This document shows, in pieces, positions 1-64,000 of a DNA stretch of 64,000 nt. The notes beneath the pieces are model-generated. The model made no database searches. It had not been told where the DNA came from and saw only the letters and a program-made list of their open reading frames with translations. Source of the DNA: Thiohalobacter thiocyanaticus (GTDB taxonomy: Bacteria; Pseudomonadota; Gammaproteobacteria; Thiohalobacterales; Thiohalobacteraceae); assembly GCF_002356355.1 (NCBI RefSeq), contig NZ_AP018052.1, forward strand, positions 434,001 through 498,000. Direction: 5' to 3'. Numbering within the stretch: position 1 is the first letter of the stretch; every line of letters starts with the position of its first letter. The translations under genes and the position numbers were made by a program.

Positions 1-1596
1 CTCCTCGATGCCGGTGGCGATGGCGAAGATGTTGGGGTCGAAGATGATGTCCTCTTCCGGAAAGCCGATCTGCTCGGTGAGCAGCTTGTAGGCCCGGGTG
101 CAGATCTCGACCTTGCGTTCCCTGGTGTCCGCCTGGCCGACCTCGTCGAAGGCCATGACGATGACGGCCGCGCCGTACTTGCGGCACAGCTTGGCCTGGC
201 GGATGAATTCCTCCTCGCCCTCCTTCATGGAGATGGAGTTGACGATACCCTTGCCCTGAATGCACTTGAGGCCGGCCTCGATGATGTGCCACTTGGAGGA
301 GTCGATCATCACCGGCACGCGCGAGATGTCGGGCTCGGAGGCGATCAGGTTGAGGAATTTCACCATCGCCTCCTCGCCGTCCAGCATGCCCTCGTCCATG
401 TTGACGTCGATGACCTGGGCGCCGTTCTCCACCTGATCGGCGGCGACCTCCAGGGCCTCGTCGAATTTCTCGTCCAGGATCAAGCGCTTGAACTTGGCCG
501 AGCCGGTGACGTTGGTACGTTCGCCGACGTTGACGAACAGCGAGTCGTCGGTGATGTTGCAGGGCTCCAGGCCGGACAGGCGCATGGTGTCGACGTCATG
601 CTGCGGGATCGGGCGCGGCTGGAATTCCGCCACGGCCTCGGCGATGGCCTGGATGTGTGCCGGCGTGGTGCCGCAGCAGCCGCCGATGATGTTGAGAAAG
701 CCGCTCTCGGCCCACTCGCGGATCTCCGCGGCCATGGCCTCGGGCGACTCGTCATATTCACCGAACTCGTTGGGCAGGCCCGCATTGGGGTGGGCGTTCA
801 CGCCGCAGTCGGCGATGCCGGCGAGCTCCTCGATGTGCTGGCGCAGCTCCTTCGCGCCCAGGGCGCAGTTGAAGCCCAGCGACACCGGGTTGGCGTGGCG
901 CAGCGAGTTGAAGAAGGCCTCGGCGGTCTGGCCCGACAGGGTGCGGCCGGAGGCGTCGGTGATGGTGCCGGAGATGATGACCGGCAGCTTCTCCCTGCCG
1001 GTGTCCTCGAAATACTGTTCGATCGCGAATACAGCCGCCTTGGCGTTCAGCGTGTCGAAGATGGTCTCGATCAGCAGCGCATCGACGCCACCGTCGACTA
1101 GGCCGCGCACGTTCTCATAGTAGGCGTCCTTGAGCTGATCGAAGTTGACGTTGCGGAAGCCCGGATTGTTCACGTCCGGCGAGATGCTCGCGGTGCGGTT
1201 GGTGGGCCCCAGGATGCCGGCGACGTAGCGCGGCTTGTCCGGGGTCTTCGCGGTCATGGCGTCGGCGGCTTCGCGCGCCACCTCGGCGCCGGCCTTGTTC
1301 AGCTCATAGGCCAGGTCCTCCATCTGGTAGTCGGCCATGGCGATGGAGGTGCAGGAGAAGGTGTTGGCCTCGATGATGTCCGCGCCGGCCTCCAGGTAGG
1401 CGGTGTGGATGTCGCGGATGATCTGGGGCTGGGTCAGCTGCAGGACGTCGTTGTTGCCCTTCAGGTCACAGGGCCAGTCCTTGAAGCGCTCGCCGCGGTA
1501 GTCGGCCTCTTCGAGCTTGTAGCTCTGGATCATGGTGCCCATGGCACCGTCGAGGATAAGGATTCGCTCTTGGAGACTTTCCTTGAATGTCTTCAT
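1..1596 (-). CDS. metH: Cobalamin-dependent methionine synthase, N-terminal part (runs off the window)
   Basis: The first 532 codons of MetH are visible; the 3' end lies before base 1. The protein opens with the family signature [12 protein letters not shown]. It carries the homocysteine-binding barrel with its zinc cysteines, one near residue 244 (FNCALG) and a pair near 306-307 ([11 protein letters not shown]), and then enters the methyltetrahydrofolate-binding domain ([20 protein letters not shown]). It transfers a methyl group from methyl-folate through cobalamin to homocysteine in the cytosol. The ATG at 1596 gives the expected N-terminus. No cobalamin or SAH riboswitch is recognisable upstream. 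The B12-binding and reactivation domains cannot be judged. Confidence 0.97.
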
Positions 1597-1930
1597 GCGT
1601 CAGTCTCTTGGTTGCTAAATGATTGGGAAATTTAAGGAAAATTTCGACAATTCTAACATCCGGGGCGGATGGAGTCACATCGAAACCCGCCTGCAAGCCA
1701 CCCTGAGGGTCCCTAACAGACTGAAGCGGTGGAATAAAAACCAACTTGCAACGGTCGCCGCAAGGCCAGCCCTGTGCCCCTTCGTGAAACAAGGTATTTA
1801 ATGTTCCACGAGGCGTTCGGCGCGGCCGGACACCAGGACCGCGTTGGTGTTTGTGGCTCGACATTTACCAGGTATAGTCTAGGTTTAATATAAGTCATAT
1901 GCCTCAATTACGAACCGTTGCCTCCGGCAT
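1597..1930. other. Gene-poor stretch between metH and nosR
   Basis: About 330 bases separate the divergent metH and nosR genes. Short open frames on both strands match no protein I recognise. One minus-strand frame ends in GRAERLVEH at about 1803, which could be a gene remnant, but nothing upstream supports it. The metH promoter should be here; I see no convincing sigma-70 site or riboswitch fold. Confidence 0.5.
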
Positions 1931-1944
1931 TTGACTCAGGTCAT
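1931..1944. promoter_or_regulatory. DNR/FNR-type box before nosR
   Basis: TTGACTCAGGTCAT matches TTGAY-N4-RTCAA except for the last base. Its centre at 1937.5 predicts a start near 1979 for a class II site at -41.5. The hexamer CATACT at 1967-1972 sits exactly at the -10 position. This also argues for the downstream ATG of nosR at 2001, because the in-frame GTG at 1950 would lie upstream of the transcript start. Confidence 0.75.
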
Positions 1945-2000
1945 ACACCGTGGGGAGGCTGCGGGCCATACTGCGGCCGCAATCGCAACCAACAGGAATA

Positions 2001-4208
2001 ATGCGGGACGTGATTCCAGCCACTATGCCCGGGGACCGGGGCGTCACTCTTTTCGTCTTTTTTTTGCTGGCGCTGCTCTGCATGCGGCCGGCACAGGCGG
2101 CGTTGCCTGATGCCGACCTGGTGAAGCAGTTCTTTCCCGAATCCGACGGCTTCGGCGAATACGAGGGCGAGCCGCCGGTGGCGAAGGTGTTCCAGGGCAA
2201 CCGTCAACTGGGCTATGTCTTCCGCACCCTGCCCATCGCGCCCATTCCGGCCTATTCCGGCAAGCCCATCGATATGCTGGTGGGGCTGGACCTGGACGGC
2301 AACATCACCGGGGTACGGGTGATCGAGCATCACGAGCCGATTCTGCTGGTGGGCATCCCCGAATCCAGCCTGGATGATTTCACCGACCAGTACCGCGGCA
2401 AGTCGGTAGAGGACCGGCTCAAGGTCGGCGCCGGTTCGCGCGAAGGCTATGTCAACATCGACGCCGTCACCGGTGCCACGGTCACGGTGATGGTGATGAA
2501 CGAGGTCATCATCCAGGCCGCGCGCAAGGTCGCGACCGAGTACGGTCTGATCGAGGCGGTACGTGAGGCCCGGCGCAAGCCGGCACGGGTGCGCAGTGAG
2601 TATTACCGTGACTCGGACTGGAAGGAGTTGACCGGCAACGGCGCCATCCGCCGCATGCTGATTACCCGCGGCGAGGTGGATGCGGCCTTCGCCGGTACCG
2701 AGGCGGAGGGCGTGGATGCCGCCGGCCAGGGAGAGCAGGACCAGGTCTTCATCGATCTCTATTATGGCCACCTCAATCCGCCCACCATCGGCCGCAACCT
2801 GCTTGGCGAGAGCCAGTACAACTGGCTGATGGCGGAGCTCGAACCGGGCGAACACGCCGTTGCCGTCATGGGTCGTGGTATCTATTCCTTCAAGGGCTCT
2901 GGTTATGTGCGCGGCGGTATCTTCGACCGCATCCATCTGCGCCAGGGCGATCATGAAATCGCCTTCCGTGACCTGGATCATTACCGCCTCAACGACACCT
3001 TCCTGCCGGGCATGCCGGAGATGGACGAGATGGCCATCTTCGTTGTCCGCGCCGAGCACGAATTCAACCCCGGGGCGATGTGGGAGGTGGAACTCCTGGT
3101 GCGGCGTCAGACCGGGCCGCTGGACAGTGTGTTCACCAGCTTTGCCTCCACCTACGAGATACCCGAGGCCTATATCGAGCGGCCTGAACCGGAGATCGTC
3201 GAGGCGGAGGAGCCCGTCCCCATGTGGATGACGGTCTGGCAGGAGCGCAAATTCCGCATCGGTGTGCTGGTGGGCAGCCTGGTGCTGCTGACCCTGATCA
3301 TGGCGCTGCAGGACTGGCTGGTGCGTTACCCGAAATTGATGCGCTATCTGCGCAACGGCTTCCTGGTCTACACCCTGTTCTTCATCGGCTGGTACCTGCT
3401 GGGTCAGCTGTCGGTGGTGAATGTCTTTACCTTCACCGGCGCCATCCTGCACCAGGACTTCAGCTGGAGCACCTTCCTGATCGACCCCACCATGTTCATC
3501 CTGTGGGTGTTCGTGGCGGCCGCGCTGCTGTTGTGGGGGCGCGGGGTCTACTGCGGCTGGCTGTGCCCGTTCGGCGCGCTGCAGAAACTGACCAACGAAA
3601 TCGCCCGCAAGCTGAAGGTGCCCCAGTACCAGCTGCCGCAGGTGGTGCATGACCGGTTGTGGGGCATCAAGTACATCATCCTGCTGGTGCTGTTCGGCGT
3701 CTCGCTGCAGTCGCTGGGCCAGGCCGAGCGCTATGCCGAGATCGAACCGTTCAAGACCGCCATCACGCTGCGCTTTGATCGTGACCTGCCCTTCGTGCTT
3801 TACGCCCTCGGGCTGGTGGTGATTTCGGCCTTCAACTGCAAGTTCTTCTGCAAGTACATGTGTCCGCTGGGCGCCGCCCTGGCCGTGCCGGCGAAGTTCC
3901 GTCTCACCTTCTGGCTGCGCCGGCGCAAGGAATGCGGCAACCCCTGTCAGATCTGTGCCAACGAATGCGAGATCCAGGCCATTCACCATACCGGCGAGAT
4001 CAACATGGACGAGTGCCATTTCTGCATGGACTGCCAGATCACCTACTGGGACAACCACAAGTGCCCGCCGCTGATCGAGAAGCGCAAGAAGCGCGAACGC
4101 GCCGCCCGGCGCCAGCGTCAGCAGCAGGGAGAGAATCAGAAGGGTAGCGGCCCGGGCGGGCTGCCCCTGGAGATCGAGCCGGCCGGGTCCACGTCCGGCT
4201 CGCAGTGA
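2001..4208 (+). CDS. nosR: NosR, membrane flavo-iron-sulfur protein for N2O reduction
   Basis: The protein has 735 residues, normal for NosR. A signal peptide is followed by a periplasmic FMN-binding domain with the flavinylation motif TGATVT near residue 160. A group of membrane helices follows from about residue 415. Two polyferredoxin-type cysteine motifs occur at about 518 (CGWLCPFG) and 613 ([12 protein letters not shown]). Cytosolic [4Fe-4S] ligands lie at about 644-685 ([12 protein letters not shown] and CHFCMDC). NosR passes quinol electrons towards NosZ and is needed for nos expression. The ATG at 2001 has an AGGA ribosome site. It opens the operon, 34 bp before nosZ. Covalent FMN attachment needs an ApbE/NosX protein, which is not in this window. 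Confidence 0.97.
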
Positions 4209-4242
4209 GTCAACAAAAACACACCATGATGGAGGTGCGACG

Positions 4243-6093
4243 ATGAGCAGCAATTCGGATCATTTTGGCCTTACCCGACGCGGTTTCCTGGGTGCGGCGG
4301 CCGCCGGCGCGGCCGGCATGAGCATGGGCTCGCTGAGTTTCCGGCCGGCAGAGGCGGCCGAATCCAATCCGGCGCATGTCGGTCCGGGCGAGCTGGATGA
4401 GTACTACGGCTTCTGGAGCGGCGGCCAGTCGGGCGAGGTGCGTATCATCGGTATCCCGTCCATGCGTGAACTGATGCGTATCCCGGTGTTCAACTACTGC
4501 GGTGCCACCGGCTGGGGTCAGACCAACGAGTCCAAGGCCATCCTGGGTGAGAACGCGCCGCTCAACGGCGACACCCACCATCCGCACATGAGCTTCACCA
4601 ACGGCACCTACGACGGCAGGTACGTCTGGATCAACGACAAGGCCAACACCCGCGTGGCGCGCATCCGCTGCGACGTGATGAAGACCGACAAGATCACCAC
4701 CATCCCCAATGTTCAGGCCATCCATGGCCTGCGGCCGCAGAAGGCGCCCAAGACCAAGTATGTGTTCTGCAATGCCGAGTTCCGCATGCCGCATCCCAAT
4801 GACGGGAGCAACATGCTGGACAACGACAAGTACTACACCATGTTCAATGCCGTGGACGCCGAGACCATGGAGGTGGCCTGGCAGGTTATCGTCGATGGCA
4901 ACCTGGACAATACCGATGCCGACTACAAGGGCACCTATGCGGCCTCCACCTGCTACAACTCCGAGGAAGGCTTCACCCTGCCAGAGACCATGCGCAACGA
5001 GCGCGACTGGGTGGTGGTATTCAATATCCCGCGCATCGAGGAGGCGGTGAAGAACGGCGATTTCATCACCCTGGGCGACTCGGACGTGCCGGTGGTCGAC
5101 GGCCGCCACGGCTCGAAGCTGACCGCCTATGTCCCGACCCCCAAGAGCCCGCACGGCCTGAACACCTCGCCCGACGGCAAGTACTTCGTCGCCAACGGCA
5201 AGCTCTCGCCCACTGTGACCGTGATCAGCATCGACAAGCTGGATGACCTGTTCGCCGGCAAGCTCAATGAGGAGCGCGACGTGGTGGTGGCAGAACCGGA
5301 ACTGGGTCTGGGGCCGCTGCACACCGCATTCGACGGCCGCGGCAACGCCTACACCACCCTGTTCATTGACAGCCAGATCGCCAAGTGGAATGTGGATGAT
5401 GCCATCCGTGCCTACCAGGGCGAGGAGGTCAATTACATCCGCCAGAAGCTGGACGTGCATTACCAGCCCGGCCACAACCACACCAGCATGGGCGAGACCA
5501 ACGAGGCCGACGGCAAATGGCTGATGTCGCTGTGCAAGTTCTCCAAGGACCGGTTCCTGCCCGTCGGGCCGCTGCGCGCCGAGAACGACCAGCTGATCGA
5601 CATCTCGGGCGACGAGATGAAGCTGGTGCATGACGGCCCCGCCTTCGCCGAACCGCACGACTGCATCATCGTGCACCGGAGCAAGATCCGCACCAAGAAG
5701 CTCTGGGACCGGGACGACCCTATGTTCGCACCCAGCCTGGAGCGGGCGAAGAAGGACGGCATCACCCTGGAGAAGGACAACAAGGTGATCCGCGACGGCA
5801 ACAAGGTGCGGGTCTACATGACATCGGCCGCGCCCAATTTCGGGTTGGAGAGTTTTACTGTCAAACAGGGCGACGAGGTGACCGTGACCATCACCAATGT
5901 GGACAAGATCGAGGATCTCACGCACGGCTTCACTGTGATCAACCACGGCGTTGCCATGGAGATCGGGCCGCAGCAGACCTCCTCGGTGACCTTCACTGCC
6001 GACAAGGCCGGAACGCACTGGTTCTACTGCCAGTGGTTCTGTCATGCCCTGCATATGGAGATGCGCGGGCGGATGTTCGTCGAGCCGGCGTGA
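4243..6093 (+). CDS. nosZ: Nitrous oxide reductase, Tat-exported clade I type
   Basis: The 616-residue periplasmic enzyme reduces N2O to N2. It starts with a twin-arginine signal (TRRGFLG, residues 10-16), the mark of clade I NosZ. A seven-bladed propeller carries the histidines for the CuZ centre ([39 protein letters not shown]). A C-terminal cupredoxin domain carries CuA with C596, C600, H604 and M607 in [12 protein letters not shown]. All expected copper ligands appear to be present. An AGGTG ribosome site precedes the ATG at 4243. It lies between nosR and nosD, the classic order. Confidence 0.98.
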
Positions 6094-6139
6094 CGACCGG
6101 TTCGAGAGGCATGAACATGCCCGCGTAGTTCTCTACCTT

Positions 6140-6287
6140 CGTCATTCCGGTGAAAGCCGGAATCCATCGGCCGCAGCGGTCTGTGGATTGCTCGCGTTGC
6201 TCGCCCTTCGGGCCGCCCTGTGTACCCATAGGGCATAAAGGCGTTCAACGCGCTTCGCGCTTTTGTCCGGCATACGCCGGGATGACG
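6140..6287. repeat. REP-type palindromic repeat pair between nosZ and nosD
   Basis: GTCATTCCGGTGAAAGCCGG on the left is answered by CCGGCATACGCCGGGATGAC on the right, so the whole block is an inverted repeat. The same family recurs at 9514, 11132, 40817 and 45488. The right arm ends just before the nosD start, so the nosD leader is repeat-derived. Confidence 0.8.
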
Positions 6288-6307
6288 TTATTGTGCCAGG
6301 TGGCTCC

Positions 6308-7639
6308 TTGATCGATTCTCCCTGTCTTCATTCGTGGTCCTTGTGTCTCGCGCTTGTGCTGAGCGTGATGCCCGCGTTCGCCCAGCCCATGCAGACCCTG
6401 CAGCAGCGCCTGGATGCTGCCGGGCCGGGTGCGGTGATCGAGGTCCCGGCCGGCACCTATACCGGCAATCTGGTCATATCCGGGGCGCTGACCCTGGACG
6501 GTAAGGGCGAGGCGATCCTGGACGGCGATGGCAGCGGCGATGTGATCCGCGTCAAGACGGCGGATGTCACGATCCGGGGGCTGACTATCCGCAATTCCGG
6601 CAAGAACCTGACCGACATGAATGCCGGCATCTTCGCCGAGAAGGGCGCCGGGAATCTGCGTGTCATTGGCAATCGGTTAGAGAATAACGCCTTCGGTCTG
6701 TGGCTGGACGGCTGCCGCGCTCCCGAGGTGATCGACAACCGCATCCAGGGCGCGCCGCAACTGCGTTCCCAGGACAACGGCAACGGCATACACCTGTTCG
6801 CCGTTCATGACGGTCTGGTCCGGGGCAACCGAATCAGCGGCACCCGTGACGGCATCTACATCGACACCAGCCAGTACAACCGGCTGGAAGGCAATTACAT
6901 GCAGGGCCTGCGCTACGGCATTCACTACATGTACTCCTACAACAACGAGGTCATTGGCAACCATACCCGCAACACGCGCACCGGCTATGCCCTGATGCAG
7001 TCCAAGCACCTGGAGGTCAGGGGCAATGTCTCGGAGAACGACCTCAATTACGGTATCCTGATGAACTATATCGTGGACAGCCGTATCAGTGGCAATCATG
7101 TCAAGGGTACCCGCACCGGGCGGGCCTTCGTCACCGGGGGCGACGATATCGCCGGGGCCGACGGCAAGGCGTTGTTCATCTACAACGCCCAATACAATGA
7201 GATCACCGGCAACGTGCTCGAGGACGCCGATATCGGCATTCATCTCACGGCGGGCTCAGAGAACAATGCCATTCACAGCAACGCCTTTGTTCGCAACCGG
7301 GTGCAGGTGAAATACGTCGCCACCCGCGAACAGGAATGGTCCGATGAGGGCCGCGGCAACTTCTGGAGCGACTACCTGGGCTGGGACATGAATGCCGACG
7401 GCATCGGCGATCGTCCCTACGAGCCCAACGACGCCGTCGACAAGCTACTGTGGCGCTATCCCATGGCACGGGTGCTCATGAGCAGCCCCGCCATCGAGAC
7501 CCTGCGCTGGGTGCAGCGCCAGTTCCCGGTGTTCAAGCCCCAGGGCGTGCGCGACAGCCACCCGTTGATGCGCCCGCCGGAGGGCGTGTCTGATCATGAA
7601 ATGCTTTCAACGCAGAGGCGCAAAGGCGCTGAGACATGA
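6308..7639 (+). CDS. nosD: NosD, periplasmic copper-site maturation factor for NosZ
   Basis: NosD is a periplasmic right-handed beta-helix protein of the CASH/pectate-lyase type. It acts with the NosFY transporter in assembling the CuZ site. A signal peptide (LALVLSVMPAFAQ) is followed by repeated beta-helix rungs with recurrent N-x-I/V-x-G-N steps from about residue 45 to 330. The start is uncertain. TTG at 6308 has AGGTGG four bases upstream and gives a clean signal peptide; GTG at 6293 and TTG at 6263 are alternatives. The last ten or so residues (STQRRKGAET) are encoded by a dispersed repeat, an unusual tail. Confidence 0.93.
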   Translation: MIDSPCLHSWSLCLALVLSVMPAFAQPMQTLQQRLDAAGPGAVIEVPAGTYTGNLVISGALTLDGKGEAILDGDGSGDVIRVKTADVTIRGLTIRNSGKNLTDMNAGIFAEKGAGNLRVIGNRLENNAFGLWLDGCRAPEVIDNRIQGAPQLRSQDNGNGIHLFAVHDGLVRGNRISGTRDGIYIDTSQYNRLEGNYMQGLRYGIHYMYSYNNEVIGNHTRNTRTGYALMQSKHLEVRGNVSENDLNYGILMNYIVDSRISGNHVKGTRTGRAFVTGGDDIAGADGKALFIYNAQYNEITGNVLEDADIGIHLTAGSENNAIHSNAFVRNRVQVKYVATREQEWSDEGRGNFWSDYLGWDMNADGIGDRPYEPNDAVDKLLWRYPMARVLMSSPAIETLRWVQRQFPVFKPQGVRDSHPLMRPPEGVSDHEMLSTQRRKGAET

Positions 7640-7683
7640 AAATAGAAAATGAATTTCCCTGGCGTCTCTGCGCCTCCGCGTTG
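7608..7683. repeat. CGCAGAGGCG-type palindromic repeat across the nosD stop
   Basis: AACGCAGAGGCG at the left is mirrored by CGCCTCCGCGTT at the right. The left arm is in frame with nosD and supplies its C-terminal codons and stop. The same family is found at 17530, 19602, 44066, 45347 and 53342. Confidence 0.85.
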
Positions 7684-7709
7684 AGGGTTTTGATCCTGGT
7701 TAAGCGCAT

Positions 7710-8636
7710 ATGACCGCGCCGCTGGAATTCACCGACGTCACCAAGGACTACGCCGGCTTCAAGGCGTTGGACGGCCTGTCGTTCAAGGTGCAGCCCGGCG
7801 AGGTACTGGGCCTGCTCGGCCACAACGGTGCCGGCAAGACCACCAGTATGAAACTGGTGCTGGGCGTGATCGCGCCGACGCAGGGCGACATCCGGGTGTT
7901 GGGCGAGAGTTCGACCGGGCATGCCAGCGACCGTCTGCGTCGCGCGCTCGGCTACCTGCCGGAGAACGTCAGTTTCTATCCTCAGCTCACCGGGCGCGAG
8001 GTGCTGCGTTATTTCGCCCGACTCAAGGGGGCGGCGCTGCATGCGGTCGATGAGCTGCTGGAACGGGTGGGTCTGTCCGCTGCCGCCGATCGGCGTATCC
8101 GCACCTATTCCAAGGGCATGCGCCAGCGCATCGGTCTGGCGCAGGCCCTGCTCGGCCGGCCGCGGCTGCTGCTGCTGGACGAGCCCACCGCCGGACTGGA
8201 TCCGCAGGTCACGCGTGAGTTCTACCGCATGATCGACGATCTGCGCGGACAGGGTGTATCCATCCTGATCTCTTCGCATGTACTGCCGGGCGTGGAGGCG
8301 CACATCGACAGAGCCGCCATACTCGGCCGCGGCCGCCTGCTGGCGCTGGGCAGTCTGGCCGAGTTGCGCGACCGCGCGCGCCTGCCGCTGCGTATCCGCG
8401 TGCAGGGTGAGCCGGACCGCGACCAGGCCGTGGAGTTGCTGCGGCCGTTGGGCTTCGAGCCCTGTCCGCCCGGGCCGGTGCTGGAACTGCAGGGCGATCC
8501 GGAGCGCAAGCTGGAGGCCGTGCGCGCCCTGCTGGCGCTGCCCGGTGTGACCGATTTCGAGCTCATCCAGCCCGCGCTGGAAGACCTCTATGCCCACTTC
8601 AACCGCAGTGGAGCGGCGCAGCCATGCACGCCCTGA
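7710..8636 (+). CDS. nosF: NosF, ABC transporter ATPase for NosZ maturation
   Basis: This is a 308-residue cytosolic ABC ATPase. It has Walker A (GHNGAGKTT, about residues 38-46), an ABC signature (YSKGMRQRIGLAQ), Walker B (LLLLDEPTAGLD) and the switch histidine (ISSHV). It pairs with NosY and NosD and supplies a sulfur species or energy for the CuZ cluster, as established for the Nos system. The nosY start lies 13 bases inside its 3' end, suggesting translational coupling. The start at 7710 has only a weak ribosome site. Confidence 0.96.
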   Translation: MTAPLEFTDVTKDYAGFKALDGLSFKVQPGEVLGLLGHNGAGKTTSMKLVLGVIAPTQGDIRVLGESSTGHASDRLRRALGYLPENVSFYPQLTGREVLRYFARLKGAALHAVDELLERVGLSAAADRRIRTYSKGMRQRIGLAQALLGRPRLLLLDEPTAGLDPQVTREFYRMIDDLRGQGVSILISSHVLPGVEAHIDRAAILGRGRLLALGSLAELRDRARLPLRIRVQGEPDRDQAVELLRPLGFEPCPPGPVLELQGDPERKLEAVRALLALPGVTDFELIQPALEDLYAHFNRSGAAQPCTP

Positions 8637-9451
8637 TCACGGTCGCCATCAAGGAATACCGCGACGGCCTGCGCAACCGCTGGATCCTGGCCATCACCGT
8701 GCTGCTGGCCGCCTTCGCCGTGGGACTGTCGTATTTCGGCGGTGCCGCTTCGGGGGCGGTGGGCGTGACCAGCCTGTCCACCACCATCGTCAGCCTGGCC
8801 AGCCTGGCCATCTTCATCATTCCGCTGGTGGCGCTGATGCTGGCCTATGACACCCTGGTGGGCGAGGAAGAGCAGGGGACCCTGCTGCTGCTGCTGACCT
8901 ATCCCCTGACCCGTGGCCAGCTGCTGCTGGGCAAGTTCGCCGGCCATGCCGCAATCCTCGCCACCGCCACAGTCATCGGCTTCGGCGCCGCCGGTCTGCT
9001 GGTGGCCGGCGCCGCCGGGGAGCTCGGCGATGCCGGGGTATGGCGGGCCTTCGGCCTGTTCATTCTGTCGTCCTGGCTGCTGGGCTGCGTGTTCCTGGCG
9101 CTGGCGCAGCTGATCAGCGCCTGGGCCGGCGAGAAGTCGGTCGCCGCCGGCGTGGCCCTGCTGGTCTGGTTCTGGTTCGTGCTGATTTTCGACCTGCTGC
9201 TGCTGGGGGCGCTGGTCATGGCCGGGGGGCAGGAGGGGGGCTGGCTGGCCGGACTGTTGCTGCTCAACCCGACCGATATCTTCCGCCTGGTCAACTTCGT
9301 CGGCTTCGAGGCAGCCCGCAGTTATACCGGCCTGACCCATATCGCGGTCGGTCCCTGGTTCCAGCCGGCTGCGCTGCTCGGTCTGCTGCTCGTCTGGATC
9401 GTCGTTCCCCTGCTGCTGGCGCAGTGGCGCTTTGCCCGCCGCGCGCTGTGA
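8624..9451 (+). CDS. nosY: NosY, ABC transporter permease for NosZ maturation
   Basis: The 275-residue integral membrane protein has six hydrophobic segments in the ABC-2 pattern, with the family opening TVAIKEYRDGLRNRW and the loop YDTLVGEEEQGTLLLLLTYP. It forms the membrane part of the NosFY complex that docks NosD in the periplasm. It overlaps nosF by 13 bp and is followed by nosL after 26 bp. Confidence 0.96.
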   Translation: MHALITVAIKEYRDGLRNRWILAITVLLAAFAVGLSYFGGAASGAVGVTSLSTTIVSLASLAIFIIPLVALMLAYDTLVGEEEQGTLLLLLTYPLTRGQLLLGKFAGHAAILATATVIGFGAAGLLVAGAAGELGDAGVWRAFGLFILSSWLLGCVFLALAQLISAWAGEKSVAAGVALLVWFWFVLIFDLLLLGALVMAGGQEGGWLAGLLLLNPTDIFRLVNFVGFEAARSYTGLTHIAVGPWFQPAALLGLLLVWIVVPLLLAQWRFARRAL

Positions 9452-9477
9452 ATCCCGCATCCCTCTGGAGAGTCGTC

Positions 9478-10119
9478 ATGCCGTTTCCGCACTTAACAGG
9501 TTTCCGGTTCAATCCGTCATGCCGACGCAGGCCGGCATCCAGGCGCGGCGCCCCGATCGCTGCCGGCAGCGATCGGGATGTCAGGTCCGGCAGCAGGCTC
9601 AGGCATCTTTTGGTTCTGTTCCTCGCAGGGCAGTTCCTGCTCGCCGGATGCGGGCAGGCGCCCGAGGCCGAGCGCAGCCTGGAGCCGGTCGCCATCGAGG
9701 CCGGTGACGAGTGCCATGTCTGCGGCATGCTGATCACCCGCTTCCCCGGCCCCAAGGGCGAGGCCTTTGTCCGCCACCGGGAGACACCGCTCAAGTTCTG
9801 TTCCACCCGTGACCTGTTCGTGTGGCTGCGCCAGCCCGAGTCCGCCGCCATTGTCGAGGCCGTGTTCGTCCACGACATGACCAGCGCACCGTGGGACTCG
9901 CCCGCCCGGAAGCATCTGATTCCGGCCGAGACCGCCTGGTATGTGGTGGGCGGCGACCAGAGCGGCGCCATGGGACCGACCCTGGCCAGCTTCGCCTGGC
10001 GCGAAGCCGCTGAAGTCTATACCGACACGCACGGTGGTCAGGTAATGGCGTATGAGGAGATCAACCTCCCGGTACTGGAGGCACTGAACGAACTCGAACC
10101 CAGGCATCATCACCACTGA
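9478..10119 (+). CDS. nosL: NosL, copper-chaperone lipoprotein for NosZ
   Basis: NosL is an outer-membrane-anchored copper chaperone that feeds apo-NosZ. The Cu(I) motif C79-H-V-C82-G-M84 is present, followed by KFCSTRDLF and a conserved FVHD segment. The lipobox LLAGC places the lipidated cysteine at residue 58, unusually late. About 30 extra residues precede the hydrophobic stretch, and part of them (PSCRRRPASR) is a translated REP repeat. There is no ATG or GTG between the repeat and the hydrophobic core, so translation must start upstream, at ATG 9478 with a GGAG site. It ends in a histidine-rich tail (HHHH). Confidence 0.95.
   Translation: MPFPHLTGFRFNPSCRRRPASRRGAPIAAGSDRDVRSGSRLRHLLVLFLAGQFLLAGCGQAPEAERSLEPVAIEAGDECHVCGMLITRFPGPKGEAFVRHRETPLKFCSTRDLFVWLRQPESAAIVEAVFVHDMTSAPWDSPARKHLIPAETAWYVVGGDQSGAMGPTLASFAWREAAEVYTDTHGGQVMAYEEINLPVLEALNELEPRHHHH
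9514..9543. repeat. REP element inside the nosL signal region
   Basis: CCGTCATGCCGACGCAGG followed by CCGGCATCCAGG has the same design as the elements at 40817 and 45488. It is in frame and gives the arginine-rich segment just before the lipoprotein signal helix. Confidence 0.8.
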
Positions 10120-10150
10120 AACCGCCGGGTGGGGAAACAGGTGAATTAGC

Positions 10151-10170
10151 CTGACTTCCTGTCAGTTTTT
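10151..10170 (+). terminator. Probable rho-independent terminator of the nos operon
   Basis: CTGAC-TTCCT-GTCAG is followed directly by TTTTT, 31 bases after the nosL stop. The stem is only five base pairs, so termination is probably partial. Confidence 0.5.
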
Positions 10171-10425
10171 ATACAAAGTAACTGTAAGCAATTGTCTCTA
10201 ATGAAGTGTATTGTTATCCACATTTCCTGTGGATAAAGTTGTGAATGGTTTGGGAATGAAGAGGGTCGGAGCCCGGGATTGTGACGCTTTTGTTAAATTG
10301 GTGGTTTTTTAGCCAGCTGTTTTGTTAATATTTAATCAATAACTTAGCTGAATTCGATTCGTGTTGTGTCGGAAAAATGTCAGCCCGAGCGTATAGCAGG
10401 AATCTCGACAGATTCCTGTGCATAA
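10169..10425. other. DnaA-box cluster in an AT-rich gene-free stretch
   Basis: TTATCCACA at 10214-10222 and its exact complement TGTGGATAA at 10229-10237 form an inverted pair of perfect DnaA boxes six bases apart. TGTGCATAA at 10417-10425 is a third match to TTATNCACA, and TTATACAAA at 10169-10177 is a one-mismatch site. A strongly AT-rich tract (10300-10345) lies between them. Genome neighbours are nosL and dsbB rather than dnaA, dnaN or mnmG. The role could be replication initiation, DnaA titration or reactivation, or a chance hairpin. Confidence 0.45.
10398..10417. repeat. Perfect 8-bp inverted repeat
   Basis: AGGAATCT-CGAC-AGATTCCT abuts the third DnaA-type box. It has no adjacent T-run on either strand and so is not a clear terminator. 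Confidence 0.6.
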
Positions 10426-10570
10426 CATGCATGGCAGACAGCTGGCAAACATTGCTAACCCCTTATTTGATCAGGGTTCCAGAATGGAACGTCGGCGAAG
10501 AACGGGGTCGTGCAGCAGTGTAAGCGCAGGTCGAATGTAAAGCCGGGCGACAGTTGGGTCTGGAGCAGGC

Positions 10571-11086
10571 TCAACGCCGTCCCGCTGCCAGGGTGGCGAG
10601 GGCGAGGCCCAGGCCGAGCAGGGTCAGGGCGGCGGAGAACGCCAGCAGCGCCTCGGCCATGGTGATCCCGAGCGGCAACTCCGGTGTGTAGCCGCAGGAG
10701 GTCTGCGCCTCGAACAGCCAGGGCAGCCAGTCGTCCAGCGCCAGCCAGGCCGGCAGGCCCAGGTCCATGCCGCAGCCGGCATCCTCGATGAAGCCCCGCT
10801 CCGTACCCAGCAGCAGCCAGGCACGTTCCAGCAGTCCCAGGCCGATCCCCGCCGTGGCCAGGTGGCCGAGCAGCGCCCCCCCGCGCAGCCGTCGCAGTGC
10901 GAGCATGAGCAGCGCCAGCAGTCCCAGCGCCGCCAGCCAGATGCGGACATGGATGCACAGCACGCAGGGCCAGTAATCGAGCCGGTACTGATAGAACAGC
11001 GCCACGCCCTCGAGCAGGAGCACCAGAACGAGCAGTGCCAGCCAGTAGAAGGCGCTGGTGCCGATTCGGTTGAGCCTTTCCAGCAT
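10571..11086 (-). CDS. dsbB: DsbB-type disulfide bond formation protein
   Basis: The protein has 171 residues and four membrane helices. It shows both cysteine pairs of DsbB: C41-V-L-C44 just after helix 1, and the periplasmic-loop cysteines in DAGCGMD and QTSCGYTPEL. It reoxidises DsbA and passes electrons to quinone in the inner membrane. I chose the ATG at 11086 because it starts right before helix 1; the TTG at 11125 would add 13 unlikely residues. It is convergent with the nos operon across the AT-rich gap. It may serve cytochrome c maturation in the denitrification system, but that is inference. Confidence 0.9.
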   Translation of the reverse strand: MLERLNRIGTSAFYWLALLVLVLLLEGVALFYQYRLDYWPCVLCIHVRIWLAALGLLALLMLALRRLRGGALLGHLATAGIGLGLLERAWLLLGTERGFIEDAGCGMDLGLPAWLALDDWLPWLFEAQTSCGYTPELPLGITMAEALLAFSAALTLLGLGLALATLAAGRR

Positions 11087-11131
11087 GAGTAAGTTTCCCG
11101 GGTCAGGGTGGCACGATTTGCTCAACTACAC

Positions 11132-11161
11132 CGTCATTCCCGCGAAGGTGGGAATGACGCA
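11132..11161. repeat. REP-type palindrome upstream of dsbB
   Basis: CGTCATTCCCGCGAAGG is mirrored by GTGGGAATGACG. It is a short single copy of the dispersed family. Confidence 0.75.
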
Positions 11162-11246
11162 GGGCCGATTGTAGCGAAAATACTGACCGCAGAGTAAAAG
11201 ATGGGAAGGAGGCATCGATTTGCCAAAAGAACGAAATTGAACTAGA

Positions 11247-11274
11247 TTAGTCAATAAATCCGTTTACGGACTAA
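11247..11274. promoter_or_regulatory. Candidate operator of the toxin-antitoxin pair
   Basis: TTAGTC at 11247-11252 and GACTAA at 11269-11274 are inverted, and the palindrome CCGTTTACGG (11260-11269) lies between them, six bases before the antitoxin ATG. Self-repression through such palindromes is usual for Xre-type antitoxins. Confidence 0.45.
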
Positions 11275-11279
11275 CAGTC

Positions 11280-11714
11280 ATGACCACCAGAGCCGCAACC
11301 CCGGATCCACTGGCCCACTACCACGCCCACGGCGCCAGCCGTGACGAAATGGCCCGCGGCGGCCTCAAGGCCTTCTTCGCCATGACCGCGGAATGGGGGC
11401 TGGACGACGAGGCCCGCCGCATCCTGCTGGGCAATCCCGGTCGCACCCGCTACTACAAGCTCAAGGCCCTGCAGGAGAGCCCGAAGCTGTCCGACGACGA
11501 ACTGGGACGGCTCAGCCACCTGATCAACATCCACGCCGCCCTGCGCATCCTGTACTCGTCCGGGAACGCCGTCGCCTGGCTCACCCATATCCGGGCGCAG
11601 GACTCGCACACCCCCTGGCGCGGCAGCGCGCCGCTGGACTACATGCTCACCGGCCACTACGAGCACATCGCCGACGTCGCCCGCTACCTGGACGGCCTGC
11701 GCGGCGCGGCATGA
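11280..11714 (+). CDS. Xre/MbcA/ParS-type antitoxin (DUF2384)
   Basis: This 144-residue protein precedes a RES-domain toxin and has the antitoxin layout: an N-terminal DNA-binding region, then the C-terminal Xre-MbcA-ParS toxin-binding domain ending in AWLTHIRAQDSHTPWRG and a helical tail. The family neutralises RES toxins by blocking their active site and represses its own promoter. Its stop overlaps the toxin start in ATGA. An inverted repeat just upstream is a candidate operator. No ribosome site is obvious near the ATG. Confidence 0.85.
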   Translation: MTTRAATPDPLAHYHAHGASRDEMARGGLKAFFAMTAEWGLDDEARRILLGNPGRTRYYKLKALQESPKLSDDELGRLSHLINIHAALRILYSSGNAVAWLTHIRAQDSHTPWRGSAPLDYMLTGHYEHIADVARYLDGLRGAA

Positions 11715-12415
11715 ACGGCTTCAGACTGCCGCGGCGCTACCGCCCGCGTTGGCAGCAGCAGACCCGCATCATCGCCACCCGCCATCCGCCCATCGACCTG
11801 TTCGAGTCGCTGGATTTGACCGAGGACGAGCTGCGCGGCGTCTGGGCCCTGGCCGAACTCACCAATCCCCGCCTGCAGCAGCAGGCCGGCAGGCTCGAGC
11901 GCGTGCGGGCGGGCGATGTGGTCACCGGTCCCAACGCCGGCATCGTCATGGCCGCCTTCACCCATATCGGCTTCCCCAGCCGTTTCACCGACGGCGGTAT
12001 CGGTATCTACTACGCGGCCCGGGAGTTGGAGACCGCCGTGCGCGAAACCGTGTTCCACCGCGAACTGGATGCGAAGGATGCCGGGCTGGGCCCGGACGTG
12101 TTCCAGATGCGCGCCTGGATCGGCCAGGTGCAGAAGTCCTGCTACGACGTGCGCGGGAAAGAGTATGACCATCTGCACGATCCGGACGTGAACAGTTACG
12201 GGACCGCCCAGGCCTTCACCCGCCAGTTGCTTGCCGAGGATCCGGATGCCTGGGGCATTGTCTACCGCAGCGTGCGCCATCCCGGCGGCGACTGTCTGGC
12301 CGCCCTGCGCCCGCCCTGCGTGTCGTTGCCCAAAACCGGCCCACTGCTCGCCTACCACTGGGACGGTGCACGAGTGACGCATGTGGACGAAATGGAAACG
12401 CTGTTCAGGCTGTAA
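11711..12415 (+). CDS. RES-domain toxin
   Basis: The 234-residue protein belongs to the RES family, whose members degrade or ADP-ribosylate using NAD. The arginine (GFPSRFTDGG), glutamate (AARELETAVRET) and later serine region typical of the name-giving R-E-S residues can be seen, with GIGIYYAA between the first two. It overlaps the antitoxin gene by four bases, which couples translation. The N-terminal 60 residues before the RES fold are typical of this subfamily. A role in plasmid-like maintenance or stress is inference. Confidence 0.85.
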   Translation: MNGFRLPRRYRPRWQQQTRIIATRHPPIDLFESLDLTEDELRGVWALAELTNPRLQQQAGRLERVRAGDVVTGPNAGIVMAAFTHIGFPSRFTDGGIGIYYAARELETAVRETVFHRELDAKDAGLGPDVFQMRAWIGQVQKSCYDVRGKEYDHLHDPDVNSYGTAQAFTRQLLAEDPDAWGIVYRSVRHPGGDCLAALRPPCVSLPKTGPLLAYHWDGARVTHVDEMETLFRL

Positions 12416-12417
12416 CA

Positions 12418-12453
12418 TGTAGGTTGGGCTGAGCAAAGCGAAGCCCAACAGGC
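12418..12453. repeat. GTAGGTTGGG-type palindromic repeat
   Basis: TGTAGGTTGGGCTGAGC is mirrored by GCGAAGCCCAACAGG. It lies between the RES toxin stop and the convergent LysE gene stop and may act as a bidirectional structured RNA end. Confidence 0.65.
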
Positions 12454-12459
12454 CCTGAA

Positions 12460-13086
12460 TCAAGATGCGGAGATGAACATAACAATGGCAACCACCACCA
12501 TAACCCCCGCCGCAACCCGATTGAGCAGACGACCCGCCCGCTGATCCAATCGCCTGCCGACACGCCCGGCCACGAAGGCATAACCAAGCTTCACCCCGCC
12601 CACCGCCAGCACCGCGGTCAGCGCAACCGCCGCCACATCGACAGAGGTGAGCGAATCCATCTGAATGAACGCGGGCAGGAACCCCAGATAGAACAACACC
12701 GCCTTCTGATCGCCGAGCGTGATCATCAGACCGGTCATGAAGCTCGACCAGGATGAGCCGTCACCCGCAGCGTCGGTCACACGGGCACGCGTGGTCGACC
12801 GCCACAGGGACAGCCCCAGCCACAGCAGATAGCCGGCAGCGAGATACCGGATCAGAAAGAACATCTCCCCCAGCGCCTCGACCAGCAGCGCCAACCCGAA
12901 CAGGGCGAGCAGAATAAACACCAGATCCCCGGCCACCACGCCCATGGCGGTTATGGCACCCTGGGTGAATCCGGCGGACGCCGCCCGGGCGGAAACCGCC
13001 GCCACGCTTACGCTCGGCACCGCTGCAAGAATGGCCATGGCCGCGAACAGGGCGGCAAGATCGCTGGCTGAAATGCTCACTTCCAT
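12460..13086 (-). CDS. LysE/RhtB-family exporter
   Basis: The protein has 208 residues with about six hydrophobic helices. The LysE/RhtB layout is clear: an N-terminal AAVPSVSVAAVSARAASAGFTQG, the middle motif AGYLLWLGLSLW, and TLGDQKAVLFYLGFLPAF in place of the usual NPK-type segment. Members export amino acids or related small molecules across the inner membrane. The substrate cannot be inferred. The gene stands alone and converges on the RES toxin. Confidence 0.85.
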   Translation of the reverse strand: MEVSISASDLAALFAAMAILAAVPSVSVAAVSARAASAGFTQGAITAMGVVAGDLVFILLALFGLALLVEALGEMFFLIRYLAAGYLLWLGLSLWRSTTRARVTDAAGDGSSWSSFMTGLMITLGDQKAVLFYLGFLPAFIQMDSLTSVDVAAVALTAVLAVGGVKLGYAFVAGRVGRRLDQRAGRLLNRVAAGVMVVVAIVMFISAS

Positions 13087-13186
13087 GCCTGAGAGGGTAC
13101 CCGAAGAAACGGGGGAGGTTCCTGCAACAGGTGAGTCGCAGCAAAGGGTGCTGACCCCTTTATTGCTTTATTGTATTTTGAGTGGT

Positions 13187-13497
13187 TGGTGGGCCCGGTA
13201 GGACTTGAACCTACGACCAAGGGATTCACTGTACCCTGAGGTTTCCCCCAGGAGCGGACTATCTCACCACCCTCGACCGGGTCGTTAGGGTGCGGGACGC
13301 TCTTGCCTGTGATTAAGGGCGCTCAAGCCCCCAGGTAGTCTCTGCACCTTCCGGGGGTGTACCCCCGGCTTGGCTCAGGGTTGCCGCCGGCCGCGCCGCT
13401 GCGGGTTCCCTGAATTCATCCCGTTCATTCCCCGCCTTTCGGCGAAGACGCACCTTTGTGATGAGTCCCCTGCTCTGACCAACTGAGCTACAGGCCC
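13187..13497 (-). tRNA. tRNA-Ile(CAU) gene split by an intron, CCA encoded
   Basis: Exon 1 (13497-13461, 37 nt) runs from the acceptor GGGCCTG to the anticodon CAT. Exon 2 (13226-13187, 40 nt) begins AATCCCTTGG and ends in CCA. Joined, they make a 77-nt cloverleaf: acceptor GGGCCTG with CGGGCCC, anticodon stem GGGGA with TCCCT around CTCATAA, and T-arm GTAGG-TTCAAGT-CCTAC. The anticodon-arm and TTGGTCG sequence match the isoleucine acceptor whose CAU is changed to lysidine-AU by TilS, rather than elongator tRNA-Met. The 234-nt insert sits directly after the anticodon. Confidence 0.93.
13227..13460 (-). ncRNA. Group I (IC3-like) self-splicing intron in tRNA-Ile(CAU)
   Basis: Read on the minus strand, the insert follows a T at the 5' splice site and ends in G, as group I introns do. 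It holds the conserved core in order: TGAGCCAAGCC (P4 region), GGAAGGTGCAGAGACTA (P6/P7) and TGAGATAGTCC (P7/P3-P8 end). These segments resemble the Azoarcus tRNA-Ile intron that is also located after CAU. A helix CCGGGGGT-ACA-CCCCCGG (P5-like) is obvious. No endonuclease frame is present at 234 nt, so it can be mobile only in trans. Confidence 0.93.
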
Positions 13498-13656
13498 GTG
13501 TTCCCGATGGATTCTATCAGCTTTGATCGGTCTGGTGGATACATTGGGGGATTGCCACGGCCCTGCGGGCTATAGAACCCCTTCGGGGTTCATCATGGCT
13601 ACCTCACCCTTCGGGTCTGGGCATCGCAATGACGGGGAAGGTTTTCGGGTGGGCAA

Positions 13657-13688
13657 TAAAAAAGGCGCCACCTTGCGGTGGCGCCTCT
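13657..13688 (-). terminator. Rho-independent terminator of the rpsU-rpoD operon
   Basis: On the minus strand AGGCGCCACC-GCAA-GGTGGCGCCT is followed by TTTTTT, 28 bases after the rpoD stop. This is the strongest terminator in the window. Confidence 0.93.
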
Positions 13689-13715
13689 TGAGGTGCGGGC
13701 CGAGGGCCGCCGACC

Positions 13716-15575
<1,860 letters not shown>

Positions 15576-15594
15576 ATCTCCGGGTTACAATATG

Positions 15595-15626
15595 CCGTCG
15601 CCAAGCCGATGAGGGCTTGGCGACGG
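15595..15626. repeat. 13-bp inverted repeat between dnaG and rpoD
   Basis: CCGTCGCCAAGCC-GATGAG-GGCTTGGCGACGG is perfect. On the transcribed minus strand the T-run precedes the stem instead of following it, so it is not a standard terminator. It starts about 20 bases upstream of the rpoD ATG and could be an RNA-processing site, a stabiliser or a translation switch. Confidence 0.75.
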
Positions 15627-15698
15627 TAAAAAATCAAACGATCAGTATAGTAAACATGTTCCTTCTTTACCAGCCGCTAATATAGGCGGCCCCTGCGG

Positions 15699-17489
15699 TC
15701 AGCCTTCTCCCCGGCTTCCAGGGGGACGTTTAAACCCCTGAATCAATTCCATATGCTCCCGCCGTTCGGCCTCGCTCCATTCGCTCGGCCGGCGGCTCTC
15801 CAGGTAGCGCAGCCGGGCGGCGGCCTGCTCGCGCCGCGCCTCCTGCAGCAGCAGTTCGGCATAGGCGTCGAATTCGTGCTCAATCCGGTCCTCGTCCAGG
15901 TCCAGTCGCTGAACCGCCAGACGGGCCAGGTGACGGCCGGCCTCCGAGCCGCGCCAGTGCTCCAGAACCCCGCCTGTACTTACATGGGGATTGACCTGCA
16001 GGTATTCAATCAGTTCAACCAGCAGATCGATCCCCGGCCGGCGTACCCGGCGCAGTACGCCGGGGTTGTCCAGTCGCGCCGCCAACCCCGGGTGCTGCAA
16101 CAGCAGGGCCACCAGGTGGCGGACCGGGCTGAGGCCGTCGCGACCGGCCCGGTCGGGCGGCATGGCGCGCGGGGTCCGCGCCGCGGCGCCTTCCTCGCCG
16201 CTCAGTCCGGACAGCTCGCCCGCAGGCAGGGCCGCCAGGCGCTCCAGCTGGTGCACCATCATCCGCCGGAATATCCCGGGCTGGAGTTGCGTGAGCAGCG
16301 GTTTGGCTTTTTCCACCAGCCGTGCCCGGCCGTCGATACTGTCCATATCGACCGCCTCGGCCATATGTTCAAAGAAGAAGTCGGAAAATGGGATGGCGTT
16401 GGCAGCGCGCTCACGAAAGATTTCCGCGCCTTCCTTGCGGATGAAGCTGTCCGGGTCTTCGCCCTCGGGCAGGAACAGGAAACGCGCCTCACGCCCCTCG
16501 CGCAGCACCGGCAGGGCATTCTCCAGCGCCCGCCAGGCGGCCTGCAGCCCGGCACGGTCGCCGTCGAAGCAGAACACCACTTCGGGGACCACCCGGAACA
16601 GCTGCTCCAGGTGATCGGCGGTGGTGGCCGTGCCCAGGGTGGCCACGGCGTTGCGCACCCCGAACTGGGCCAGGGCGACCACGTCCATGTAGCCCTCGAC
16701 CACCAGCAGCCGGTCCAGCTGGCGCACCTGCTTGCGCGCCTCGAACAGGCCGTAGAGTTCGCGGCCCTTGTGGAAGATCGGGGTCTCGGGCGAGTTCAGG
16801 TACTTCGGCGTGTCATCCCCGAGGACGCGCCCGCCGAAGCCGATGATGCGCCCGCGCCGGTCGTGGATGGGAAACATGATCCGGTCGCGGAAGCGGTCGT
16901 AGAGATCACCGTTGTCCTTCTGAATGGCCAGCCCCCCGGCCGCCAGCGCCCGGCGCCGGGCCGGGTCGCGGCCCAGGGTATTCAGCAGGTTGTCCCAGCC
17001 CGGCGGGGCATAGCCCAGGCCGAAGTCGCGGGCGATCTCGCCGGACAGGCCGCGGTTCTTGAGATAATCGACGGCGGCCTGTGCCCGTGGATGCTCGCGC
17101 AGCATCTTCTGGAAATAGCGCGCCGCCTCCATGTGCAGTTCGTAGAGCAGGGCGTTCTGGCTGCGCTGGGCGTCGTCGCCGCGCCCGGCCTCGCGCGGCA
17201 CCTCCAGCCCGACGCTGCGGGCCAGTTCCTCCACCGCCTCGACGAAGTCCAGATGCTCGTAGTCCATGAGAAAGCCCAGCGCGGTGCCGTGGGCGCCGCA
17301 GCCGAAGCAGTGGAAGAACTGCTTGTTCGGGCTGACGGTGAAGGAGGGCGTCTTCTCGTTGTGGAAGGGGCAGCAGGCGGTGTACTCGCGCCCGGCCTTT
17401 TTCAGCGGCACGCGCGAATCGATCACCTCGACAATGTCGACGCGCTGCATCAGGTCATCGATGAACTGCTGAGGGATCCGCCCGGCCAT
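15699..17489 (-). CDS. dnaG: DNA primase
   Basis: The 596-residue primase has an N-terminal zinc-binding domain (C40-P-F-H43 and C61-F-G-C64), the RNA-polymerase/TOPRIM core (LLVVEGYMDVVALAQ with the catalytic glutamate, and FDGDRAG), and a C-terminal helicase-binding domain. It makes primers for replication. It lies in the standard place between yqeY and rpoD. The ATG at 17489 opens MAGRIPQQFIDDL, as expected for the family. The upstream gap to yqeY is filled with nested repeats. Confidence 0.98.
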   Translation of the reverse strand: MAGRIPQQFIDDLMQRVDIVEVIDSRVPLKKAGREYTACCPFHNEKTPSFTVSPNKQFFHCFGCGAHGTALGFLMDYEHLDFVEAVEELARSVGLEVPREAGRGDDAQRSQNALLYELHMEAARYFQKMLREHPRAQAAVDYLKNRGLSGEIARDFGLGYAPPGWDNLLNTLGRDPARRRALAAGGLAIQKDNGDLYDRFRDRIMFPIHDRRGRIIGFGGRVLGDDTPKYLNSPETPIFHKGRELYGLFEARKQVRQLDRLLVVEGYMDVVALAQFGVRNAVATLGTATTADHLEQLFRVVPEVVFCFDGDRAGLQAAWRALENALPVLREGREARFLFLPEGEDPDSFIRKEGAEIFRERAANAIPFSDFFFEHMAEAVDMDSIDGRARLVEKAKPLLTQLQPGIFRRMMVHQLERLAALPAGELSGLSGEEGAAARTPRAMPPDRAGRDGLSPVRHLVALLLQHPGLAARLDNPGVLRRVRRPGIDLLVELIEYLQVNPHVSTGGVLEHWRGSEAGRHLARLAVQRLDLDEDRIEHEFDAYAELLLQEARREQAAARLRYLESRRPSEWSEAERREHMELIQGFKRPPGSRGEG

Positions 17490-17525
17490 GGGGTTTATGG
17501 TATCAGCGATTGTCGGGATGGGTGA

Positions 17526-17701
17526 GGGGAACGCAGAGGGCGCAGAGGCGCGGAGAATGCTTAATGGGTGTAGATTTGGGTTGGGTGCATGGCACCGTAA
17601 CCCAACGTTCCGGGCAATATCGGGTTACGCTGCGCTAACCCGATCTACCTTTTGTTCCGGTGTTTATCCTGAAAATACTTTGCGTTCTCTGCGTTAAAGC
17701 C
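17526..17701. repeat. Nested palindromic repeats between yqeY and dnaG
   Basis: The outer arms are GAACGCAGAGGGCGCAGAGG and TTTGCGTTCTCTGCGTT. The inner arms are GGGTTGGGTGCATGG with CGTAACCCAACG, then GGGTTACGCTGCGCTAACCC. An inner family thus appears inserted into an outer one, within the rpsU-rpoD operon on the transcribed strand. There is no transposase frame. Confidence 0.7.
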
Positions 17702-17721
17702 GCAAAGGCAGGATCGACCGC

Positions 17722-18168
17722 TCAGCCGCCCAGCTTCGCCTTCACCTGCCCGCTGACCGCGCCCATGTCGGCGCGTCCCTGCAGCTTGGGCTTGAGCTGG
17801 CCCATCACCTTGCCCATGTCCTTGATGCTGGAGGCGCCGCTGGCGGCAATGGCCTCATCGATCAGCTGACCGATCTCGGCCTCGGAGAGGGGTTCGGGGA
17901 GGTAGTCCTGGATAACCTCGATTTCCTGCTGCTCTTTGGCAGCCAGTTCATCGCGGCCGGCGGACTGGTATTGCTCGATGGACTCGCGCCGCTGCTTGAG
18001 CATCTTGTCCAGCACGGCGGTGACCTGGGCGTCGTCGAGTTCGATGCGTTCGTCGACTTCCCGTTGCTTGATCGCGGCCATGATCAGCCGGATGGCGGCC
18101 AGGCGTGGCTTGTCGCCACCGCGCATGGCGGCCTTCATGTCCTCCTGGATCCTGGCCTTGAGCGACAT
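17722..18168 (-). CDS. yqeY: GatB/YqeY domain protein
   Basis: The 148-residue protein is a complete stand-alone YqeY: an N-terminal helical bundle (LKARIQEDMKAAMRGGD) followed by the tRNA-binding-like domain found at the end of GatB (MGKVMGQLKPKLQGRADMG). In GatB that domain helps tRNA-dependent amidation, but the free-standing protein has no settled function. It lies 31 bp after rpsU and before dnaG, as in many gammaproteobacteria. Confidence 0.93.
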   Translation of the reverse strand: MSLKARIQEDMKAAMRGGDKPRLAAIRLIMAAIKQREVDERIELDDAQVTAVLDKMLKQRRESIEQYQSAGRDELAAKEQQEIEVIQDYLPEPLSEAEIGQLIDEAIAASGASSIKDMGKVMGQLKPKLQGRADMGAVSGQVKAKLGG

Positions 18169-18199
18169 GAGCGGCTACTCCTTGTCCGCGTGGAGGGTA

Positions 18200-18415
18200 T
18201 CAGTACTGGCGGGTACGGCGGGCGACTTCGCGCGACACCTTCTTCATGTGGCGCTTGACGGCCGCGGCGCGCTTGCGCTTGCGTTCCTGGGTGGGCTTTT
18301 CATAGAACTCGCGGCGGCGCACCTCGGACAGGATGCCGGCCTTTTCACAGGAACGCTTGAAGCGGCGCAGGGCGACTTCGAAGGGTTCGTTTTCCTTGAC
18401 ACGAACGTTCGGCAT
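18200..18415 (-). CDS. rpsU: 30S ribosomal protein S21
   Basis: The 71-residue basic protein [20 protein letters not shown] and onward ends in [11 protein letters not shown]-like residues typical of S21. It binds the 30S platform and takes part in initiation. It is the first gene of the macromolecular-synthesis operon and has its own sigma-70 promoter at 18492-18520. It is too short to be taken from long frames; the ATG at 18415 follows a GAGG-type ribosome site. Confidence 0.98.
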
Positions 18416-18491
18416 GCAGTCGATATCCTCTTGTCTTGCGGTTGAACAGTTGAATACTGGTCTCGCCCCTTTCTCTGGGCGAAGGGCGGGC

Positions 18492-18520
18492 ATTCTAATC
18501 CGTCGGGCGAGAGAAATCAA
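18492..18520 (-). promoter_or_regulatory. Sigma-70 promoter of the rpsU-yqeY-dnaG-rpoD operon
   Basis: Minus strand TTGATT (18520-18515), a 17-base spacer and TAGAAT (18497-18492) make a near-consensus promoter. The leader holds a TCGCCC/GGGCGA hairpin before rpsU. The divergent tsaD start is 45 bases away. Confidence 0.8.
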
Positions 18521-18565
18521 AATCCTGCTGGCACTGGGCGGTCCCGGGATGGGAAAATAGACGGG

Positions 18566-19579
18566 ATGCGAGTCCTCGGTATCGAAAGTTCCTGCGACGA
18601 GACCGGCCTGGCGCTGTACGACAGCGAGGCCGGGCTGCTGGCGCACGCCCTGCATTCGCAGGTGGCCATGCACGCCGACTACGGCGGGGTGGTGCCGGAG
18701 CTGGCCTCGCGCGACCATGTGCGCCGGATTCTTCCACTTATGAATCAAGTGCTTGAAGAGGCAGGCGTGGATCGCGCCGGCATCGATGGGGTGGCCTATA
18801 CCGCCGGTCCCGGCCTGATCGGGGCCCTGCTGGTGGGCGCGAGTGTGGGCCGGTCGCTGGCCTGGGGTCTGGACGTGCCCGCCGTCGGGGTGCACCACAT
18901 GGAGGGGCATCTGCTGGCGCCGCTGCTGGAAGCCGATCCGCCGGAATTCCCCTTCGTCGCCCTGCTGGTCTCGGGCGGGCACAGCATGCTGGTGCGGGTC
19001 GAGGGGGTGGGCCGCTATGCGCTGCTGGGAGATTCCCTGGATGATGCCGCCGGCGAGGCCTTCGACAAGACCGCCAAACTGCTGGAACTCGGCTACCCCG
19101 GCGGGCCGGCGGTAGCGCGCCTGGCCGAGCAGGGCGATCCGACCCGCTTTCGCTTTCCCCGCCCCATGACCGACCGCCCGGGGCTGGATTTCAGCTTCAG
19201 CGGGCTGAAAACCTTCACCCTCAATACCTGGCAGGCGCACCGGGACGAGGAACAGGCCCGGGCCGACATTGCCCGCGCTTTCCAGGACGCCGTAGTCGAT
19301 ACCCTGCTGATCAAGTGCCGGCGGGCCCTGGATGAGACCGGCCTGGACCGGCTGGTGGTCGCCGGTGGCGTCGGCGCCAACCGCGCCCTGCGCCAGGGCC
19401 TGGAGACGATGCTGGAGAAACGCGGCGGCCGGGTGTATTTCCCGCGGCTGGAATTCTGCACCGACAACGGCGCCATGATCGCCTTCGCCGGCTGTCTGCG
19501 GCTGCAGGCCGGGCAGGTCGAGACGCCGGCCATCGAGGTACGCGCGCGCTGGCCGCTGGAGGAACTGCCGGCGGTTTGA
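18566..19579 (+). CDS. tsaD: tRNA t6A threonylcarbamoyltransferase TsaD
   Basis: The 337-residue ASKHA-fold enzyme transfers threonylcarbamoyl to A37 of ANN-decoding tRNAs, including the split tRNA-Ile of this window. It shows [15 protein letters not shown] at the start, the metal-binding H-M-E-G-H at about 111-115, the loop LVSGGHSML and C-terminal NGAMIAFAG. It starts divergently from rpsU, a conserved arrangement. Confidence 0.98.
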
Positions 19580-19694
19580 TTTGAGTGTTTCAGGAGTAAC
19601 GTAGAGGCGCGGAGGCGCAGAGAATATTGTTTCACTCCGGGGCAGGCCGGAATCCAGGAATCAGGGGGGTCAAAAACTCTGCATAAAAACAGGC

Positions 19695-19771
19695 GTAGGA
19701 TGGGTGAAGGCGCTTTGCGCCGTAACCCATCGCGGTGGCTGATGGGTTGCGCTTCGCTCCACCCATCCTAC
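19695..19771. repeat. GTAGGATGGG-type palindromic repeat over the plsY stop
   Basis: GTAGGATGGGTGAAGGCG at the left is answered by CTCCACCCATCCTAC at the right, with CGTAACCCATCGC and GATGGGTTGCG inside. The right end supplies the TAG stop of plsY. A degenerate AACGTAGAGGCGCGGAGG copy of the other family lies next to it at 19600-19625. Confidence 0.8.
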
Positions 19772-20367
19772 GAGCGTTTACCCAGGTTGATCCTGCCTTC
19801 GGTCCCGTCCATGAGATTGCGGATATTGCTGCGATGGCGCCAGAACAGCAGCAACGCCATCAGTGTCACCGCGCCGGCCAGTACCGGCTCGCCCAGCCAG
19901 TAAAAGGTATAGAGGGGCGCAGCGGCGGCCGTGACCAGCGCCGACAGCGAGGAGATGCGCGTGATCACCGCCACCAGCAGCCAGGTCACCACCGCCGCCA
20001 GGCCGATCCAGCCTGAGAGCCCCAGCAGCACGCCCAGCGCGGTGGCCACACCCTTGCCGCCCCTGAAGCCGAAGAACACCGGATACAGATGGCCGAGAAA
20101 GGCCGCCAGCATCACCGCCGCCAGTACGGCCGGCTCGTCGGTGAAGGCGCGGGCGATCAGCACGGCGACCAGGCCCTTGAGCATGTCGCCGAGCAGGGTC
20201 AGCACCCCGGCCTTTTTGCCGGCCACGCGCAGCATGTTGGTCGCACCCGGGTTGCCCGAGCCCTGGGTGCGCGGATCGGCCGCGCCCAGCAGCCGGCCGA
20301 CGATGACGGCGGTGGAGAGAGAACCCAGGAGATAGGCGACAATAATCAGTACAGCGGCAGTGATCAT
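19768..20367 (-). CDS. plsY: Glycerol-3-phosphate acyltransferase PlsY
   Basis: The 199-residue integral membrane enzyme acylates glycerol-3-phosphate from acyl-phosphate, the first step of phospholipid synthesis. Its three signature loops are visible: GSGNPGATN near residue 37, HLYPVFFGFRGGKGVAT near 92-108, and the glycine-rich stretch near the end. The stop codon is provided by a dispersed repeat. It lies divergent from folB, which is a common arrangement. Confidence 0.96.
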   Translation of the reverse strand: MITAAVLIIVAYLLGSLSTAVIVGRLLGAADPRTQGSGNPGATNMLRVAGKKAGVLTLLGDMLKGLVAVLIARAFTDEPAVLAAVMLAAFLGHLYPVFFGFRGGKGVATALGVLLGLSGWIGLAAVVTWLLVAVITRISSLSALVTAAAAPLYTFYWLGEPVLAGAVTLMALLLFWRHRSNIRNLMDGTEGRINLGKRS

Positions 20368-20423
20368 GGCGCGCTATTGGACGGCTTTCGACGCGGCGGG
20401 TCAAGTGAATAGCCTGAGTCCCC

Positions 20424-20522
20424 TCCCTTGATGGGAGCACCCATAGGGCATAAAGCGGTTGGGGAGGGTGACACGGTTCGGAATCACCCCCTCTCAACCT
20501 CCCTCATCAAGGGGGAGGAGCG
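20424..20522. repeat. Imperfect inverted repeat with a CATAGGGCATAAAG core
   Basis: CCCTCCCTTGATGGGAGC is mirrored by CCTCCCTCATCAAGGGGG. The core CCCATAGGGCATAAAG also occurs at 6226-6240 inside the nosZ-nosD repeat, which links the two families. Confidence 0.6.
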
Positions 20523-20541
20523 CCCGGTCTTCTCAGACGTG

Positions 20542-20576
20542 TATCTTGTATCTTGTATCCTGCACCTTGTATCTTG
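20542..20576. repeat. Five tandem TATCTTG-type heptamers just before folB
   Basis: Units TATCTTG, TATCTTG, TATCCTG, CACCTTG and TATCTTG end five bases before the folB ATG, where a ribosome site should be. None of the units resembles a Shine-Dalgarno sequence. Confidence 0.75.
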
Positions 20577-20581
20577 TCGCA

Positions 20582-20953
20582 ATGGACATCATTTTTCTGC
20601 GCGACCTGCGCATCGAGACCGTCATCGGTATATTCGAGTGGGAACGCCGCATCCGGCAGACCATCAGCTTCGATCTGGAAATGGCCACCGACATCCGCCG
20701 GGCCGCGGCCAGCGACAGCATCGAGGACACCCTGAACTACAAGGCGGTGGCCAAGCGTCTGATCGAGTATGTCGGCAACAGCGATTTTCAGCTGGTCGAG
20801 ACCCTGGCCGAACGCGTGGCCGAAATCGTGATGCAGGAGTTCGGCGTGCCCTGGCTGCGATTGACCGTGAACAAGACCGGTGCGGTGCGCGGGGCACGCG
20901 ACGTCGGCGTGATCATCGAACGGGGTGATACTGACGGGAAGGGCGGTGGCTGA
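20582..20953 (+). CDS. folB: Dihydroneopterin aldolase
   Basis: The 123-residue enzyme splits dihydroneopterin to hydroxymethyl-dihydropterin for folate synthesis. It carries the family start LRIETVIGIFEWERR with the catalytic glutamate, TLNYKAVAKRLIEYV, and QLVETLAERVAE. The ATG at 20582 matches the usual N-terminus. An in-frame GTG at 20459 would add residues made from repeats and is unlikely. There is no ribosome site; heptamer repeats occupy its place. folK follows with an overlap. Confidence 0.95.
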   Translation: MDIIFLRDLRIETVIGIFEWERRIRQTISFDLEMATDIRRAAASDSIEDTLNYKAVAKRLIEYVGNSDFQLVETLAERVAEIVMQEFGVPWLRLTVNKTGAVRGARDVGVIIERGDTDGKGGG

Positions 20954-21434
20954 GGTCTTCGTCAGCATCGGCAGCAATATCGACCGTGAGCGCAACGTGG
21001 CGCGCGGCATCGAACTGCTGCGCGCGCGTTACGGCGAGTTGCGGCTCTCGCCTGTATACGAGACCCGTGCCGTGGGCTTCGACGGCGAGAACTTCTACAA
21101 CCTGGTCGCCGCCTTCACCACTGACGCGCCGGTCGAGGTCATCAATGACGAGTTGCACCGGATCGAGGACGCCTGCGGCCGCGATCGCAGCGGTCCCCGC
21201 TTCGCTTCCCGTACGCTGGACATCGATCTGCTGCTCTATGACAACGAAGTGCGCGAAACCGGGTCGATGACGCTGCCGCGCAGGGAGATTACCGAACAGG
21301 CCTTCGTGCTCAAGCCCCTGGCCGACATCGCCGGCGAACGCCGTCACCCGGTGCTCGGCCGGACCTACAACGAACTCTGGCAGGCCTTCGATCACAACGA
21401 ATCCGACCTGCATCAGGTTCCCTTCCCGTTCTGA
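20946..21434 (+). CDS. folK: Hydroxymethyl-dihydropterin pyrophosphokinase
   Basis: The 162-residue kinase performs the step after FolB. It shows VFVSIGSNIDRERN, the pterin-binding YETRAVGFDGENFYN, and the ATP/Mg motif RFASRTLDIDLLLYD. GTG 20946, preceded by GGGAAGG, gives the usual N-terminus and overlaps folB by eight bases. GTG 20925 is possible. The overlap indicates a folBK operon. Confidence 0.95.
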   Translation: MAEVFVSIGSNIDRERNVARGIELLRARYGELRLSPVYETRAVGFDGENFYNLVAAFTTDAPVEVINDELHRIEDACGRDRSGPRFASRTLDIDLLLYDNEVRETGSMTLPRREITEQAFVLKPLADIAGERRHPVLGRTYNELWQAFDHNESDLHQVPFPF

Positions 21435-21449
21435 TGCTGCGTGTACCTA

Positions 21450-22649
21450 ATGGCGGGATCTGAGGGCCTTTCTCCCTGGCGGATCCCGGCCGACTGGCCC
21501 GCGCCGGCGCCCGAAGCCCTGGACGTCAGCGAACGCCTGGTCGAGGTGCTGCGCGCACGCATGAACGAGGCCGGTGGCAGCCTGGCGTTCGCCGACTACA
21601 TGTACATCGTCCTGTACGCGCCCGGCCTGGGCTACTACAGCGCCGGCGCACGCAAGTTCGGCGAAGCGGGCGATTTCATCACCGCGCCGGAACTGTCGCC
21701 CCTGTTTTCGCAGTGCGTGGCCGCCAGTTGCGCGGCTGTGCTGGAGGCCCTGCCCCATGGCGCTGTACTGGAACTGGGCGCCGGCAGCGGCACGCTGGCG
21801 GTGGAGGTGCTGCGCAGTCTGCAGGAGCAGAAGCGGCTGCCCGAAAGCTATCTGATTCTGGAGCCCAGCGCGGACCTGCGCCAGCGCCAGCGCCAGCGTC
21901 TGGAACAGGAACTGCCGACGCTGCTCGATCGCGTGACCTGGCTGGATCGGCCGCCGGAAGCCTTTGCCGGCGTGCTGGTCGCCAACGAGGTGCTGGATGC
22001 GCTGCCGGTCGAGTTGTTTCACTGGGACGGCAGCGAGGTGCGGCTGCGCCGGGTGCAGTGGGAAGGGAGCGGCTTCGGCTGGACTGACGCGCCCGCCGAT
22101 GCCGGCCTGGCGGAACAGGTCCGGCACCTGGCCGGGCAGTATGCCTGGCCGCCGGACTATCACTCGGAGCGCGCGGCCTGGCTGTCCGGCTGGCTGGGTG
22201 AGCTGGCAGCTGGTCTGACGCGGGGCGCGATGCTGTTCATCGATTACGGCTATCCGCGCGGGGAGTATTATCATCCCCAGCGCGCCAGCGGCACCCTGAT
22301 GTGCCATTACCGGCACCGCGCCCACCCCGACCCGCTGCGGTTGCCGGGGCTGCAGGACATCACCGCCCATGTGGATTTCACCGCGGTGGCGGAGACGGCC
22401 GACGCGGCCGGGCTGCGGGTCGCCGGCTTCACCGATCAGGCGCATTACCTGATCGATACCGGCATCGAGGAACGGATGGCCGAGGTCTCCGGACAGGATC
22501 CGGTCGCCGGCATGCGCCTGGCCCAGCAGGTGCGCCAGCTGATGCTGCCCGGGGAGATGGGCGAGCGCTTCAAGGCGATGCTGCTGACGCGTGATTGCGA
22601 TGCGGCGGTGCCCGGCTTCCGGCAGCAGGATCTGCGCAACCGGCTGTAA
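21450..22649 (+). CDS. MidA/NDUFAF7-type SAM-dependent methyltransferase
   Basis: The roughly 400-residue protein has the COG1565 pattern: an N-terminal GGSLAFADYMYIVLYAPGLG, EAGDFITAPELSPLF, and the SAM-binding glycine motif LELGAGSGTLA, followed by LVANEVLDALPV. Eukaryotic NDUFAF7 dimethylates an arginine of complex I; the bacterial target is not established. The gene follows folK by 15 bp and is probably cotranscribed. The GTG at 21441 is an alternative start. Confidence 0.9.
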   Translation: MAGSEGLSPWRIPADWPAPAPEALDVSERLVEVLRARMNEAGGSLAFADYMYIVLYAPGLGYYSAGARKFGEAGDFITAPELSPLFSQCVAASCAAVLEALPHGAVLELGAGSGTLAVEVLRSLQEQKRLPESYLILEPSADLRQRQRQRLEQELPTLLDRVTWLDRPPEAFAGVLVANEVLDALPVELFHWDGSEVRLRRVQWEGSGFGWTDAPADAGLAEQVRHLAGQYAWPPDYHSERAAWLSGWLGELAAGLTRGAMLFIDYGYPRGEYYHPQRASGTLMCHYRHRAHPDPLRLPGLQDITAHVDFTAVAETADAAGLRVAGFTDQAHYLIDTGIEERMAEVSGQDPVAGMRLAQQVRQLMLPGEMGERFKAMLLTRDCDAAVPGFRQQDLRNRL

Positions 22650-22734
22650 GATGAGCGCCCAGGGAGGTGGGGTGCAGGGAATGCCGCCTCCCGAAGTTGC
22701 ATAACATGAATTACAACATCAACAAGGCAACTCC

Positions 22735-23532
22735 ATGGACCTGATCCAGACCCTGGCCCTGGCCCTGCTGCAGGGCCTGACCGAATTCCTGCCGATCTCC
22801 TCCTCGGCGCACCTCATCCTGCTGCCGGTGCTGCTGGGATGGGAGGATCAGGGTCTGGCCTTCGACGTGGCGGTGCACGTGGGCACCCTGCTGGCGGTGG
22901 TCGCCTATTTCCGCGTTGAACTGCGGCGCATGCTGGGTGACTGGCTGGGCTCGCTGGCCGGCGGCGGGCAGACTGCCGACAGCCGCCTGGCCTGGGCGGT
23001 GGGCTTTGGCACCATCCCGGTGGGCCTGGCCGGGTTGCTGTTCGCCGATGCCATCGAACTGCACCTGCGCAGCCCGCTGGTGATCGCGACGACCACCGTG
23101 CTGTTCGGTCTGCTGCTGTGGTGGTCGGACCGCGGCGGCGCGCGTCGCCGGAATGAATACAGTCTCAACTGGAGGGATGTGCTGGTGATCGGCTGCGCCC
23201 AGGCGCTGGCCCTGATTCCGGGTACCTCGCGTTCGGGTATCACCATGACCGCGGCCCTGATGCTGGGGCTGAGCCGCGAGGGCGCGGCGCGCTTTTCCTT
23301 TCTGCTGTCGATCCCGGTGATCCTGCTGGCCGGTGGTTTCGAGACCCACGAGCTGTTCCAGCAGGCCGGGCCGGTGGACTGGCGGGCCCTGGGCGTCGGT
23401 ACGCTGGTCTCGGCTGTCAGCGCCTACCTGTGCATTCACTTCTTCCTCAAGCTGGTCGCGCGCATCGGCCTGACGCCCTTCGTGATCTATCGGCTGCTGC
23501 TGGGGGCCTACCTGTTCTGGGTGTTCGCCTGA
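22735..23532 (+). CDS. uppP: Undecaprenyl-diphosphatase UppP/BacA
   Basis: The 265-residue membrane phosphatase recycles the lipid carrier for peptidoglycan. It has the two signature loops: [14 protein letters not shown] near residues 14-28 and [13 protein letters not shown] near 163-176. About eight helices are visible. It lies 85 bp after the methyltransferase. Confidence 0.97.
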
Positions 23533-23674
23533 CCGGCGTTGTCAGGAATATTAACAAACACTGAAATTTATTAACTTACTGAATTAAAACAAAAAGTAAT
23601 CCTGCCGCCTGTCGGTCAGATTTACGTATTGGCGGATAGGCATGGTTAAAACAGGGTATTTTTATTGCTAACCG

Positions 23675-23695
23675 ACTGTTTTTGAAAGAAACAGT
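23675..23695. promoter_or_regulatory. Inverted repeat upstream of the sigma-54 promoter
   Basis: ACTGTTT-TTGAAAG-AAACAGT is a perfect 7-bp inverted repeat only seven bases upstream of the -24 element. It could bind an activator or integration factor; this is inference. Confidence 0.4.
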
Positions 23696-23701
23696 GAGTT
23701 C

Positions 23702-23716
23702 TGGCACGCATCCTGC
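23702..23716 (+). promoter_or_regulatory. Sigma-54 promoter before the PEP-CTERM-like gene
   Basis: TGGCACG-CATC-CTGC differs from the -24/-12 consensus TGGCACG-N4-TTGC at one base. It lies 42 bases before the ATG at 23758 in an AT-rich gap of 225 bases. Confidence 0.7.
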
Positions 23717-23757
23717 CTATTAGCGATTACTTATTTACTGATTTTCGGGTGTGCGCC

Positions 23758-24000
23758 ATGCTCCGCTTTCGCTGCCAGTGCCTCGGTTTCCTCTTCGGCC
23801 TCATGCTCAGTATGGGGGTGTCGGCTGCCACCGGCTGGCTGGTGGTGGAAGAGATGCCGGCGCGCTCCGTGCCCCTGTCCGCCCCGGCGGCCAGCTTCGC
23901 CGACCGCGAAGCCGTGCCGTCGCCCCTGCCGCTGATCCTGATGGCCTCGGGTCTGCTGGGGCTGGTGCTGGTGGTCGGGAAGGCGCGCGGCCGGGTATAA
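23758..24000 (+). CDS. Small exported protein with a PEP-CTERM-like tail
   Basis: The 80-residue protein has an N-terminal signal peptide (FGLMLSMGVSAATG), a short proline- and alanine-rich middle, and a C-terminal end that looks like a sorting signal: VPSPLPL, a hydrophobic helix ILMASGLLGLVLVV and the basic tail GKARGRV. PEP-CTERM proteins carry VPEP, a helix and an arginine cluster and are cut by exosortase. Here the motif is VPSP. Genes of this class often depend on sigma-54 with the PrsK/PrsR system, and a -24/-12 promoter is present. The function is unknown. No exosortase gene is in the window. Confidence 0.6.
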   Translation: MLRFRCQCLGFLFGLMLSMGVSAATGWLVVEEMPARSVPLSAPAASFADREAVPSPLPLILMASGLLGLVLVVGKARGRV

Positions 24001-24024
24001 CCGCCCGGATCGGTTTTCCCGCTC

Positions 24025-25251
24025 CTACACGAAACCGGTTTTCACCTCCCGGATCGCCACGATCCGCTTTTCCCGTAACCGCTCCCCCACCGCCGGACCG
24101 GTCAGGCCCTGTGCCACCAGTTCGCGCGCATTGATGGCAGCGGCCGCGGCGAAGGCCGCGCGCAGATAGTCGGCCTGTGGATAGGGGGCGTCCGCGCGCC
24201 CGGCTCGGCCGCGGTGGTCGGCCTCGCAGGCGAGCAGGAACAACTCCAGCCGTTCCGGACGGCGGAAGACATCCAGCGAATCGAACAGGTCCTGCACCGA
24301 GGCCGGGCGCAGTTCCAGCGCGCGGTGGCACTGGGTGTGGTGACGCGCGACCAGCCGGGCCAGGTCGCGGTACTCGTTGGGGATCTTCAGTCGCGCGCAC
24401 ATCGTCTCGATCAGTTCGACGCTGCGCGCTTCGTGGCCGATATGCCGCGGCAACTCATCGGCCGGGGTCTCGCCCTTGCCCAGGTCATGCACGAGGGCGG
24501 CGAAGCGCACCCGCGGATCGGGACTCAGACGCGCGGCCTGCTCCAACACCAGCAGACAGTGCACGCCGGTGTCGATCTCGGGATGGGCATGCGCGGGCTG
24601 CTCCACCCCGAACAGCCGATCCAGTTCGGGGAAGACATGGGCCAGTGCACCGCAGCGGCGCAGCACGTCGAAGAACTCCCCCGGCCGGTCCTCGCCCAGT
24701 GCCTTCAGCGTTTCCGCCCATACCCGCTCCGGCACCAGGGCATCGACCTCGCCGGAAGCGACCATGCGCTTCATCAGGGCGTGGGTGCCGTGCGCGACCT
24801 TGAAGCCCCACTTGCCGAAGCGGGCCTTGAAGCGAGCCAGACGCAGGATACGCACCGGGTCTTCGGCGAAGGCGCTGGAGACGTGACGCAGCAGGCCTGC
24901 GTCCAGGTCTTCGCGTCCGTTGAAGGGGTCGATCAGGTTGCCCGCGGCGTCCTCGGCCATGGCATTGATGGTGAGGTCGCGACGTCTGAGGTCTTCCTCC
25001 AGCGTGACATCGGGCGCGGCATGAAAGGCGAAGCCGGTATAGCCCGGGCCGGTCTTGCGCTCGGTGCGCGCCAGGGCGTATTCCTCCCCGGTCTCGGGAT
25101 GCAGGAATACGGGGAAGTCCTTGCCCACCGGTTTGTAGCCCAGATCCAGCATCTGCTGCGGCGTGGCGCCGACCACCACCCAGTCGCGCTCCCTGACCGG
25201 CAGTCCCAGCAGCTTGTCGCGCACGGCGCCGCCGACCAGATAGATCTCCAT
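24025..25251 (-). CDS. cca: Multifunctional CCA-adding enzyme
   Basis: The 408-residue protein has the nucleotidyltransferase head (YLVGGAVRDKLLGLPVRERD), the RRRDLTINAMA motif, the RNA-binding neck (EDPVRILRLARFKARF) and a C-terminal HD phosphohydrolase domain (FAALVHDLGKGET and ARHHTQCHRALEL). It repairs or adds CCA ends on tRNA. The HD domain marks the gammaproteobacterial long form. It converges on the PEP-CTERM-like gene with a 24-bp gap. Confidence 0.97.
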   Translation of the reverse strand: MEIYLVGGAVRDKLLGLPVRERDWVVVGATPQQMLDLGYKPVGKDFPVFLHPETGEEYALARTERKTGPGYTGFAFHAAPDVTLEEDLRRRDLTINAMAEDAAGNLIDPFNGREDLDAGLLRHVSSAFAEDPVRILRLARFKARFGKWGFKVAHGTHALMKRMVASGEVDALVPERVWAETLKALGEDRPGEFFDVLRRCGALAHVFPELDRLFGVEQPAHAHPEIDTGVHCLLVLEQAARLSPDPRVRFAALVHDLGKGETPADELPRHIGHEARSVELIETMCARLKIPNEYRDLARLVARHHTQCHRALELRPASVQDLFDSLDVFRRPERLELFLLACEADHRGRAGRADAPYPQADYLRAAFAAAAAINARELVAQGLTGPAVGERLREKRIVAIREVKTGFV

Positions 25252-25272
25252 GCCATATCCTTTGTGTTGGGA

Positions 25273-25429
25273 TGGCCACGGAATACACGGAAAAACACAG
25301 AATAGAATGTAGGTTGGGTTGGGTGCGCAATACCGTAACCCAACATGTCGCGGGTTGTCGGGTTATGCTGCGCTAACCCGACCTGCGGGCTTTATGATTT
25401 CGTGTCTTTCCGTGTGCTTTCGTGGCGAT
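25273..25429. repeat. Nested repeats between cca and the NDUFA9-like gene
   Basis: The outer arms CCACGGAATACACGG and TTTCCGTGTGCTTTCGTGG flank an inner GTAGGTTGGGTTGGG and GGTTATGCTGCGCTAACCC palindrome. This is the same build as at 17526 and 53342 but with a different outer family. Confidence 0.7.
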
Positions 25430-25435
25430 TGTTGT

Positions 25436-26404
25436 TCACCGCCGCGCCTGCGCCCGGAACCCCTGATAGCGCCGGCGCGAGGCGCGGTTGCCGAGATAGC
25501 CCGGCACCACCGCGGCAATGGCGGTGGGAGTGATACCGAGATCGAGCAGACAGTTCTCGTGACAGATGCCCTCCTTCTGCAGCGACCAGAAGTTGTCGCG
25601 CGAAAAGGGCTTGCCGGGCACGAATTCCAGCAGCCGCGCCTGCAGCCAGGAGGTGGTGTTGCCCAGCCGCAGCACCCGGCGCCTGAGTCCGGCGACGCGG
25701 GCGGTGTATTCCACCAGCTGCTGCAGGGTGTGGGTCTCGGGGCCGCAGATGTCGCAGTGCCGACCGATGGTGGCCGGATCCTGCAGGCTGCGGGCAAAGG
25801 CCTCGACCACGTCGCCGACGTAGACCGGCGATATCTTCGCATCCGGACAGGCCAGCGGAAACAGCCAGGGTGTCAGTCCGAGCAGGCTGTGGAAGCGGTT
25901 GAAGAAGCTGTCGTCGGGGCCGAAGATCACCGAGGGGCGGAAGCTGGTCACCAGCATGCCGTCGCTGGCGGCGGCATGGACCAGATCCTCGGCCACGCCC
26001 TTGGTGCGCAGGTAATGACTGTGTTCCTCGCGCGGGTGGGCATTGAGCGCGCTCATGTGCAGCAGCCGGCGGGTGCCGGTGACATTGCAGGCGCTGAGGA
26101 TCCTGCGCGGCAGTTCCACATGCGCACGCTCGAAGCCGCTGCCGTCGCTGCCGGATTCGTTGAGGATGCCGACCAGGTTGATGACCGCGTCTGCGCCCTG
26201 AATCAGTTCGCGCAGGGCGCGGGTGTCGTAGACATCGGTCTCGATCAGTTTGATGCGCGGATTGACCAGCAGTTCGCGGTGGCGCTCGCGGTGCCGGGTC
26301 GGGATGCGGACATAGTGTCCGTCACGGGTGAGTCGCTGGGCCAGGTGTCGGCCCACAAATCCGGTACCGCCGAAGATGCAGACGGTTTTTGTTGTTGTAT
26401 GCAT
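25436..26404 (-). CDS. NDUFA9-like NAD(P)-binding epimerase-family protein
   Basis: The 322-residue extended-SDR protein starts with the Rossmann motif CIFGGTGFVGRHLAQRL and continues with AVINLVGILNE and LLHMSALNA, the pattern of the complex I NDUFA9 subfamily (atypical, lacking a full YxxxK). It binds NAD(P) and its bacterial role is unsettled. Neighbours are cca and an Mrp-type antiporter operon, on the same strand, so a link to membrane energetics is possible but unproved. Confidence 0.85.
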   Translation of the reverse strand: MHTTTKTVCIFGGTGFVGRHLAQRLTRDGHYVRIPTRHRERHRELLVNPRIKLIETDVYDTRALRELIQGADAVINLVGILNESGSDGSGFERAHVELPRRILSACNVTGTRRLLHMSALNAHPREEHSHYLRTKGVAEDLVHAAASDGMLVTSFRPSVIFGPDDSFFNRFHSLLGLTPWLFPLACPDAKISPVYVGDVVEAFARSLQDPATIGRHCDICGPETHTLQQLVEYTARVAGLRRRVLRLGNTTSWLQARLLEFVPGKPFSRDNFWSLQKEGICHENCLLDLGITPTAIAAVVPGYLGNRASRRRYQGFRAQARR

Positions 26405-26536
26405 TCAGCCCCCCTTGGTAAGGCAACCCTGCCATAGTGGCGAGACTGCCGGAGCCGGTCAAGCCGGCACAGCAGGATGGGTGAAGCGAGGCGCAATCCA
26501 ACAGGGTGAGATCCGGCCATCGTTGCAGCTGTCGTT

Positions 26537-27784
26537 TCAGGCCAGCAGGCCAAGCACCAGTCCCAGCAGTGCCAGCGCCATGATCACCCAGGGCCAGCGG
26601 GCGACCCGGGTCCCGGGCCCCGGCAGCGGGGTGAGCGTGATGCCCGGCAGCGGCCGGGACGGGCGCAGCTGCGCCAGGCCGTCCAGCAGCCGCCGGTGCA
26701 GATGCCCGAGCCGCGGCTGCAGGCGTGCCAGCCAGGTCCAGGGCGGTTCCTCATCAAGCGTTTCCGCCGGCGTGACCGGTTGGCGCCACAGCAGCAGGGC
26801 CGGCAGCAGGCCGGCCAGGGCCAGCAGCACCGGGGCCAGCCCGGCGGCGCCCGCCCGGCCGGGCGCCGTTATCAGGAACTGGCCGAAGCCCAGCAGCAGA
26901 GCGCCGCCCAGGGCCAGCACCAGCCAGCCGGGCCGGCGCACCGGCTGCGGTTGCCGCAGGGCCTGGACCAGGGCGTAGACCAGGGCCGCCGCGCCCAGAC
27001 CGCGGCAGACCTGCCCCGCGATTTCCAGCCCCTGGCCGGCCGGCAGCCAGCGCCACAGCCCCAGCAGGGCCATGACCACCGGTCCGCCCATCAGCAGCAG
27101 CCGTGCCGGCGGCGCGGCCGTGCGCAGGGCAGCCGTGACCCAGATGTGCAGCGGCCAGATCCCCGCCTTGAGCAGGAAGGCGAGCAGCACCAGGCCGCTG
27201 TACAGCGTGGCCGGGTCACCCTCGAGACGATAGTCGAACCCCGCGAAGCGCTGTGTCTCCTGCAGGTAGGCCGCCAGCAGCAGGGCCTCGAACAGCAGCA
27301 GGTCGGCCAGGATCAGCGCCACGATGTACAGGCGGGCCGCGCGCAGCGCGCCGGCCCCGCCACCCTGGACCAGCAGGCCGAAGAAGCCGTAGCCGAGCAG
27401 GGTGGAAAAGCACAGAAAGCCCACCGGTTCGCTGGCCAGTATCATCCCCGTCTGGCCGCTGAAGGTGATCAACAGCAGGGTGTAGGTGGCGGGCCGTTGC
27501 AGCGGATCGAGCCGGGCCGTCAGCCGGCCCGCCGCCAGCCACAGCAGCAGGCTCATGCCCAGCAGCCAGCGCCGGCCGGCATCCAGTTCCAGGCCGCTGC
27601 CGAACACGATCCAGGGCATGTCCAGTGCCGCTGCCCCGGGCGTGATCAGTATCAGCGCGGCCGGCGCCAGCGCCAGCGCCAGCAGCCAGGGCTGGGGCAG
27701 ATGCCGGGACACGCCCGGCAGGGCCACCAGCAGGGGCCAGGCCAGGATCAGCCAGAGTCCGATATCCTGCAGCAGTTCAGTCAT
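26537..27784 (-). CDS. Third, divergent NuoN/MrpD-like antiporter subunit
   Basis: This 415-residue membrane protein is the last of three antiporter-like subunits in the operon. It keeps an acidic helix (ADLLLFEALLLAA) and the motif FLLKAGIWPLHIWVTAAL with its lysine. The region where true MrpD and NuoN have the second lysine (VSALLSALVVKA in the gene at 29273) reads RLLLMGGPVVMALLG here. A long charged C-terminal extension is unusual. It overlaps the upstream gene by eight bases. It may be a structural or partly active proton channel. Confidence 0.75.
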   Translation of the reverse strand: MTELLQDIGLWLILAWPLLVALPGVSRHLPQPWLLALALAPAALILITPGAAALDMPWIVFGSGLELDAGRRWLLGMSLLLWLAAGRLTARLDPLQRPATYTLLLITFSGQTGMILASEPVGFLCFSTLLGYGFFGLLVQGGGAGALRAARLYIVALILADLLLFEALLLAAYLQETQRFAGFDYRLEGDPATLYSGLVLLAFLLKAGIWPLHIWVTAALRTAAPPARLLLMGGPVVMALLGLWRWLPAGQGLEIAGQVCRGLGAAALVYALVQALRQPQPVRRPGWLVLALGGALLLGFGQFLITAPGRAGAAGLAPVLLALAGLLPALLLWRQPVTPAETLDEEPPWTWLARLQPRLGHLHRRLLDGLAQLRPSRPLPGITLTPLPGPGTRVARWPWVIMALALLGLVLGLLA

Positions 27785-29276
27785 AGCCGATGAACTCCTG
27801 GCGGGCGATGAACTGGACCCACTCCAGCGGGCTGAAGGGGATGAAGGCCAGCATGCCGGCGCCCAGCGACATGGCCGCCGTGATGACCGGCGGCCACAAC
27901 AGCAGCCAGCCGGTTTCGCGGCCGCCGGCGGCCGGAGCGAAGCCGTTCCCGGCCGGGGCGCGGAACCAGGCCCGATGCAGGATGGGCAGGAAATAGGCTG
28001 CATTGAGCAGGCTGCTGCCGGCCAGCACCAGTACCACCCAGTCCTGGCCGGCCTGCATCGCGCCCAGCCCCAGGTACCACTTGCTGACGAAGCCGGCCAT
28101 CGGCGGCAGCCCGATCATGCCGAAGGCGGCCAGGGTGAAGGCCCCCATGGTCCAGGGCATGCGCCGGCCCACGCCATCCATCTCGCTGATGCGATGGATG
28201 TGTACCGTCTCGGCCAGGTTGCCGGCGCAGAAGAACAGGGTGATCTTCATCAGGCCCTGGTGCACCAGGTGCACCAGCCCGCCGATGGTGGCGATGGGTC
28301 CGGCAATGGCCACGCCCAGTGCGATGTAGGACACCTGGCTGACGGTGGAGAAGGCCAGGCGGCGCTTGAGGTCGTCCTGGTACAGCGCCCGCAGCGAGCC
28401 GTAGAGGATGGTGATGCTGGCCAGCACCGCCAGTGGCAGGGCCAGACCCAGGTCCGCGGCCAGTTCCACCCCGTAGACCTCGTAGACAATGCGCACGATG
28501 CCGAAGGCGCCGGCCTTGACCACGGCCACAGCATGCAGCAGGGCGCTGACCGGCGCCGGCGCGACCATGGCCTGCGGCAGCCAGCCGTGCAGCGGCACCA
28601 GCGCGGCCTTGACCCCGACACCGGCAATCAGCAGCCAGAAGATCAGGGTCAGTGCGCCGCGGTGGCTGTCGACCAGGCCGTGGACGAAACCGGTGGCGGT
28701 GAACTCCAGCGTGCCGGCCAGGCTGTACAGCCAGAGCGTGCCGATCAGCAGCAGGGCGCCGCCGGTCAGGGTGTAGGCCAGGTAGCGCTGGCCGGCGCGG
28801 CGCGCCGCCTCGGTGCCGCGGTGGACCACCAGCGGATAGGTCGACAGGGTCAGCAATTCGTAGAACAGCAGGAAGGTGAGCAGGTTGCCGGCCAGGGCCA
28901 CGCCGACGCTGGCGGTCACGCACAGGCTGAAGAAGCCGAAGAAGCGGCTGCGGTGCGGCGAGCCTTCCAGGTAGCCGATGGCATACAGGGTGGTCAGCAG
29001 CCACAGGGCCGAGGACAGGGTGACGAACAGCAGTGCCAGCGGCCCGGCCCGCAGCACGAAATCCAGTCCCGGCAGCAGGGCCAGCCGCAGCTCAAAGGCG
29101 TGGCCATGGGCCACGCCCCACAGCATCCAGCCGACCAGCAGCAGCTTGGAGACCGCGCCCAGCAGGTTGAGGCTGGTGCGCAGTGCGACCCGCCGCTCGG
29201 CGATGGCAAAGATCACCAGGCCCGGCAGCAGCGAGCTGGCCAGCACCGCCAGCAGGATCCAGCTGCCCGGGCTCAC
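27777..29276 (-). CDS. MrpD/NuoM-like antiporter subunit (second copy)
   Basis: The 499-residue protein has about 14 helices and the proton-translocating motifs: FLLFYELLTLSTYPLV with the key glutamate, and GVGVKAALVPLHGWLPQAM followed by SALLHAVAVVKAGAFGI with both lysines. GTG at 29276 overlaps the previous stop in GTGA. It resembles the proton-channel half of MrpA as much as MrpD. The predicted role is cation/proton exchange in the inner membrane as part of an Mrp-type complex. Confidence 0.85.
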   Translation of the reverse strand: MSPGSWILLAVLASSLLPGLVIFAIAERRVALRTSLNLLGAVSKLLLVGWMLWGVAHGHAFELRLALLPGLDFVLRAGPLALLFVTLSSALWLLTTLYAIGYLEGSPHRSRFFGFFSLCVTASVGVALAGNLLTFLLFYELLTLSTYPLVVHRGTEAARRAGQRYLAYTLTGGALLLIGTLWLYSLAGTLEFTATGFVHGLVDSHRGALTLIFWLLIAGVGVKAALVPLHGWLPQAMVAPAPVSALLHAVAVVKAGAFGIVRIVYEVYGVELAADLGLALPLAVLASITILYGSLRALYQDDLKRRLAFSTVSQVSYIALGVAIAGPIATIGGLVHLVHQGLMKITLFFCAGNLAETVHIHRISEMDGVGRRMPWTMGAFTLAAFGMIGLPPMAGFVSKWYLGLGAMQAGQDWVVLVLAGSSLLNAAYFLPILHRAWFRAPAGNGFAPAAGGRETGWLLLWPPVITAAMSLGAGMLAFIPFSPLEWVQFIARQEFIGYD

Positions 29277-30754
29277 GGCACTGCCTCCGCCGGCCCGGGG
29301 GCGGCGGCGAGATCCAGCCACGGCAGCAGCCAGGCCGGTGCCAGTCCCAGCAGCAGGGCCAGTATCGCCAGGCTCAGGGCGGTCCATTCCATCGCCGGGG
29401 GCACGGGCCGGGCCGCGTGCCCGGTGGCAGCCGGGGTGAAGAAGTGCCCGACCACCTTGAACACATAGCCGGCTGCCAGCAGGCCGCCGAGCAGCATCAC
29501 CGCCACCAGGTCCCAGCGGCCCTGGAGCAGCGCCGCTTCCAGCAGCAGCCACTTGCCGATGAAGCCGCCGGTGGGCGGCAGCCCGGCGATGCTGACCCCG
29601 GCCAGGGCGAAGGCGGCCACGGTCAGCGGCAGCCGCTGGGCCACGCAGTCCAGATCGGGGATGCGGTCATGCCCGCCGAAGCGCAGCAGATTGCCGGCGG
29701 CCAGGAACATGGCGGCCTTGGCCAGGGCGTGCGCCAGTACCAGCCACAGGACCGCGCGCCAGGCCGCCGGGTCGGGCAGCCCGGCGGCAGTGAGCAGGGG
29801 AAAGGCCAGGAACAGGTAGCCGATCTGGGCCACGGTGGAGTAGGCCACCAGCAGCTTGATCCGCGACTGGCGCAGGGCCTGCCAGGAACCCCACAGGACG
29901 GCCGCCATGCCGAGCCACCCCAGTACCTCGCCCGTGCCGGCCCCCTCCAGGCCGGACAGGGGTGCGAACAGTTCCAGCCACAGCCGCGCCAGGATGTAGA
30001 AGGAGGCCTTGACCACCAGCGCCGAGAGCAGGGCGCTGACCGGGGCCGGGGCGCTGCTGTGGGCCGGCGGCAGCCAGAAGTGAAACGGCAACAGGGCGGT
30101 CTTGAGTGCCAGTCCCGCCCCCATCAGACCCAGGGCGGTGCGGCTGGCCGGGCCGTGCTCCAGGCGCTCGGCCAGCAGGGTGAAGTCGAGCGTGCCAGTG
30201 GCGTGGTAGAGCAGCGCCACGCCCAGCAGATAGACCAGCGAGCCGAGCAGGGTGGCCAGCAGATAGCGCATCGCCCCGCTCAGGGCGGCGCGGCCGCCGC
30301 TCAGTGCGGTCAGCGCCACCGCCGCCAGACCCATCAGTTCCAGGGTGACGTAGAGGTTGAACAGATCGGCCGACAGGAACAGGGCGTTCAACGCCCCCAG
30401 CAGGAACAGCCACAGGGGCCAGAACCCGCGTGCCTGTGCCCGCTCGAAATAGCTGTCGGCGTAAACGGCGACGCCGAGGCCGACCAGGGCGGTGGCGGCC
30501 AGGAACACCAGGCTCATGGCATCGGCGCGCAGTTCGATGCCGAGCGGCGCACCCCAGCCGCCGACGGGATGGCGCAGGGTGTCCGCATCAGCGACCATGG
30601 CGCCCAGCCCGGCCACGAGCAGCAGGCCGGCGGCGGTGGTCAGCAGACCGATTGCCCGGGCGGCAGGCGGCCACAGGGCCGCCGCCGTCGCGCCGCTCAG
30701 GGGCAGCAGGATCAGCAGGGCCGCCCAGGGCAGTTCGGGCAGAACCGGGCTCAT
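29273..30754 (-). CDS. MrpD/NuoN-like antiporter subunit (first copy)
   Basis: The 493-residue protein has the helices and motifs of MrpD: NLYVTLELMGLAAVALT with its glutamate, KTALLPFHFWLPPAHS, and SALLSALVVKASFYI. It also shows AGVSIAGLPPTGGFIGKW near the end. It overlaps mrpC in ATGA. It would be the main antiporter subunit of the complex. Confidence 0.88.
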   Translation of the reverse strand: MSPVLPELPWAALLILLPLSGATAAALWPPAARAIGLLTTAAGLLLVAGLGAMVADADTLRHPVGGWGAPLGIELRADAMSLVFLAATALVGLGVAVYADSYFERAQARGFWPLWLFLLGALNALFLSADLFNLYVTLELMGLAAVALTALSGGRAALSGAMRYLLATLLGSLVYLLGVALLYHATGTLDFTLLAERLEHGPASRTALGLMGAGLALKTALLPFHFWLPPAHSSAPAPVSALLSALVVKASFYILARLWLELFAPLSGLEGAGTGEVLGWLGMAAVLWGSWQALRQSRIKLLVAYSTVAQIGYLFLAFPLLTAAGLPDPAAWRAVLWLVLAHALAKAAMFLAAGNLLRFGGHDRIPDLDCVAQRLPLTVAAFALAGVSIAGLPPTGGFIGKWLLLEAALLQGRWDLVAVMLLGGLLAAGYVFKVVGHFFTPAATGHAARPVPPAMEWTALSLAILALLLGLAPAWLLPWLDLAAAPGPAEAVP

Positions 30755-31071
30755 GCCTCGGGGTCCTCCCCCGGCGTGTCGTCCTCCAGGGTGGGCCGGC
30801 CGCCGGTCGTGGTCAGCTTGAGCATCAGCACCAGGCCCAGCGCGGTGGCCGAGACCGCCACCACAATGCCGGTGATGACCATGGCATGGGGGACCGGGTC
30901 CGGGCCCGCCTGCGCCGGTCCGCCCAGCCCGACCAGTACCAGAAACACCCCGCTGCCGAGGATGTTCACCGCCAGCAGCTTGCGCAGCAGGTGTGCCTGC
31001 ACGGCCAGCCCGTACAGCCCCAGCATGACCAGGGCCACACCGGCCAGGGCATAGAGTCCGGCGCCGCTCAT
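30751..31071 (-). CDS. mrpC: MrpC/NuoK-like subunit
   Basis: The 106-residue protein has three helices in the NuoK/MrpC pattern (LRKLLAVNILGSGVFLVLVGL and VITGIVVAVSATALGLVLML) with a charged tail. It occupies the usual position before MrpD and overlaps both neighbours by four bases. Confidence 0.88.
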   Translation of the reverse strand: MSGAGLYALAGVALVMLGLYGLAVQAHLLRKLLAVNILGSGVFLVLVGLGGPAQAGPDPVPHAMVITGIVVAVSATALGLVLMLKLTTTGGRPTLEDDTPGEDPEA

Positions 31072-32000
31072 GCCGGCGGCTCCGCGCCGGGCCGTGAGCC
31101 CTGGAACAGCACCGCCAGGGTGGCGGCGATGGACAGGGTGGCCAGGGTCTCGATCAGCAGGATCAGCGCGCCGGCCAGTGCCGGTGGATATTCCAGCAGC
31201 GGCCGGCCGGCCAGCAGCAGTGCCCAGGCCACCAGCAGGAAGCCGCCGGGGCCGATTGCGATGGCCAGGCGCAGGGGCAGACCGGTCAGGCGCGGCTGCA
31301 GCCGCCAGCCGGCCAGCAGTGCGAGCACGCCCGCCGCGCCCAGCACCGCGCCGGCCTGGAAGGCGCCGCCGGGGGCGTGGGCGCCCGCCCACAGCAGATA
31401 GGCGGCGGCCAGTACCAGCACGGGCAGCAGCAGCCGCAGCAGCAGGTCCAGCACCGGCCCGGGCGGGGCCTCGCGCCGGGGCGGCTCAGCCTCCAGTGAC
31501 CAGGCCGCCAGCAGGGCCAGCAGCAGCACCAGGACCTCCAGCAGGGTGTCGTAGCCGCGGAAATTGAGCAGTACCGCCGTGACCGGGTTGCTCACCCCGC
31601 TGCGTCCGAGTTCGGCGGCCACCTGCGCCTGCAGCCCGGCCGGCTCCGGGAGCAGACTGAGAACGGCCAGCCCCAGACCGGCCCCGGCCAGTACCAGCAG
31701 CAGCGCCGGTCCGTTGCGCCAGGCCTCGCGGGTATCGGCCCGGGTTCCGGCCGGGGCGATGCGGTGCAGCCGCGCCAGGGCCGCCAGCAGCAGGGCGCCG
31801 GTCAGGCCGGCCCCGATGGCCGCCTCGGCCAGGGCCACGTCGGGCGCCTCCAGCCGTACCCAGGCCAGCGCCATCAGCAGGCCGAAGGCGATGAACAGCA
31901 CGATGCCGCGGAACAGGTCGGGACAGGCCAGGGCGCGCCAGGCCAGCCACACCAGGCCCAGGGCGAGCAGGGCGTCGATGCCGGTCTGCAGCAGGCTCAT
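31068..32000 (-). CDS. mrpB: Fused MbhD/MbhE-MrpB subunit
   Basis: The 310-residue protein joins domains that are usually separate or part of MrpA. The first 90 residues are the DUF4040/MbhD domain (RVEAPDVALAEAA-like: RLEAPDVALAEAAIG). The middle is MbhE-like (NPVTAVLLNFRGYDTLLEVLVLL). The C-terminal part is MnhB/MrpB (GGAFQAGAVLGAAGVLALLAG). So MrpA's C-terminal half has moved to MrpB. It overlaps mrpG in ATGA. Confidence 0.85.
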   Translation of the reverse strand: MSLLQTGIDALLALGLVWLAWRALACPDLFRGIVLFIAFGLLMALAWVRLEAPDVALAEAAIGAGLTGALLLAALARLHRIAPAGTRADTREAWRNGPALLLVLAGAGLGLAVLSLLPEPAGLQAQVAAELGRSGVSNPVTAVLLNFRGYDTLLEVLVLLLALLAAWSLEAEPPRREAPPGPVLDLLLRLLLPVLVLAAAYLLWAGAHAPGGAFQAGAVLGAAGVLALLAGWRLQPRLTGLPLRLAIAIGPGGFLLVAWALLLAGRPLLEYPPALAGALILLIETLATLSIAATLAVLFQGSRPGAEPPA

Positions 32001-32296
32001 CGGCGCCACTCCGGGATCCCGCGCTGGCGCGCCCCGCGGGCGATGAGGTGGGAGACGCTGGCCCCGGCCAGCAGCACCAGCAGCCAGATCAGGATCAGCT
32101 TGCCCGCGACCAGCCAGCTGCCGGACTGCAGGGAAAGCCCCAGCACGATCAGGCCCAGGCCGACATTGTCGGCCTTGGTCAGGGCGTGCAGCCGGGTATA
32201 GACGTCCGGAAACCGCAGCAGCCCCAGGGTGCCGGCCAGGAAGAACAGGGCCCCGGCCAGCAGCAGCAGGACGGCGAGGTAATCAGGGCCGGTCAT
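31997..32296 (-). CDS. mrpG: MrpG subunit
   Basis: The 99-residue, three-helix protein has the MrpG motif GTLGLLRFPDVYTRLHALTK and GLIVLGLSL. It overlaps mrpF by 14 bases and mrpB by four. It is a small subunit of the Mrp cation/proton antiporter. Confidence 0.92.
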   Translation of the reverse strand: MTGPDYLAVLLLLAGALFFLAGTLGLLRFPDVYTRLHALTKADNVGLGLIVLGLSLQSGSWLVAGKLILIWLLVLLAGASVSHLIARGARQRGIPEWRR

Positions 32297-32561
32297 GGTC
32301 GTCCTCCGGCTGCGGCCAGGCCCGGCGCACGAAGGCCACTGCCGCCACCGCCGCCAGCAGGGCAAAGACCAGGGCGACGTCGCGCAGCGCCGCGACGCCT
32401 CCGGCCTGGGCCAGTACCAGCAGGATGGCCACGGCGGTGGTGCCGAACAGCTGTGCGGCCAGCATGCGGTCGGCCGCGGTGGGACCGCGCACCACCCGCC
32501 ACAGGCCGGCGCCGAGGTTGAGCAGCAGGAACAGGGTCAGGGCGTGATACAGATCCGGCAT
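32283..32561 (-). CDS. mrpF: MrpF subunit
   Basis: The 92-residue protein has the MrpF/PhaF signature RVVRGPTAADRMLAAQLFGTTAV and three helices. It stands between mrpE and mrpG as in canonical clusters. ATG 32561 gives MPDLYHALTLF. Confidence 0.92.
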   Translation of the reverse strand: MPDLYHALTLFLLLNLGAGLWRVVRGPTAADRMLAAQLFGTTAVAILLVLAQAGGVAALRDVALVFALLAAVAAVAFVRRAWPQPEDDHDRP

Positions 32562-32581
32562 TCGCTTCAGTTTGATTGGTG

Positions 32582-33064
32582 TTATGGCAGGGTCAGGCCG
32601 AACAGGGCCGCGACCCGTGCTTCCAGCTGTGCCAGCTGGGCTGGGTTGTCCTGGTCGGCATCGAGCACATGCACCCGCAGGCAGTCGGCTTCCAGGTCCG
32701 CACTCAGGGTGCCGGGCAGCAGGGAGACGGTATTGAGCATGAACACCCGCGCCGGGCCGGGTTGCAGTTGCAGCGGATAGTCGATCACCGCCGGGTCGAG
32801 CGGACACGACGGCTGGAAGGCGCGCCGGGCCACGTCCACTGCGCCGAGCAGGGAGTGGTGGAGAAAGAAGCCGAGGAAGCGCAGGAGTCCGGAGGGCGTC
32901 AGCCGCTGCGGAGGCAGCAGCCGGGCACTGATCAGGGTGGCGAGCACGACCGCCGGGACGCCGATGCTCCAGCTCGCAGCGGCACCTTCAGTGATAAGCC
33001 ACCAGGCCAGGGCGAAGACGAGCAGCCGCGGCAGGGCGGCGATCAGGCGGTTACGACTGTGCAT
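32582..33064 (-). CDS. mrpE: MrpE subunit, first gene of the antiporter operon
   Basis: The 160-residue protein has two N-terminal helices and the MrpE features FLHHSLLGAVDVARRAF and NTVSLLPGTLSADLE. It starts an eight-gene, tightly overlapping operon E-F-G-B-C-D-D-D. No obvious promoter is visible in the 178-base gap upstream. Confidence 0.92.
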   Translation of the reverse strand: MHSRNRLIAALPRLLVFALAWWLITEGAAASWSIGVPAVVLATLISARLLPPQRLTPSGLLRFLGFFLHHSLLGAVDVARRAFQPSCPLDPAVIDYPLQLQPGPARVFMLNTVSLLPGTLSADLEADCLRVHVLDADQDNPAQLAQLEARVAALFGLTLP

Positions 33065-33145
33065 GGTTTCGGATCACTCGGTTGTATCCGTCCTGCCGGG
33101 GCGCATGCGCGCCGCAGCAATCGTCCATCGGGCAGCATCGTTTCC

Positions 33146-33182
33146 GAGATTGCCACGCTTGGCTCGCAATGACGAATAAGCA
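33146..33182. repeat. GAGATTGCCACGCTT-type dispersed repeat
   Basis: GAGATTGCCACGCTTGGCTC and the following GCAATGACGAATAA match bases 55151-55186 almost exactly. It fills most of the 178-base gap between the lytic transglycosylase and mrpE; no gene is visible there. Confidence 0.75.
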
Positions 33183-33242
33183 CAGGGTTCCTGAAGAAAA
33201 TGGCCTCTGCGTTGAACTGGTTGCCTCTTTACAGGGGACCCG

Positions 33243-35189
33243 TCAGCCGCCCGAACTTCCGTCGACATTCACCACCCGCGCCAGGCGCCGTGCCAGTGGC
33301 ACCGCCTCGCCGTTCAGGCGCATGTCGTAGACGGCGGTGAAGGCCAGCACGCCGCGGACATAACCGCGGGTTTCACGGAACGGGATGGTGTCGATCCAGT
33401 GGTCGGGCTCGAACTCGCCGTCATCCGGCAGCCAGCGATCGACCCGGTGCGGGCCGGCGTTGTAAGCCGCGGCGGCCAGCGCCGGGTGACCGTGGTAGCG
33501 CTCCAGCATGCGCTTGAGGTAGGCGCTGCCCAGGCGCAGGTTGGCGCTGGTTGTGAGCAGCGTGGCGCGCGAAGGCCTGGGCAGGCGCAGATGCAGCGCG
33601 GTCTGCCGGCCGGTGGCCGGCATCAGCTGCATCAGTCCCAGCGCGCCGGCCGAGGAGCGGGCGTCGGCCATAAAGGCGCTTTCCTGGCGGATGACCGCAA
33701 AGATCAGGGCCGGATCGAGGTCGAACTGCCCGGCTACCTGTTCGATCTGATCGCGGTAGGCCAGCGGGAAGCGGATCTGCACATCGTCCCAGCGCCCGGC
33801 CCGGGCGGCGGTCCAGATGGCGCGGTCGTGCCAGTCCCATTCGTGGGCCAGGGCCGCGGCCAGTTCCAGTTCCGGCGGCGACAGCTTCAGGCTGGCATGG
33901 TACCACTCGCGCCGCGAGGCCCAGGTCCGCCCCAGACGGTGGAGCTCCCCGGCCCGCCACAGGCCGGGGCGGCGCTGCAGCAGCGCCAGCAGGTCTGACT
34001 CGTCATATTCGATCGGCCGGTGGTTGAGCCGGTAGGGGCGGTTCAGCCGGTCGGCGGCGAGAAAGCCATGAAAGAACCGCTCGCCGGACAATGCCAGCAG
34101 CTGCTGTCGGGCCGGTTCGCTGCGGCCCAGCGCATCCAGCGCCCGGGCCTGCCAGTAGGGCCATTCGCTGAAGCGTGAATCCTGGTGCCGGAAGCCCTCG
34201 ATGGTCTCCAGCAACGCCGCCCAGTCGCGCGTCAGCAGGGCGATGCGCGCCTGCAGTTCCTCGATCTCGGCGTCGCGCCAGTCGCCGGGGACAGCCTTGA
34301 GGATGGCGTAGGCGTTGTCGCTGCGGCGGATGCCGGCATAGCGGGCAACGTATTTCAGGGTGGCGTGATAGTCGTCTCCGGACAGCTGGTCGCGCCGGGC
34401 CTGCAACGCCGCGTAGGCGCTATCGGGCTGGCTGCGGGCCAGGCGTTGGATGGCGTGCAGGCGGATGCGCCGGACGCGGTCGTCGTCTGCCTGCAGCCTG
34501 GCATCGTTCAGGGCGGCCGCCGGGCGGCGGTGGGCATGGCGCCAGAATTCGACCAGCTCGCGTTCGGCGGCGGGCAGCTTTTTCCCGAGATAGGCGGCGA
34601 GGCTGAGCCGGCCCTCGCCCATGGCCAGGGCGATGCGCTCCCACAGGGCATCGCTGTCGATGCGGTGCGAATCGTAGAGCACGTCGAAGACCGGATCACA
34701 GGCATCGGGCTGGGAGTGTCCGACCCGCCACAGTGTCATCGCTGCGTCCAGCCAGGCCGTGCGTTCCCCGGCTGTGCGGGTGGCGCGCAGGTGGTAGCAG
34801 CGCAGCTCCGCATCGCCGTCGCCGCGGTAGAAGCGTTCGAACCGCGACCACTGACGGGTGCGCCCCAGGTGTTCCAGCCAGTCGTCATACAGACGATCGG
34901 CCAGCGGGGTGTCGGCGTACCGTTCCAGGTAGGCGGCGATATCGGCGTCGCTGGCGCGGGCGAGATCACGCCGCAGCCGCCGATCCTGCAGATAGGGCTG
35001 CAGCGGATAGTCCTGCAGCGAGGCGACCAGGGCGTCGAAGCGCTGCAGGTTGCCGCGCTCGAGTGCGTGCAATGCTTCCTGGAAGCGTGCGCGTTCGTCG
35101 GTGAAGGGGTCGGACAGGGCAATTGCGGCGCCCGGCCACGGGAGGGACAACAGGATTGCCGCTGCCAGCTGCAGTCGCTTATTCATCAT
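33243..35189 (-). CDS. slt: Soluble lytic murein transglycosylase (Slt70 family)
   Basis: The 648-residue periplasmic enzyme cleaves peptidoglycan to anhydro-muropeptides. It has a signal peptide, a long alpha-superhelical U domain with repeated helix pairs to about residue 470, and a C-terminal goose-lysozyme-like domain with the catalytic glutamate near 503 (RQESAF), GLMQLMPATG and AAAYNAGPHRV. Two adjacent ATGs (35189, 35186) are possible starts after GCAGGATG repeats. Confidence 0.95.
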   Translation of the reverse strand: MMNKRLQLAAAILLSLPWPGAAIALSDPFTDERARFQEALHALERGNLQRFDALVASLQDYPLQPYLQDRRLRRDLARASDADIAAYLERYADTPLADRLYDDWLEHLGRTRQWSRFERFYRGDGDAELRCYHLRATRTAGERTAWLDAAMTLWRVGHSQPDACDPVFDVLYDSHRIDSDALWERIALAMGEGRLSLAAYLGKKLPAAERELVEFWRHAHRRPAAALNDARLQADDDRVRRIRLHAIQRLARSQPDSAYAALQARRDQLSGDDYHATLKYVARYAGIRRSDNAYAILKAVPGDWRDAEIEELQARIALLTRDWAALLETIEGFRHQDSRFSEWPYWQARALDALGRSEPARQQLLALSGERFFHGFLAADRLNRPYRLNHRPIEYDESDLLALLQRRPGLWRAGELHRLGRTWASRREWYHASLKLSPPELELAAALAHEWDWHDRAIWTAARAGRWDDVQIRFPLAYRDQIEQVAGQFDLDPALIFAVIRQESAFMADARSSAGALGLMQLMPATGRQTALHLRLPRPSRATLLTTSANLRLGSAYLKRMLERYHGHPALAAAAYNAGPHRVDRWLPDDGEFEPDHWIDTIPFRETRGYVRGVLAFTAVYDMRLNGEAVPLARRLARVVNVDGSSGG

Positions 35190-35409
35190 CCTGCATCCTG
35201 TGGCGCTGCTGCATCCGGGGCCGTCCCAATGTTGTGCAAACCTGATGATAGCCGATTGGATCACTTCCGGTCATGAGGGTTCCGGCGGTTTGCCATGACT
35301 GTTGGATGGGCTTAATCTGCGGGGGCTGTGCTGTGCCTGACACGGCACAGCCCCGGTCTGCAGTACCGCCTGCGTGCCGGGCCTGTTTCCCAGCCGCGCG
35401 AGGTGCAAT

Positions 35410-36774
35410 ATGAGCTTCAAGGTCGTCAATCCGGCGAATGGCACAGTGCTCAGGGTCGTGGATTCCTGGACCGAGAAGCAACTCGACGCCGCCCTGGAAC
35501 AGGCCGCCGCCGCCGCACCGGACTGGCGGGCGCTGCCGCTGGCGGAGCGCTGCCGGCTGCTGACCCGGGTCGGCGAGGTGCTGCGCGCGCGCAGGGAGGA
35601 ACTTGCGCGCACCGTTACCGGGGAGATGGGCAAACTGATCAAGGAGGCGCGCGGCGAGGTGGACAAGTGCGCCTGGGTCTGCGACTACTACGCCGACAAC
35701 GCCCCCGCCTTCCTCGCCGACGAGTCCATCGAGACCGATGCCAGCCGCAGTCTGGTGGCGTACCAGCCGCTGGGCACGGTGCTGGCGGTCATGCCCTGGA
35801 ATTTCCCCCTGTGGCAGGTGATGCGCTTCGCCGCCCCGGCGCTGGCGGTGGGCAACACCGGTCTGCTCAAGCATGCCTCCAACGTGCCGCACTGCGCCCA
35901 GTTGCTGGAGGAGGTCTTTCTGGAGGCGGGCGTACCGGCCGGGGTGTTCACCAGCCTGATGATTCCCTCCTCCATGGTCGCGCGCGTGATCGGGGACCCG
36001 CGCGTGCACGCCGTGACCCTGACCGGCAGCGAGCCGGCCGGCAAGGCGGTGGCGGCGGCCGCCGGCCAGCACCTGAAGAAGAGTGTGCTGGAACTGGGTG
36101 GCTCCGATGCCTTCGTGATCCTGGAGGATGCCGATCTGGAGCTGGCGGTGGATCAGGCCGTCGCCTCCCGCTTTCTCAATGCCGGCCAGAGTTGCATCGC
36201 CGCCAAGCGCTTCATTCCGGTAACCGCCATTGCCGATGAATTTGTGGAGCGGTTCCGGGCCAAGGTCGAGGAGTTGCAGTGCGGTGATCCCATGGACGAG
36301 GCCACCCGGCTGGCGCCCATGGCCCGCTTCGACCTGCGCGACGATCTGCATCAGCAGGTGGTCGATACCCTGGCCAAAGGGGCGGTGGCGGTGACCGGCT
36401 GCATGCCTCAGCCCGGTGACGGCGCCTGGTACCAGGCCTCCATCCTGGATCGGGTAGAGCCCGGCATGCGGGCCTACAGCGAGGAACTGTTCGGCCCGGT
36501 GGCCATCGTTATCCGGGCCGCGGACGAGGCCGATGCGGTGCGCATCGCCAATGCTTCCGACTTCGGCCTGGGCGGCAGCGTCTGGACCCGGGACGCCGCG
36601 CGCGGTGAGCAGGTGGCGCGCCGGCTCGAGTGCGGCTGCGCCTTCGTCAACAGCCTGGTCAAGAGCGACCCGAGGCTGCCCTTCGGTGGGGTGAAACGCT
36701 CCGGCTATGGTCGCGAACTGTCCTTGCTGGGCATCCGCGAGTTCGTCAACGCCAAGACCGTCTGGGTCCGCTGA
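35410..36774 (+). CDS. Succinate-semialdehyde dehydrogenase-type aldehyde dehydrogenase
   Basis: The 454-residue enzyme has the complete aldehyde-dehydrogenase core: AVMPWNFPLWQ, catalytic glutamate near 228 (LELGGSDAF) and catalytic cysteine near 262 (GQSCIAAKRF). The short length and ELFGPVAIV ending place it nearest the Sad/GabD branch, which oxidises succinate semialdehyde with NAD(P). ATG 35410 follows GAGGTG. A TauE permease follows after nine bases. Confidence 0.9.
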   Translation: MSFKVVNPANGTVLRVVDSWTEKQLDAALEQAAAAAPDWRALPLAERCRLLTRVGEVLRARREELARTVTGEMGKLIKEARGEVDKCAWVCDYYADNAPAFLADESIETDASRSLVAYQPLGTVLAVMPWNFPLWQVMRFAAPALAVGNTGLLKHASNVPHCAQLLEEVFLEAGVPAGVFTSLMIPSSMVARVIGDPRVHAVTLTGSEPAGKAVAAAAGQHLKKSVLELGGSDAFVILEDADLELAVDQAVASRFLNAGQSCIAAKRFIPVTAIADEFVERFRAKVEELQCGDPMDEATRLAPMARFDLRDDLHQQVVDTLAKGAVAVTGCMPQPGDGAWYQASILDRVEPGMRAYSEELFGPVAIVIRAADEADAVRIANASDFGLGGSVWTRDAARGEQVARRLECGCAFVNSLVKSDPRLPFGGVKRSGYGRELSLLGIREFVNAKTVWVR

Positions 36775-36783
36775 CCGCCTCCC

Positions 36784-37575
36784 TTGAGCCCGCTGTTCTG
36801 GCTGATCTACCCGCTGACCGGCGCCCTGGCCGGTCTGCTGGCCGGCCTGTTCGGCCTGGGCGGCGGACTGGTCATGGTGCCGGCGCTGCTGTGGATCTTT
36901 GACCTGCAGGGCTTTGCGCCCGCCCACCTCATGCACCTGGCCGTGGGTACCTCGCTGGCCGCCATCGTCTTCACCGGTACCGCCTCGGCCCAAGCCCATC
37001 TGCGCCGCGGGGCGGTGGATATGCGCCTGGCCGGCTGGCTGACGCTTGGCATCCTGCTCGGCGCCGCACTCGGCAGCGTTCTCGCCGGGCGGCTGGAGGG
37101 GGAGACCCTGCGCGCCCTGTTCGGCGGCTTTCTCATCCTGGTGGCAACCAAACTGGCACTGGAACTGCAGCCCGGGACAGCGGTGACGGCGCCGCGGCCG
37201 CTGCTGCTGTTGCCGGCGGGGGGCGGTATCGGTGCCCTGTCGGTACTGCTCGGGATCGGCGGCGGGACCCTCACCGTCCCCCTGCTGCTGTGGCTGGGGG
37301 CGGCCATGACCACGGCAGTGGGGACGGCGGCGGCCTGCGGCGTGCCCATCGCCCTGGCCGGTACGCTCGGCTTCGTGCTGATCGGCCGCGACGCCGCCGG
37401 GCTGCCCCCGGCGAGCCTGGGCTATGTCTACTGGCCGGCGGTGCTGGGGCTGGTGCTGCTGAGTATCCCCGGGGCGCGTCTGGGCGCGGTCCTGGCGCAC
37501 CGCCTGCCCGCCCGCCGGCTGCGCCGGCTGTTCGCCCTGGTACTGATCCTGGTCGGTGTGCACATGCTGAGTTGA
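36784..37575 (+). CDS. TauE/SafE-family sulfite exporter-like permease
   Basis: The 263-residue protein has about eight helices with two internal repeats: GALAGLLAGLFGLGGGLVMV near residue 12 and the similar GALSVLLGIGGGTLTVP near 145. The family exports sulfite or sulfonates; the substrate is not shown. The start is TTG 36784 with a poor ribosome site. It lies nine bases after the dehydrogenase gene. Confidence 0.85.
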   Translation: MSPLFWLIYPLTGALAGLLAGLFGLGGGLVMVPALLWIFDLQGFAPAHLMHLAVGTSLAAIVFTGTASAQAHLRRGAVDMRLAGWLTLGILLGAALGSVLAGRLEGETLRALFGGFLILVATKLALELQPGTAVTAPRPLLLLPAGGGIGALSVLLGIGGGTLTVPLLLWLGAAMTTAVGTAAACGVPIALAGTLGFVLIGRDAAGLPPASLGYVYWPAVLGLVLLSIPGARLGAVLAHRLPARRLRRLFALVLILVGVHMLS

Positions 37576-37679
37576 GCCTGCTTCTCCGCTTCCTTCGTGC
37601 CGGTGTTCGCCGGCCTGCCCTTCATAACCGTATTTAAACATTCAAATCTGCCGGATCCGGGTGATCCGGTCCGATTTTA

Positions 37680-39549
<1,870 letters not shown>

Positions 39550-39606
39550 GGCCGTCGGACGGGCGGCAGCGCCGCCCGTCCCTCACTCCCGCTGTGGAGG
39601 ACAACA

Positions 39607-40404
39607 ATGAAAGGCGAGGCAAAGGTTTATCTGGTGGGTGCGGGTCCCGGCGACCCGGATCTGCTCACGGTCAAGGCGCTGCGGCTGCTGCAGGCGGCCG
39701 ACGTACTGGTCTATGACCGATTGGTTTCAAGAGAGATTCTAAGGCTGGTGCCCGAAGCCGCGACCCGCGTGTGCGTGGGCAAGGCGCCGGGCAGGCACAC
39801 CCTGCCGCAGGAGGAGATCAACCGCATCCTGGTCGAGCTGGCCGCTCCCGGCCGCTGCGTGGTACGGCTCAAGGGCGGTGATCCCTATGTGTTCGGCCGC
39901 GGCAGTGAGGAGGCGCTGCATCTGCTCGCGCACGGTATCGGCTTCGAGGTGGTGCCGGGCGTGACCGCGGCCACCGCCGTCGCCGCCTACGCCGGCATCC
40001 CGCTCACGCACCGCGGCCTGGCACGCGGCGTGCGTTTCGTCACCGGGCATTTCCGCGACGACGAGGCGCTGGACTGGGACTGGGACAAGCTGGCCGAAGC
40101 GCAGACCACCCTGGTGTTCTACATGGGGCTGGGCCGGCTGGACGCCATCTGCGGCCACCTGGTGGAGGCGGGGATGCCCGCTGCGACACCCGCGGCCGTG
40201 ATCCAGCACGGCACGACCGTGCGCCAGCGCCGGGTGCTGTCGGATCTCGCGCACCTGCCTGCGGACGTCCGCCAGGCCGGCCTGGCCTCGCCGGCGCTGA
40301 TCGTCATCGGTGCGGTGGTGGCGCTGGCGGAAAGCCTCGACTGGTTCGGCGCCCAACTCGCCGCAGCGGTGCCCGACAGGATGAGCCATTATGCGAGTGC
40401 CTAA
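39607..40404 (+). CDS. nirE: Uroporphyrinogen-III C-methyltransferase NirE
   Basis: The 265-residue SUMT enzyme makes precorrin-2, the first step of heme d1 synthesis. It shows VYLVGAGPGDPDLLTVKAL, VVRLKGGDPYVFGRG and VTAATAVAAYAGIPLTHRG. Its placement directly after nirS identifies it as NirE rather than a cobalamin CobA. It overlaps nirC by 14 bases. Confidence 0.95.
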   Translation: MKGEAKVYLVGAGPGDPDLLTVKALRLLQAADVLVYDRLVSREILRLVPEAATRVCVGKAPGRHTLPQEEINRILVELAAPGRCVVRLKGGDPYVFGRGSEEALHLLAHGIGFEVVPGVTAATAVAAYAGIPLTHRGLARGVRFVTGHFRDDEALDWDWDKLAEAQTTLVFYMGLGRLDAICGHLVEAGMPAATPAAVIQHGTTVRQRRVLSDLAHLPADVRQAGLASPALIVIGAVVALAESLDWFGAQLAAAVPDRMSHYASA

Positions 40405-40705
40405 ATGCCCGTGGCTGCTCGTACTGCTGGTCGCGGCGGGTGCGGTGCAGGCAGAGCCCGGTGCCGCGCGCCAGGCCGAACTGCGCCACCTGCTGGAACA
40501 GGACTGCGGTTCCTGCCACGGCCTTACCCTGAAGGGCGGTCTGGGGCCGGCGCTCACGCAACAGGCCATGCAGCGGCTGCCGCAGGAGCTCTACGTGAAC
40601 ACCATCCTCGACGGCCGCCCCGGCACCCCCATGCCGCCCTGGCGCGGCATCCTCACCGAAGACGAAGTGCGCTGGCTGGTGGAGGGGCTGCGGTCCGGAT
40701 TCTGA
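40391..40705 (+). CDS. nirC: NirC, small periplasmic cytochrome c55x
   Basis: The 104-residue protein has a signal peptide and one heme motif C39-G-S-C42-H43, plus a methionine ligand region (GTPMPPWRG). NirC is an electron carrier that can serve NirS maturation or NirN. Without nirM it may also feed NirS. It overlaps nirE. Confidence 0.93.
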   Translation: MRVPKCPWLLVLLVAAGAVQAEPGAARQAELRHLLEQDCGSCHGLTLKGGLGPALTQQAMQRLPQELYVNTILDGRPGTPMPPWRGILTEDEVRWLVEGLRSGF

Positions 40706-40768
40706 TTCAAGAGCCTTCACCACGAAGGATGCAAAGCACACAAAAAATAAATCATGCGAGATGACCGA

Positions 40769-42064
40769 ATGCACATGCCGCATACAGGTAAACAGACCGA
40801 AGCCGGTTTCCGAATTCCGTCATTCCGGCGCAGGCCGGAATCCAGAACGCCAAACGGGTCCACAACCCTGGATACCGGCCTGCGCCGGTATGACGGGACC
40901 CTGTGGTTCGTTCTGCTGGGCCTGATTCTCGTCATGAGCGGCTGTGCGACCCCCCAGCTGCGCGGCACCGGCGATCTGGGCCTGGTAATCGAGCGCGCCA
41001 CCGGTTCGGTGCTGGTGGTGGATACCACCGCGCGTGAGAAGCTCGCGCGCATCACCGGGCTGGGCGATCTGTCGCACGCGTCGGCGGTGTTCTCGCGCGA
41101 TGCCCGCTACGCCTACGTCTTCGGTCGCGACGGCGGTCTGACCCGGGTCGATATCCTCAGGAACGAGATCGCAGGCCGCACGGTCCAGGCCGGCAACGCC
41201 ATCGGCGGGGCCATTTCCCAGGACGGGCGCTGGGTGGCGGTGTCCAACTACGAACCCGGCGGGGTGCGCATCTTCGACGCCCGTACCCTGGAACTGGTGG
41301 CCGACATCCCGGCCGAGTACGGCAATGGCCAACGCTCCAAGGTCATCGGCCTGGTTGACGCCCCCGGCCAGCGGTTCGTGTTCAGCCTGTACGAGGCCGG
41401 CCAGACCTGGGTGGTGGAATTCGCCGATCCCGGCAACCCCGTCATCCATAAATTCACCGGCATCGGCCGCCTGCCCTATGACGCCCTGCTCACCCCCGAC
41501 GGACGCTGGTACCTTGCCGGCCTGTTCGGCGAGGACGGCATGGCGCTGCTGGACCTGTGGGACCTGGAGGCAGGCGTGCGCCGCATCCTGCCCGACTACG
41601 GCAGGGGTGACGAGAAGCTGCCGGTGTACAAAATGCCGCACCTGGAAGGCTGGGCGGTGGCCGGCGACCTGGCCTTCGTGCCCGCCGTCGGACGCCACGC
41701 GGTGCTGGTCGTCGACATGAATACCTGGGAGCAGGTCGACACCATCCCGGTGCATGGGCAGCCGGTGTTCGTCATGGCCCGCCCCGACGGGCGACAGGTC
41801 TGGGTCAATTTCGCCTACCCCGACAATGACCGCATCCAGGTCATCGACACCCGCGAGCGCACCCTCATGGCGACGCTGCAGCCCGGCCCCGGTGTGCTGC
41901 ACATGGAGTTCACCCCGCGCGGCAGCGAGGTCTGGGTGTCGGTACGCGACGCCGACGCCCTGGTGATCTATGACACGGCCAGCCTGGAGGAACGCACCCG
42001 GCTGGAGGCGGCCAAACCCAGCGGCATCTTCTTTACCGACCGCGCACACAGGGTCGGTCTGTGA
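40769..42064 (+). CDS. nirF: NirF, heme d1 synthesis lipoprotein with a repeat-encoded N-terminus
   Basis: NirF is a periplasmic propeller dehydrogenase-like protein needed for a late step of heme d1 formation. The propeller motifs VIERATGSVLVVDT, HASAVFSRDARYAYVFGRDGG and YEPGGVRIFDA are family-typical, and a lipobox VMSGC places the lipidated cysteine at residue 59. The 40 residues before the membrane helix are a translated REP pair (SFRRRPESR, TGLRRYDG). No start codon exists between the repeat and the signal helix, so translation must begin upstream at 40769, 40775 or 40754. Confidence 0.93.
   Translation: MHMPHTGKQTEAGFRIPSFRRRPESRTPNGSTTLDTGLRRYDGTLWFVLLGLILVMSGCATPQLRGTGDLGLVIERATGSVLVVDTTAREKLARITGLGDLSHASAVFSRDARYAYVFGRDGGLTRVDILRNEIAGRTVQAGNAIGGAISQDGRWVAVSNYEPGGVRIFDARTLELVADIPAEYGNGQRSKVIGLVDAPGQRFVFSLYEAGQTWVVEFADPGNPVIHKFTGIGRLPYDALLTPDGRWYLAGLFGEDGMALLDLWDLEAGVRRILPDYGRGDEKLPVYKMPHLEGWAVAGDLAFVPAVGRHAVLVVDMNTWEQVDTIPVHGQPVFVMARPDGRQVWVNFAYPDNDRIQVIDTRERTLMATLQPGPGVLHMEFTPRGSEVWVSVRDADALVIYDTASLEERTRLEAAKPSGIFFTDRAHRVGL
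40817..40896. repeat. REP inverted pair inside the nirF signal region
   Basis: CCGTCATTCCGGCGCAGGCC on the left is the mirror of GGCCTGCGCCGGTATGACGG on the right, about 25 bases apart. A half copy of the CCACGAAGG-type outer family (40719-40750) precedes it. Both REP halves are read through in the nirF frame. Confidence 0.85.
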
Positions 42065-42072
42065 GGTGGGAT

Positions 42073-42561
42073 ATGAGCGAATCGAGCGGACAGTACACTG
42101 AGTTGGAGCAGCGCCTGCTGAACGATTTTCAGCAGGATCTGCCGCTGTCGCCCACGCCCTATGCCGATATGGCCGCGCGCCTGGGCGTGGACGAGCAGAC
42201 CGTGCTGGAGACGCTGGCCGGACTGCAGGCTGGCGGCGCAGTCAGTCGGGTCGGCCCGGTGTTCCGGCCCAACAGTATCGGCGTGAGCACCCTGGCCGCC
42301 CTGGCCGTCCCGCCGCATGCCCTCGAGCGGGTGGCCGCCTGGGTGAATGGGCTGCCGCAGGTCAATCACAACTACGAGCGCGAGCATGAGTTCAACCTCT
42401 GGTTCGTGGTCACGGCCGCGGACCGCGACGAACTGGATGCCGTGCTCGACCAGATCGAGGCCTGGAGTGGCTGCCCGGTGCTGGACCTGCCCATGCTGGA
42501 GGATTACTTCATCGACCTGGGCTTCGACCTGAACTTCGCTCCACAGGGGAGGCGGCAATGA
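42073..42561 (+). CDS. nirD: NirD, siroheme decarboxylase subunit
   Basis: The 162-residue AsnC-like protein has a winged-helix N-terminus and a RAM-like C-terminal domain (VNHNYEREHEFNLWFVV with the active-site histidine). NirD, L, G and H decarboxylate siroheme to didecarboxysiroheme. ATG 42073 follows GAGGTGGG; the GTG at 42061 would overlap nirF. It overlaps nirL by four bases. Confidence 0.93.
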   Translation: MSESSGQYTELEQRLLNDFQQDLPLSPTPYADMAARLGVDEQTVLETLAGLQAGGAVSRVGPVFRPNSIGVSTLAALAVPPHALERVAAWVNGLPQVNHNYEREHEFNLWFVVTAADRDELDAVLDQIEAWSGCPVLDLPMLEDYFIDLGFDLNFAPQGRRQ

Positions 42562-43100
42562 AGATGCATCCGCTCCAACTGGACGACCGCGACCGGGCCC
42601 TGGTGGCCCTGATCCAGAAAGGCCTGCCGCTGGTCCCGCGCCCCTATGCCGAACTCGGGCGCCGCATCGGCATGGCCGAGGACGAGGTCATGCAGCGAAT
42701 GGACAAACTGCGCCTGTCCGGCGCCATCAAGCGCTTCGGCGTGATCGTGCGCCACCGTGAACTGGGCTACCGCGCCAATGCCATGGTGGTGTGGGATGTG
42801 CCGGAGGCGGAGATTGCCGAACTGGGCAACTGCCTGGCCCGCTACCCCTTCATCACCCTGTGTTACCGCCGGCCGCGGCGCCTGCCGCACTGGCCCTACA
42901 ATCTGTTCACCATGATTCACGGCCAGTCGCGCGCGGCCGTGTGCGGCAAGCTGGCCCAGGTGATCGGTGAATGCGGACTGGATGATATCCCGCACGAAAT
43001 CCTGTTCAGCCGCCGCCGCTTCAAACAGTGCGGGGCGCGCTACTGCACGGCGGGCGAGTCGGTGGAACCCGCCCGTGTGCATGAGGAGGCCACGGCATGA
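42558..43100 (+). CDS. nirL: NirL, siroheme decarboxylase subunit
   Basis: The 180-residue paralogue of NirD has KRFGVIVRHRELGYRANAMVVW and CYRRPRRLPHWPYNLFTMIHG, which carries the conserved histidines and tyrosine of the decarboxylase. It ends with the RRFKQCGARY segment. NirL and NirH are alike; I assign L from gene order D-L-G-H. Confidence 0.88.
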   Translation: MKMHPLQLDDRDRALVALIQKGLPLVPRPYAELGRRIGMAEDEVMQRMDKLRLSGAIKRFGVIVRHRELGYRANAMVVWDVPEAEIAELGNCLARYPFITLCYRRPRRLPHWPYNLFTMIHGQSRAAVCGKLAQVIGECGLDDIPHEILFSRRRFKQCGARYCTAGESVEPARVHEEATA

Positions 43101-43561
43101 CTGCCGCCATGCAGGAACTGAGTGCGCTGGACCGGGCCATCATCAACCGGCTGCAGGACGGTATCCCGGTGTGCGAAGCCCCCTATGCCGAACTGGCCGC
43201 TGAACTCGGCACCGATGAGACGACGCTGCTCCAGCGGCTCCAGGCGCTGAAGGCCGCCGGTTACCTGAGCCGTATCGGGCCCATGTACAACGTCGAGCGC
43301 ATGGGGGGTGCTTTTACGCTGGCCGCCCTGCGGGTGCCAGAGGCGCGTTTCGACGAGGTCGCCGCTATCGTCAATGCCTTCCCCGAAGTCGCGCACAACT
43401 ACCGGCGCGACCATGCCTTCAACATGTGGTTCGTGATCGCGGTGGCGGATGCTGCCGATATCGCCCGCGTCTTGAGCCGCATCAAGGCGGCGACCGGCCT
43501 CGAGGTCTACAACTTTCCCAAACAGGAAGAGTTCTACCTGAGGTTGAAATTCGATGTCTGA
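43097..43561 (+). CDS. nirG: NirG, siroheme decarboxylase subunit
   Basis: The 154-residue AsnC-like protein matches NirD most closely (AHNYRRDHAFNMWFVI and a similar wing). It starts at an ATGA overlap with nirL and runs eight bases into nirH. Confidence 0.9.
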   Translation: MTAAMQELSALDRAIINRLQDGIPVCEAPYAELAAELGTDETTLLQRLQALKAAGYLSRIGPMYNVERMGGAFTLAALRVPEARFDEVAAIVNAFPEVAHNYRRDHAFNMWFVIAVADAADIARVLSRIKAATGLEVYNFPKQEEFYLRLKFDV

Positions 43562-44096
43562 GGCATTGGCCGCCACGGTTTCGCCGGACGACGCAGCACT
43601 CGAACGGCGTCTGATCGAGCTGACTCAGCAAGGTCTGCCGCTGGTGCCGCATCCCTATCATCAGCTGGCCGACCGGCTCGACGTGACGGCCGGCGAGGTG
43701 ATGGAGGCCTTCCGACGTATGCAGGCGAGCGGGGTGGTGCGCCGCATCGCCGCCGTACCCAACCACTACCGCCTGGGCTTCCGCGGCAACGGCATGTCGG
43801 TGTGGGATATCCCCGACGGCCTGGTCCGCGAGGCCGGACGCGAGATCGGCGCCCTGGACTTTGTCAGCCACTGCTACATCCGTCCCCGCGCCCTGCCGGA
43901 CTGGCCCTACAACCTGTTCGCCATGGTTCACGGCCGCAACCACGACGCCGTGTACGACCAGGTCGCACGGATTGCCGATATGCTGGGCGAACGGGTGCAG
44001 CACTACGACGTCCTGTTCAGCACCGAGGTGCTGAAGAAGACAGGTTATCGGAGTGCGGCGACAAAAACGCAGAGGCGCGGAGACGCAGAGGAATGA
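43554..44096 (+). CDS. nirH: NirH, siroheme decarboxylase subunit with a repeat-encoded tail
   Basis: The 180-residue paralogue of NirL has RRIAAVPNHYRLGFRGNGMSVWD and CYIRPRALPDWPYNLFAMVHG. Where NirL ends RRFKQ-G-ARY, this protein reads EVLKKTGYRSAA and then a dispersed-repeat tail, KTQRRGDAEE. The original C-terminus was therefore probably replaced or shortened by the repeat. Confidence 0.88.
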   Translation: MSEALAATVSPDDAALERRLIELTQQGLPLVPHPYHQLADRLDVTAGEVMEAFRRMQASGVVRRIAAVPNHYRLGFRGNGMSVWDIPDGLVREAGREIGALDFVSHCYIRPRALPDWPYNLFAMVHGRNHDAVYDQVARIADMLGERVQHYDVLFSTEVLKKTGYRSAATKTQRRGDAEE

Positions 44097-44137
44097 ATTT
44101 CATTATTGCCATCTCTGCGCCTCCGCGCCTCTGCGTT
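44066..44137. repeat. CGCAGAGGCG-type palindrome across the nirH stop
   Basis: AACGCAGAGGCGCGGAGACG is mirrored by TCTGCGCCTCCGCGCCTCTG. The left arm encodes the last nirH residues; the right arm ends 30 bases before the nirJ ATG. Confidence 0.88.
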
Positions 44138-44166
44138 AATGACATTCAGCTCAATAGGTGAACGAA

Positions 44167-45423
44167 ATGTTCCGGATCACACGCTATCTGCAGGCCCTGA
44201 AAGACCCCAGGCCCTTCCGCCCGACCGGCGATCCGTCCGGCCCGGTGGTGATCTGGAACCTGATCCGGCGCTGCAACCTGGCGTGCAAGCACTGCTACTC
44301 CATCTCCGCGGACACCGACTTCCCCGGCGAGTTGGATACGCAGCAGGTCTACAGCGTGATGGATGACCTGCGGGCCTACGGCGTGCCGGTGCTGATCCTG
44401 TCCGGCGGCGAGCCGCTGCTGCGGCCGGACATCTTCGATATCTCCAGGCGCGCCAAGGCCATGGGCTTCTATGTGGGCCTGTCCACCAACGGCACCCTGA
44501 TCGACGAGAACATGATCGGGCCGATCCGTGAGGTCGGCTATGACTATGTCGGCATCAGCCTGGACGGGATCGGCGAGACCCACGATTATTTCCGGCGCAA
44601 GCAGGGCGCCTTCGCCGAGGCGCTGCGCGGTATCCGCCTGTGCCGCGAGGCCGGCATCAAGGTCGGCATGCGCATGACGCTCACCCGCGACAATGCCCAT
44701 CAGCTGCCCGAGGTGGTGCGGCTGATGGAAACCGAAGGAGTGGAGAAGTTCTATCTCTCGCACCTCAACTACGGCGGGCGCGGCAACCGCAACCGCAAGG
44801 ACGACGCCCATCATCGCATGACCCGCGAGGCCATGGACTATCTGTTCGATACCTGCTGGGACTACATCGAGGCCGGCACGCCGCGCGAGTTCGTCACCGG
44901 TAACAACGATGCCGATGGCGCCTGGCTGCTGCGCTGGGTGCAGCGCCGCTTCCCCGAGCAGGCCGCCGATATGGAACGACGTCTGCGTGACTGGGGCGGC
45001 AACGCCTCGGGCCGCTGGATCGCCAACATCGACAACCTGGGCGAGGTCCACCCTGATACCTTCTGGTGGGATTATCCGCTGGGCAACGTCAAGGACAGGC
45101 CCTTTTCGGCCATCTGGCAGGATACCTCCGATCCCCTGATGGCGGGCCTGAAACAGAAGGAGCGACCGCTGGAGGGTCGTTGCGCCGCGTGCCGTTACCG
45201 CGGCATCTGCGGCGGCAACACCCGGGTGCGCGCCTGGCAGCTCACCGGCAATCCCTGGGCCGAGGACCCGGCCTGCTACCTGGACGATGACGAGATCGGC
45301 GTGGCCGGCGGCGAGCGGCTGGCGGTGACGCCTTATAAACGTGCAACGCAGAGACGCAGGGACGCAGAGGTCGCAAAGGAATACAGGAAGGGGAAGGTGT
45401 ACATCCCGGTCGAGCCGGTTTGA
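44167..45423 (+). CDS. nirJ: NirJ, radical SAM heme d1 synthesis enzyme
   Basis: The 418-residue radical SAM/SPASM protein removes propionates to form the oxo groups of heme d1. It has the cluster motif C36-N-L-A-C40-K-H-C43-Y and the SPASM cysteines (RCAACRYRGICGG). Its C-terminus (ATQRRRDAEVAKEYRKG) again contains the dispersed repeat sequence. ATG 44167 follows GGTGA. Confidence 0.96.
   Translation: MFRITRYLQALKDPRPFRPTGDPSGPVVIWNLIRRCNLACKHCYSISADTDFPGELDTQQVYSVMDDLRAYGVPVLILSGGEPLLRPDIFDISRRAKAMGFYVGLSTNGTLIDENMIGPIREVGYDYVGISLDGIGETHDYFRRKQGAFAEALRGIRLCREAGIKVGMRMTLTRDNAHQLPEVVRLMETEGVEKFYLSHLNYGGRGNRNRKDDAHHRMTREAMDYLFDTCWDYIEAGTPREFVTGNNDADGAWLLRWVQRRFPEQAADMERRLRDWGGNASGRWIANIDNLGEVHPDTFWWDYPLGNVKDRPFSAIWQDTSDPLMAGLKQKERPLEGRCAACRYRGICGGNTRVRAWQLTGNPWAEDPACYLDDDEIGVAGGERLAVTPYKRATQRRRDAEVAKEYRKGKVYIPVEPV
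45347..45372. repeat. CGCAGAGACGCAGGG half-repeat inside nirJ
   Basis: AACGCAGAGACGCAGGGACG is a single arm of the family at 44066, read in the nirJ frame as TQRRRDAEV. Confidence 0.75.
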
Positions 45424-45438
45424 GCGTTGTGGTATTGA

Positions 45439-45670
45439 ATCCACGGATGAACACGGATCAAGGATTGAATTTTGCTGTGAAGAGTACCGTCATTCCCGCG
45501 CAGGCGGGAATCCATATACCGCCGCGGCTACTGGATCCCCGCCTGCGCGGGGATGACGCTGTGTAGCCGTGACAGCGAGCCGGGATAAGCACAGCATTGA
45601 CGGCAATGCCGGTCTTGGTGGATTGCAGAAATGAATTTCATCCATGTTCATCCGCGTTCATCCGTGGCCA
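45439..45670. repeat. Composite repeat around a REP pair before nirN
   Basis: Outer arms ATCCACGGATGAACACGG and GTTCATCCGCGTTCATCCGTGG enclose a REP pair at 45488-45558 (CGTCATTCCCGCGCAGGCGG and CCGCCTGCGCGGGGATGACG). The right outer arm is read as the nirN N-terminus. Confidence 0.85.
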
Positions 45671-47217
45671 CTCTCCGCCTCTGCTTGTTGTGGCTGCTGG
45701 CACTGCTGCCGCCGGCCGTCCTCGCAGCGGAACCCGCCGCACGGCAGCTCTACCAGCAGCACTGCGCCGAATGCCATGGCGACAACCGCCTCGGCGGCAT
45801 GGGGCCGGCGCTGCTGCCGGATGTGATGCGCCGGCTCGAGCCCGGGCAGGCGGTGGGCGTGATAGCGCAGGGGCGGCCGGCGACGCAGATGCCGGCTTAC
45901 GGCGACAAGCTGTCGACGACCGATATCCAGGTCCTGGTCGACCACATCTTCACGCCGCCGGCGACTACACCGGCGTGGGCTGAGCCGGACATCGAGGCCA
46001 CGCACCGGCTGCGGGTGCAACGGGATGCGCTGCCGGCCGGGCCTGTGCACGAGGCCGACCCGCTCAACATGTTCGTGGTGGTGGAGCTGGGTGATCATCA
46101 TGCCAGTATCCTCGATGGCGACAGCTTCGAGGTATTGAAGCGCGTGCCCACCCGCTACGCCCTGCACGGCGGGCCCAAGTATTCACCGGACGGGCGCTTC
46201 GTGTATTTCGCCTCGCGCAATGGCTGGATCGCCAAGTTCGACATGTACAGCCTGCAGTACGTGGCCGAGGTGCGGGCCGGCATCAATACCCGCAACCTGG
46301 CCGTGTCCGGGGACGGCCGCTATGTGATGGTGGCCAATTACCTGCCGAATACCCTGGTGCTGCTGGATGCCCGTGACCTGCGTCTGCTCAGGGTCTTCGA
46401 GGTGGCCGACGATCACGGCAACGGCTCGCGGGTGAGTGCGGTCTACGACGCCCCGCCGCGGCAGAGCTTCATCGCCGCGCTCAAGGATATCCCCGAGGTC
46501 TGGGAGATCCGCTATGCCGACAATCCGCTGCCGGTGTACAAGGGCCTGATGCACGACTACCGCATGGAGGAGGGCGCGGTCGACCGCGGCCCCTTCCCGG
46601 TGCGGCGCATCAGGCTGGACGATTACCTCGACGACTTCTTCTTCGATCAGAGCTATACCCACCTGATCGGCGCGGCCCGCAACGCCAGCAACGGCCAGGT
46701 GGTGCATCTCGATGTGGGCAGAAAGATCGCCGAGCTGGAGCTGGACGGCCTGCCGCATCTGGGCTCGGGCATCACCTGGGAATACGAGGGCCGCCCCGTG
46801 CTGGCCACGCCGCATCTGAAGAAAGGCGAGGTCAGCGTCATCGATATGCAGAACTGGAAGACCATCAAGCGGATCAGGACCGACGGCCCCGGCTTCTTCA
46901 TGCGCAGTCACGAGAACACGCCCTACGCCTGGGTGGATGTCTTCTTCGGTCCGAACCGGGACAAGGTGCACATCATCGACAAGCGCACCCTGAAGATCGT
47001 GAAGACGTTGCAGCCGGTGCCAGGCAAGACGGCCGCACATGTGGAGTTCGACCGCAGCGGCGAACATGCCCTGCTCAGTATCTGGGACATGGACGGGGCA
47101 GTGATTGTATATGACGCCGAGACCTTCGAGGAGGTCAAACGCCTGCCCATGGTCAAGCCCTCGGGCAAGTACAACGTCCACAACAAGATCAGTCGCTCCG
47201 CCGGGACCAGTCATTGA
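45631..47217 (+). CDS. nirN: NirN, heme d1-related cytochrome dehydrogenase
   Basis: The 528-residue periplasmic protein resembles NirS, with a cytochrome c domain (C45-A-E-C48-H49) and a propeller (GGPKYSPDGRFVYFASR, NTRNLAVSGDGRYVMVANY). NirN introduces the acrylate double bond that completes heme d1. The first 13 residues are encoded by a dispersed repeat, followed by a signal helix ending in AVLAAE. ATG 45631 or GTG 45664 could start it. Confidence 0.95.
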   Translation: MNFIHVHPRSSVATLRLCLLWLLALLPPAVLAAEPAARQLYQQHCAECHGDNRLGGMGPALLPDVMRRLEPGQAVGVIAQGRPATQMPAYGDKLSTTDIQVLVDHIFTPPATTPAWAEPDIEATHRLRVQRDALPAGPVHEADPLNMFVVVELGDHHASILDGDSFEVLKRVPTRYALHGGPKYSPDGRFVYFASRNGWIAKFDMYSLQYVAEVRAGINTRNLAVSGDGRYVMVANYLPNTLVLLDARDLRLLRVFEVADDHGNGSRVSAVYDAPPRQSFIAALKDIPEVWEIRYADNPLPVYKGLMHDYRMEEGAVDRGPFPVRRIRLDDYLDDFFFDQSYTHLIGAARNASNGQVVHLDVGRKIAELELDGLPHLGSGITWEYEGRPVLATPHLKKGEVSVIDMQNWKTIKRIRTDGPGFFMRSHENTPYAWVDVFFGPNRDKVHIIDKRTLKIVKTLQPVPGKTAAHVEFDRSGEHALLSIWDMDGAVIVYDAETFEEVKRLPMVKPSGKYNVHNKISRSAGTSH

Positions 47218-47257
47218 GAGTTGAGCCTTGTCCAACAGATACAAGAGACAGGTCGGA

Positions 47258-47400
47258 TCGCAGCCCGCAGGTCGGATTGGCACGCAGTGCGTAATCCGAC
47301 ATAGACAGCCATCCATGTCGGGTTACGCTGCGCTAACCCGACCTACCTGAAAGGCAGGCAGTAGCTTGGGCTTCACGTTGTTCAGCCCAACCTGCGGGAG
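47258..47400. repeat. Several stacked GTCGGATT/GTCGGGTTA repeats after nirN
   Basis: AGGTCGGATTGGCACGCAGTG with GCGTAATCCGACAT, then GTCGGGTTACGCTGCG with TAACCCGACCTAC, then TTGGGCTTCACG with GCCCAACCTGCGGG form three hairpins in a row. No gene is visible between 47218 and 47530. Confidence 0.75.
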
Positions 47401-47415
47401 CTTTGCGCCGCCCGG

Positions 47416-47429
47416 TTGATCCGAATCAG
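47416..47429. promoter_or_regulatory. Candidate DNR/FNR-type box before the ATP-grasp gene
   Basis: TTGATCCGAATCAG lacks only the last base of the palindrome. It is 102 bases upstream of the ATP-grasp ATG. No good -10 sits at the matching distance, so confidence is modest. Confidence 0.4.
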
Positions 47430-47530
47430 CCGCGGCGCAATTCGCCAGGGTGTTGATTTCCTGACGCACAGTCCGCCCTCGACATCCCGCCAGCCCCGGC
47501 TATATTCGAGGCAATGACGCGGGAGGAGGT

Positions 47531-48859
47531 ATGAGCAGTAACATCTTCGTCGTCGGCGCCGACCCCTTCAATATGGAAAAGGTGCGCCGGCTGAATCTCG
47601 GTGTCGACCATCGCATCCACGAACTGCTGAGCTTCGACGAGGTCAAGGGCGGCGGCTATTACCCCGTGGAGGACTGCCTGGCGCTGGCCGAGCAGCGGCT
47701 GGCGGCCTTCGACGGCAGCATCGATGCCATTGTCGGCTACTGGGACTTCCCCGTGACCGCCATGACCGCCATCCTGTGCCGGCGTCACGGCCTGACCACG
47801 CCCACGCTGGAGAGCGTGCTGCGTTGCGAGCACAAGTACTGGAGCCGGCTGGAGCAGTGCCGCGCGATTCCGGAATTCACCCCGGGTTTCACCCAGGTGG
47901 ACCCCTTCAGCGACGACGAGATCAATAACATCGAGCTGCCGTATCCGTTCTGGATCAAGCCGGTCAAGGGCACGGACTCGCTGCTGGCATTCAAGGTCAG
48001 GAACCGCGAGGACCTGCGCAGCAGCATCGCGGCCATCCGCCGCGAGATCCATCGCATCGCCGAGCCCTTCGATCACATCCTTTCGCATGCCCGGCTGCCG
48101 GAGGAGATCGTGCCCGTAAAGGGTCATCACTGCATCGTCGAGGAGCTGGTCCCCGGCCGCCAGTGCACGGTCGAGGGCTATGTGCATGACGGCGAGGTGC
48201 ACCATCACGGCATCATCGATTCCATCAACTATCCGCAGTCGTCCTCCTTTCTGCGTTACCAGTATCCCTCGCGGCTGCCGCGGCGGGTCAAGGATCGTGC
48301 CGTCGAGGCGACGCGGGAACTGATGCAGCACATCGGCTACGACAATGCCACCTACAATGTCGAATACTTCTACCAGCCGAAAACGGAGAAACTGGTGTTG
48401 CTGGAGATCAATCCACGGCTGTCGCAGTCGCACAGCGACATGTTCGAAAAGGTGGATGGGGCCTCCAATTTACAGATCATGGCCGAACTGGCGCTCGGGC
48501 AGCCCCCGGATTTTCCCGTCCGCGAGGGCCGTTACGGCTGTGCCGCCAAATTCCATGTGCGGGTGTTCGAGGACGGTATCGCGACCCATGTGCCGGACGG
48601 GAATGAGCTCGAGCAGATCCGCCAACGCTTTCCGGGCACCCTGATCGAGCTGAAGATAAAACCGGGCATGCGCCTGTCCGAGTTGATCGAGCAGGACAGT
48701 TACAGCTACGACATCGCCCACATCCACACCGGGGCGAGGAACCAGAAGGAACTGCTGGAGAAGTTCAACCGGATCCTGGAGGCGCTGCATTTCGAGTTCG
48801 CGCCAGTGGGTGCGGATGAGGATAAGGCGCCGGCAGTCCCCGGAATCGCTGTGCAGTGA
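47531..48859 (+). CDS. ATP-grasp enzyme of unknown function inside the denitrification island
   Basis: The 442-residue cytosolic protein has an N-terminal pre-ATP-grasp domain and an ATP-grasp fold with WIKPVKGTDSLLAFK, the hinge IVEELVPGRQCTVEGYV and the metal-binding VLLEINPRLSQSHSDMF. Such enzymes ligate a carboxylate to an amine or thiol using ATP. It resembles the carboxylase/carnosine-synthase-like group, but no specific function is recognisable. It lies between nirN and dnr, and a DNR-like box precedes it, so it may be part of anaerobic nitrogen-oxide metabolism. Confidence 0.85.
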   Translation: MSSNIFVVGADPFNMEKVRRLNLGVDHRIHELLSFDEVKGGGYYPVEDCLALAEQRLAAFDGSIDAIVGYWDFPVTAMTAILCRRHGLTTPTLESVLRCEHKYWSRLEQCRAIPEFTPGFTQVDPFSDDEINNIELPYPFWIKPVKGTDSLLAFKVRNREDLRSSIAAIRREIHRIAEPFDHILSHARLPEEIVPVKGHHCIVEELVPGRQCTVEGYVHDGEVHHHGIIDSINYPQSSSFLRYQYPSRLPRRVKDRAVEATRELMQHIGYDNATYNVEYFYQPKTEKLVLLEINPRLSQSHSDMFEKVDGASNLQIMAELALGQPPDFPVREGRYGCAAKFHVRVFEDGIATHVPDGNELEQIRQRFPGTLIELKIKPGMRLSELIEQDSYSYDIAHIHTGARNQKELLEKFNRILEALHFEFAPVGADEDKAPAVPGIAVQ

Positions 48860-48873
48860 GATCCGACGGGGAC

Positions 48874-49554
48874 TCAGGTCAGGCCCTCGGCCCGATCCTC
48901 CAGCGCATCCCGGTCGTGGATGGTGACCTGGGCGCCCTTGATGCTCAGGATGCCGCTGTCCTGCAGATTGCGCAGGATGCGCGAGAAGGTCTCGGGCTTG
49001 ACCGACAGGCGCGAGGCCATCACCCCCTTGGGGATGTCCAGCCGGAATTCATCCTGGTCCTCGGGGGCCATCTTCAGCAGATAGCTGGCCACCCGACAGG
49101 TGCCGCTCTGCAGGCTGAGGTTGTCGATCTCGGCGATCAGGCCGCGCAGCCGCTGGCTCATATCGCCCATGAGCAGGAAGCAGGTGTCGATGGAGTCGCG
49201 CAGCATGGCGGCGAAGTCGCGCGAGTCGATGGAAACCAGTTCGCATGCCCCCAGGGCGGTGGCGTTGACCGGATAGGCCGGCCCTTCCAGGAACATCAGG
49301 GCCTCGGCGAAGGTGTTGCCGGCGCTGACGATGTCGATGACCTTCTCGTTGCCCTCGGGGGAGAGTCGGGAGAGCTTGATCTGACCGGAAACCACATAAA
49401 AGAAGCGGTCGGCCGGATCGCCCTGGGCGAACAGGGGCTGGCCCTCATCCAGCCGGAGCAGGCGGGCGCGCTGGGCGGCCCGGTCCAGCTGGGCCGGCGT
49501 CAGGCGGGCGAACAGCAGGTGCCGGGACAGATGTTGCTTGAGTTCCTCGCTCAA
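48874..49554 (-). CDS. dnr: CRP/FNR-family regulator of denitrification (DNR type)
   Basis: The 226-residue protein has a cyclic-nucleotide-binding-fold domain (FYVVSGQIKLSRLSPEGNEKV) and a helix-turn-helix (MASRLSVKPETFSRILRNL). It lacks the N-terminal cysteine cluster of oxygen-sensing FNR, so it belongs to the DNR group, which senses NO through heme. The start is TTG 49554 with AAAGGA nine bases upstream. It is divergent from norC, and the palindrome between them could also affect its own expression. Confidence 0.9.
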   Translation of the reverse strand: MSEELKQHLSRHLLFARLTPAQLDRAAQRARLLRLDEGQPLFAQGDPADRFFYVVSGQIKLSRLSPEGNEKVIDIVSAGNTFAEALMFLEGPAYPVNATALGACELVSIDSRDFAAMLRDSIDTCFLLMGDMSQRLRGLIAEIDNLSLQSGTCRVASYLLKMAPEDQDEFRLDIPKGVMASRLSVKPETFSRILRNLQDSGILSIKGAQVTIHDRDALEDRAEGLT

Positions 49555-49590
49555 ACCTGTATTTCCTTTGCCACTTTAAGGTAGTGTTGC

Positions 49591-49604
49591 TTGATGAATG
49601 TCAA
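49591..49604. promoter_or_regulatory. DNR/FNR-type box before norC
   Basis: TTGATGAATGTCAA is a perfect match. Its centre is 41.5 bases from a predicted start at 49639, and TCTAAT at 49627-49632 is at -10. It lies in the 112-base gap shared with dnr. Confidence 0.88.
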
Positions 49605-49666
49605 TGTTCTCAATCTGAAATAACCGTCTAATTTGCTCAGGATCGACCAACCAGGAGGCCAGTTCA

Positions 49667-50101
49667 ATGTCACAAGTCTTCACCAAGGCGATGGCGCGCA
49701 ACATCTTCTATGGTGGCAGCGTGTTCTTCATCCTGCTGTTTCTGGCGCTCACCTTCGATACCAGTCAGGCCCTGCCTGAGCGGGATAATCGACAGAACCT
49801 TACCGAGAAGGTGGCGCTGGGTAAAGCGGTCTGGGAGGAAAACAACTGCCTGGGCTGCCACACCCTGCTGGGCGAAGGGGCCTATTACGCCCCCGAACTG
49901 GGCAATGTGTACAAGCGCTTCGGCGAGAGCAAGGAGGCCATCAAGGCCTTCATCGCCAGCCGCCCCGCGGACGGAATCCCGGGCCGGCGCAGCATGCCCC
50001 AGTTCAACCTCAGCGAGGAAGAACTGGAGGCGGTGGCGGAATTTCTGAAGTACACCTCGGAAATCAACACCGCCAACTGGCCCCCGAATATCCAAGGTTA
50101 A
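49667..50101 (+). CDS. norC: Nitric oxide reductase cytochrome c subunit
   Basis: The 144-residue membrane-anchored cytochrome has an uncleaved N-terminal helix and one heme motif C61-L-G-C64-H65, plus the methionine ligand near SMPQFNLSE. It donates electrons to NorB. The ATG follows AGGAGG. First gene of the nor operon. Confidence 0.97.
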   Translation: MSQVFTKAMARNIFYGGSVFFILLFLALTFDTSQALPERDNRQNLTEKVALGKAVWEENNCLGCHTLLGEGAYYAPELGNVYKRFGESKEAIKAFIASRPADGIPGRRSMPQFNLSEEELEAVAEFLKYTSEINTANWPPNIQG

Positions 50102-50109
50102 TCAGGTAG

Positions 50110-51537
<1,428 letters not shown>

Positions 51538-51552
51538 GGTGGGGAGGCGCAG

Positions 51553-52203
51553 GTGAATGCCGCAGTACAGGCCATGATCGGAAGACCGGGCAGGGTTGTA
51601 CTTCCGGACGAACAGGCACAGGGAAGTGCCGTCGGTGAGGCGCCGGAGCGGACGACCTGGCCTCCGGGTGATCTGGCGATCTGGATCTTCATCCTGGCCG
51701 AACTGGCGGTGTTCGCGATCTTCTTCGCCGCCTACGCCTTCGCCCGGATGGGGGAACTGGAGTTGTTCGTCGCCTATCAGCAGACCCTGGACACGAACCT
51801 GGCGCTGATCAACACCCTGGCGCTCATCACCAGCAGCTATTTCGTGGTGCGGGCCGTGGGTCGGATCCGGATTGGCGATGCCGGCGGCTGTATCCGCTGG
51901 CTGATCGGTGCCCTGGTGCTGGGCGGGCTCTTCCTGGGCGTGAAATCGCTCGAGTATGCGCACCTGTTCGCTGAAGGGGTGCGGCTGTCGACCAACACCT
52001 TCTACACCTTCTATCTGTCCCTGACCTTCTTTCACTTCCTGCACGTGGTCATGGGCATGGTGATCCTGGCCGCGGTGGCGGTGAAGGCCGCACAGGGCCA
52101 TTACGGCCGCGGGGAGCATACCGGCGTGGAAACCGGGGCCTCCTACTGGCACATGGTGGATCTGGTCTGGCTGATCCTGTTCCCGCTGGTCTATGTGATG
52201 TGA
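51553..52203 (+). CDS. norE: NorE, cytochrome-oxidase-subunit-III-like accessory protein
   Basis: The 216-residue protein has five helices in the CoxIII fold (DLAIWIFILAELAVFAIFF, FYLSLTFFHFLHVVMGM). NorE raises NO reductase activity in other denitrifiers but is not a core subunit. The start is GTG 51553. NorF follows after ten bases. Confidence 0.9.
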   Translation: MNAAVQAMIGRPGRVVLPDEQAQGSAVGEAPERTTWPPGDLAIWIFILAELAVFAIFFAAYAFARMGELELFVAYQQTLDTNLALINTLALITSSYFVVRAVGRIRIGDAGGCIRWLIGALVLGGLFLGVKSLEYAHLFAEGVRLSTNTFYTFYLSLTFFHFLHVVMGMVILAAVAVKAAQGHYGRGEHTGVETGASYWHMVDLVWLILFPLVYVM

Positions 52204-52213
52204 GGACAGCGAT

Positions 52214-52477
52214 ATGAGCGCAATCCGCCCCGAGACCCTGGTGTGGCTGCTGCTGGTGGCCCTGACCCTGCTGACCTGGGGTGTCGGCCAGGAAGGGTTG
52301 AACGGCCCGGCTGTCTCGCTGGGGCTCCTGGCCGTGGCCCTGGTCAAGGGTCACCTGGTCGGCGATTTCTTCATGGGGCTGAGACGGGTGCGCGGTCTCT
52401 GGCGCTGGGTGATCGCCCTGTGGCTGCTGCTCCCGGGCGGGCTGATCGCGCTGGCCTTCGTGTTGGCCGCACGCTGA
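52214..52477 (+). CDS. norF: NorF, small membrane accessory protein
   Basis: The 87-residue protein has three helices in the subunit-IV-like fold (SLGLLAVALVKGHLVGDFFMGLRR). It belongs with NorE in aiding NO reductase assembly or activity. Confidence 0.85.
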   Translation: MSAIRPETLVWLLLVALTLLTWGVGQEGLNGPAVSLGLLAVALVKGHLVGDFFMGLRRVRGLWRWVIALWLLLPGGLIALAFVLAAR

Positions 52478-52510
52478 AATTCACGATAAAACCAAGCCGA
52501 GGTAATGCCA

Positions 52511-53326
52511 ATGGACACACAAGTCGCCGCCAACATCTCCACCGATGACGGCCTGCCCTTCTACCTGCCCCAGGGCAACGAGGTCGCCCTGTTCGAGCAT
52601 GCCTACCGCCACCGGCTGCCCATGCTGATCAAGGGGCCGACCGGCTGTGGCAAGACCCGCTTCGTGCACTACATGGCGGCGCGACTGGGGCGGCCGGTCT
52701 ATACCGTGGCCTGCCATGACGATCTGACTGCCGCCGACCTGGTCGGGCGCCACCTGATCGGGGATGGCGGCACCTTCTGGAGCGACGGGCCGCTCACCCG
52801 CGCCGTGCGCGAGGGAGCCATCTGTTATCTCGACGAGGTGGTCGAGGCGCGCAAGGACACCACGGTGGTGCTGCACCCGCTGACCGACGATCGCCGCATC
52901 CTGCCCATCGAACGCACTGGCGAGACCCTGCAGGCGCCGCCGGAGTTCATGCTGGTGGTCTCCTACAACCCCGGCTACCAGAACCTGTTGAAAGGCATGA
53001 AGCCCAGTACCCGCCAGCGCTTCGTGGCGGCCAGTTTCGATTTTCCCGCGCCGGAGGCGGAGCAGGCCGTGATCCAGGGCGAGACCGGCATCGACAGCAA
53101 GGACGCCGGTCTGCTGGTGCGCCTGGCCGGCGCCCTGCGTGCGCTCAAGGACCATGACCTGGAGGAGGCTGCCTCGACCCGATTGCTGGTCTATGCCGCC
53201 ACCCTGATGCAGGGCGGCTTCGATGTGCGCGCGGCCTGCCGTGCCGCCCTGGTCGAGCCGCTGAGCGACGACGAGGACACCATCACCGCCCTGATGGAGG
53301 TGGTGGACGCGAGTCTGCCCCGGTGA
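52511..53326 (+). CDS. norQ: NorQ, AAA+ ATPase for NO reductase activation
   Basis: The 271-residue MoxR-type AAA+ protein has Walker A GPTGCGKT at about residues 42-49, Walker B ICYLDEVVEA and sensor VVSYNPGYQ. It acts with NorD to insert non-heme iron FeB into NorB. ATG 52511 follows GAGG eight bases upstream; ATG 52505 is closer but less well spaced. norD is separated from it by two genes. Confidence 0.96.
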   Translation: MDTQVAANISTDDGLPFYLPQGNEVALFEHAYRHRLPMLIKGPTGCGKTRFVHYMAARLGRPVYTVACHDDLTAADLVGRHLIGDGGTFWSDGPLTRAVREGAICYLDEVVEARKDTTVVLHPLTDDRRILPIERTGETLQAPPEFMLVVSYNPGYQNLLKGMKPSTRQRFVAASFDFPAPEAEQAVIQGETGIDSKDAGLLVRLAGALRALKDHDLEEAASTRLLVYAATLMQGGFDVRAACRAALVEPLSDDEDTITALMEVVDASLPR

Positions 53327-53341
53327 GGTCTGGCGGTGAAT

Positions 53342-53545
53342 AACGCAGAGGGCGCGGAGACGCGGAGACGCAGAGAATGATTGGTGTAGGTCGGGTTAGC
53401 GCAGCGTAACCCGACAGGGCTGCGGAGGACGTCGGGTTACGCCCTGTGGGCTAACCCGACCTACATGATTGTCTGGCGAGGCCGAAACATGCCGAATGCG
53501 AACAACACATCATTGATGTTCTTTGCGTCTCCGCGCCTCTGCGTT
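53342..53545. repeat. Nested repeats after norQ
   Basis: Outer arms AACGCAGAGGGCGCGGAGAC and GCGTCTCCGCGCCTCTGCG flank an inner GTAGGTCGGGTTAGCG / CTAACCCGACCTAC palindrome at 53386-53464. It interrupts the nor cluster. Confidence 0.85.
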
Positions 53546-53570
53546 GATATCACCCGGCCGGACAGAAACC

Positions 53571-53942
53571 ATGGCTGAGGGCGGCCAGCGCCTGGCCATC
53601 GCCGCCGAGGCCCTGTACCTGGTGAACCTGCTGCTGGTGCCGGGGCTGGCCTTCCTGGTGCTGGCGGTGCTGTTCCTGCGTCGCGGCGGGACAGGCGCGC
53701 TGGCGCGCAACCACCTGGAACAGGCCTTTGCCGCCAGCTGCTGGGCCGGGGTGCTGCTGATCGGGGTCGGCGGCGCCATTGTGCTGCTCGGGGATATCGA
53801 GGGCATGATCACCTGGGTGGTGGGCATCATCTACCTGGTCTGCATGCACGCCACCCTGGTGCTGCTGGGCGTACTGGGCCTGGCGCGGGCCCTGTCCGGC
53901 AAGGCATGGCGCTATCCGCTGGTGGGGTGGCCGTTCCGTTGA
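53571..53942 (+). CDS. Small membrane protein in the nor cluster
   Basis: The 123-residue protein has three predicted helices, near residues 9-37, 58-78 and 88-110. The pattern RNHLEQAFAASCWAGVLL resembles DUF4870-type or similar membrane proteins, but I do not recognise a specific family. It starts at ATG 53571, after the nested repeat. It lies between norQ and an iron-sulfur protein and may assist NO reductase. Confidence 0.7.
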   Translation: MAEGGQRLAIAAEALYLVNLLLVPGLAFLVLAVLFLRRGGTGALARNHLEQAFAASCWAGVLLIGVGGAIVLLGDIEGMITWVVGIIYLVCMHATLVLLGVLGLARALSGKAWRYPLVGWPFR

Positions 53943-53989
53943 CATGCCATCTGCCCGCGAGGACTTGTGAGAGTTGCGACTGACCTGAC

Positions 53990-55006
53990 ATGAAACCGTT
54001 ACTGCCCAGAACGAACTACCAGCGCCGCCGGGCCCTGACCCAGGTCGGCTTCTTCGTGCTGTTCATCCTGGCGCCGCCGCTGGACATCTTCCGCTTCGAC
54101 CTGACCCTGGGCCATTTCATCCTCTTCGGCCAGCCCTGGACCCTGGGCATCGCCGAGTTCCGTGAGGGCCTGATCGGCCCGGGCGAGGCCGTGCTCAATA
54201 TGTTTCTGCGCGGCTTCCTGCCGCTGTTCGGCGGCGCGGCCCTGTTCATCTGGATCGCCTGGCGCTGGGGTCGGCTGTACTGCGGCTGGCTGTGCCCGCA
54301 CTATTCGGTGGTGGAACTGGTCAACGGCCTGATGCGCCGGGCCAGCGGCAGGCCCAATCTGTACGAGAAGCGCAAACTGCCGGAGTGGCTGCCCAACGGC
54401 ACCCGGATCAGCCCGAACAGCCGCTACTGGCCGCCGACCCTGGTCACGGCCGTGGCCTTCGCCTTCATCTGGGCCCTGACCCTGCTGACCTACCTGCTGC
54501 CGCCGCAGGAGATCTATCACAACCTGCTGCATGCGGAGTTGACCCGCAGCCAGTTCATCTTCCTGACCGCGGCCACCACCGCGTTCAGCATCGAATTCAT
54601 CTTCGCCCGACACCTGTTCTGCCGCTTCGGCTGTGCCGTCGGCCTGTTCCAGAGCCTGGCCTGGATGGGCAATAACAAGGCCATGGTGGTCGGCTTCGAT
54701 ACCCGCCGCGCGAAGAGCTGCCAGGACTGCAACAACGCCTGCGACAACGCCTGTCCCATGCGACTGAACCCGCGCACACTGAAGCGCAAGATGTTCACCT
54801 GCACCCAGTGCGCCGAGTGCATCTCCGCCTGCACCCAGGTGCAGGCGCCGAAGGGCCAGCCCTCGCTGCTGCAATGGGTGAGTGACGAGGCGGCCCTGCA
54901 GGTGGTCACGGGCCGGCCGGCGCAGCCGAAAACGAGGCCCCCGGCACCTGCCCCCGGGCGGATGGAAACCGACAGCTGCTGCGGCTCCGGGGCCTGCGGA
55001 GGCTGA
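53990..55006 (+). CDS. Membrane polyferredoxin, CcoG/NapH-like, in the nor cluster
   Basis: The 338-residue protein has about five helices, two membrane-side cysteine motifs near residues 98 (CGWLCPH) and 210 (CRFGCAVG), and two cytosolic [4Fe-4S] motifs near 244-256 (CQDCNNACDNACP) and 272-282 (CTQCAECISAC). It ends with CCGSGACGG, a possible further metal site. Its N-terminal half resembles NosR and CcoG. Similar genes near norD occur in other denitrifiers; the role could be electron supply or metal insertion. Confidence 0.82.
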   Translation: MKPLLPRTNYQRRRALTQVGFFVLFILAPPLDIFRFDLTLGHFILFGQPWTLGIAEFREGLIGPGEAVLNMFLRGFLPLFGGAALFIWIAWRWGRLYCGWLCPHYSVVELVNGLMRRASGRPNLYEKRKLPEWLPNGTRISPNSRYWPPTLVTAVAFAFIWALTLLTYLLPPQEIYHNLLHAELTRSQFIFLTAATTAFSIEFIFARHLFCRFGCAVGLFQSLAWMGNNKAMVVGFDTRRAKSCQDCNNACDNACPMRLNPRTLKRKMFTCTQCAECISACTQVQAPKGQPSLLQWVSDEAALQVVTGRPAQPKTRPPAPAPGRMETDSCCGSGACGG

Positions 55007-55035
55007 ATTGATGGTTAAGGAACTTCTGATTAATT

Positions 55036-55186
55036 ACAAAATACCCGTCATTGCGATGCCCAGACCCGAAGGGTGGGGTACCCATCATGAAACCCGAAGG
55101 GATTCTATGGGAGAAGCGTGGCAATCTCCAACCGACTGGTCCTGCATTACGAGATTGCCACGCTTTGCTCGCAATGACGAATAAAT
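55036..55186. repeat. Dispersed repeat between the ferredoxin gene and norD
   Basis: CGTCATTGCGATGCCCAGAC on the left is matched at 13603-13634 on the other strand, and GAGATTGCCACGCTTTGCTC on the right matches 33146-33182. The block GTGGCAATCTC also occurs inverted inside it. Confidence 0.8.
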
Positions 55187-55274
55187 CAGATGTTTCTTTG
55201 CATTTAAGACACATCAAGGCGGTTGCAACCGGTCCGGACCAGACTTGTAGCCATACACGCATCGGAGCCCATTG

Positions 55275-57110
55275 ATGGAAGAACATGTCGGCCAGCTCTG
55301 GCACCGGTTGATCACCCGGGCCGCCCAGCAGCGCCATCCGCAGGCCGCGGTGGCGCTGGACGAGGTCGCCACGCCGATTGGTGTGTTCTTCCGCGCCCTG
55401 GGCGGCGACGGCGGCCTGCAGGTGCAGCCGGCCGAGGCCACCGATTACCGCGGCCGGCGCAGCCTGCTGCAGCGGGTGGCGGGCAGCCAGCGCAAGGTGC
55501 GCCTGGCCTGGCGCGACGAACAGGCCCTGCGCCTGCCGCCGGCCATCGACTGGTTCGATACGCCGGCGTTGAACCGCGACCTGTATTTCTGGCTGGCCGC
55601 GCTGGCGGCCACCCCGCATGACCTCACCAGTCACTGGGTGCTGCGCAACCAGCAGCTGTGCCGGGTGGCCCTGCAGCGTTTTCCGGGCCTGCGCCCCCGC
55701 TACCGGCGTCTGCTCGAGGCCCATCTGGCGCAGCGGCCGGATCCCGGGCGTCTGCCTGCTGCCGAGGCGGAGCAGGAACGGCTCCTGCAGCAGGCCCTGC
55801 GCGAACCGGGCGCGGTCGGCACCTTTCCGACGGCGCGCCGTGAACCCTGGCCGGTGCCCCTGTGGCTGCACCCATCGCCACCGCTGGTCGCCGCCGCGAC
55901 TGCAGCCGACCCGGGCGAGGGGAACAATGCCCACGAGGGCGGCCAGAAGGAACTGGAGAACGAGGGCCGGCGCCGCGCCGAGCGGGTGGATAAGCCGCAG
56001 GAGGACCGCGGCCTGGTCACCATCCGCATGGAGAACATCTTCAGCTGGAGCGAGTACGTCAAGGTCGATCGCAGCACCGATGACGAGGAGGATCTGGACC
56101 AGGCGGCCGACGCCGCCCGCGACATGGACACCCTGTCCGTGAGCCGTGACGACAAACCGGCCAGGGGACGGCTGAAATTCGATCTCGATCTGCCCGCCGA
56201 GGCCAATGACGACAGCGTACTGAACGACGGCCTGCTGCTGCCGGAGTGGGATCATCGCAAGGGTGTGCTGGTCCCGGACCATTGCCGGATCAGCCTGATG
56301 AGCGCGCTCGATGCGGTGCCGATCGAACTGCCCGAACACCTGCGGCCGACCGCGCGGCGGCTGCGCAACCAGTTCTCCCTGCTCACGCCGGGCCGGCAGT
56401 GGCTGCGGGCCCAGCCCGACGGTTCCGAGATCGATCTCGATGCCTACCTGCGCTATGCCGGTGACCGCCGGGCCGGCATCCAGGCCCATGCCGATGGCCT
56501 GTTCCGGGATCTGCGCCAGAATCGCCGCGACCTGTCCTGCCTGCTGATGGCAGACCTGTCGCTGTCGACCGATACCTGGATCGATAACGACATGCGCGTG
56601 ATCGACGTGATCCGCGACGCCCTGTTCCTGTTTGCCGAGACCCTGAGCTCGGTCGGTGACCCCTTTGCCCTGTACGGCTTCTCCTCGCGCAAACGCGATC
56701 CGGTGCGGGTGCATCAGCTCAAGGATTTCGGGAGCCGCTACGACGGTCGCACCCGGGCCCGGATCCAGGCCATCAAGCCCGGCTACTACACCCGCATGGG
56801 CGCGGCCATCCGTTATGCCACCCGGGAACTGGAGCGCCAGGCCACCGAGACCAAACTGCTGCTGCTGCTGACCGACGGCAAGCCCAACGACCTGGACCGT
56901 TACGAGGGCCGCTACGGTATCGAGGACACCCGCAAGGCCATCATCGAAGCCCGGTCGCAGGGCCTGCAGCCCTTCTGCGTGACCATCGATTCCAGGGGCA
57001 ACGACTACCTGCCCTACCTGTTCGGCCGGCGCGGCTATGCCGTCATCCACCGGCCGGCACAGCTGCCGCGCACCCTGCCGATGCTGTATTCGCGCCTGAC
57101 CGGGGCCTGA
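55275..57110 (+). CDS. norD: NorD, VWA-domain protein for NO reductase activation
   Basis: The 611-residue protein has a C-terminal von Willebrand A domain with the metal site D-L-S-L-S-T at about 427 and LLLTDGKPND. The N-terminal part carries the acidic stretch DDEEDLDQAAD common in NorD. It works with NorQ to load iron into NorB. ATG 55275 is the best start. Confidence 0.95.
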   Translation: MEEHVGQLWHRLITRAAQQRHPQAAVALDEVATPIGVFFRALGGDGGLQVQPAEATDYRGRRSLLQRVAGSQRKVRLAWRDEQALRLPPAIDWFDTPALNRDLYFWLAALAATPHDLTSHWVLRNQQLCRVALQRFPGLRPRYRRLLEAHLAQRPDPGRLPAAEAEQERLLQQALREPGAVGTFPTARREPWPVPLWLHPSPPLVAAATAADPGEGNNAHEGGQKELENEGRRRAERVDKPQEDRGLVTIRMENIFSWSEYVKVDRSTDDEEDLDQAADAARDMDTLSVSRDDKPARGRLKFDLDLPAEANDDSVLNDGLLLPEWDHRKGVLVPDHCRISLMSALDAVPIELPEHLRPTARRLRNQFSLLTPGRQWLRAQPDGSEIDLDAYLRYAGDRRAGIQAHADGLFRDLRQNRRDLSCLLMADLSLSTDTWIDNDMRVIDVIRDALFLFAETLSSVGDPFALYGFSSRKRDPVRVHQLKDFGSRYDGRTRARIQAIKPGYYTRMGAAIRYATRELERQATETKLLLLLTDGKPNDLDRYEGRYGIEDTRKAIIEARSQGLQPFCVTIDSRGNDYLPYLFGRRGYAVIHRPAQLPRTLPMLYSRLTGA

Positions 57111-57126
57111 TCAGGGGAAAGAGTTA

Positions 57127-57210
57127 ATGTAGGTCGGGTTGGCCCGGGAGGGCGTAACCCGACGGCGCCGCGGCCGGTGTCGGGTTACGCTGCGCTAACC
57201 CGACCTGCAA
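57127..57210. repeat. GTAGGTCGGGTT palindrome after norD
   Basis: GTAGGTCGGGTTGGCC, GGCGTAACCCGACGG, then GTCGGGTTACGCTGCG and GCTAACCCGACCTGC form two hairpins at the convergent ends of norD and nnrS. Confidence 0.85.
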
Positions 57211-57309
57211 GGCTGACGCCTCTTGTCCCGGTCTGCGGGCGAGAACCGTACAGGGTTTTGCATCCCGGATGTATTTCCGTGACTTCCATGGCGCGCTTGA
57301 ATGCCCTGA

Positions 57310-58506
57310 TCACCCCGGCTTGCCGTCCACCCGCGTCCGCACCAGCACCGGGGCATACACCCACACGAAGGCGGCGAAGGCGCCGATCCACAACAGACCC
57401 GACAGCACCACCCACAGGCTGTACTGTTCCGGCAGCAGCAGGGGCGGGAAGATCCGCACCAGGGCGCCAAGATTGAGCAGGACGAAGCCCAGGTTGGTCA
57501 GCCGGGCCGACTGCATCATGCGGCCGGTGTGGCCCAGGGCGACGCGTGCCATCATGCCCAGGGTGAAGCCGCCGATCACGCCGATGGTCAGCGCATGCAG
57601 CGCCAGGTTGGGCGCCAGCAGTCCGAGATCGGCCAGGCCCTTGAGCAGCAGACCGACGACGACCCAGGCATAGGCGACGTACAGCACCAGCAGGATCGGC
57701 AGCGAGCCGATCCCCGGTTTGATCCAGCCGGCGACCCGTACCAGCTGCACCAGGGCGGCCGCGAGTGCCATCACCCCTGCGGCCCGGGGCCAGCCGCCCA
57801 CGTCGGCCGCCAGCATGCCGAGCAGGGTGGCGAAGGTGGCCAGTTCGATCAGGCGGCTGCGCCGGCACTCGCTGCAGGCCAGCACCGCTTCGGTGAAAAA
57901 GGGCAGCACCCGGCCGGTGATCATCAGGATCAGCAGCAATACGGTATCGAGCATCAGCAGTATGCCCGGCCGGGCCGTGGTCGCGGTCAGGCCCAGGGCC
58001 TGGAGGTGCATCAGGGCGTTGGCGGTGAACATCACTCCGAGCAGTAGCAGCAGTACCCGGTTGGCCTTGTTGGGGCTGGCAAAGATGGGGCCGGCCAGGC
58101 TCAGGGCCAGGGCCGGCAGAAAGACGAGATCCACGGCGGCGATGGTCCAGGCGGGCAGGGCGGGAACGAAGAACAGGGTCCTGCCCAGCAGCCACAGTCC
58201 GGCCAGGGCCGCCAGCGGAGCGCCGTTGAGGGTGTCCACCCCGCTCCAGTTGCGCACCGCGGTCAGCAGGAAGCCGGCGATCACGGCGGCGGTGTAGCCG
58301 AACAGCATCTCGTGCGCATGCCAGTTGATAACATCGAAGTAGGGCGCAGGTGTCAGGACACCGGTCCAGATGCCGAGCCACAGTGCCATCAGTGCCAGTC
58401 CGGCCAGGCCCGCGGCGAGAAAGAAGGGGCGAAAGCCCAGCGCGAAGGGGGCGTAGACGGGCTGCCGGGTGTCGCGGCTGTGATCGTGAAGCTGCGTCAA
58501 TGCCAT
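57310..58506 (-). CDS. nnrS: NnrS, heme-copper membrane protein of nitrosative stress defence
   Basis: The 398-residue protein has 12 helices and the NnrS pattern FALGFRPFFLAAG, INWHAHEMLFGY and RVALGHTGRMM with conserved histidines. It protects against NO and related iron species. ATG 58506 follows AAGGA. A DNR box lies 65 bases upstream. Confidence 0.93.
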   Translation of the reverse strand: MALTQLHDHSRDTRQPVYAPFALGFRPFFLAAGLAGLALMALWLGIWTGVLTPAPYFDVINWHAHEMLFGYTAAVIAGFLLTAVRNWSGVDTLNGAPLAALAGLWLLGRTLFFVPALPAWTIAAVDLVFLPALALSLAGPIFASPNKANRVLLLLLGVMFTANALMHLQALGLTATTARPGILLMLDTVLLLILMITGRVLPFFTEAVLACSECRRSRLIELATFATLLGMLAADVGGWPRAAGVMALAAALVQLVRVAGWIKPGIGSLPILLVLYVAYAWVVVGLLLKGLADLGLLAPNLALHALTIGVIGGFTLGMMARVALGHTGRMMQSARLTNLGFVLLNLGALVRIFPPLLLPEQYSLWVVLSGLLWIGAFAAFVWVYAPVLVRTRVDGKPG

Positions 58507-58570
58507 CGGGGTGTCCTTGCGGGCAATATTACCTGAGCGCCATCCTGCGGTATCGAGTCTGGCCGCGACC

Positions 58571-58584
58571 TTGATGTGGGTCAA
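58571..58584. promoter_or_regulatory. DNR/FNR-type box before nnrS
   Basis: TTGATGTGGGTCAA is a full match, 65 bases upstream of the nnrS ATG. The -10 at the ideal spacing is poor (GCAGGA); GATACC is nearby. Confidence 0.8.
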
Positions 58585-58627
58585 GGGCGACCACGCGTTC
58601 TGCGCGGGATGTTGGCAGGGCAGAAGG

Positions 58628-58660
58628 AAAAAAAGGGGCGGGATGGGGAGATCCCGCCCC
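58628..58660 (-). terminator. Strong rho-independent terminator pointing away from yhcC
   Basis: On the minus strand GGGGCGGGAT-CTCCCC-ATCCCGCCCC is followed by TTTTTTT. No protein gene on this strand lies directly upstream of it; it ends the candidate small RNA described next and insulates nnrS. Confidence 0.85.
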
Positions 58661-58753
58661 CGGCAACATTGCCGATGCCGACAGTTGCGCCGGCATCAAG
58701 GTGTCGTGACGACACCATAGCGAGGTGACCATGGCACGATATGCCTCTGGACG
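58628..58753 (-). ncRNA. Candidate structured small RNA
   Basis: Between the DNR box at 58788-58801 and the terminator, the minus strand folds into a series of hairpins: GGTGTCG-TCA-CGACACC (58716-58700), GATGCCG-N10-CGGCATC (58697-58674), GGCAA-TG-TTGCC (58673-58662) and the 10-bp terminator stem. If the symmetric box works in this direction, the transcript would begin near 58753 and be about 126 nt. No convincing -10 is seen, and a short frame (MVTSLWCRHDTL) also runs through, so the status is provisional. Confidence 0.5.
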
Positions 58754-58787
58754 CGGATCAGCATGCCCCGGGCCGGGCCGGCCGGCA

Positions 58788-58801
58788 TTGACTTTGATCA
58801 A
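58788..58801. promoter_or_regulatory. DNR/FNR-type box before yhcC-ubiUV
   Basis: TTGACTTTGATCAA is perfect, 65 bases before the yhcC ATG. Its predicted start is near 58836 with CATCCT at -10, a poor hexamer. It could also serve the minus strand. Confidence 0.82.
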
Positions 58802-58852
58802 GCCGGCCGCCCCGGGGCTGTGCCATCCTGCCGCTTCACTGGAAGAGGCGCC

Positions 58853-59800
58853 ATGGCACTGTCCGATTACGTCAACACCCTGGGCCGGGATCTGCTGCGC
58901 CGCCACGGTGAGCGGGTGCACAAGCTCAGCCTGCACGCCGGTTTCACCTGCCCCAACCGCGACGGCAGCAAGGGGATCGGCGGCTGCAGTTTTTGCAACA
59001 ATGTCTCCTTCGCGCCCATGGCGCGGGAACGCGCCGCGGTGCGCGAGCAGATCGCCTCCGGCCGGCGGGTGATCCGTCGCCGCACCGGGGCGCGCAAATA
59101 TATTGCCTATTTCCAGGCCTATACCAATACCTACGGCGAACTCGAACGTCTGAAGGCCCTGTATGACGAGGCCCTGGCCGAGCCGGACGTGATCGGCCTG
59201 GCCATCGGCACCCGACCGGACTGCGTCCCCGACGCCGTGTTGGATCTGCTGGCGGACTACCGCGACCAGGGGCATGAAGTCTGGCTGGAACTGGGCCTGC
59301 AGTCGGCCTTCGACACCACCCTGGAGCGGGTCAATCGCGGCCATGGCTGGGCCGAATACGCCGCCACCCTGCGGGCCGCCCGCAGTCGCGGCCTGGCGGT
59401 CTGCACCCATCTGATCATCGGGCTGCCCGGCGAAGCGCGCTGGCATGCGCGCCAGAGCCTGCTGCGGGTACTGGCGCTCGGCGTGGACGGGCTCAAGCTG
59501 CATCCGCTGCACGTGGTCAAGGGCACGCGGCTGGCCAACGAATGGCGCCGCGGCGAATACCGGCCGCTGACGCAGGCCGAATACGTGGACATTGCCGCCG
59601 ACCTGATCAGGGTCACCCCGCCCGAGGTGGTTTATCACCGGGTCACCGCCACGGCCGCAACGCGCATCCTGCTGGCGCCGGACTGGTGTGCGCGCAAGTG
59701 GCGGGTCCTCAATGCCATCGAAGCCGCCCTGGCAGACCGCTGCCGGGTCCCGGCAATATCTGATGAGGTGGAACATGGAACTGGTCTGTCCGGCGGGTAA
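58853..59800 (+). CDS. yhcC: YhcC-type radical SAM protein
   Basis: The 315-residue protein has the unusual long cluster motif C33-P-N-R-D-G-N7-C45-S-F-C48, typical of the TIGR01212/YhcC family, related to Elp3. Its substrate is not established. It is placed with ubiUV and overlaps ubiU by 26 bases, suggesting anaerobic function. ATG 58853 follows GGAAGAGG. Confidence 0.9.
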   Translation: MALSDYVNTLGRDLLRRHGERVHKLSLHAGFTCPNRDGSKGIGGCSFCNNVSFAPMARERAAVREQIASGRRVIRRRTGARKYIAYFQAYTNTYGELERLKALYDEALAEPDVIGLAIGTRPDCVPDAVLDLLADYRDQGHEVWLELGLQSAFDTTLERVNRGHGWAEYAATLRAARSRGLAVCTHLIIGLPGEARWHARQSLLRVLALGVDGLKLHPLHVVKGTRLANEWRRGEYRPLTQAEYVDIAADLIRVTPPEVVYHRVTATAATRILLAPDWCARKWRVLNAIEAALADRCRVPAISDEVEHGTGLSGG

Positions 59801-60770
59801 CCTGCCCTCGCTCAAGGCGGCCGTGGATGCCGGCGCCGATGCCGTCTACCTGGGTTTTCGCGACGACACCAACGCCCGCCACTTCGCCGGTCTGAATTTC
59901 AGCCATGAACAGCTGCGCGAGGGGGTGGATTATGCCCATGCCCGCGGCCGCCAGGTGCTGCTGGCGATCAACACCTATGCCCGCCCGGACGGCTGGATGC
60001 GCTGGCAGCAGGCCGTGGATCGCGCGGTGGCGCTGGGGGTGGATGCGCTGATCATCGCCGACATGGGGGTACTGGAGTACGCCACGCAGCGCTATCCCGA
60101 ACAACGGCTGCACCTGTCGGTACAGGCCTCGGCGACCAGTGTCGAGGCGCTGCGCTTCTATCATGAACAGTTCGGCGTACGCCGTGCCGTCCTGCCGCGG
60201 GTGCTGTCGCTGCGCCAGGTCGAGACACTGGTGGAGAAGAGTCCGGTGGAAATCGAGGTGTTCGGCTTCGGCAGCCTGTGCGTGATGGTCGAGGGCCGCT
60301 GCTATCTGTCCTCCTACGTCACCGGCGAGTCGCCCAATACCTGCGGCGCCTGTTCGCCGGCCCGCTTCGTGGACTGGCAGGAGCAGGCCGACGGGCTGCA
60401 TACCCGTCTCAACGGCATCCTGATCGACCGCTTCCTGCCCGAGGAACAGGCCGGCTACCCGACCCTGTGCAAGGGGCGCTTCGATGTCTGCGGCCGGGTC
60501 GGCTATGCCATCGAGTCCCCCACCAGCCTCAATACCCTGGACCTGCTGCCGCGCCTGCTCGGCGCCGGCGTGGCGGCGGTGAAACTCGAGGGCCGTCAGC
60601 GCAGCCCGGCCTATGTGGCCCGGATCAGCCGGGTCTGGCGCGAGGCCATCGATGCCTGCCGGCGCGACCCGGCCGGCTACCGGCCGCGTCCGGAATGGAT
60701 GGCCGCCCTCGACGAGGTGGCCGAGGGGGCGCGCACCACCCCCGGTGCCTACCACCGGCCCTGGCAGTGA
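59775..60770 (+). CDS. ubiU: UbiU, oxygen-independent ubiquinone hydroxylation protein
   Basis: The 331-residue U32-family protein carries the four iron-sulfur cysteines in [17 protein letters not shown] and [11 protein letters not shown]. With UbiV it hydroxylates the ubiquinone ring using prephenate instead of O2. ATG 59775 follows GAGGTGG. The DNR box upstream of yhcC likely controls it. Confidence 0.94.
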
Positions 60771-60777
60771 GGTCGGC

Positions 60778-61677
60778 ATGCTGAAGCTCGCGCTGGGTCC
60801 CGTCCCCTATTTCTGGCCGCGCAACGAGGTCCTGCGCTTCTACGAGGAGATGGCACAGGCCCCGGCCGAGATCATCTACCTGGGCGAGACCGTGTGCGCC
60901 AAGCGTCGCCAGCTTGCCCTCGAAGACTGGCTGATGCTGTGCGAAGGCCTGGCGGCGGCGGGCAAGCAGGTGGTGCTGTCCACCCTGACCCTGATCGAGG
61001 CCGAGTCCGAGCTCGGCGCGCTGCGCCGGCTGTGTGCCGACGCCCCCTTCATGGTCGAGGCCAATGACATGGCCGCCATCCAGCTGCTGCAGGGCCGCGA
61101 CTTCGTGGCCGGCACCGGGATCAATGTCTACAATCATCTGGCCCTGTCGCGGCTGGCCCGGCTGGGGCTGCGGCGCTGGGTGCTGCCGGTGGAACTGGAT
61201 CACCAGGCCCTGGCCGATCTGCAGCGACTGCGCCCGGCCGGGGTCGAGACCGAGGTGCTGGCCTGGGGCAGGCTGCCGCTGGCGCACGCCGCCCGCTGCT
61301 TCACCGCCCGCGCCCATGGCCTGCCCAAGGATGACTGCCGGTTCCGCTGCCGGGACTATCCCGATGGTCTGCTGCTCAAGACCCGGGAAGGGGAGCCCTT
61401 TCTCAACCTCAACGGTATCCAGACCCAGTCGGCCTTGAGTCAGTGTCTGATCGGCGAACTGCCCGCGCTGGAGGCCCTGGACGTGGATGTGTTGCGGTTG
61501 ATACCCCAGGCACAGGGCATGGGCGAGGTGATCGGCCTGTTCGACCGGGTCCGGCGGAGTGACCTGGACGCCACCGAGGCCCGCCGGCGGCTGGCGCATC
61601 TGGCGCCGATCGGGCTGTGCAACGGCTTTTACCGGGGCGGGGCGGGGATGGAGATGATTATTGGGCATGAGGTGTGA
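60778..61677 (+). CDS. ubiV: UbiV, partner of UbiU
   Basis: The 299-residue U32-family protein has the cysteines of its cluster in GETVCAKRR and [20 protein letters not shown]. It forms the UbiUV complex. It follows ubiU by seven bases with GAGG before ATG 60778. Confidence 0.94.
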
Positions 61678-61682
61678 GGACG

Positions 61683-62144
61683 ATGTGTAGATTCTGCTGG
61701 GGACTGGTGGTGCTGTTGCTGCTGCTGACCGGGGGTATGGCATATGTCTTCGTCTGGCAGGGCAGTGTGCGGCCGGCGGCGGATGGCCGCACCGCCATCG
61801 TGCTCGCGCCCGGCGAGCGGGCACTGATCCTGACCGAGATGCGCGGCTTCGTCGACAGCATCCAGCAGATCACCGAGGGCCTGGGACGCGAGGACATGGA
61901 GGCGGTGGTGCAGGCCGCGCGCAAATCGGGCCGCGCGGCCCAGCAGCAGGTGCCCGCCCCGCTCATGGGCAAGCTGCCGCTGGCCTTCAAGCAGCTGGGC
62001 CTGGAAACCCACCAGCAGTTCGACCAGCTGGCGCTGGATGCCGAACAACTGGGCGATCCGGCCCACAGCCTGCAGCAGCTGGGCCGGTTGATGCAGAACT
62101 GCGTCGCCTGCCATGCGACCTATCGGCTGGAGGTGGGGGAGTGA
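61683..62144 (+). CDS. Small exported c-type cytochrome, cytochrome c'/c556-like
   Basis: The 153-residue protein has a signal helix and a four-helix-bundle pattern with a single C-terminal heme motif C140-V-A-C143-H144, the position typical of cytochrome c'. Cytochromes c' bind NO in the periplasm. It follows ubiV by five bases and may be cotranscribed under the DNR box. ATG 61683 follows TGAGGACG. Confidence 0.8.
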   Translation: MCRFCWGLVVLLLLLTGGMAYVFVWQGSVRPAADGRTAIVLAPGERALILTEMRGFVDSIQQITEGLGREDMEAVVQAARKSGRAAQQQVPAPLMGKLPLAFKQLGLETHQQFDQLALDAEQLGDPAHSLQQLGRLMQNCVACHATYRLEVGE

Positions 62145-62227
62145 GTCCGGGGCGGATGCAATCAATCTGCGCAGTGTACATTAGCCGTCATGGCGATGCC
62201 GGATGAATTCACAGCAGCCTGCTCGAT

Positions 62228-63199
62228 TCATTGCTGGATAATCCCTGGTCCGCATTCTTCCTGATCAGACTGATTATTCCTACCGATTTCCCTCCGCGTC
62301 GTCTGCAATGCCTCGCGAATGCCGGGCGTGACGCCCTTCAGTCGCAGGCCTGTCTCAACCACCTGCCGGGCGGCATCCGCGCAGCCCTGCGCCAGCAGCG
62401 CCCGGGCCAGATTGTTGTGGGCGGCGGCGTTGTCGGGATCGAGTTCCAGCGCCTGGCGATAGGCCGCTTCCGCAGCCTCATACTCGCCGGCGAGATAGTG
62501 CGTATTGCCCAGGCCGTACCAGGCCGCGGGGCGCTGCGGCCAGTGCCGGCTGGCGGTGGCGTAGGCCCGACGGGCGGTGTCGATCCGGCCGGTGGACTCC
62601 AGGTCGGCGGCGGCCTGGAGGTAGCGGTCCGGGTCGGGGTCGGCGGGCAGGCGCTCGGGCGGCAGGACGACCAGGGCCCAGTGCCCGGCGCGGCGCCAGG
62701 TGCGCAGGAACAGGTCGCGGTCCACGAGTTTGCGCCGCTCGGTGCCGGAACGCAGGATGAAGCTGTCCCGTTCGCCGCTGTAGCCGACCACCACCGCATA
62801 GTGCCAGCGCGGCAGTGCCGCGACCCCCAGGTTCTGCAGCACCAGTACCGGATGGCCGGCCTGCAGCTGCCGGATCAGCGCCTCGATGTCGGGGTCGGGC
62901 TGATAGGGCAGGCGTTCGTGGCGCCGTACCGCGGCCACCAGTTCGGCCTGCAGACTGCCGTGCCGGCCCGGCAGGTAGACTTCCGGCGTCAATTCCCCCG
63001 GCCCGGTCTCCACCCCGGCGCTGTTGAGCACCGTGGCCAGTGCGGCGGGGCCGCATTGATAGGCCTGCTGGGGATGAAAGGGGACCGCGGCGAGTTCGAC
63101 CTCGACCGGAGTCGGCCCCGGCCGTTCAGTGAGGGACGGCTGGCCGGCGCAGCCCGCCAGCAGCAGGGCGGCGGCCAGCCAGACGGGGCGGCGCGGCAT
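62228..63199 (-). CDS. PA2778-type lipoprotein: cysteine peptidase-like domain plus TPR
   Basis: The 323-residue lipoprotein (lipobox LLAGC) has a C39-like peptidase domain with AYQCGPAALATVLN, WHYAVVVGY and a following aspartate region, then a TPR domain (AAWYGLGNTHYLAGEYEAAE, AAAHNNLARALLAQG). Its substrate is unknown. It overlaps the PA2779-type gene by one base; the pair is conserved in gammaproteobacteria. Confidence 0.88.
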   Translation of the reverse strand: MPRRPVWLAAALLLAGCAGQPSLTERPGPTPVEVELAAVPFHPQQAYQCGPAALATVLNSAGVETGPGELTPEVYLPGRHGSLQAELVAAVRRHERLPYQPDPDIEALIRQLQAGHPVLVLQNLGVAALPRWHYAVVVGYSGERDSFILRSGTERRKLVDRDLFLRTWRRAGHWALVVLPPERLPADPDPDRYLQAAADLESTGRIDTARRAYATASRHWPQRPAAWYGLGNTHYLAGEYEAAEAAYRQALELDPDNAAAHNNLARALLAQGCADAARQVVETGLRLKGVTPGIREALQTTRREIGRNNQSDQEECGPGIIQQ

Positions 63200-63582
63200 C
63201 AGATGCCGGTGAAGATGTCCGTGACATCGAGCAGTTCGAGGATGAGCAGGACCACGAATACGATACCGACCACTTCGATGACGCCGGCGCCGGCGGGCAG
63301 CTGCTTCATATTGGCTGCCAGCCGCTGCAACTCGGCAGCGGTCAGCCCGCCCAGCCGTTGCTCGACCTTGGCGGGATCGACCCCGAGTTCCAGCATCTGC
63401 TGGCGGACATCCGCGCGATTCAGTCCGGCCCGGACCTCGGCCAGGTGCAGGGCACGGGCCTCGGCCGCAAGCATCTCCCCGGTGCCCACCAGCCCGGTCT
63501 GAGCCGCAGCGGGAAAGGTGGCGAAAAGGAAATTCAGGATCAGGGCGAGAATGCCCGCACGTTTCCAGCGCGTCGTATCCAT
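63199..63582 (-). CDS. PA2779-type small membrane protein
   Basis: The 127-residue protein has a signal peptide (FLFATFPAAAQ), a helical periplasmic part (RADVRQQMLELGVDPAKVEQRL) and a C-terminal membrane helix (VVGIVFVVLLILELL). It is the usual partner of the PA2778-type peptidase and possibly its substrate. Confidence 0.88.
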   Translation of the reverse strand: MDTTRWKRAGILALILNFLFATFPAAAQTGLVGTGEMLAAEARALHLAEVRAGLNRADVRQQMLELGVDPAKVEQRLGGLTAAELQRLAANMKQLPAGAGVIEVVGIVFVVLLILELLDVTDIFTGI

Positions 63583-63702
63583 GGGGTACCTCCAGTCACT
63601 ATTGTTGGTTTGAGCCTATCCTATTGGCTGGCATGCGGGCGGTATGTGCGCGACTTCACGAAACCCGCATGGATCATCCGTAACTATAGACAAAGCGAAG
63701 GC

Positions 63703-64000
63703 TTATTGCCGGAAATTCCGCGGTTCAGGGGCGGGATTGAACATCTGCGGCAGACCGCGTCGCGCCAGCTCGAGCAGCCGCTGCAGGCTCGGGTCCGGCT
63801 CCCACCCGGCCAGGAAGTTCTTCACCTCCAGGCCCAGTTCGGTGTCGCCGCGCAGCCGCAAGCGGCGCTGGAAGAAGAGGGTGTCGGGGTCGGTCTCGCG
63901 CTGCAACAGCGTGACATAGGTCGCCAGGTCGGCCTCGATCAGCAGATCCGGCCGGCGCGGCGAGCCCGGGCTGACCAGTCGCCTCCGGTCACCGCTGAGT
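63703..64000 (-). CDS. ubiT: UbiT, SCP2-domain ubiquinone factor, C-terminal part
   Basis: About 99 codons of the C-terminal end are in the window; the start lies past base 64000. The stretch LLIEADLATYVTLLQRETD followed by TLFFQRRLRLRGDTELGLEV is characteristic of the SCP2 domain of UbiT/YhbT. UbiT is a lipid-binding protein required with UbiUV in oxygen-independent ubiquinone synthesis. Here it is split off from ubiUV by three genes and lies on the opposite strand. Confidence 0.85.
   Translation of the reverse strand, partial: LSGDRRRLVSPGSPRRPDLLIEADLATYVTLLQRETDPDTLFFQRRLRLRGDTELGLEVKNFLAGWEPDPSLQRLLELARRGLPQMFNPAPEPRNFRQ

Follow-up and report, generated by a model that had tools for sequence, protein, structure and literature searches.

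What is a palindromic repeat doing in the frame of nirF, downstream of the start codon and ahead of the lipoprotein helix, and why does a second denitrification lipoprotein gene, nosL, read the same repeat in the same frame? Both genes lie in the stretch analyzed here, a window of 64,000 nucleotides from Thiohalobacter thiocyanaticus (genome 434001-498000; the source genome is termed G000 below). An earlier note had regarded the repeat as a basic n-region and suggested that it is selected or tolerated as an exapted module. Comparison with two congeners, G001 and G002 (about 93% and 87% nucleotide identity to G000, respectively), and a survey of the whole genome lead us to favor a different answer. 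Probably the repeats are tolerated passengers of cleaved leaders, translated and then discarded, and the nirF copy was inserted in the common ancestor of the three congeners. The relevant features, in window coordinates, are:

40391..40705, + strand: nirC, a c-type cytochrome gene; its leader in G000 is empty (MRVPKCPWLLVLLVAAGAVQA)
40769..42064, + strand: nirF coding sequence from its likeliest start, ATG 40769 (longest ORF: from ATG 40754)
40817..40845, + strand: REP arm 1, CGTC-1 type, CCGTCATTCCGGCGCAGGCCGGAATCCAG; nirF reading PSFRRRPES(R)
40846..40867, + strand: inter-arm spacer of 22 nt, 49-nt offset dimer class; 11 of its 22 bases differ from G002
40868..40896, - strand: REP arm 2, head-to-head; nirF reading LDTGLRRYDG, giving the basic residues closest to the helix
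40901..40945, + strand: NirF h-region and lipobox, LWFVLLGLILVMSGC; predicted first Cys of mature NirF at 40943-40945
9467..9480, + strand: nosL Shine-Dalgarno (GGAG) and ATG, conserved in G000, G001 and G002
9478..10119, + strand: nosL coding sequence, leader MPFPHLTGFRFNPSCRRRPASRR...RLRHLLVLFLAGQFLLAGC; Pfam NosL (PF05573), E=7e-46
9515..9541, + strand: single REP arm in the nosL leader, reading PSCRRRPAS(R); present in G000 and G001, not in G002
45488..45558, strand not assigned: intergenic REP dimer, a non-leader comparison copy, upstream of the gene starting at 45631; not at the G002 site

The nirF product matches Pfam Cytochrom_D1 (E=3e-120, residues 71-430 of the ORF 40754-42064). Its start is probably ATG 40769 rather than ATG 40754, because in G002 the first ATG (MRDD) meets a TGA after four codons, whereas all three congeners preserve the second. 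From this start the frame passes through the whole dimer (40817-40896), whose arms are 93% complementary, and on into the lipoprotein helix. As NirF is a membrane-anchored lipoprotein in Pseudomonas aeruginosa (PMC3694632), cleavage of the leader is to be expected here too. The repeat does lie upstream of the helix in both proteins, but not directly before it as had been claimed: 18 residues separate PSFRRRPESR from the helix in NirF and about 20 separate the REP peptide from it in NosL. The basic residues closest to the helix are GLRRYD, from arm 2, in NirF and the non-REP RSGSRLRH in NosL, so that the REP could serve as a basic n-region in NirF only through its second arm and in NosL not at all. 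In nosL a second, perfect palindrome (CCCGATCGCTGCCGGCAGCGATCGGG, 9552-9577) directly follows the REP arm and is missing in G001. The nirF leader regions of G004 and G008 (L042, L043) hold two other, unrelated inverted-repeat families, of the CCACAAAGGACACG...CGTGTCCTTTGTGG and AACCGCCAAG...CTTGGCGGTT types, which would code part of the apparent NirF signal peptide; this is in line with the nirF leader being a permissive site.

The repeat itself is borne out by the genome. Arms with at most two mismatches number 312 in the 3.23-Mb one-contig assembly, against a single match to a reversed control pattern. CGTC-1 REPs are defined by a CGTC tag (variants TGTC and CCTC), an 8-bp stem, a 4-base loop, a CCA tail and head-to-head dimers, are mostly intergenic, and take in Neisseria dRS3 and Rickettsia RPE-6 (Di Nocera et al. 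2013, PMC3733652). The present element shows each of these traits: CGTCAT stands at the outer end of nearly all listed dimers, that of nirF included; arm 1 can be written ATTCCGGC-GCAG-GCCGGAAT-CCA, with an 8-bp stem that starts with A-T pairs and a 4-base loop; and 109 of 164 dispersed elements are +- dimers. An Rfam search of 39500-41500 gave zero matches. By a home-made gene caller 271 of 276 arms are intergenic, the exceptions lying in a ComP-like gene, inside uvrA and at the 3' end of lpxK. Leaders are thus not the sole tolerant sites. The uvrA dimer is in frame within the gene (L209:2120-2210, genome 1710.06 kb), and as uvrA insertions were reported in Thioalkalivibrio and other species (PMC3733652), this gene is a recurrent REP target. 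The 3' end of lpxK is made of a REP dimer that apparently provides the stop codon (L214, genome 1919.66 kb).

Exact arms are absent from six of nine other genomes sampled and number 24-29 in two; besides G007 and G008 (see below), four genomes of the family have none. The REP content is thus largely a genus-level burst, and the element is probably a small non-autonomous mobile palindrome that expanded in the genus. We know of no dedicated flanking transposase for the CGTC-1 family. The elements are unevenly spread, with about 27 in 104 kb at genome 556-660 kb as against about 5 per 100 kb genome-wide. Two other repeat families were observed in the window: a palindromic one, TCGGGTTACGCTGCGCTAACCCGA, with at least five copies (17617-17650, 25355-25388, 47315-47348, 53385-53416, 57177-57210), and a further intergenic one, AACGCAGAGGCGCGGAGACGCAGAG, often in inverted pairs (7600-7640, 19597-19629, 44057-44146, 53516-53554).

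Gain and loss of the element can be followed among the congeners. The nirF dimer of G002 occupies the same place and frame, at equal length, as that of G000. A 75-nt in-frame deletion removed both arms in G001, which also has a 3-nt insertion and now reads ...AGSRNDGTLWFVVLLGL...SGC; just RND remains of the REP peptide. Filled and empty alleles were found for three further genes. The nosL of G002 reads MLNPRLYMFLLLPWLLAGC, without the REP, behind the conserved Shine-Dalgarno and ATG; nirC is REP-filled in G002 (MRALRQIDPSCRRRPASSTAGRMNTALRRYEGRNRRGGLLGVFMLSALAAGVQA), a remnant in G001 and empty in G000; and a gene which we take from its sequence to be dsbD shares its ATG, which overlaps the upstream stop, between G000 and G002 and continues as MTPISLTSPSCRRRPASMHLTPLGSGLRRNDGKEATARGFPALRFLGLLLSLLLLPLQSHA in the former and MTKFLHPGALLLALLLPFAAHA in the latter, with and without the REP respectively. 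Every indel inside the filled leaders of nirF, gspI and gspJ is a multiple of three (75 and 3 nt in nirF, 3 in gspI, 18, 3 and 21 in gspJ). In the control gene kdtA, an upstream REP that is open in frame in G000 shows stops and a 1-nt indel in G002. These comparisons suggest that the nirF and nosL REPs are probably translated. Between G000 and G002 the nirF arms differ by one substitution in 59 positions, against half of the spacer; as intergenic orthologous REPs likewise have arms that are better conserved than their spacers, this is a property of the element. Nor is the nirF REP unusually conserved between species, 18 of 36 mapped REP-bearing gaps holding a REP in both genomes.

The frame is kept, and the leader peptide itself is essentially unconstrained. 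For G000 and G002, dN/dS in the leader is 0.20/0.12 (1.6) in nirF, 0.17/0.20 (0.86) in gspJ, 0.26/0.21 (1.25) in gspI and 0.14/0.11 (1.26) in the ComP-like gene; the corresponding mature parts give 0.03/0.26, 0.05/0.31, 0.05/0.45 and 0.08/0.39. The nosL leader, over 30 codons of G000 and G001, gives 0.18/0.27 (0.7). Leaders thus range from 0.7 to 1.6 and mature parts from 0.12 to 0.19. Substitution in the leaders is neutral, and in these five genes we found no purifying selection on the REP-coded residues.

The REPs that fall within coding sequences concentrate in cleaved leaders, those of nirF, nosL, dsbD, a ComP/PilE-like prepilin, gspI and gspJ, plus nirC in G002, and in all of these they sit between the start codon and the hydrophobic segment. 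At least seven exported proteins of the genus hence appear to carry an in-frame REP insertion in an N-terminal leader that would be translated and cleaved off. In both G000 and G002 the leader of the ComP/PilE-like prepilin is 56 residues long and contains a REP dimer, and the strong Shine-Dalgarno ahead of it (AAGGAGGCGATATG) is identical; ComP-like leaders of other genera have 6-9 residues (e.g. MRDRARG, MQGRRG). In G000 and G002 the leaders of gspI and gspJ (Pfam T2SSI and T2SSJ) run to about 85-90 residues and hold a REP dimer together with a second palindrome; gspJ leaders elsewhere are short (MRMRG and similar). The same composite precedes each of these two genes (L177:2120-3030, genome 805.0-805.9 kb), in the order (TGAGGCG)n heptamers, REP dimer, second palindrome of the GTCGGGTTACGC type and inverted heptamers (CGCCTCA)n, and the whole of it is open in frame with the prepilin. 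An MSHA-like prepilin (182.4 kb), a seventh candidate in G000, was set aside as ambiguous: it is open in frame, but its interspecies indels are not multiples of three and it may start after its REP.

A genome-wide count was made with the home-made caller, which relies on codon usage and was run on about 605 kb around REPs plus the window, the final list being curated by eye. For each of 130 genes lying downstream of a REP we determined whether its frame can be followed back across the REP, without a stop, to a start on the far side; the two remaining phases served as controls. Export status came from a crude home-made signal-peptide classifier, which rejected dsbD for its later membrane helices. 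Over all 130 genes there is no enrichment, 11 being open in frame versus 16 and 7 in the other phases. Once exported genes are set apart, 8 of 15 of them are open in frame as against 3 of 115 others (Fisher 5.6e-7), one of the three being dsbD. Restricted to 200 nt, the counts are 8 of 15 (controls 1 and 3) and 3 of 100 (controls 15 and 4), and the curated table, with the MSHA-like case included, gives 7 of 15 versus 0 of 100 (1.5e-7). Exported genes make up 15 of the 130 (11.5%, against 13% of all genes) and so are not over-represented downstream of REPs; the excess therefore concerns the position of the REP. Plausible starts lie after the REP in four exported or membrane-anchored cases (618.4 kb, 2429 kb, 2571 kb and kdtA), which are probably due to chance, as the stops and the 1-nt indel in G002 show for kdtA.

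The enrichment for which the earlier note proposed a test thus exists for signal-peptide and prepilin genes but does not extend to the first-arm reading frame. The SFRRRP first-arm frame accounts for 6 of 11 in-frame cases and 11 of 23 out-of-frame controls (binomial 0.05-0.12, not significant); the PSFRRRPESR frame is used in roughly half of the open REP readings, so that its recurrence in two of two genes carries little weight. A role of the REP as donor of a start codon, through the ATG of the WIPACAGMT frame, was likewise rejected (10 in frame, 10 and 7 out of frame). Among 45 elements with 25 gene relations in G007 and G008, which represent two further genera of the family, there is no convincing leader insertion, but only about one would be expected in so small a sample; the leader pattern was observed in one genus.

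Could all this be coincidence, the two REPs being unrelated intergenic copies whose open frame matches that of the next gene by chance? The all-gene counts, in which the true frame does no better than the other phases, would fit such a reading, but the contrast between exported genes and the rest, together with the comparative evidence for translation in several genes, renders it very improbable. A more substantial alternative holds that the nirF REP is an untranslated intercistronic element, an mRNA stabilizer or attenuator between nirC and nirF, with nirF starting downstream. The overwhelmingly intergenic location of the arms, their conservation relative to spacers as in intergenic copies, and the very stable RNA hairpin predicted for the nirF copy (z = -5.45) all accord with it, as does the view that many N-terminal REPs may be extragenic (PMC3733652). 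However, the stretch from the nirF REP to the helix has no in-frame ATG, GTG or TTG save the ATG within the lipobox, and a start at CTG 40901, which would leave the REP untranslated, would yield a signal peptide without basic residues. The nirF frame is moreover kept across three species despite indels of 75 and 3 nt, and conserved starts lie upstream of the REP in nosL, dsbD and the ComP-like gene, with a clear Shine-Dalgarno in nosL and the latter. We consider this alternative unlikely.

Slightly less likely still is the exapted module, in which selection keeps the REP peptide because its arginines form the signal peptide's basic n-region. The NirF residues closest to the helix are indeed REP-derived. 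In addition, the second arm is read as LRRND or LRRDD in all seven putatively translated dimers (nirF, dsbD, ComP-like, gspI, gspJ, MSHA-like and G002 nirC) and never as WIPACAGMT, although the two frames are equally open genome-wide (74 and 75 of 93 elements); this has a chance of about 1 in 128, computed post hoc. Yet the leaderless uvrA REP is in the LRR frame as well, the PSFRRRPES frame is not enriched, and the basic residues beside the NosL helix are of other origin. Leader dN/dS is near 1, the NirF of G001 and the NirC of G000 do without the REP, and other genera have short leaders free of REPs. Of the earlier formula, "tolerated" is what survives, and it extends to dsbD, gspI, gspJ, the ComP-like prepilin and G002 nirC; "selected" and "exapted" find no support.

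The tolerated-passenger reading can be put as follows. In the ancestor of the three congeners a CGTC-1 dimer would have transposed into the stretch that separates the NirF start codon from the hydrophobic helix. There it would be translated within a long n-region and lost at leader cleavage, leaving mature NirF unchanged. Similar insertions would have occurred independently in nosL, G002 nirC, dsbD, the ComP/PilE-like prepilin, gspI and gspJ. The n-region of signal peptides tolerates changes in length. Being cytoplasmic, variable in length, satisfied by some basic residues, and removed by signal peptidase I, signal peptidase II or prepilin peptidase, it would be one of the few coding sites in tightly packed operons to accept 25-90 extra residues. 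Since five of the six frames of a REP arm are open, many insertions would survive, and selection would afterwards preserve the frame alone and not the peptide. REPs near operon junctions would persist in coding sequence mainly where the coded residues are discarded.

It is possible, and we offer this more tentatively, that cleaved export leaders (Sec, lipoprotein and prepilin) are a general safe harbor for small mobile palindromes in bacterial coding sequence, a reservoir of in-frame insertions that leave no trace in the mature proteome, and that the second-arm frame adding arginines near the helix is mildly favored. REPs are generally held to be extragenic, and N-terminal REP readings are usually put down to wrong start calls. 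The sister genomes suggest that in exported proteins several such readings are real coding insertions and that the disposable leader shelters mobile DNA. This bears on start-site annotation and on signal-peptide prediction, as the leaders reach 45-90 residues. The filled and empty allele pairs provide natural material on how much n-region length matters, and the leader rule is simple enough to lend itself to testing in any genome rich in REPs.

In-frame REPs in genes are already known from CGTC-1 REPs and from the Rickettsia elements. The present element resembles the former in tag, stem, loop, tail and dimers, and both REPs within ORFs and their excess at ORF N-termini were reported for that family (PMC3733652). 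Many N-terminal cases were thought extragenic there, unlike here, where sister genomes support translation and a concentration in cleaved leaders; we did not find the latter described, and the main text of that study makes no mention of signal peptides, leaders or pilins. Another parallel is YPO1552 of Yersinia pestis, in which a small mobile repeat adds to a predicted signal peptide while the signal sequences of relatives are unrelated (Delihas 2007, PMC2759123); that case is a single prediction for another element family, without filled and empty alleles or a genome-wide count. The Rickettsia palindromic elements, as outlined by Ogata, Claverie and co-workers, are likewise palindromic repeats in frame in many genes. 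The filled and empty alleles of dsbD, nosL and nirC, and the loss from nirF in G001, agree with that pattern of an in-frame insertion that relatives lack in a protein conserved elsewhere along its length. Unlike those, which by the same outline occur in varied proteins and positions, nearly all coding insertions of the present element lie in cleaved leaders, and the mature proteins are expected to be free of it.
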